The position numbers were made by a program, and so were the translations under genes. Source: a virus. From it: a DNA stretch of 23,924 nucleotides. Positions 1-23,924 of the stretch are shown here, piece after piece; the first letter of the stretch is position 1, and each line of letters begins with the position of its first letter. The notes beneath the pieces are model-generated. The model had not been told where the DNA came from. It did no database searches and saw nothing but the letters and a program-made list of their open reading frames with translations. The stretch covers positions 1 to 23,924 of IMG/VR virus record IMGVR_UViG_3300048927_000433; one strand, given 5' to 3'.

Positions 1-65
1 CTAGAGCTGGGGCGCTCTTCCATTTCCGCCGCCGCTTCTGCGCAGTATCCAGCACGACAAAATGC

Positions 66-1460
66 CTAGCCGGCTGCCGGGCGATTGTCTGCGGGACGTC
101 CCAGCTGCGACATATCCAACCGTCGGAACACCCAGCCCGACAAGAGCGTGATCACGCCCACGCACACGAAGCTCAGCGTGAACGCACGCCCCAATGATGC
201 GTTGGCCTCCCCCGAGAACATGCCGACCAGGCCGCCGCCGATCGTCACGCCCAACCCGATGGCCAGCATCTGGATCATCGAAAACAGGCTGTTCCCACTG
301 GCGGCATCCCGCTTGCTCAACCCCTTCAAGGTCACGCTATTCATCGCCGCGAACTGCATGGAATTGGTCGCGCCGAACAGGGCAAGTTGGACGACCTGCA
401 ACGCCAACGGCCACCCAGGCGAAATCGCCGCGAACGAGACAATGGATGCACCGACCAATACCGTGTTGACCAGCAAAAAGGTGTCATACCCGTAGCGCCG
501 AACCAGCGGCGCGATCCAGGGTTTGGTGATCGTGCCCGCAATCGCCGCAGGCAACATCATGAGTCCGGACTGCAACGGCGAATAGCCCAATTGCAGTTGC
601 AGCAACAGCGGCAGCAAGAACGGCACCGCGCTGCTGCCGATGCGACACACCAGATTTCCGACCAGCCCTACACTGAAATTGGGCTCGCGAAACAGGCGCA
701 ATTGGAAGAGGGGATTCTGACGTTTGCGCGCATGGATCACGTAAAGCAGCACGGTCAACGCGCTAAGTGCGAACAGGCCCGTCGACCACGCCATACGCCC
801 TGAGCCAGCGGGCAAGTCCAGGCCGAGCGAAAACGACACCATGCACAAGGACAGCAAGGAGCAACCCAGCACATCGAAAGGTGCCACGTCAGACAGCGCA
901 TCCTCGGGCAAATATCTCCGCACGGCTAACAGGCCGGCAATTCCGATGGGCACATTTATCATGAAGATCCAATGCCAGCTTGCCACCTGCACCAGCAGGC
1001 CGCCCAAGGTGGGACCAAAAATAGGACCAACCTGACCCGCGATCGACACAAAAGCCAATGCGGAAATGTATTGATCGCCCGGCACCCTGCGCAGCACCGC
1101 CAGCCGTCCGATCGGCACTAGCATGGACCCACCCACGCCCTGGACCACGCGCGCAACGGTCAACTGCGTCAGGGTTTGCGCCATCGCGCAGAACACCGAC
1201 CCCATCGCGAATATCAGGATTGCCGCCAGGTACACACGCCGGGTGCCGTAGCGGTCGGCTAACCAGCCCGAGGCCGGCGTCAGCATGGCCATCGTCAAGG
1301 TGTATGCCACCACGACAGGCTTCAGCGCAAGCGCCTCCTCGCCAAGGCTGCGCGCCATGGCGGGCAGAGCCGTATTGACGATCGTAGTGTCCAGCGTCTG
1401 CATGAAAAAGCAGGCAGCGACGACCCAAAGCAGGGCCTGCTGTGATGAGGGTTTAGCCAT
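66..1460 (-). CDS. mdtD: MdtD-like MFS multidrug efflux transporter (DHA2 family)
   Basis: An inner-membrane proton-driven drug exporter of the major facilitator superfamily, 464 aa, close to the length of E. coli MdtD. Seen: the family motif LDTTIVNTALP in the first helix, GWLADRYGTRR (MFS motif A) in the 2-3 loop, GPIFGPTLGG (motif C) and a string of hydrophobic helices to the end. The frame stays open 66 codons upstream, but that stretch is not membrane-like. MAKPSSQQ at 1460 matches where family members begin, so I start there. No strong ribosome site is visible. The gene is divergent from the LexA-box gene at 1632. The family assignment is secure; the substrate is unknown. It belongs to the host flank, outside the prophage. 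Confidence 0.93.
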   Translation of the reverse strand: MAKPSSQQALLWVVAACFFMQTLDTTIVNTALPAMARSLGEEALALKPVVVAYTLTMAMLTPASGWLADRYGTRRVYLAAILIFAMGSVFCAMAQTLTQLTVARVVQGVGGSMLVPIGRLAVLRRVPGDQYISALAFVSIAGQVGPIFGPTLGGLLVQVASWHWIFMINVPIGIAGLLAVRRYLPEDALSDVAPFDVLGCSLLSLCMVSFSLGLDLPAGSGRMAWSTGLFALSALTVLLYVIHARKRQNPLFQLRLFREPNFSVGLVGNLVCRIGSSAVPFLLPLLLQLQLGYSPLQSGLMMLPAAIAGTITKPWIAPLVRRYGYDTFLLVNTVLVGASIVSFAAISPGWPLALQVVQLALFGATNSMQFAAMNSVTLKGLSKRDAASGNSLFSMIQMLAIGLGVTIGGGLVGMFSGEANASLGRAFTLSFVCVGVITLLSGWVFRRLDMSQLGRPADNRPAAG

Positions 1461-1604
1461 GGACGAATCGTACTGCGCGAATGCCAACGGACGGCTGACA
1501 GCGGGTACGGCGCGTTCGCCTCGGGCACGACTCTTTCGGGGTGCTGGAGGCCCGCGCGACAGATTGCCGCCGCGATGGAGTGACCCCGTTTTTCGTGGAA
1601 TATA

Positions 1605-1620
1605 CTGTATAAATAAACAG
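1605..1620 (+). promoter_or_regulatory. LexA (SOS) box
   Basis: The 16-mer CTGTATAAATAAACAG fits the LexA consensus CTGT-N8-ACAG exactly and has the usual AT-rich centre. It lies 12 bases before the ATG at 1632, and 145 bases from the divergent mdtD start. The nearer gene is the likely target. The match is seen directly; control by LexA is inferred from the consensus. Confidence 0.85.
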
Positions 1621-1631
1621 TCTTTTCCGCC

Positions 1632-1925
1632 ATGCCGTTCAAAGCCCCCCTTACCCACGCCGACCTACGCATCATCCGCGAACGCCAGCCCTGGAACCCT
1701 GACGTCATCTCATTGCTATGGGAGGTCAAACGGCTGCGGTCGGTGTTGCTACGCGCCCACCAATTGTCCGCGGATCTGAAGCGGCCAAGCGGTCTGACAG
1801 GCGAACTCTACGACGACTTCATGAAAGGCCTGCGGGATGAACCCTGTGTCCAGGAGCGCGACGGGATGACGACATCGTTGATGGAAGCGCCGGACAGGCT
1901 AAGAAAGGGGATGGCACCTCGGTAG
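1632..1925 (+). CDS. Small SOS-regulated protein of unknown function
   Basis: A 97-aa soluble, mostly helical protein with no signal peptide or membrane segment. The central part (NPDVISLLWEVKRLR) resembles, from memory, small conserved proteins of unknown function in Burkholderiales. The start is fixed by the position just behind a perfect LexA box, so it should be induced by DNA damage. A rather charged, low-complexity tail follows about residue 70. I do not know its function. A role in DNA repair or cell-cycle delay would suit the regulation but is only a guess. It is host DNA, 490 bases outside the prophage left end. Confidence 0.7.
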   Translation: MPFKAPLTHADLRIIRERQPWNPDVISLLWEVKRLRSVLLRAHQLSADLKRPSGLTGELYDDFMKGLRDEPCVQERDGMTTSLMEAPDRLRKGMAPR

Positions 1926-2023
1926 GAGCAAAGGGGCGCAGCGACGCCCGGGCGTCATTCGACCGCGGAGGTTTGCTGCAACGGCGTCCGCGTGTCGCCA
2001 AGCCTATCAGCCCACTTCCCCGC

Positions 2024-2266
2024 TCAACTGCATGTGACAACGCTGACCATGCTAATTGCACTCATCAGATACTGCATCGCGGCAACTTTCTCCGGCGTCT
2101 GATGAACCGACGAATTCTCGAGCTTCACCAACGCGTGTTTCATCAGCTGAAGGGAAGACATTGTTGAAACGGTAGAGGCCATTGGGGCCGTGCCGTTCCA
2201 TTCTTGGGCTTCCGCCTCGAAGGCCTGCGGATCCGTGACTGCAGCAGGTAAGGCTTTAGATTTCAT
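2024..2266 (-). CDS. Hypothetical small protein, host flank
   Basis: An 80-aa open frame with an acidic N-terminal half (FEAEAQEWN) and a Met/Ser-rich helical C-terminal half (LQLMKHALVKLE, MQYLMSAISMVSVV). It has no recognisable domain. No clear Shine-Dalgarno precedes the ATG at 2266. The composition is more protein-like than the frames opposite it, and it faces away from the SOS gene. It lies between the SOS gene and the prophage left end. I cannot assign a function, and it may not be a gene. Confidence 0.4.
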   Translation of the reverse strand: MKSKALPAAVTDPQAFEAEAQEWNGTAPMASTVSTMSSLQLMKHALVKLENSSVHQTPEKVAAMQYLMSAISMVSVVTCS

Positions 2267-2382
2267 CAGAGCACTCTGTTGGTGTGTCTTACAAGGAAGA
2301 AATCAGAACCTGCGCCGATGCAAAAGTTCCGGCGGCATGAGGACCACGCAGAGTGGTACGCGCAGGCCAATTCCAAAAAGAA

Positions 2383-2415
2383 CAAGGGGCTACGCCAAAT
2401 TGGCGTAACTCCTTG
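2383..2415 (-). terminator. Hairpin, probable original terminator of the tRNA gene
   Basis: An inverted repeat with inner arms TACGCCAA and TTGGCGTA around one base, then outer arms CAAGG and CCTTG. On the minus strand it is followed by TTCTTTTT. It abuts the displaced tRNA 3' end in attL. Before phage integration it would have lain just downstream of the leftward tRNA gene, so it was probably that gene's terminator. The structure is seen; the role is inferred. Confidence 0.6.
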
Positions 2416-2468
2416 ATTTCTTTGGTAGCCCCCCGAGAGTCGAACTCGGCACCAACGGATTATGAGTC
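2415..2468. repeat. attL: displaced tRNA 3' fragment
   Basis: A 54-base stretch repeated at 23867-23921 with a single-base difference: one G fewer before the run of six C. It contains the anticodon loop, T arm and CCA end of the tRNA in minus orientation. Host sequence lies to its left and truncated terL to its right. The one-base loss fits a copy no longer under selection. The last two bases of the terL stop codon's neighbourhood and the stop itself fall inside this core. Confidence 0.9.
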
Positions 2469-3818
2469 TGTCGCCTCTACGCCCTTGACGGGGATCTTTC
2501 CGTCGGCGCCGATATCCTGGATCAAGCCGGTACCGCTGGACTTGTCCTCGATGAGCAACTGCCGCAGCGGCGTCGAGAGCTTCGGGTTGAACGGCTTGTT
2601 CTTGGCCCAGAAGTCCACGGCCCGGCGCTTGAGCTCGGGCGCCTGCCATTTCCCGCGCAGCAGGTCCAGCAGGTACAGCTTGCCGTCGTCGCCCAGGCCC
2701 CAGCATTCGAATACGCTGTAGTCGTTGCGCTCAGCCGTCTTCTGGGCGGTATCCGCGAACACCTTGCGCGAGAGGATCCTCGGCGGCACCACATAACGCC
2801 CGAACCACGCACCCTTGATTAGGTCGCCGCCCAGCGGCGCCGGACGCTGCTGATATTGCGCCGAGAACACGTAGCGGCTGACCCGCGCGCCGTCCTGGTC
2901 GGCGCCCGCGCCGGCCTCCATGGCGAGCAGTTCCGCCAACGGCTCCTTGTACGGCCAGTAGCTAAAACGCCCCTTTTCGTCCCGGACACTGCTGTCGATC
3001 TTCGCCTGGAGGGACGCCGGCAGGCCGGCGCCGTATGCGTCATCGATCAGCGCAGGGATGACGACCTGTTCCCAGCCCGACCCAAGGTTGCCGGCCTCAA
3101 TGAAGCCGGTGACGTCCTCTTGCGCCAGGCGCTGCATGATCACGATGATCGGCGTGTCGGGGTTTGCCCGCCGGCTTTTCACCGTGGCGATCAGGTCGCG
3201 GTTTGCCTTGGCACGGCGCGGCTTGCTATACGCGTCGCCAACCTTGAGCGGGTCATCAATGACGATGGCGCCCTGCCACCCGTCCGCCATATGGCCGGCC
3301 CGGAAGCCGGTGATCTGGCCGCCGAGCGAAACCGCGTACACGCCGCCGGCCTTTCGGCCGTCGACCTCGATGTTCCAGCGCTTCTTGCTTTTGGCGTCTG
3401 CCGCTACTTTCAGCGGCCATAGCTCCTGGAATTCGTCCGACTGGACCAGTTCCTTGGCCGTCTGCGAGTTCAGCAGCGCTAGGTCGTCGGAATAGCTGAT
3501 GTGCAGGAACCGGGCGCGCGGGTTCAGCGCCAGGCCGCGGGCCATCAGGTTGATGGCGACCAGCTCGGTCTTCGACGAGCCCGGCGGCACGTTGATGACC
3601 AGGTTCTTGATGCGGCCGTCGATGACGGCCTGGACCTTCTCCGCGATCAGCTCATGGTGCCAGTTGACCCGGAACTTGATGGCCTGGCGGTGCTTGAAAA
3701 AGTACCGGCTGAAGAACAGGTGATCCTGCTCGCACATGGCCTTTGCAGTGGCGCGCAGGACAGCGGGGTCAGTAGTCGCCTTGGAGTTTGGCGACGGCGG
3801 CGGCGACTTGTGTTTCAT
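2460..3818 (-). pseudogene. terL: Terminase large subunit, truncated at attL
   Basis: The ATPase/nuclease motor that packages phage DNA. Seen in 452 residues: Walker A-like [11 protein letters not shown] (about 76-86), Walker B AIVIDDP (Asp188/189), and the start of the RuvC-like nuclease with Asp356 in FADTAQKT and Glu424 in [11 protein letters not shown]. The frame ends at GVEATDS, where the attL core supplies the stop codon. The usual C-terminal part with the last catalytic acidic cluster (HDD-type) is missing, so the nuclease should be dead. The start overlaps the terS frame by 50 bases. Either the rest was deleted together with the structural genes, or this phage form never carried it. 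The first is more likely. Confidence 0.85.
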
Positions 3819-4243
3819 CGACCACCACCGTTTTCTGTTCTATCGGGCCGCCGCCGACGCCCGTATGCTCCCGTCTGTTCGTGAAGGCGCCGCCGGCTTC
3901 CTTTGCGGCTTGCTCAAGGACTGCCGCGGCGCCGACGACGTTACCCCGGCTGATGTGCCGGTCATAGATCTTGCCCAGCGCCCGCAATCGGAACGCTTGG
4001 TCGGCGATCGGGATCTCGGCCACTTCCTGCCGGAATCGTTGCCGGGTGTCGTTGAACAGGTGGATCCACTTTGCCGCCAGAGTCTTGCCGGCAGCCTTCG
4101 TGGGGTCGTACTGCGCGACCTGCATGCGCGGTACCTCCAAATCCGAACTCATCTTTCACAGCCTCCGCCACCTAGCTGGGCGCGTCCCAACAGGCGAGCG
4201 CCTGGACGATGAAGCGCTTGTGGACGTCGGTTAGCTTTGGCAT
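3769..4243 (-). pseudogene. terS: Terminase small subunit (DUF2280 type), nonsense plus frameshift
   Basis: Intact relatives read as one protein of about 155 aa whose N-terminal helix-turn-helix binds the packaging site. Here translation from ATG 4243 gives MPKLTDVHKRFIVQ and on to DAPS, then TAG at 4172-4174 where the family has CAG (Gln). The same frame resumes with VAEAVKDEFG and then runs into a one-base insertion at the A/T run 4139-4141. The remainder (RMQVAQYDPTKAAGK to KLQGDY) is in another frame. The distal 127 residues stay open and could be made from internal ATGs, but would lack the DNA-binding part. The family likeness is recognised from memory; the lesions are read directly. Confidence 0.85.
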
Positions 4244-4359
4244 GGCCTAATCCGCTCCAACTGATTATCGGGACAGTGCAAAGATCGCCTGTAACAAAGC
4301 AACTTACAATCCGAATTCTCAAAGACGAAGGAATGCTCTACAGAACGGGGGAACGAACA

Positions 4360-5043
4360 ATGGAAGACATCGCTGACAAGGCACGGCGTAACCTGATGGG
4401 CGTCGCCGCCGGCATCGTCGCGGTTTGGGCACTAGATATCCCGCTGGATGGCAAGCTCGTGGGCGCGGTAAATCTGAACGAAGTTCAGCCTTGGCGCGCG
4501 TGGTTTTGTGCATTAATCGTGCTCGGATACTTCTACTGCCGGTTCAGGCTCGCGCCCGAAAACAAGGCGGGACGGATCAAGTACGTAGAAATTAAAGCAA
4601 AGACCGAGCAAGACAGAAATGCAGACTATGCGCGAGCGCAATTCGATGCACTTCGCACCGGAAGCGCCGTTTCACTAGGCTTCGACCTGGGCCAGCCTCC
4701 GTTCCAGCAACTTGTGCCTAAAGAAGCCTCCATGCAAGAAATAATCTGGGGTCCTCAAGACAAGCATGGGCTACCGGGGACCCTTACCTTCTATTGGCAA
4801 GAGCCCAGTGGGTCGAGCAGCGGCACTTGGATTGGCCAGGCCGAGTTTAAGATCCCTGGGGGCTGGCTGCGACACCAAGCACTGCTTTCTCATTGGCGCC
4901 GAGTGAGAAACCTAAATTGGGAAGGGCTAGAAGTCACGCTTCCAACGACTTTGACGCTTTTTGCTGCAGGAATCTGCATGGCCAAGCTCCTGGCCTCGCT
5001 GTACTACAGTTGGCCCTTCGCACGTCAAATGATCAATATTTGA
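4360..5043 (+). CDS. Membrane protein of unknown function, probable moron
   Basis: A 227-aa protein with two N-terminal membrane helices (around GVAAGIVAVWALDI and WFCALIVLGYFYCRF). A soluble middle rich in Trp and Gly follows, then a C-terminal hydrophobic helix (LFAAGICMAKLLASLYYS). I chose the ATG at 4360 because a run of five G lies 8 bases upstream; an ATG at 4333 is possible. It runs against the leftward phage genes and starts just behind the terS start. No homologue is recognised. Its place and membrane topology fit a prophage-encoded exclusion protein, but this is inference. Confidence 0.6.
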   Translation: MEDIADKARRNLMGVAAGIVAVWALDIPLDGKLVGAVNLNEVQPWRAWFCALIVLGYFYCRFRLAPENKAGRIKYVEIKAKTEQDRNADYARAQFDALRTGSAVSLGFDLGQPPFQQLVPKEASMQEIIWGPQDKHGLPGTLTFYWQEPSGSSSGTWIGQAEFKIPGGWLRHQALLSHWRRVRNLNWEGLEVTLPTTLTLFAAGICMAKLLASLYYSWPFARQMINI

Positions 5044-5154
5044 TCTGAGCATCCGCCTTCATCAATTCGGCCGGAGACACGGTTGGAACAAGTCGGGGCT
5101 AAAGGGATTGAGCGGTGCAGCCGTTAATTGGTATTTACGACGACGGATCCCGCT

Positions 5155-5607
5155 ATGAGCACATCTCCCTCACCCGTACAGAGTTCATCGGAGCCGTTCA
5201 CGGCCCTGACCCCGGCAGCCCAAAAACGCGCGATATTCTCCAGCTTTGTCACAGCCGCCATTGTCGTGGCCGCCGCCATAATGTTCGCCATCGACACGAT
5301 GGATATCCTCGGTCTGCAGGTCGGGGTCGCCGCCTATATGGGGAGCTTCGTATCAATCTCATCGCGGTTGCTGGACCATGCTGCATTCACGATGAACGTT
5401 CACGCGAGACGCACGACGGACTGGTGGGGCGGAGCATACCTAGCCACGAGAGTATCAATCGGAGGAGCCCTGGGCATCGCTGCGGCCTACACGACGATGG
5501 CCCTTCAAGCGGGCCTCAATACCACTAACCACGCGCCGATGTTGCCCGTGGTAGCCGCATTTGCTGCGGCGTATGCCTTTAAGGCACAGCCGATCAGCCT
5601 CAAGTAG
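5155..5607 (+). CDS. Polytopic membrane protein of unknown function
   Basis: A 150-aa protein. A polar Ser/Pro-rich N-terminus is followed by a long helix (FVTAAIVVAAAIMFAI), a second weak helix near LGLQVGVAAYMGSF, and two helices near the end (SIGGALGIAAAYTTMAL, MLPVVAAFAAAYAF). It starts at ATG 5155; a TTG at 5128 in the same frame is possible. It follows the previous membrane gene by 111 bases on the same strand and meets the metallopeptidase tail to tail, two bases apart. It could be a holin by size and topology, but no lysis partner is present, so I leave it unassigned. Confidence 0.6.
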   Translation: MSTSPSPVQSSSEPFTALTPAAQKRAIFSSFVTAAIVVAAAIMFAIDTMDILGLQVGVAAYMGSFVSISSRLLDHAAFTMNVHARRTTDWWGGAYLATRVSIGGALGIAAAYTTMALQAGLNTTNHAPMLPVVAAFAAAYAFKAQPISLK

Positions 5608-5609
5608 GG

Positions 5610-6222
5610 TTAGGCGGCCTTCAGGCAGCACCCGCAGGCCCGGGCAATGTCTAGCCGCGGCACAGCCGGAGCCGTGCCGGCAGCCGCTACTAGGCGGCGC
5701 ACATCCGCCGAAGGCCCGTACCGCGCCACAACGGCCACGAATTCCTCGACGTCGTGTCCTACGATGCGCAGTTTCGGCCGGCCCTGCTTGTCGAATGCCG
5801 GCGCGCCGTACGGATCGAGCGCATGCCCTATGTGGTACAGCTCGTGCTCCACTAGCGCGCAGAAGTCCGCGTCGCTGCAGGTGGCGCAGTAGTCTGCCGA
5901 CAGGGTGATTAGGAAGGCCGGCACTCGGCCGAACCATTCCACCATCTGCTGCTCCTGGCGCGCCTTCTGCCAGCCCCCCACACGGAACATAATCTGTTCG
6001 GCCTGGCCCAGGACGGTGCTGCCGGCCTTTTCGAAGGAGTTAGGCGCCCACAGGAAAGCTAAATCCGAATCTCTCAAATGAGCATGATCCGGGTTGTGAA
6101 GTGCCCCGCCCCCCCTTGATAATGGTCGAGTCGATCCAGGAGCCAAGTCGCTCCGCTGGGGAGAACCTATCTTCGGTGGGCAGAAGGCCTTTTCGGTCGG
6201 CAAAATTATGTGAGTTTTTCAT
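5610..6222 (-). pseudogene. Phage metallopeptidase-like protein, frameshifted at a G7 run
   Basis: Resembles the putative phage metallopeptidase family often found near terS. Seen: zinc-binding HELYHIG (HExxH) and a later acidic motif GHDVEEF that could give the third ligand, plus ALHNPDHAHL near the front as in relatives. The N-terminal part (ERLGSWIDSTIIKGG, from ATG 6222) is one frame off. The join falls in a run of seven G (minus strand; C7 at 6109-6115), and with six G the frame would be continuous. A shorter product from ATG 6203 in the distal frame is possible but has an unrelated front end. The catalytic core is complete. The homopolymer could be real, slippery or a sequencing error. 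Confidence 0.72.
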
Positions 6223-6249
6223 CCGAGTAACTATCAAGGCAAAAGGAAC

Positions 6250-6477
6250 ATGGCCACTATCACCTCAATAAAATCAAAGGCGCGGACGTCCCTCAGCGGA
6301 GCTAAGCAAGCGGCGATGCAGATGGCAAAAGCTGATCCCCGAGTGGCACAGAGCTACCTAGATTCCATTGTGAAGCTAGTCGAGTGCATCGATGAGCTAA
6401 GCGACGTCGCGTCTGCCCAACAAAACGAAATTGACGAGCTGAAAAACCAAAACAGGCCCGGGTTTATCCGACCGTAA
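6250..6477 (+). CDS. Small helical protein of unknown function
   Basis: A 75-aa protein that begins MATITSIKSKARTSLSG and is predicted to be helical throughout. A likely coiled coil at the end reads VECIDELSDVASAQQNEIDE. A good ribosome site (AAAGGA) lies 3 bases before the ATG. It is divergent from the metallopeptidase gene and is followed at once by a GC-rich hairpin, which gives the gene-plus-terminator layout of a moron. There are no membrane segments or catalytic motifs. I recognise no family. Confidence 0.65.
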   Translation: MATITSIKSKARTSLSGAKQAAMQMAKADPRVAQSYLDSIVKLVECIDELSDVASAQQNEIDELKNQNRPGFIRP

Positions 6478-6483
6478 GGAATG

Positions 6484-6503
6484 GCCCCGGTCATCGCCGG
6501 GGC
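6484..6503 (+). terminator. Hairpin after the small helical gene
   Basis: Seven-base arms GCCCCGG and CCGGGGC around a 6-base loop, starting 6 bases after the stop codon at 6477. No strong T run follows (ATAAACT), so it may act weakly or stabilise the 3' end. Confidence 0.5.
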
Positions 6504-6593
6504 ATAAACTCAGGACGTGTTGGCGACGAATTCAGCTGCTGATTCCTCACCGATATTTTCCGGAACTGAAGTTTTTTGCACGGGGACCTCGAT

Positions 6594-7106
6594 TTGGAAG
6601 TGATTACAGGCCTAGCAATCGCTGGATCTTGCCTGCTCGTCGGCTTTGGCGCCGGGCGTTTACGTCGGCACGCATTACCAGCCGTCCGACGCCGCACCAG
6701 AGCGATGCAGCGGCGGAAGCCGCCGAGTGTTTCCGTAAAGACAGGCAAGACGGACCACATTCTCCAAGTCGACAGGTCACAAGCCATCCAATTGTGGATG
6801 CAATCATCGACGCAGGCGGCCGAAGTTGTGCGCGACCGCGTGAAATGGTTCGCAGGAGCATCGACTGTTTCCTTAGCTGTCACCGCGAGCCTATTGGCCG
6901 TGGCCAAGACTTCGAACCGGGATCTCATCTTCGCTGCCGTCCTATTTATCCTGGCCCTGTACGCCTCCCTGCTCCCCCTCGCCGGATTAGCGGATCAAAT
7001 GAATAAATCGACGCGCGTTATGGGGCAATCATTAGTGGATGCCCGGCCGGATTCATCCATAAATATTGCCCCCCCTATGTGTGGCCCTCCGTTAGCTCAC
7101 GCGTGA
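6594..7106 (+). CDS. Membrane protein of unknown function, possible frameshift at its end
   Basis: About 170 aa, with one membrane helix at the N-terminus (VITGLAIAGSCLLVGFGAG), an Arg-rich stretch and a soluble linker. Two closely spaced helices follow (ASTVSLAVTASLLAVA, LIFAAVLFILALYASLLPLA). There is no good ATG. TTG 6594, with GGGGA 8 bases before it, is my choice; TTG 6576 and GTG 6600 are in frame. A C7 run at about 7069-7075 precedes the last 10 codons. One more C would join the frame to a further membrane helix ending at 7174. Function unknown; it fits the set of rightward membrane genes in this prophage. Confidence 0.55.
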   Translation: MEVITGLAIAGSCLLVGFGAGRLRRHALPAVRRRTRAMQRRKPPSVSVKTGKTDHILQVDRSQAIQLWMQSSTQAAEVVRDRVKWFAGASTVSLAVTASLLAVAKTSNRDLIFAAVLFILALYASLLPLAGLADQMNKSTRVMGQSLVDARPDSSINIAPPMCGPPLAHA

Positions 7107-7174
7107 CGGAGATCATCGCCTTACTATTATTAGCTGGCGGATTGATCACGCTTGCGCTGGCTGTAATGGTCTAA
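7103..7174 (+). CDS. Tiny membrane peptide, or frameshifted end of the preceding gene
   Basis: A 23-codon frame that begins with GTG overlapping the preceding stop (GTGA) and is almost entirely hydrophobic (IIALLLLAGGLITLALAVMV). It may be a coupled one-helix peptide. The alternative is that it is the true C-terminus of the upstream membrane protein: the frame is open back to the C7 run near 7069, giving YVWPSVSSRV before the helix. The second reading seems at least as likely. Confidence 0.3.
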   Translation: MTEIIALLLLAGGLITLALAVMV

Positions 7175-7192
7175 ATCCCAACAGCTATGGCC

Positions 7193-7983
7193 TCAGAACA
7201 GTCCCGCTGGCGCGGCCGCCACGTCCCAACTAAAAATTAGGATTTCACCGCGCTCCACCCCGCACCCACCGTCCACCGGGTAGCGGATGTCGGTCGCTTC
7301 GATATGAAACCCATCAAAAGCGCGCCGGATATCAGGGTGATCGTTCAGACTGACGTCCCGCGGCGCTGCAATTGGCGCATGCGCGCCGCCATGTCCTCGT
7401 ACTGTGCGAATCCAAATTGCACGCCGTAGCCCTCGGTCGCCCAATACGGTGGGTCCATATAGAAGAGCGTATGCGGCCGGTCGTACATCTCCAGGCATTT
7501 TTGCCAGGGCAAGTTTTCGATGTAGGCCCCGGCCAGGCGCAGATGCGCCATCGACAGGTTCTCCTCGAGACGCAGCAGATTGAGACCCGGCGGCGCCGTC
7601 GTCGCGGTGCCGAAGGTCTGCCCGTCCACCTTGCCGCCGAAGGCGTTCTGCTGCAGGTAGAAAAACCGCGCCGCGCGTGGTATATCGGTCAGCGTCTCCG
7701 GCCTGGTGATCTGGAGCCACTTGAACACGTCGCGGCTGGTCAGCGCCCATTTGAACTGCCGGACGAACTCTTCCAGGTGGTGCTGAACCACGCGATAGAG
7801 GTTTACCAGCTCGCCGTTGACGTCGTTCAGCACTTCCACCTTGGCCGGCGTCGGCCGCAAGAAGAAAAGCGCCGCGCTGCCCGCGAAGGGCTCAACGTAG
7901 CATTCATGTGCCGGGAAGAACGGGAAAATACGATCGGCCAGGCGACGTTTGCCGCCCAGCCAAGGGATGATTGGGTTTGCCAT
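7193..7983 (-). pseudogene. dam: D12-class DNA adenine methyltransferase (Dam-like), frameshifted
   Basis: Transfers methyl from AdoMet to adenine N6. Seen: IPWLGGKRRLA (motif X), ECYVEPFAGSAALFF (motif I, cofactor), NDVNGELVNLYR, and the catalytic DPPY in LFYMDPPYWATEGYG. After QYEDMAARMRQL the frame runs into a stop at 7345. The expected continuation, VSLNDHPDIRRAFDGF to the end at 7193, lies in another frame. One base is missing between about 7345 and 7372. The truncated 212-aa product lacks the last strands of the fold. Phage methylases like this usually protect phage DNA from restriction. The frameshift is likely real decay, but a sequencing error cannot be excluded. Confidence 0.85.
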
Positions 7984-8070
7984 GTAAGCGTGTAATTGTT
8001 ACCTTAGCCCTCGCCTGTACAGGTGAGACGGCCTCGGGTCGCTCACGGCCTTATTCCGTTGGTCGGCTGT

Positions 8071-8098
8071 CGGCCAAGCGGTTGCCGCCGCTTGGCCG
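8071..8098. other. Strong hairpin between dam and the DUF6173-like gene
   Basis: Perfect 11-base arms (CGGCCAAGCGG and its complement) with a 6-base loop, the strongest stem I see in the window. It lies in the intergenic space between two divergent genes, about 60 bases before the ATG at 8158. A short TCTTTT follows on the plus strand after 7 bases. It could be a rightward terminator at the edge of a cargo insert, or a protein-binding site. Its role is unknown. Confidence 0.5.
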
Positions 8099-8157
8099 TC
8101 GCCGTCTTTTCATAAGCTTGTCGAATGTCAGCAGAGGGGCTGATCAAGGAGACACAT

Positions 8158-8537
8158 ATGAACAAAAGGTTGGGCGTAGGTGACGCGCTCGCAAATGTCC
8201 GGTTCGGAGACAACGCCATTCCACCGGATTTGCCGGGCAAGCTGTGGGAACCGAAATCGATCCCTGAATATGCCTTTGACGCTATCCGCGAGCAGGTTCA
8301 AGAGTTCGAGAAGGAACTCGCGAATTTTCCTGGCGCGTTCTCGGTAAGCCTCACCTCGGGAGGCTATGCCATGGCGGTCGACTCCATCCGGCTGCACGGC
8401 CAGTTCATCGTCTTTATCGGATGCGACGACAGCGGGGTACCGCTCCGCGTAGTCCAGCTTACACGCAGGTGTCGATGGTACTTTCGAAGGCCACACCAAT
8501 AAGCCCCAAGAAGCCGATCGGCTTTTACACCGATTGA
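8158..8537 (+). pseudogene. DUF6173-like protein, frameshifted near the C-terminus
   Basis: Begins at ATG 8158 with AAGGAG 6-7 bases upstream. The body (IPEYAFDAIREQVQEFEKEL, SLTSGGYAMAVDSI, FIVFIGCDDSGVPLRVVQ) resembles small phage and bacterial proteins of the DUF6173 type, as I recall them. As sequenced the frame ends LTRRCRWYFRRPHQ at 8502. One base put back after the Gln codon at 8455-8457 restores YTQVSMVLSKATPISPKKP, then IGFYTD and a stop at 8537. That ending matches the family pattern, so a one-base deletion near 8458 is likely. It carries its own ribosome site and terminator against the leftward phage genes. Function unknown. Confidence 0.7.
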
Positions 8538-8549
8538 GTCAACAAAAAA

Positions 8550-8575
8550 GCCCCGGTTTTTGGTCGGGGCGTTTC
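8550..8575 (+). terminator. Rho-independent terminator
   Basis: Arms GCCCCG and CGGGGC with a 9-base loop. The hairpin is preceded by six A and followed by GTTTCTTC. It lies 12 bases after the restored stop at 8537, which supports the view that the upstream gene once ended there. It may also act on the converging leftward nuclease transcript. Confidence 0.75.
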
Positions 8576-8698
8576 TTCAGGACGCACTTACTACGAGTAT
8601 GGCTAAATTTTGACATTTTTGTCCGGGCATGTCAAGTGGTTCGCTTAAAACCTATATATGTTGTGCCCTAACTGTTGGCAAGGAGCGCTACTGTAAGT

Positions 8699-9607
8699 TC
8701 AAGAACCTCCTGTTGCTGCAGCAATAGACGCGCGAATTCGCTTCAGCCCTTCTGTAGCATTGGCGTAAACAGCCTCAGAACGAATAATTCGTTGCGTAGT
8801 GTCCATGACGATTAAGCGACATTCCTCCAATGGATCATCTTCAGGCACCAATTTCCCCAACGGAGCCGCCGAACGCGGGCCCAGGACACACACAAAATGG
8901 TCATCTACTAGCCGCTTAGTTGCTTCCCACTCCATGAAATATCCCAGGCAGTAGTTCAGCCGACTTCGCTGCGAATGGAGTTCGTCGTATATCACGACCA
9001 AAACCAGCGCATTACGAGCAGTTGCTTCCTCCAATGCAGTGCTCAGGTCCGAATGAGGTTGCCGGAGAAAGAAGCGATCATGCACAGGCACGGGCACCAC
9101 TGGCGAGGCTGCATATTGCGAAGAAACCACCCACTGTTGAAATGAAATCGGCATGTACCGAGCTGCAAGGCTGCGCCCATTTGGGGAGTCAAGCAGCTTA
9201 TTCTCAATCAACTCTTTATCAAAGACCAGCAAACCAAATCTGGGCTTCAAAGCGGCCAGATGCACTGAAAGCGTACTGCTTGGAACCGTAGAGTAAAACC
9301 CGATGAAGCCGCTACACCCATGCGTTTCGAGACGATCTCGCATATTTATTTCATCGTTGTGACTGACTGCAGCACCCGATTGAACTTTGTGCTTGCAGCT
9401 GACAAGCCAAAGAATCTCAGTTTGCCCTCCAGGCCCGTCCCTAACCTCTTTAACCACCAGATCGCGGCCCGCATCCGGACCGCGATCCGGAGAAGACACG
9501 ATAATAAACCCCTGGGCAGCAAGAAAATCACGCGCAAACAGTTCGAATTGATCACGTTCCGTCCCAGCATGAGCGAGCGCGATCTCACCAAAGTTTAATG
9601 CTGGCAA
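8699..9607 (-). CDS. Mrr-like restriction endonuclease domain fused to a thioredoxin-like domain
   Basis: A 302-aa protein. The N-terminal domain (about 18-140) resembles Mrr-type PD-(D/E)XK nucleases: FELFARDFLAAQGF helix, DAGRDLVV with probable catalytic Asp49, and WLVSCKHK, where Lys72 fits the motif. The usual Glu/Gln two residues before that Lys is Ser, which is unusual. The second half (about 178-285) has a thioredoxin-like pattern (LSTALEEATARNALVLVVIY, then a long helix and HFVCVLG) without a CxxC pair, so it would be a binding or sensing fold and not a redox enzyme. The start is TTG 9607, supported by a perfect AGGAGGG 5 bases upstream. It is the second gene of a two-gene unit. Domain calls are from memory; defence is inferred. 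Confidence 0.75.
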   Translation of the reverse strand: MPALNFGEIALAHAGTERDQFELFARDFLAAQGFIIVSSPDRGPDAGRDLVVKEVRDGPGGQTEILWLVSCKHKVQSGAAVSHNDEINMRDRLETHGCSGFIGFYSTVPSSTLSVHLAALKPRFGLLVFDKELIENKLLDSPNGRSLAARYMPISFQQWVVSSQYAASPVVPVPVHDRFFLRQPHSDLSTALEEATARNALVLVVIYDELHSQRSRLNYCLGYFMEWEATKRLVDDHFVCVLGPRSAAPLGKLVPEDDPLEECRLIVMDTTQRIIRSEAVYANATEGLKRIRASIAAATGGS

Positions 9608-9691
9608 AATAACCCTCCTAAGCTTCAGATTACTAGTTATTAAAATTACTTTCCGAGTATATTTTTACACCCACACAACTCAGCGATCGTC

Positions 9692-10558
9692 TCAATAAGG
9701 CAAACTGGTTCCAAAACTCTCCGCAAGAATCGCATCCGATTCATCTTGAGTTAAAAACAACCTCGCCACTACGTGCAAATTTGTAACGTACTTTTCAAAC
9801 GTCTTCTCCGCCTCTTCCTCAAACTCGCCATAAACCTCCGCATTCCTAAGAATTTTAAGCATTTCATCAATATCAACATCCGATTCTGCGGGGCCATCAC
9901 TTAGACGCGCATCGAGAAAGACACCCAGCTTTTTAATCTCTTTTAACTCTCTAATCATCTCAGAGAGGCAATGCCTGCTTTTTCTTGCTACACAGAATTC
10001 TTGGTGATGATCTGAAAAAAATGCCAAATGTTTTAAAAATAGAATCCCTAGATCGCGATGCACCACATATTTAACTAGGGATCCTATCTTATCGAGCCCC
10101 ATCTCATTTAGCTCGTTATCCTCAGGAAAATAAACCTTAATAGTTTGTTGCTTCCGCCAACGTTTATCTTCCGCCAATTTTATATCGATGTACTTCTGCA
10201 GCCAGATGAAGTAGGCCCGTTTATCTTCCACAGACACATAGACTAGGAAAAAAGGAGCTTGAAACATCTTTGCATAAAGGAGGGTCTTCACGGGAACGTC
10301 CAATGAAATTTCTCCCTCTCCAAAGGCATCCATCCGCCCTTTGATTTGAAAAAGAAGCAAGGTGCCAGTGGGATCCTCACCCTCAAACTCTTCCAACATC
10401 ATGTCGATACCATAGTCTCTATCTTCTACCGATCTTTCTAGCCAGTCGGAAGTCAACTTTGTCCGAACAACTCTAACGGCGTCGGTATCGATTCTATGCG
10501 TGAGGCTGCGGCGAGGGGGTTGCGTATCGACGTTCGAGTGCGAAGATCTTTTTGCCAT
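9692..10558 (-). CDS. DUF4365-type nuclease-like protein, first gene of a putative defence pair
   Basis: A 288-aa protein. Residues 35-150 match the DUF4365 pattern: DWLERSVEDRDYGIDMMLEE, then LLLFQIKG. Asp52 and Gln71-x-Lys73 are the expected PD-(D/E)XK active-site residues. The C-terminal half is helical, acidic and unassigned (EEEAEKTFEKYV). The gene is plainly richer in A/T than the phage genes around it, with runs of A and T and many AAA/AAT codons, a sign of recent transfer. It ends 84 bases before the Mrr-like gene on the same strand, so the two are probably co-transcribed. No Shine-Dalgarno is evident before the ATG at 10558. DUF4365 proteins are common in defence islands; the function here is untested. 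Confidence 0.75.
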   Translation of the reverse strand: MAKRSSHSNVDTQPPRRSLTHRIDTDAVRVVRTKLTSDWLERSVEDRDYGIDMMLEEFEGEDPTGTLLLFQIKGRMDAFGEGEISLDVPVKTLLYAKMFQAPFFLVYVSVEDKRAYFIWLQKYIDIKLAEDKRWRKQQTIKVYFPEDNELNEMGLDKIGSLVKYVVHRDLGILFLKHLAFFSDHHQEFCVARKSRHCLSEMIRELKEIKKLGVFLDARLSDGPAESDVDIDEMLKILRNAEVYGEFEEEAEKTFEKYVTNLHVVARLFLTQDESDAILAESFGTSLPY

Positions 10559-10564
10559 TTCTAT

Positions 10565-10582
10565 TCAAATAATTATGTTTGA
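10565..10582. promoter_or_regulatory. Imperfect palindrome before the putative defence pair
   Basis: Arms TCAAA and TTTGA flank an AT-rich centre, 7 bases upstream of the ATG at 10558. On the minus strand a CATAAT hexamer within it could be a -10 element, but I see no matching -35. It may be an operator. Weak evidence. Confidence 0.3.
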
Positions 10583-10689
10583 GTGGTCACGATTCTATAG
10601 GAATCCTAATCGTTGGCATTCTGAGTCGCTACAATACCGTTGTAAGTCGTAAATCCACATCGGGTGGAATGCAACGTACAGGCACCAGC

Positions 10690-11244
10690 TCAAGAACTCA
10701 GCGCAGCGCCGACCACAATCCCAACATCCGCCATAGCTAGTTGAAGTTCGGCCAGCGCTTTCTCGCCCTCGGACCCAGCCAGGCGCCGATAAGCCTGCAA
10801 CACGTCATGCAGCGTGGACTTTGGCACATCAAACCGGTCTGATAGATCGCGAATCCGCGGCCTCCCTCGCAGCATCCGGCAAACCAGCATGTCGGTCACC
10901 AGCCGCTCCCTGCCCTCACCCACTGGGTTCAACCATTCCGACACGGCCCGCGCGCTCTCTGCGCCTTCGAGCCCTGTCGCATGTTGCGCGCGTAGAAGAT
11001 GGAAGCCGATGCTGTCGCCCAGCGTGCGCTCCATCAACTTCACGATGAAGACGGCCTGCGCATGCCACTCATGCGGCGTCAAGCCAGACAGCTCCTTGCG
11101 TTCATACGTTGCATCGAACCGGTCCCGCAATGCCTCGCAGATCAACTGTGTCGGATTCTTCGGCTCGATGGGCATGGCCAGCATCAGATAGGCCACAGCG
11201 ATCGCGTGCTCCGCGCATGCAAAGGTCCCTGCGTCACGGCGCAT
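10690..11244 (-). CDS. Putative phage late-gene regulator with helix-turn-helix
   Basis: A 184-aa protein. The second half carries a likely DNA-binding helix-turn-helix (RGRPRIRDLSDRFDVPKSTL followed by HDVLQAYRRLAG). The front (AIAVAYLMLAM) may be over-extended, since ATGs at about 11184 and 11175 are in frame. The chosen start overlaps the end of rusA by 11 bases, so translation is probably coupled. Being last in the replication operon, directly after a RusA resolvase, is where lambdoid phages carry the late regulator or antiterminator Q. That is the basis of the call, not sequence identity. Beyond it the normal late genes are gone and the AT-rich cassette begins. Confidence 0.6.
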   Translation of the reverse strand: MRRDAGTFACAEHAIAVAYLMLAMPIEPKNPTQLICEALRDRFDATYERKELSGLTPHEWHAQAVFIVKLMERTLGDSIGFHLLRAQHATGLEGAESARAVSEWLNPVGEGRERLVTDMLVCRMLRGRPRIRDLSDRFDVPKSTLHDVLQAYRRLAGSEGEKALAELQLAMADVGIVVGAALSS

Positions 11245-11725
11245 CTTTCTTCACTCCTTGGGCCGGTTCCATGTCCAGCACGGTCAGCACAACGGCCACG
11301 CCCGGCACCAGGCCGTAGACCTTACGCTTGCTAGCCTGGACCACTTGGGCGTCATCGCGGTACGCGACCCCGTTGCAACCGTCCTTGATGGCCTTCTCGA
11401 CGTTGTCGCCATCCGGCTTCACGTTGGGCGCGATCTCGCCGGCGGCCGCACGGCGCTGCCGCACGCCGGACCAGGATTGCGGGATGGGCAGGATTATGTC
11501 CAGGTCAATGCGTATAGGCCCCGTATAGGCTTCGCGCCCCGCCATGGCTTGGGCTGCGACGAGCTTGACTAGGCTTTCATAGGCCACCGTTGCCTCTGGC
11601 GTGTAGTGCTTAGTGAACACGCGCGGCGCACCCGTCCTGGAATCGCGACCTATACGCGAGCTGGATTTCGCGCGGCCTTTTCCTTGAGGCACGCCGGGCA
11701 CGGTAAACGTGATTTGGTTCGACAT
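11234..11725 (-). CDS. rusA: RusA-family Holliday junction resolvase
   Basis: Cuts four-way DNA junctions formed in phage recombination and replication. A 163-aa protein with the family front FTVPGVPQGKGRAK and the catalytic block KPDGDNVEKAIKDG followed by VAYRDDAQV. These hold the clustered Asp residues that bind magnesium. E. coli RusA is about 120 aa; the extra length is at the front-middle (GRDSRTGAPRVFTKHYTPEA) and the C-terminal tail. I use the second of two adjacent ATGs (11725) because GAGGGA then lies 5 bases upstream. The same ATG overlaps the restored stop of the preceding gene as TGATG. Intact. Confidence 0.88.
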   Translation of the reverse strand: MSNQITFTVPGVPQGKGRAKSSSRIGRDSRTGAPRVFTKHYTPEATVAYESLVKLVAAQAMAGREAYTGPIRIDLDIILPIPQSWSGVRQRRAAAGEIAPNVKPDGDNVEKAIKDGCNGVAYRDDAQVVQASKRKVYGLVPGVAVVLTVLDMEPAQGVKKDAP

Positions 11726-11950
11726 CATGCTCCCTCGCTGCGCACGTCGCGCAGCCATTCGATACGCGCGGCCGTCTTGGCCGCAGGCGCTGGTTGGTGG
11801 TGCCGACATGGGCAAGGGGTATTGCGGGCTGACGAAGGTGCCCGGGCGGTCTGTCATTGCTGCGCACCGGCCCAGCCCGAGCTGGGCGAACTTCGGGGCT
11901 TCGCGCAGCGTGAACAGCATGCAGCTGACGCACTCGACGTTGCCGGTCAT
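11725..11950 (-). pseudogene. Small Cys-rich phage protein, frameshifted
   Basis: Starts at ATG 11950, overlapping the stop of the replication gene as ATGA. It has a CxxC near the front (VECVSCMLFTLREAPKFAQL) and a further Cys in LGRC. As sequenced the frame misses its stop and reads on into rusA. Removing one C from the C4 run (G4 at 11816-11819 on the plus strand) gives YPCPCRHHQPAPAAKTAA followed by RIEWLRDVRSEGA. Translation then stops exactly at TGATG over the rusA start. The extra Cys and His suggest a zinc-binding knuckle. The overlap geometry on both sides makes the one-base insertion convincing. Function unknown. Confidence 0.72.
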
Positions 11951-12921
11951 ATGTGCACCCCAAGGTCCGCGCGGGCGCGAGCTTTGTCGGCCTCGGTAAG
12001 GCCAGCGGCGGCGATCACCCTGGCCTTGAACGAGGGGAACGGTTCGCCCTGCTCCTGCACGATGCCCAGCTCTGCGCCCTTGACCGTGATGCCTGTGGCT
12101 GACGTCAGCCAATGACCGTCAGTGGACGCATCCGGGGCGCCCTCTAGGAGCCCACTCGGAACATCGTCCTGCCAGCGGCGTTGGTTTATGTAGGTCAATG
12201 GCGCGGGCTCAAAGCCCTCGCGCCACTGCTGTGTGCCAAGCATGGCCTGGACGTGCGCCACGAGGGCATCTGCCTCTGTCTCCAGCCTGCGGGCTTTCCA
12301 GCGTTTCGCACATTCGGCCTTGCCGACCTTGCGCTGCGATTTCGGCCATGTCGACCAGAATCGAACGAAACCGGGCTGTGACCTGTCGGCACCAGCCGAC
12401 GAAGTGTTTATATTCTCTTGTTCTTGTTCCTGTTCTTGTTCTTGGCTTCGTAGAGGCTTCGAAGGGGCTTTGAAGGGGGTATGCTGTTTTTCCTTCGGAA
12501 CCCGCTTCGAAGTCATGTGGAAAGCCGCCTCGTATTTCTCGAAGAATGGCTCTAGGTAAGGGTTTTCAGGCAATGCGTCGTACTCACGCTGGACACCTTT
12601 GCAACGGTTGTCTTTGGCTTCCAGCTGATCTGATATCTGGTATGCAGCCATTTCTATGACCCATACCATTTCACTTGCCTCGTCATACTGGCAAAATCCC
12701 GCTTCGAAGGTGCTTTGAAGCCCCTTCTTAGCCCCTTCCAAGCCTAGCCCTGTGTCTACGGCGATATAGTCCAGACTCAAGTAGTACAGCCCCAGCATGT
12801 TGGCGTGCTGGTTCGTCATCAGGTACATGCCTACGATAACGGCCTCGGGGCCTAAGGCCTTCAAAGCCTTGCCCGTCTTCCCGATCCAGAACTTTGGGGA
12901 AACCTTCGCGTAATCACGCAT
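11947..12921 (-). CDS. Phage replication initiator-like protein (lambda O analogue)
   Basis: A 324-aa protein. The N-terminal 110 residues (DYAKVSPKFWIGKTGKALKA and on) look like the winged-helix DNA-binding front of phage replisome organisers. The middle is a Gln-Glu repeat linker (QEQEQEQEQE), and the C-terminal part (FVRFWSTWPKSQRKVGKAEC) resembles the rear domain of phage replication proteins. The gene carries a DNA-level repeat array (12445-12720), as expected when the origin lies within the initiator gene. No helicase or loader gene follows, so the host DnaB/DnaC system would have to be recruited. It is coupled by ATGA to the next gene. The role is inferred from layout and repeats. Confidence 0.7.
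   Translation of the reverse strand: MRDYAKVSPKFWIGKTGKALKALGPEAVIVGMYLMTNQHANMLGLYYLSLDYIAVDTGLGLEGAKKGLQSTFEAGFCQYDEASEMVWVIEMAAYQISDQLEAKDNRCKGVQREYDALPENPYLEPFFEKYEAAFHMTSKRVPKEKQHTPFKAPSKPLRSQEQEQEQEQENINTSSAGADRSQPGFVRFWSTWPKSQRKVGKAECAKRWKARRLETEADALVAHVQAMLGTQQWREGFEPAPLTYINQRRWQDDVPSGLLEGAPDASTDGHWLTSATGITVKGAELGIVQEQGEPFPSFKARVIAAAGLTEADKARARADLGVHI
12415..12444. repeat. Hexanucleotide tandem repeat, five TTCTTG-like units
   Basis: Five 6-base units (CTCTTG, TTCTTG, TTCCTG, TTCTTG, TTCTTG) encode the Gln-Glu linker of the replication protein on the minus strand. Length changes would keep the frame and only lengthen the linker. It adjoins the iteron array. Confidence 0.85.
12445..12720. 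repeat. Iteron array, candidate phage replication origin
   Basis: The 9-mer GCTTYGAAG recurs at 12445 (one mismatch), 12456, 12467, 12504, 12701 and 12712, with an inverted copy at 12859-12867. Two clusters have an exact 11-base period, one helical turn. Since 11 is not a multiple of three, the repeat is kept at the DNA level and not by the protein. A short AT-rich tract (GTTTATATT, 12406-12414) and the hexamer repeat lie at the left end and could be the unwinding element. The layout matches lambda, where the origin lies within gene O. The repeats are seen; origin function is inferred. Confidence 0.65.
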
Positions 12922-12963
12922 GACGCCCCTCCGCCTCTCTAGAGGGGCAGCCAGCCAGGGCTG

Positions 12964-13227
12964 TTACTGCTTTCTTCTCGAGATTGGAATGATGCTGAGG
13001 GCCGCGGTGACGTCGATCTCGTACTCGGTATGGATGTGTCGATGCACCCGTAGCAGAAGGTCCGTAGCCGGCCTGTGAGTGCTGCGAATGGAACGCCCCT
13101 CCCGAATGGCTGAATCGAGTTCGGCAATCACTTCCAGGGCCATTTCGAACAAAGCCCGACTCCGTGCCTCTTGAACTGCCTCTTCCCACTCTTCCTTCTG
13201 AAGCTGTTCGAGTTCTTCCCTGTTCAT
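12964..13227 (-). CDS. Small helical, charged phage protein
   Basis: An 87-aa protein. The first 60 residues are Glu/Arg-rich and helical (MNREELEQLQKEEWEEAVQE, then ALFEMALEVIAELDSAIREG), a likely coiled coil. A basic tail ISRRKQ ends it. It lies 42 bases upstream of the replication gene on the same strand. No strong Shine-Dalgarno. No family recognised; phage accessory proteins in this slot are common. Confidence 0.55.
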   Translation of the reverse strand: MNREELEQLQKEEWEEAVQEARSRALFEMALEVIAELDSAIREGRSIRSTHRPATDLLLRVHRHIHTEYEIDVTAALSIIPISRRKQ

Positions 13228-13276
13228 GGCGGCACCATATCTGCAAAATGAATAGGACAGGATAGCCGGTCAATGC

Positions 13277-13354
13277 CAGCGGCATGAAGGCGAAGTCGCG
13301 CAGATCGCAATCCGGAGGGGTCAGCGGCGCGAGTGCCTGCTGGGGATCCATCAT
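13277..13354 (-). pseudogene. N-terminal remnant of a DUF1376 (YdaU-type) replication protein
   Basis: Only the first 26 codons remain: a DPQQALAPLTPP lead and DCDLRDFAFMPL, which is the typical opening of DUF1376 phage proteins. After FMPL the frame continues for a while but with unrelated sequence. The rest of the domain is missing, so a deletion joined this start to what is now the region before 13227. It implies that the replication module was once larger or was swapped. Recognition rests on a short motif. Confidence 0.6.
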
Positions 13355-13401
13355 GCAGCCTCCTTAGCCGCGCTAATATGGCGCGGCACAGTGGAGAACT
13401 C

Positions 13402-14055
13402 ATGCAAATTCAAATGATCGCCAGGTATGGCGGGATTGCCCTGGCGCTGGCATTGGCGGGCTTCGTCAGTGCGATCGGAGTGCTGACGTTCGTCTTTGCA
13501 CCAACGACCGGTGCCTACGCCCCCGTAAATAGCGCTGACGCAGCGGCATGGATTCAGGCGGTTGGTTCCATCGCTGCAATTATCGGAAGTTTCTGGCTGG
13601 GGCGTCGGCAAGCGGAGGAAGCGCGCAGACTCGCCGTTACCATGGCAGTCTCTGCAAAGATTGACAGAGAAAGGGCTTACTACAAAATCGTTGATTTGTT
13701 GTACTACACGCTTGAAAACATTGGCGTGGAGATGAAGAAATCGAATTACGAGCAAGCCTTCCAATCCATCTGGGAACACCACGCCAGAAGCCGCTGTGCC
13801 GGATTGACCGCTGCGTTCGATGCGCTGCCACTCCACGAGTTGGGCTCCAGCTCGAGAATTCTTTACGCATCCGAACTGCGTAGCACAGCGAATGGGATAA
13901 TAAAGCTGGCTGACTTGGCTGCATCTCAGATAAAAGCTGGCAACAAGCTGGGGCCTGGCCTCTTGGAAGCGCTCGACGCGTATGAGAAAACTATAAAGAG
14001 CTGTTTTGCAGAATTTCAGGCCGCGTACCCAAGTGACTTTATCAACGCTCGTTAA
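13402..14055 (+). CDS. Two-helix membrane protein with cytoplasmic helical domain
   Basis: A 217-aa protein. Helix one (GGIALALALAGFVSAIGVLT) and helix two (AAWIQAVGSIAAIIGSFWLG) are followed by an Arg-rich stop and a soluble helical domain of about 150 residues. The start at ATG 13402 has GGAGA 4 bases upstream; an in-frame ATG at 13378 lacks one. WIQAVGSIAAIIG is the kind of second helix seen in many phage-encoded membrane proteins of unknown role. It runs opposite to the leftward phage genes and overlaps nothing essential. It is a candidate superinfection-exclusion moron; no function is proven. Confidence 0.65.
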   Translation: MQIQMIARYGGIALALALAGFVSAIGVLTFVFAPTTGAYAPVNSADAAAWIQAVGSIAAIIGSFWLGRRQAEEARRLAVTMAVSAKIDRERAYYKIVDLLYYTLENIGVEMKKSNYEQAFQSIWEHHARSRCAGLTAAFDALPLHELGSSSRILYASELRSTANGIIKLADLAASQIKAGNKLGPGLLEALDAYEKTIKSCFAEFQAAYPSDFINAR

Positions 14056-14235
14056 GCCTCCTCCCCCCGTCGGCCAGGGCAGTATCAGCGGGCCTAAGGT
14101 GCGTAGGCAGCACAATGCGACGTGCAACCGCAACCCGCAGGGCGTCGTTCCATGTGAGGCCGATAGCGCGCCTCCATAACAAGACGGGCCGGTTAACTTT
14201 GAATACGGTGTTTTATCGGTCTTTTGACGCGGTGA

Positions 14236-14880
14236 ATGATGAACAAATGCAGCACCTTGCTGCCCGAAGCTATCGCAATTGCAGGAGTAGGCTTCGGCAC
14301 AGCGATTGCAATCAGGGGATGGCCCTCGTGGCCCTGGCCAAACGCGGAAGGTCAGACCTGGGCCGCATGGGCGGCGGCCATTGCAACTTTCCTCGCTGCT
14401 GCGATTGCATTGTTGGTCGCCAGCGGCGAGTCCCGCCGACGCAAGCGCGACCAGATCGCAATGGCCGCCCTCTATGCGGCACACCTTGCACCGAAGTTGA
14501 ACCGCTTTGGTTATAAACTTCGGCGCGTCAGCAATGGCGCCGTTTTCTACGATGACGAAGACCCTGCAATGCCGTGGATGAAAGAAGAGCTTGACGGCAT
14601 TGAAGCGGAGGTCGACCTCCAGCAGTTGATGCAACTTGTCCCATTGGAGCGCCAAGCTGCTCATAGAATTGCCCGCGGCCTTGCCATTGCAGACATGGCG
14701 CTGGACGAAATCCGGCGCATTGTGCAGCCGAGGGCGACGTCCCAGCGCTATTCGCTGGACGTTGCGGGACGTCTTTCCGAAGCGGCGGATCTCATCATTG
14801 TTGCGACCGAGACTTGCGAGCAGCTCGCCGCCGAATATGCCATCCCGCCCTCCGGCGAAGAACTGTTTGGCGATCCTTGA
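14236..14880 (+). CDS. Two-helix membrane protein, same design as its neighbour
   Basis: A 214-aa protein with a weak N-terminal helix (AIAIAGVGFGTAIAI) and a strong second helix (AAWAAAIATFLAAAIALLVA). A basic cluster SRRRKRDQ and a helical cytoplasmic domain of about 140 residues follow (LVPLERQAAHRIARGLAIAD). Two ATGs in tandem at 14236/14239 have GGTGA just before them. It follows the previous membrane gene after 180 bases and ends 2 bases before the converging ydaT-like gene. Topology and order match the 13402 gene, although the sequences are not obviously homologous. Unknown function. Confidence 0.6.
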   Translation: MMNKCSTLLPEAIAIAGVGFGTAIAIRGWPSWPWPNAEGQTWAAWAAAIATFLAAAIALLVASGESRRRKRDQIAMAALYAAHLAPKLNRFGYKLRRVSNGAVFYDDEDPAMPWMKEELDGIEAEVDLQQLMQLVPLERQAAHRIARGLAIADMALDEIRRIVQPRATSQRYSLDVAGRLSEAADLIIVATETCEQLAAEYAIPPSGEELFGDP

Positions 14881-14882
14881 GG

Positions 14883-15482
14883 TCATGACGGGTCCACCTC
14901 TTTCGCAGGTACCTGCATGCCCGCCGCAACCATCTGCCGCTCCACCGTCGCGCGGGCTTGGCGCAGCGCAACGATGGATTCCGATGTTTCGCGGTGTGCC
15001 TGGATCAGTTCTTCCTTGGTCGCCTGGCCATCAAGCAATGCCGCCAGCGCGGCGCTTGCCTCGGCCTGCTCACGCAGGACGTTGGCCAACTGCGTGACGC
15101 ACATGACGTCCGAGCCTTCTGTCGCCAAGGTGCGCACCGCCAAGTTGAGCGGGCGCAAGAGGTCATCGACGCAATGTCGGCGCCGGTCATGCGGCATGGC
15201 CGCCAGCACCGAGGGCAAGAAGTTGGCGGGCAGGAGGTTGCTGTCCTTGCTCTCGTCATCCAGCCAGCGCGACACGCGGTCGGCATTGGCCTTCATCCGC
15301 GCGAATGCGTCCTGCGTAGGCGGCTCGAATCGAATGCCAGTCACGGCCGGTCCGTTGCGGGCTTCGTGTTCCCGCACGATCGTCTCGACCATCGTTTCCC
15401 GGGACCAGTCCAGCGACTTGCGCCAGGCCGAGGTGTGATCGCGCAGAACGGCGATCAGGGTTTTGTGCGATTCATGTCGCAT
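14883..15482 (-). CDS. YdaT-like phage regulatory/toxin-type protein
   Basis: A 199-aa protein. The front (HKTLIAVLRDHTSAWRKSLD followed by WSRETMVETIVREHEA) and the stretch FARMKANADRVSRWLDDES fit the YdaT family. These proteins sit beside YdaS/Cro in lambdoid prophages and, in E. coli Rac, disturb cell growth and division. The C-terminal third is helical and Ala-rich (LAALLDGQATKEELIQAHRE). It is on the same strand as cro, 350 bases downstream, and would be expressed early after derepression from the leftward promoter. The family call is from memory; a CII-like activator role is the alternative. Confidence 0.65.
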   Translation of the reverse strand: MRHESHKTLIAVLRDHTSAWRKSLDWSRETMVETIVREHEARNGPAVTGIRFEPPTQDAFARMKANADRVSRWLDDESKDSNLLPANFLPSVLAAMPHDRRRHCVDDLLRPLNLAVRTLATEGSDVMCVTQLANVLREQAEASAALAALLDGQATKEELIQAHRETSESIVALRQARATVERQMVAAGMQVPAKEVDPS

Positions 15483-15546
15483 GCGTCAAATACTCCGGGC
15501 AGTTACATTCCCACCAGACGAGCAGACCGAGGGGGCCCGACGGGGA

Positions 15547-15735
15547 ATGAAGATAGAAGACGGAGCAGCCCAGGCCACGCTGGCGCTGCTGAGAATTGCC
15601 AAAGGCATTGCCGACACGGTGTTGGGCGATGCGGACGAAGCGACCGTCCGCGCTGTGTTCGACCGGCTGTGCTTGGAGACAGACTGCCGCGCGGATCTGG
15701 AGGCCCAGCCAGTCGGAACTGCCTTGGTTCATTAG
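15547..15735 (+). CDS. Doubtful small protein between cro and the ydaT-like gene
   Basis: A 62-aa frame starting at an ATG with GGGGA almost touching it. It reads IEDGAAQATLALLRIAKGIA followed by an acidic helix. It runs against the two flanking genes. Without it, 15483-15832 would be a 350-base gap in the leftward operon holding nothing else I can name. Composition is protein-like, but nothing else supports it. Confidence 0.3.
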   Translation: MKIEDGAAQATLALLRIAKGIADTVLGDADEATVRAVFDRLCLETDCRADLEAQPVGTALVH

Positions 15736-15832
15736 GGCGTAAGGACGCACGCAGGAGTTGCTAGGCATTGAAGTCGCGCGCGTGTCTGAGCTGCAGGAAA
15801 CTGGTGGTGCAGCGCAAGCGCGCGAGTGCAGT

Positions 15833-16102
15833 TCACGCATAGCCACTGTCCCCTTCGCAGTTCCCACACACAGCAGAAGCGCGAGAGCCTGAGGCCCCCA
15901 TTTTTTTGTCTCCGAAGGGACCGACAACCGGGAAAAGACTCGGAAACTTCAATCGGACACTGGGTGAAATGCCCCGCCGCTTCCAATTACTTACCCGCTG
16001 GACGGCGCCGCGAACCTCACGAATGCCCATAAGCTCGGCGACCGAAGTCGGACCGCCCAGGTCGTCAATGAGGGTGGCGTCAGGATGCAAATCGGTTTCC
16101 AT
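15833..16102 (-). CDS. Cro/YdaS-like repressor
   Basis: An 89-aa protein. The first 55 residues have the helix-turn-helix pattern of Cro-type proteins (LIDDLGGPTSVAELMG, then VQRVSNWKRRGISPS). The last 30 residues (from PVVGPFGDKK) are Gly/Ser-rich, lack the usual fold features and may be extra. A good ribosome site (CTGGAG) lies 5 bases before the ATG. It is divergent from cI across a 96-base region with two operators and a leftward promoter, so it should be the first gene of the leftward operon and repress cI or itself. The N-terminal call is firm. Confidence 0.72.
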   Translation of the reverse strand: METDLHPDATLIDDLGGPTSVAELMGIREVRGAVQRVSNWKRRGISPSVRLKFPSLFPVVGPFGDKKMGASGSRASAVCGNCEGDSGYA

Positions 16103-16122
16103 AGAGGCTCCAGTTTGAGCGA

Positions 16123-16162
16123 ATTAAACACCATGTTTACACAAAGGGTCAACACGGTGTGT
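16123..16162 (-). promoter_or_regulatory. Leftward early promoter (cro side) with two operators
   Basis: On the minus strand, TTGACC (16147-16152) and TTTAAT (16123-16128) are spaced 18 bases apart, 20 bases before the cro start. Two operator-like palindromes overlap them: AAACACCATGTTT (16126-16138) and CAACACGGTGTGT (16150-16162), with centres 24 bases apart. On the plus strand TTTACA at 16136-16141 could be the -35 of the cI promoter, but the -10 is poor. This is the equivalent of the lambda right operator. Confidence 0.72.
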
Positions 16163-16198
16163 ACCCGCTCGCTATGGTCGGCCGCGAAAATCAGGGAC

Positions 16199-16606
16199 AT
16201 GAAAGCCCTGCATGTCCAAATGGAACGCCTCTACAAGGCGGCAAGAGAATCTGGTCGCTTGTCTGGTGAAGCTGATCAGACTGAAATGGCGCGCCTCCTC
16301 AATGTGGCACCCCAGAATGTCAATAATTGGGAAAAACGCGGTCCATCCAAAGAAGCGCTCCTCGACGCACAAGCTTCATTTGGGGTGAACGCCACCTGGG
16401 TGTTAAACGGCAGCGGTCCAATGTTTGTGGGTGGCGCAGCTGTACCGGGTGTCGAGTGGCCGTTTCGACGGCTGGACATAAGACGGCTACAGCGCCTCGA
16501 TGCTGAAGATCGCGCGTATGTTGAAGGCAAGCTGGAGGCCGTCGTAGAAGCGGTCGAAGCGAGAATCCAGGCCGAGAAAAGCGACAGCGACGAGCGTGCG
16601 GCCTAA
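16199..16606 (+). CDS. Short CI-like repressor, no protease domain
   Basis: A 135-aa DNA-binding protein that should keep the prophage silent. Helix-turn-helix at about residues 26-48 (DQTEMARLLNVAPQNVNNWE), followed by NATWVLNGSGPMF, typical of phage CI fronts. The C-terminal part is a short helical region (LQRLDAEDRAYVEGKLEAVV) with no S24 Ser/Lys peptidase, so RecA-driven self-cleavage is not expected. The ATG at 16199 is preceded by CAGGGA. Earlier in-frame ATGs at 16133 and 16085 fall in the operator region. It is flanked on both sides by matching operators. Confidence 0.75.
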   Translation: MKALHVQMERLYKAARESGRLSGEADQTEMARLLNVAPQNVNNWEKRGPSKEALLDAQASFGVNATWVLNGSGPMFVGGAAVPGVEWPFRRLDIRRLQRLDAEDRAYVEGKLEAVVEAVEARIQAEKSDSDERAA

Positions 16607-16809
16607 GCCGACATCTCCCCGCCTCATCTGGTCGGATGGTGCTTTCCTGGACCGTATCTGAAGTGAAAGCCGCATAGCCAGAACGTTGCCGCGTGCGCCT
16701 GCACACAACTGGAGGTCCCGCCCAACTCTGCCATAGCAGGCCGCAAAGCAACTCAACCCACCGATCACAGGACCGCCGCGAATTCGCGGCTATTTTTTTA
16801 CCCAAAAAT

Positions 16810-16848
16810 AAACACCATGTTGATTTTAAAATAAACATTATGTTTAAT
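16810..16848 (+). promoter_or_regulatory. Rightward early promoter with two operators
   Basis: TTGATT (16820-16825), 17-base spacer, TTTAAT (16843-16848). Two operators: AAACACCATGTTG (16810-16822) and the perfect palindrome AAACATTATGTTT (16833-16845), with centres 23 bases apart. The motif is the same as at 16126. It should drive the operon beginning at 16889 and be shut off by the CI at 16199. The 280-base gap 16607-16888 holds only this. Confidence 0.75.
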
Positions 16849-16888
16849 CTCCCCATCGGCCATCCCGGCCGGCGAGTTCCAAAGGGAG

Positions 16889-17278
16889 ATGGACGTGCAG
16901 ACACGAGCAATTACGCCGCGCCACAGTGTCGCGGTTTTCACGCCAAGCCAAGCGAACCCCAAACACGGTGATAGCTCTCCCGTCGTTCAGCTGGCGAATC
17001 ATGAACCGACCGACGCCGACCTCCTGAGCGTCATCTTCGACCTGTTCGCGGGCCGCACCCTGCTCGCGTTCGGCGAAGCCATCGACTGGTGGGCCGAAAC
17101 CCTCCAATGCGATCTCGCTCCCGAAACCGCGTCAGGTGTGGCCTTGGTTGCGCTGAGCAAATGGCCCTTCGACCAGCGCGCCGGCGCGCCTGGAGTGAAG
17201 GCATTGCAGGACGAACTGCCGAAGCGCGCGCGCATGCTGATTGAGCGCTCCCCCAACTCCATCAAGGAGGCCGTCTGA
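16889..17278 (+). CDS. First gene of the rightward early operon, unknown function
   Basis: A 129-aa soluble protein with no signal or membrane segment. Two helical regions (DADLLSVIFDLFAGRTLLAF, then EAIDWWAETLQ, and GVKALQDELPKRARMLIERS) suggest a compact alpha protein. The ATG has AAAGGG only 2-3 bases upstream. GTG 16895, 6 bases behind GGGAG, may be the true start and would shorten it by two residues. It is first behind the operator-controlled promoter, where lambdoid phages often keep small host-takeover or antirepressor genes. Its stop overlaps the next start (TGATG). No family recognised. Confidence 0.65.
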   Translation: MDVQTRAITPRHSVAVFTPSQANPKHGDSSPVVQLANHEPTDADLLSVIFDLFAGRTLLAFGEAIDWWAETLQCDLAPETASGVALVALSKWPFDQRAGAPGVKALQDELPKRARMLIERSPNSIKEAV

Positions 17279-17364
17279 TGGCCGGCTTCCTCATCGTCGG
17301 CCTGGTCGTTCTCGCCACCGAACTGCGCGCGCTTTTCAAGCGCCGCAAGGGGCCGCGCAAATGA
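17278..17364 (+). CDS. 28-aa membrane peptide, translationally coupled
   Basis: A single hydrophobic helix (GFLIVGLVVLATEL) with a strongly basic tail (FKRRKGPRK), so probably anchored with its tail in the cytoplasm. It starts within TGATG of the previous stop and ends within ATGA of the next start. Coupling on both sides is the main evidence that it is translated. Function unknown. Confidence 0.5.
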   Translation: MAGFLIVGLVVLATELRALFKRRKGPRK

Positions 17365-17465
17365 TCGCCGCCCTCCTCCTTTGCCCCCTCGCCTACGCCA
17401 TGGCGCGCGCCATTGATGAGTTCGCCGCCTATCGCCGACGCACCGATCCGTGGGGACGCGCATGA
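17361..17465 (+). CDS. 34-aa peptide, translationally coupled
   Basis: A hydrophobic front (AALLLCPLAYAMARA) and a charged tail (FAAYRRRTDPWGRA). It begins at ATGA over the stop of the preceding gene and ends at ATGA over the next start. It may be a membrane peptide. No family recognised; support is the overlap geometry. Confidence 0.5.
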   Translation: MIAALLLCPLAYAMARAIDEFAAYRRRTDPWGRA

Positions 17466-17665
17466 CCGCCGCCACGTTTTGGGTCCAGTTGGCATTTCTG
17501 CCGCCCGGCAGTGACCGGCCGCCCGTGATGGTTATCGAGCGATTCACCAGTCAAGCCGAATGCCTCGATGTGCTTGCGGTGTTTCCGTTCGGCACCCGTA
17601 TCGACTTCACCTGCATGCCAAGCCGGCAGATTCGCGCCGGCGCCAGCCAGGAGACACAGCAATGA
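17462..17665 (+). CDS. 67-aa protein of unknown function, translationally coupled
   Basis: A beta-rich protein (TFWVQLAFLPPG, PVMVIERFTSQAEC) with two Cys. It resembles small phage proteins whose segment after FTSQAECL folds as a helix. It starts at ATGA over the previous stop and ends at ATGA over the next start. No family recognised. Confidence 0.55.
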   Translation: MTAATFWVQLAFLPPGSDRPPVMVIERFTSQAECLDVLAVFPFGTRIDFTCMPSRQIRAGASQETQQ

Positions 17666-17817
17666 TCCGCCGCTTCTTCCGTGCCCTCGATCGCGACCAT
17701 GCCGTTGCCGCGATCGCCGTGGTCTGCGCAGTCCTCGCCTACGGCTACGTGCAGCAGGCCGATGAAGCCGCCGCGCGCGCAGCACACACCACCACTGCGG
17801 CCAACGCCGCCAACTGA
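17662..17817 (+). CDS. 51-aa single-helix membrane protein
   Basis: A basic front (IRRFFRALDRDH), one membrane helix (AVAAIAVVCAVLAYGYV) and a short Ala-rich polar tail. It starts at ATGA over the previous stop, and GGAGA lies upstream. It ends 15 bases before the nuclease gene. Unknown function. Confidence 0.5.
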   Translation: MIRRFFRALDRDHAVAAIAVVCAVLAYGYVQQADEAAARAAHTTTAANAAN

Positions 17818-17832
17818 CCCGGAGCCCCTGCT

Positions 17833-18636
17833 ATGCACCAACGCATCATCCCTATCCGGGCGTCCAGCCTGGCCGAGCTTTTCGACTGCCCCGCCCGCTG
17901 GGAAGCCAAGAACCTGCTGGGCATGCGCATGCCGTCATCCGGCGCGGCACGCCTTGGCACGGCCATCCACGCTGGCACGGCCGCTTTCGACCAAGCCAAG
18001 CTCCACGGCAATCCCATCACCCCTGACGACGCTGCAGGCGAATTCGTGAAGTCTCTGTACGGCAACGACGAGGAGGTCGATTGGGACGACGCAAGTCCGA
18101 AGGATGCCGAGCGCATCGGCCTGGCGCTGCACACGCGCTACTGCGCGCTGATCGCCCCGCATCAGGACTACGTCGCGGTGGAGCTGACGTGCGATCGCAT
18201 GGAGATAACGGACCTCGGCATCGCGCTTACTGGCACGACCGACCGCGTCCGGCGCACGGCCAGCGGCGAGCTGGGCATTGCCGACCTCAAGAGCGGCGCG
18301 CGCGCCGTAGGCTCGGACGGAGCAGTCAGCACCGCCGGGCACGGTCCTCAGATGGGCGTTTACGAGATCCTCGCCCAGCACGCAATCGGCAAGCCCATCT
18401 CCGCACCCGCGCAAATCATCGGCTTGCAGACCGGCAAAACCGCCACCGCGCAGCGCATTGGCACCGGGGAGATCTCCGGCGCGCGCGATGCGCTCGTCGG
18501 CGACGAAAGCAGCCCCGGCTTGCTCCAGCATGCCGCGCGCCTCATTCACAGCGGCAGCTTCTACGGCAACCCCAAATCCGTCCTCTGTTCGGGCAGGTAC
18601 TGCCCGCGTCATTCCACCTGCAAGTTCAAAGGCTAA
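17833..18636 (+). CDS. RecB/Cas4-like exonuclease with predicted Fe-S cluster
   Basis: A 267-aa PD-(D/E)XK nuclease that would resect DNA ends for recombination. Seen: LGTAIHAG (His46, the RecB-type first motif), LTGTTDRV (Asp137) and GIADLKSG (Asp151-x-Lys153). Four Cys, one at 19 (FDCPARW) and three at the end (C252, C257, C263 in CSGRYCPRHSTC), have the AddB/Cas4 spacing for a 4Fe-4S cluster. It lies 3 bases before a RecT-like annealing gene, the usual exonuclease-annealase pair. All expected residues are present. The alternative names lambda Exo or RecE are less likely because of the Cys pattern. Confidence 0.82.
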   Translation: MHQRIIPIRASSLAELFDCPARWEAKNLLGMRMPSSGAARLGTAIHAGTAAFDQAKLHGNPITPDDAAGEFVKSLYGNDEEVDWDDASPKDAERIGLALHTRYCALIAPHQDYVAVELTCDRMEITDLGIALTGTTDRVRRTASGELGIADLKSGARAVGSDGAVSTAGHGPQMGVYEILAQHAIGKPISAPAQIIGLQTGKTATAQRIGTGEISGARDALVGDESSPGLLQHAARLIHSGSFYGNPKSVLCSGRYCPRHSTCKFKG

Positions 18637-18639
18637 ATC

Positions 18640-19803
18640 ATGACCCAGACCGCAACCATTCAGAACCTGCGTGCTGCACCGGAAGCGCAAATGCCCATCG
18701 TGGCCCCCGGCTTCGGCAGCCTGCAGGGCTTCGAACTTATGCAGCGCGCCGCGCGCCTTCTGTCCAGCAGCACCCTTGTGCCCGTGGCTTATCGCCAGAC
18801 GATCGAGAAGCTGGACCGCTTCGGCAACGTCAAGGAAAGTCGCGAGAACCCGAACGCGCTGGCCAACTCCGTTGTCGCCCTGAACATGGCGCAGCGCATG
18901 GGCGCCGACCCGCTGATGGTGATGCAGAACCTGTACATCGTCGAGGGCCGGCCGTCCTGGTCCTCGCAGTGGATCATCGCCGCGATCAATGGTTGCGGCC
19001 GATTCTCCCCTCTGCGCTTTCGCATCGAGAGCCGCGGTGAGCGCGAGGTCGAATACAAGTCGACCTATTGGGAAAACAGCCAGCGTCACACCAAGGTCGA
19101 GAAGGTCAAGATCAACGACAAGGTGTGCGTGGCATGGGCCATCGAGAAGGAAACGGGCGAGGTGATCGAGTCGCCCGCGGTTTCAATCGAGATGGCGGTG
19201 CTGGAAGGCTGGTACACGAAGAACGGCAGCAAGTGGCAGACCATGGACGAGGTCATGCTCCGGTACCGCACTGCGTCGTTCTTCGGCAAGCTGTACGCGC
19301 CCGAATTGCTTATGGGCCTGCAGACGGTCGAAGAGGCGCAGGACATTATCGAAGCCACCACCGGCCCCGACGGCACGATCAGCGTGAACGTGGACGATCT
19401 GCGTGGCGGCGCTGCGCAGCCCCAACGCCAGCCGGTGGCCGCAGACGTCACCGACGTCGAGGCACGCGACAGCAAAGCCGCCCAGGGCGCACAACCCGAG
19501 GCACCAGAAGCCGAGGTCGACGGCGCTCGGCAAGACGCGTCATCGGTCAGCCCAGAAGAATCGGATCTGCCCCACACCTCACATGACGACGATGGCGGCG
19601 AGAGCCTCGACCCGGTCAAGGTGGAAGAGCAGTTGCGGGCCGCGAAGACTGTCGACGTTCTGGACGTAGCGGCCGATTACCTGCCTGGCATTACAAATGA
19701 TGACGAACGGCACCGGCTGACCAAGCTTTACCGACAGCTGCGCCTGTCCCTGACCAATGCCCAGCAGCGTGCACCGCGCCGCCGCGTGGCCGCGCCGGAA
19801 TAA
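18640..19803 (+). CDS. RecT-like single-strand annealing protein
   Basis: A 387-aa protein. The core (about 70-230) has the pattern of phage annealing proteins: NALANSVVALNMAQRMGADP, LYIVEGRPSWSSQWIIAAIN, and later RYRTASFFGKLYAPELLMGL. It would coat single strands made by the upstream nuclease and pair them with homologous DNA. From about residue 250 a long acidic, Ala/Gln-rich linker leads to a short helical C-terminal part (EQLRAAKTVDVLDVAADYLP), probably a partner-binding tail. It is co-transcribed with the nuclease and the ATPase, 3 and 9 bases away. The family call is from memory. Confidence 0.75.
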   Translation: MTQTATIQNLRAAPEAQMPIVAPGFGSLQGFELMQRAARLLSSSTLVPVAYRQTIEKLDRFGNVKESRENPNALANSVVALNMAQRMGADPLMVMQNLYIVEGRPSWSSQWIIAAINGCGRFSPLRFRIESRGEREVEYKSTYWENSQRHTKVEKVKINDKVCVAWAIEKETGEVIESPAVSIEMAVLEGWYTKNGSKWQTMDEVMLRYRTASFFGKLYAPELLMGLQTVEEAQDIIEATTGPDGTISVNVDDLRGGAAQPQRQPVAADVTDVEARDSKAAQGAQPEAPEAEVDGARQDASSVSPEESDLPHTSHDDDGGESLDPVKVEEQLRAAKTVDVLDVAADYLPGITNDDERHRLTKLYRQLRLSLTNAQQRAPRRRVAAPE

Positions 19804-19812
19804 GGAGCCAAT

Positions 19813-21594
19813 ATGCGAATCCACCGAATCACCACCGAGAACTTCCAGGGCGCGCGTGCAGTGGACCTGGACCTGCGCACGCCCGCTACCCTGATCGCCG
19901 GCCCGAACGGCGCCGGCAAGTCCAGCATTGCCGAGGCCGTGCGGCTGGCGCTGCTGGGCACGCCCGAGCGCGTGGGCCTGAAGAAGGAATACGGCGCGCT
20001 GGTCAGCGATGGCGCAAAACTGGGCGCTGTAACGCTGGATCTGGACCTGGGCGCCGTCGGCATCAGCCTGCCCAAGGGCGCGCAGTCCGGCGAGGCCTTG
20101 GTGCCCCAGTCGCCCGTTCTGCCGTTTGTCCTAGCGCCGGAGCGTTTCGCCGCCGCCAAGCCGGACGAACGCCGCAGCCTGCTGTTCGCGCTGACCGGGA
20201 CCAACGTTAAGGCAGACGAGATCGAGCGCCGCTTGTTGGCGCGCGGCTGCGCTGCCTCGCTCGTCACCCAGATCAAGCCCGTCCTGCGCACCGGCTTTGC
20301 CGGCGGCGCGGATTTTGCCAAGGGGCAGGCGACTGAGGCCAAGGGTGCCTGGAAGACCGCCACAGGCGAACAGTGGGGCAGCCAGAAGGCCGAGGGCTGG
20401 CAGGCCGAAATCCCACCGTTCGACGAGACCGTACTGGACAAGGCGCGCGCAGACCTGACCGCACTGGACAGCCGTATCGACGCTACCGCGCAGTCCTTGG
20501 GTGCGCTGGAGCAAAAGGCATCCGCCTATGCGGCAGCCCGGGACCAGCTGGCGGCGCGCCAGGCCAAGACCGCCCAACTGCCGGCGCTACGTCAGAAACT
20601 GGAATTTGACCAGGAAGAGCACGGCAAGCTTGCCGCGCGCGTAGACGCGCTGCAGGCGAAGGCGGGAACAGGGCCGCGCGAGGGACTGGTTCACGACCTG
20701 GCACGCTGCCTTTCGCGCCTCTGGGCATCTGAGGCGTCCAAAAACGTAGCCTTCGGCATTGGCCTGGATATCAAAGAGGTGCTGGCGATCTATAAGCGGC
20801 AGTACGGCAAGATCGGGGCCGCCGGCGATATCGAGGCGGCCGCCGCGCTGCCCAAAGCTATCGAAGCCCGCGACCTGATGGCGCGCAGCGTCGAAAACGA
20901 CCGGCGCGACATCGCCGCAGCCGAAGCGGCGGCTGAGCAGCTGCAGGCCAGCGCCGCGCCCGAGGCAGTCCAGCCCGCCGACGTGGAAGGCGCGCGCGCC
21001 AAGGTCACAGCGCTCCGCGCCGAACGCAAGGCGATTGACGAGCGCGTCCAGCAGCTGCTCAACGCCAAGCGCGCGGCCACCAGCGCCACCGAGCGCACCG
21101 CGAACGCCGCGCAGTACCACCAGGATGTACTGGCCTGGTCCGCGATCAGCGACGCGCTGTCGCCCGACGGCATCCCGGGCGAGATCCTGGCCGAGGCCCT
21201 GCAGCCGGTGAACGACAAGCTCGCCGACTTGGCCGACCTGGCCGGCTGGCGCGTGCCCGCCATCGGCGCCGATATGGTCATCACCTTCGCCGGCCGCCCC
21301 TACCGGCTGCTGTCCGAGTCCGAGCGCTGGCGCGTGGACGCGCTCGTCGGCGCGGCCCTGGCCGAAATCTCCGGTCTGCGCTGCTTGATCCTGGACCGCT
21401 TCGACTGCCTCGACCTGCCTGGCCGGAGCGACGCCCTCGGCTTGGTGGACACCCTGGCTGCCGACGGCCGCATAGACACGGTCTTGGTCCTGGGCACCCT
21501 CAAGGCCGCGCCGCCGGCGCCCTCGGATGCATTCACCGTGCACTGGATCGATAAGGGCCACGCTGGCCCGTCCAAGCTTAAGGAGGCGGCATGA
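19813..21594 (+). CDS. Rad50/SbcC-like AAA ATPase
   Basis: A 593-aa SMC-type ATPase. Walker A is GPNGAGKS (30-37). Near the end are the ABC-like signature LLSESERWRVDALVGAALAE and Walker B LRCLILDRFD. The middle is Ala/Glu/Gln-rich coiled coil, short for the family, with possible breaks around residue 300. AAGGAG lies 6 bases before the ATG. With the adjacent nuclease and annealing protein it makes a recombination set. Rad50-type ATPases normally pair with an Mre11-type nuclease, which is absent here. The Cas4-like enzyme may be the partner. Family firm, partner inferred. Confidence 0.82.
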   Translation: MRIHRITTENFQGARAVDLDLRTPATLIAGPNGAGKSSIAEAVRLALLGTPERVGLKKEYGALVSDGAKLGAVTLDLDLGAVGISLPKGAQSGEALVPQSPVLPFVLAPERFAAAKPDERRSLLFALTGTNVKADEIERRLLARGCAASLVTQIKPVLRTGFAGGADFAKGQATEAKGAWKTATGEQWGSQKAEGWQAEIPPFDETVLDKARADLTALDSRIDATAQSLGALEQKASAYAAARDQLAARQAKTAQLPALRQKLEFDQEEHGKLAARVDALQAKAGTGPREGLVHDLARCLSRLWASEASKNVAFGIGLDIKEVLAIYKRQYGKIGAAGDIEAAAALPKAIEARDLMARSVENDRRDIAAAEAAAEQLQASAAPEAVQPADVEGARAKVTALRAERKAIDERVQQLLNAKRAATSATERTANAAQYHQDVLAWSAISDALSPDGIPGEILAEALQPVNDKLADLADLAGWRVPAIGADMVITFAGRPYRLLSESERWRVDALVGAALAEISGLRCLILDRFDCLDLPGRSDALGLVDTLAADGRIDTVLVLGTLKAAPPAPSDAFTVHWIDKGHAGPSKLKEAA

Positions 21595-21956
21595 CCCAGC
21601 TGCGCCACCACTCACTCGAAATGCAGATTGCGCGCCGGCAGGCGGCGGAACAACTGCGCAAGGTCGGCACGCCTGTAAAGGCGTCCGCCACGATCGTGCA
21701 AATGGTCGCCTTGATTGCCGAGCGCACGGGCTGGCCCGCGCCGTCCACCGAGCCGGCAGACCTGCTGGCTTTCCTCGGGCGCTTCCTGGATCTGTGCCGC
21801 GCCGGCGTCACGCCGCCGCCGTACAGGCCAGTCGTTCGACGCCCGATGCGTTACGACCTGGCCATGCGCGAGACCCTGGCCCGAGCCGCAGCGGCCCAGC
21901 CGCACCTGATTACGGCCACCAGCAACGTCGTCACCTGGAGGGAAATGGCAGCATGA
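21591..21956 (+). CDS. Hypothetical phage protein, coupled to the ATPase gene
   Basis: A 121-aa protein that starts at ATGA over the ATPase stop. It has helical stretches (EMQIARRQAAEQLRKVG, ATIVQMVALIAERTGW, LLAFLGRFLDLCRAG) and no catalytic motif. It ends at ATGA over the next start. Unrecognised; codon use and GC match its neighbours. Confidence 0.65.
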   Translation: MTQLRHHSLEMQIARRQAAEQLRKVGTPVKASATIVQMVALIAERTGWPAPSTEPADLLAFLGRFLDLCRAGVTPPPYRPVVRRPMRYDLAMRETLARAAAAQPHLITATSNVVTWREMAA

Positions 21957-22318
21957 GCTTTCACACAACCATTGCGCGACTGCGCGAAGGGGCTACTACC
22001 CGCGCCGCCGGCGACGACTCAGACCATTGCAGCGTACGCCGTGAAGACCTTCGCGTCGCCGTCCACGTCATCGACCGGCTGGATGCCGACCTGCGGCAGA
22101 CCAGCGCGCTCTCGCATGAGCCCGTGGCGGGTGCGCCCCGGCCCAGCCACGCGCATCAGGCGGCTGCGGTCAGATTGACCAAGTTGGCGCAGGAGACACG
22201 CGCAATCTACGGCCAGGAAACGTCCGGCGGCGGAGAGCCCGCCTATCCGTCCTGGACTGGCGACGTTCTGCTGCTTGCCGCGCTGGCACCGCAAAAGCGG
22301 GGGCTCGACGATGAGTAA
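21953..22318 (+). CDS. Hypothetical phage protein
   Basis: A 121-aa protein that starts at ATGA over the previous stop, with GGAG upstream. The front has an Arg-rich helix (FHTTIARLREGATTRAAG). The middle (LRVAVHVIDRLDADLRQT) and the end (DVLLLAALAPQKRG) are helical. It overlaps the next gene by 8 bases. No family recognised. Confidence 0.6.
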   Translation: MSFHTTIARLREGATTRAAGDDSDHCSVRREDLRVAVHVIDRLDADLRQTSALSHEPVAGAPRPSHAHQAAAVRLTKLAQETRAIYGQETSGGGEPAYPSWTGDVLLLAALAPQKRGLDDE

Positions 22319-22568
22319 GCCGGTCGCCATCAAGATTCCCTTCGTTGCGCCGGTGGGCACCAGCGGCTCGGTGACCCTCCGGTACGACGACCGCTACGGC
22401 GACAAGGCGCACCTGGCCATCGACATGGGGCGCCCGATCAGCGGGGTGTGGGCAGCGGCGCCGCTAACCCTCGACGGGATGCGCCTGCTGGTAGACGGCC
22501 TGTTGGACGCCATCGACGCCATTGAGCGGCACCGTCGAATCTACGGAGGATCGATAGATGGTCAGTAG
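22311..22568 (+). CDS. Hypothetical phage protein
   Basis: An 85-aa protein. Beta strands at the front (VAIKIPFVAPVGTSGSVTLR) and a C-terminal helix (LTLDGMRLLVDGLLDAIDAI) suggest a small compact alpha/beta fold. A G-rich site (GCGGGGG) lies before the ATG. Its end overlaps the excisionase-like gene by 11 bases. No family recognised. Confidence 0.6.
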   Translation: MSKPVAIKIPFVAPVGTSGSVTLRYDDRYGDKAHLAIDMGRPISGVWAAAPLTLDGMRLLVDGLLDAIDAIERHRRIYGGSIDGQ

Positions 22569-22902
22569 CGACGAAGAAACCGCCCTCACTCTCCAGGAAG
22601 CAGCTGCGCGCCTGAAGTTGTCGTACAGCACTGTGTTCGCCTATCGACAGCGCATCGGCTTTCGAATTCCTGGATCTAGAGTGTGGCGGGTTTGGCCCTC
22701 CCAGCTTGCCCTGCTGACCGAAAAAAGCTCAAATGTGACCCGGCTATCGCTGTTGGTCGACGGAGAACCCACATGTCAATCCGCAGAGATAAAGAGTCCG
22801 GCGTTTGGCAGATCGACATCTGCACGCCAGGCATCCCGAGAATTAGATGTACTGCTGGCACAACCGACAAAAGGGCGGCACAGGAGTACCACGACCGGTT
22901 GA
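22558..22902 (+). CDS. Excisionase-like helix-turn-helix protein overlapping int
   Basis: A 114-aa protein. Residues 9-52 form a MerR/excisionase-type winged helix (LTLQEAAARLKLSYSTVFAY, then GSRVWRVWPSQLALL) like those that direct prophage excision. GGAGG lies 9 bases before the ATG. The last 43 codons overlap the start of int in another frame. That tail (Ser/Thr/Arg-rich) has no domain look and may be a by-product. It could instead help couple int translation to this gene. Position next to int supports the Xis call. Confidence 0.68.
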   Translation: MVSSDEETALTLQEAAARLKLSYSTVFAYRQRIGFRIPGSRVWRVWPSQLALLTEKSSNVTRLSLLVDGEPTCQSAEIKSPAFGRSTSARQASRELDVLLAQPTKGRHRSTTTG

Positions 22903-23858
22903 AGTCCGACGCGTGGCGCAAGGTCAAGTTGGGTGAAGAACCCAACCACTCTCTGGACGAAGCTGCGTTGCAAACGCTCAAACTGTCCGAGGGGCAACGC
23001 GACTATGACGCGAAGGTGCGCCACATCAAGTATTGGCGCGCCGCACTCGGCGGCAGCACAGCGGTCAGCTCTTTAACAAGCGGAACCATCCTCGCGAAGC
23101 TTCCAACGCACAGCACTCATAAGCATCGGAAGCCGAAGCCATTGAGTGCCGGCGCGAAAAATCGGTACCTCGCGACGATGCGGCGCGTACTTTCACTTTG
23201 CGTCGAATGGGGCTGGCTCAGCAGAGCGCCGAAACTGACAAAATTTGAAGAGCCGGACGTGCGCGTACGTTGGGAGCCGTCGCCCGTTATCGTCAAGATC
23301 ATCCAAGCGATGTCCACTCAATGGATGCAGGAGGTCAGCCTGTTCGCCGTTGCCACGGGCATGCGCGCTACGGAGGTTTTATCCCTCACCTGGGCCCAGG
23401 TCGATTTGGAGAAGCGGCACGCCTGGATCACCCATGGGCGCGCAAAAAATAAGCGTGCACGTGCAGTGCCATTAAACTCCGATGCTGCCGGAGTATTGCA
23501 ACGTCGCCTCGGCATACACCCGACACTGGTCTTTACCAGGCGCGCAAGGGTCGATCGGGAACCGGCCCAAATCAGCCAGATTGACGCGTCGATTCTTTCC
23601 GCCGCGTGCAAGGCAGTCGGGATCGTAGATTTTCGATTCCACGATTTCCGGCATACGTGGGCGTCGTGGCACGTGCAAGCTGGGACGCCCCTTATGGTCT
23701 TAAAGGAATTGGGCGGCTGGGAACGAATCGAGATGGTTCAGAAGTATGCCCACCTCGCCCCGACGCACCTTGCCCACCACGCTGAGAACGTCAAGATTAC
23801 GTCAACCTGGACGCCGGAAACGAAACAGCCGCCATTGCTGGCGGCTGTAGGTACCTGA
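22773..23858 (+). CDS. int: Tyrosine-recombinase phage integrase
   Basis: A 361-aa protein. The catalytic set is complete: Arg198 (ATGMRATEVLSL), a Lys in the beta hairpin (about 225-228), His290 and Arg293 (FHDFRHTWASW), Trp316 in place of the third His (GGW), and nucleophile Tyr325 (MVQKYAHLAP). An N-terminal arm-binding and core-binding region precedes it. I start at ATG 22773 with GGAGA 7 bases upstream; longer in-frame starts lack a site. The stop at 23858 is 9 bases from the attR core, the standard place. It should carry out integration into, and excision from, the tRNA gene. Confidence 0.93.
   Translation: MSIRRDKESGVWQIDICTPGIPRIRCTAGTTDKRAAQEYHDRLKSDAWRKVKLGEEPNHSLDEAALQTLKLSEGQRDYDAKVRHIKYWRAALGGSTAVSSLTSGTILAKLPTHSTHKHRKPKPLSAGAKNRYLATMRRVLSLCVEWGWLSRAPKLTKFEEPDVRVRWEPSPVIVKIIQAMSTQWMQEVSLFAVATGMRATEVLSLTWAQVDLEKRHAWITHGRAKNKRARAVPLNSDAAGVLQRRLGIHPTLVFTRRARVDREPAQISQIDASILSAACKAVGIVDFRFHDFRHTWASWHVQAGTPLMVLKELGGWERIEMVQKYAHLAPTHLAHHAENVKITSTWTPETKQPPLLAAVGT
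23825..23848 (-). terminator. Hairpin at the phage right end
   Basis: Perfect 9-base arms ACAGCCGCC/GGCGGCTGT with a 6-base loop within the last codons of int. On the minus strand TTTCGTTT follows, as for a leftward terminator. A second small hairpin, CCTGA-TTTC-TCAGG (23854-23867), lies between it and the tRNA. Together they may end and shape the tRNA transcript that the insertion cut off from its own terminator at 2383. Confidence 0.55.
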
Positions 23859-23866
23859 TTTCTCAG

Positions 23867-23921
23867 GATTTCTTTGGTAGGCCCCCCGAGAGTCGAACTC
23901 GGCACCAACGGATTATGAGTC
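23867..23921. repeat. attR: repeat containing the rebuilt tRNA 3' half
   Basis: A 55-base copy of the attL core. Here it is joined at its right to CGC, which continues the anticodon stem, so the functional tRNA lies on this side and its 3' half is phage-derived. It starts 9 bases after the int stop. Confidence 0.9.
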
Positions 23922-23924
23922 CGC
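23875..23924 (-). tRNA. tRNA-Ile2 (CAT anticodon), 3' part only
   Basis: Read on the minus strand: anticodon stem GCGGA and TCCGT around the loop CTCATAA, a TTCGA-type T loop in a GC stem, an acceptor strand GGGGCCT, discriminator A and encoded CCA at 23875. The 5' half lies beyond the window. CAT could mean Met or lysidine-modified Ile. The GGGGCCT acceptor strand resembles tRNA-Ile2 more than elongator Met, so I favour Ile. Identity elements in the missing 5' half would settle it. Confidence 0.8.

What the first reader, a model, noticed from the sequence alone, without database searches (positions are those of the whole stretch)
8699..10558. Two-nuclease cassette (DUF4365 protein plus Mrr-like/thioredoxin-like fusion) as a candidate new antiphage system
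An AT-rich two-gene unit sits in a GC-rich decaying prophage exactly where late genes should begin. The first gene has DUF4365 nuclease residues (Asp52, Gln71-x-Lys73). The second has an Mrr-like nuclease (Asp49, Lys72, with Ser in the usual Glu/Gln place) fused to a thioredoxin-like domain without CxxC. The second starts at a TTG behind a perfect AGGAGGG. Both frames are intact while phage genes on either side are broken, which suggests retention by selection. I know of no described system with this exact pair, but cannot search.
Basis: partly seen in the sequence, partly recalled or inferred. Interest (0 to 1): 0.8.

Follow-up and report, generated by a model that had tools for sequence, protein, structure and literature searches.

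The report
Two unrelated nuclease cargo genes
A decaying bacterial virus carries two foreign DNA-cutting-enzyme genes in its cargo slot; they look like separate candidate antivirus genes rather than one new system, and one joins a nuclease to a domain also present in the model of a known defence kinase.

Summary
Both ORFs are real, intact and AT-rich. Gene 1 (9692-10558, -) is a DUF4365 protein with Asp52 and Gln71-x-Lys73. Gene 2 (8699-9607, -; TTG start behind AGGAGGG) is an Mrr-type nuclease domain with Asp49/Ser70-x-Lys72 plus a thioredoxin/UAS-like domain without CxxC. They lie between a conserved putative late regulator and a lambda pR'/tR'-like promoter-terminator. That interval is a cargo slot: about 130 bp in two related phages, other genes in the rest, including a 520-aa DUF4365-like protein in one.

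The two-gene-system interpretation is not supported. In 13 whole records carrying gene 2 relatives, none has a DUF4365 match (positive control rings). The three full-length relatives of gene 2 have different neighbours, and plasmids carrying relatives of either gene belong to different genera.

Gene 2 belongs to a scattered family of apparently single-gene phage and plasmid cargo nucleases with an invariant WLVSCKH motif, including the lone ORF in the Z-region of prophage P2-EC67. Its C-terminal domain matches the C-terminus of the PADLOC model of defence kinase PD-T4-6 (E = 8e-22). Best reading: two independent prophage-borne defence candidates; gene 2 is a new domain combination of known parts. 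Nothing has been tested experimentally.

The parts
9692..10558 (-). Gene 1: 288-aa DUF4365 PD-(D/E)XK nuclease candidate (Asp52, Gln71-x-Lys73); C-terminal part helical in a poor single-sequence model
   Evidence: PF14280 E=2.6e-14; motif alignment; model pLDDT 47
8699..9607 (-). Gene 2: 302-aa Mrr-like nuclease domain (about residues 1-165; Asp49, Ser70-x-Lys72) fused to a thioredoxin/UAS-like domain (about 169-293) that matches the C-terminus of the PD-T4-6 model
   Evidence: PF04471 E=1.7e-4; PDLC04063 positions 429-553/564 E=8.1e-22; Foldseek to UAS/thioredoxin folds and MspJI/AspBHI
9613..9619 (-). AGGAGGG ribosome-binding site of gene 2, 5 nt before the TTG start
   Evidence: sequence
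9608..9691 (-). 84-bp AT-rich (GC 0.36) gap between gene 1 and gene 2; the genes do not overlap
10592..10619 (-). Weak promoter-like match upstream of gene 1 (ATGCCA-16-TAGAAT, 9 of 12); not above chance counts
10690..11244 (-). Conserved intact phage gene at the upstream border of the cargo slot; putative late regulator (Q-like) by position only
   Evidence: 87% identity over 180/180 residues to L013; 16 relatives; only weak HTH matches
8607..8635 (-). Late-promoter-like element TTGACA-17-CAAAAT, with GGACAA conserved in the spacer, at the downstream border of the cargo slot
8544..8570 (-). Terminator just after that promoter (GCCCCGACCAAAAACCGGGGC then T-run), a pR'/tR'-like arrangement conserved in the seven aligned sequences

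Best explanation
The unit is two independently acquired cargo genes in a variable slot between the Q-like gene and the late promoter of a defective lambda-like prophage. Each is most likely a stand-alone anti-phage or superinfection-exclusion nuclease. Gene 2 most likely works as a single protein: its thioredoxin/UAS-like domain acts as a binding or sensing module for an infection cue and licenses the Mrr-like domain to cut DNA. That module also appears in the model of the defence kinase PD-T4-6. Gene 1 probably cuts nucleic acid through its DUF4365 active site; its trigger is unknown. Shown: ORFs, domains, motifs, slot, lack of co-occurrence in the sample. Inferred: nuclease activity, sensing role, anti-phage function.
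For: Domains. Fold. Slot: the homologous interval is about 130 bp in L019 and L021 and holds different genes in L009, L012 and L013. Independence: no DUF4365 in 13 whole records with gene 2 relatives (control), no gene 1 relative in G001 or G002, disjoint plasmid genera, no shared neighbour family around gene 2 relatives apart from phage backbone or near-identical loci. Cargo habit of the gene 2 family: lone ORF in the P2-EC67 Z-region, after the tail-fibre assembly gene in an E. coli prophage remnant, on a 4.9-kb plasmid, beside a PDC-S06 candidate-defence ATPase and a NACHT protein. The second P2 locus enriched in defence systems, which carries fun, is described in PMC9519451. Codon-position divergence 3 > 1 > 2 in both domains of gene 2 for most ortholog pairs fits protein-level constraint.
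Against: No activity data. Ser replaces the usual Glu/Gln in the catalytic triad, so cleavage is not certain. The P2-EC67 relative shares only the nuclease half and has no PADLOC defence match beyond a weak one. The slot also holds genes that do not look like defence (paired 487- and 476-aa ORFs in L013). Few full-length relatives (three outside the window). The two genes share strand, low GC and adjacency, which would also fit an operon.
Confidence: 0.6

Rival explanations
1. A true two-gene defence system: gene 1 and gene 2 are co-transcribed and act together, one as sensor or accessory and the other as effector.
For: Same strand, 84 bp apart, both AT-rich, together in one slot.
Against: No co-occurrence in 13 whole records or in two genomes with close gene 2 relatives; disjoint plasmid genera; different overall GC (0.44 against 0.52); gene 2 relatives sit alone between P2 inverted repeats and on a tiny plasmid.
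Confidence: 0.12
2. Modification-dependent (type IV-like) restriction: gene 2 recognises modified phage DNA and cuts it, and gene 1 is unrelated.
For: Foldseek places the nuclease half near AspBHI and MspJI, modification-dependent enzymes; Mrr_cat match.
Against: No Mrr_N or SRA-like reader domain found by Pfam; the other half is a thioredoxin-like fold; Ser replaces the Gln of the catalytic motif; fold E-values are modest (1e-3 to 3e-3).
Confidence: 0.15
3. Cargo with a non-defence role or already inactive remnants: lysogenic-conversion or phage-fitness genes drifting in a dying prophage.
For: Late genes of this prophage are broken; some slot occupants in relatives do not look like defence.
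Against: Both frames and catalytic motifs are intact; gene 2 relatives show protein-level constraint and lie in defence-associated places.
Confidence: 0.13

Closest known systems
PD-T4-6 (PADLOC PDLC04063; eukaryotic-like Ser/Thr kinase defence protein)
   Same: C-terminal about 125 residues of gene 2 match model positions 429-553 at E=8e-22; L004 and L002 relatives match too
   Different: Gene 2 has an Mrr-like nuclease where the PD-T4-6 model has a kinase domain (matches in genomes cover positions of about 17-300)
P2-EC67 Z-region ORF1 (CAD54909) and E. coli prophage homologs
   Same: 39% identity over gene 2 residues 9-174 including the nuclease motif; single-gene phage cargo
   Different: The C-terminal half is not detectably related; no significant PADLOC defence assignment
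Mrr / MspJI / AspBHI restriction endonuclease catalytic domains
   Same: Mrr_cat PF04471 and Foldseek matches
   Different: Ser-x-Lys instead of Gln/Glu-x-Lys; no known DNA-reader domain
DUF4365 nuclease of SPARDA-type short Argonaute systems (PMC10810196)
   Same: Gene 1 has the DUF4365 domain with the Gln-x-Lys pair (Q62/K64 in TmuRE)
   Different: No Argonaute in the flanking genes scanned; short C-terminal region instead of a recognised APAZ domain
PADLOC candidate PDC-M58A
   Same: Weakly matched by gene 2 family relatives L005 and L007 (E=3.9e-5 and 1.6e-4)
   Different: The window protein itself gives no match

Membership tests
PD-T4-6 | N-terminal Ser/Thr kinase domain | tested here: not met
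   Pfam finds only Mrr_cat in gene 2; the PADLOC match covers model positions 429-553 only
PD-T4-6 | C-terminal domain of the PADLOC model | tested here: met
   E=8.1e-22; relatives E=1.6e-24 and 2.3e-20
Mrr-type (type IV) restriction enzyme | Mrr_cat catalytic domain | tested here: met
   PF04471 22.1 bits against cut-off 21, E=1.7e-4; marginal, supported by fold
Mrr-type (type IV) restriction enzyme | D-x(n)-(E/Q)-x-K active site | tested here: not met
   Asp49 and Lys72 present, Ser70 in the Glu/Gln place, invariant in the nine aligned proteins
Mrr-type (type IV) restriction enzyme | DNA-reader domain (Mrr_N, SRA) | tested here: not met
   No such Pfam match in gene 2
SPARDA / DUF4365-APAZ short Argonaute system | DUF4365 nuclease with Gln-x-Lys | tested here: met
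   PF14280 E=2.6e-14; Gln71-x-Lys73
SPARDA / DUF4365-APAZ short Argonaute system | Adjacent short Argonaute gene and APAZ domain | tested here: not met
   Pfam on gene 1 and on the flanking genes shows neither; weak APAZ resemblance cannot be fully excluded
A two-gene DUF4365 + Mrr/thioredoxin system | Conserved co-occurrence of the two genes | tested here: not met
   0 of 13 whole records with gene 2 relatives have DUF4365
Any anti-phage defence system | Protection against phage infection | not testable with these tools
   Needs plating assays

The most novel reading that the evidence does not exclude
The thioredoxin/UAS-like domain of gene 2 is an exchangeable infection-sensing module that different defence proteins attach to different effectors: a kinase in PD-T4-6 and an atypical Ser-x-Lys Mrr-like nuclease here. 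Gene 2 and its WLVSCKH relatives would then be an undescribed family of single-gene phage-borne defences with swappable C-terminal sensors.
Probability: 0.25. Interest if true: 0.65.

Novelty: new variant of a known kind. Interest (0 to 1): 0.4.

Why it matters
If gene 2 protects, its C-terminal domain would link a nuclease to a functionally selected defence kinase and give a direct way to find what that domain senses: swap it between the two effectors. The WLVSCKH family would add a recurrent cargo type in P2-like and other temperate phages. As a two-gene system the finding does not stand.

Tried and rejected
Two-gene system: rejected for lack of co-occurrence. Relatives in viral contigs with gene 1 alone, gene 2 alone, a gene 1 alignment and a C-domain alignment: none; the gene 2 alignment gave seven. 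C-domain profile over 399 Pseudomonadota and 295 genomes of the order of G001: only the known P. lopnurensis protein, so the domain is rare there. Whole PD-T4-6 model over 185 genomes: the matches listed cover the kinase part, uninformative for the C-domain. PDB sequence search: nothing useful for either gene. Gene 1 structure: single sequence, pLDDT 47, not interpreted. Flanking repeats that could mark an insertion: only weak 14-16-nt pairs. Naming the phage or host: no match for the Q-like protein among phage records and none for the MFS gene among plasmids. One script loaded the wrong records and was rerun.

Full report
Observation. The window is an IMG/VR virus record. On the minus strand, two intact ORFs of 288 aa (9692-10558) and 302 aa (8699-9607) follow a 184-aa phage gene (10690-11244). 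Gene 1 is a DUF4365 protein (E=2.6e-14); gene 2 has an Mrr_cat domain (E=1.7e-4, just above the curated cut-off). The TTG start of gene 2 lies 5 nt behind AGGAGGG. Both genes are AT-rich relative to the phage (GC3 0.45 and 0.49 against 0.60-0.85 in the phage genes compared).

Correction on decay. The small terminase has an in-frame stop and a frameshift, the Dam methylase a frameshift, and the large terminase ends at residue 448 of 527. The Q-like gene on the other side is intact at 87% identity. Intact cassette genes are therefore not exceptional in this element.

Site. Sixteen phage contigs carry the Q-like gene. In several, as in the window, the interval downstream ends at a conserved element of about 95 bp: TTGACA-17-CAAAAT on the minus strand with GGACAA conserved in the spacer, followed at once by a GC-rich terminator. 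By position and structure this resembles the pR'-tR' late promoter and terminator of lambdoid phages (established knowledge; function inferred). The interval is about 130 bp in L019 and L021, 2.1 kb in the window, 1.9 kb with a 520-aa DUF4365-like protein in L012 (Pfam E=0.0018, below cut-off, motif residues aligned), 2.1 kb of AT-rich DNA with two opposite-strand ORFs in L009, and 3.3 kb in L013. It is a cargo slot.

Gene 2. Full-length relatives occur in Pseudomonas lopnurensis (68%), Pseudochelatococcus lubricantis (57%) and a Rhizobium plasmid (57%). More distant relatives share only the nuclease half and carry other C-termini, several with paired cysteines. WLVSCKH and Asp49 are invariant among the nine aligned proteins. 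Contexts: the lone ORF between inverted repeats in the P2-EC67 Z-region, 13 E. coli genomes, one shown after a tail-fibre assembly gene, a 4.9-kb Acinetobacter plasmid, and beside a PDC-S06 ATPase and a NACHT protein in P. lopnurensis. Vassallo et al. describe a second P2 locus enriched in defence systems that carries fun (PMC9519451); that the Z-region is this locus is my knowledge. The C-terminal 125 residues match the C-terminus of the PADLOC PD-T4-6 model at E=8e-22, also in two relatives. The AlphaFold model (pLDDT 75, eight sequences) gives thioredoxin-like secondary structure; Foldseek finds the UBXD7 UAS domain, other thioredoxin folds, and the AspBHI and MspJI nucleases, at modest E-values. 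Codon-position divergence is consistent with protein-level constraint.

Gene 1. Its nearest relatives are DUF4365 proteins at 34% identity on plasmids of Providencia, Proteus and others, covering residues 17-206; the two loci read have different neighbours from the window. DUF4365 is the nuclease domain of some short Argonaute systems, where Q62 and K64 of TmuRE are potential active-site residues and the complex degrades DNA nonspecifically once activated (PMC10810196). No Argonaute was found in the flanking genes scanned here.

Pairing. DUF4365 was absent from all 13 whole records holding gene 2 relatives, while the same search found it in the window and in a Providencia plasmid. Neither genome with a close gene 2 relative has a gene 1 relative. 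Plasmid genera with gene 1 and gene 2 relatives do not overlap. No other gene family recurs next to gene 2 apart from phage backbone or near-identical loci. The two genes also differ in GC (0.44 and 0.52). The simplest reading is two separate arrivals in one slot. The sample is small, and a rare association remains possible.

Conclusion. Two candidate stand-alone prophage-borne nucleases, with gene 2 a new combination of known parts. Defence function, nuclease activity and the sensing role of the C-domain are inference.

Noticed in passing
window 4237-5043 (+): 268-aa ORF on the opposite strand inserted between the terminase and metallopeptidase genes relative to related phages; possible further cargo, no Pfam or PHROG match.
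   Followed up: partly
window 6576-7106 (+): Opposite-strand ORF in a stretch absent or shorter in related phages, between the metallopeptidase region and the Dam methylase.
   Followed up: no
window 8125-8502 (+): 125-aa opposite-strand ORF between the Dam methylase and the pR'/tR'-like element; no Pfam match.
   Followed up: no
window 2460-3818 (-): Large terminase cut at residue 448 of 527 with an MFS transporter gene beyond it: the prophage appears to have lost its structural genes.
   Followed up: partly
L012:8605-10167: 520-aa protein with a weak DUF4365 match and aligned catalytic residues alone in the same cargo slot of a related phage.
   Followed up: partly
L009:8579-10366: Two opposite-strand genes in an AT-rich 2.1-kb insert at the same cargo slot.
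   Followed up: no
L028:4676-10317: A gene 2 family member lies between what read as the specificity and restriction subunit genes of a type I restriction system (my reading, no HMM run).
   Followed up: no
L002:3324-12293: The P. lopnurensis gene 2 relative lies between a PDC-S06 AAA_13 ATPase and a NACHT protein, a small defence island.
   Followed up: partly
L004:9047-9811: Gene downstream of the Rhizobium gene 2 relative has a weak KwaA match (E=0.0011).
   Followed up: no
window 17833-21594 (+): Exonuclease, RecT-like annealing protein and SbcC-like ATPase in a row: an intact-looking phage recombination module.
   Followed up: no
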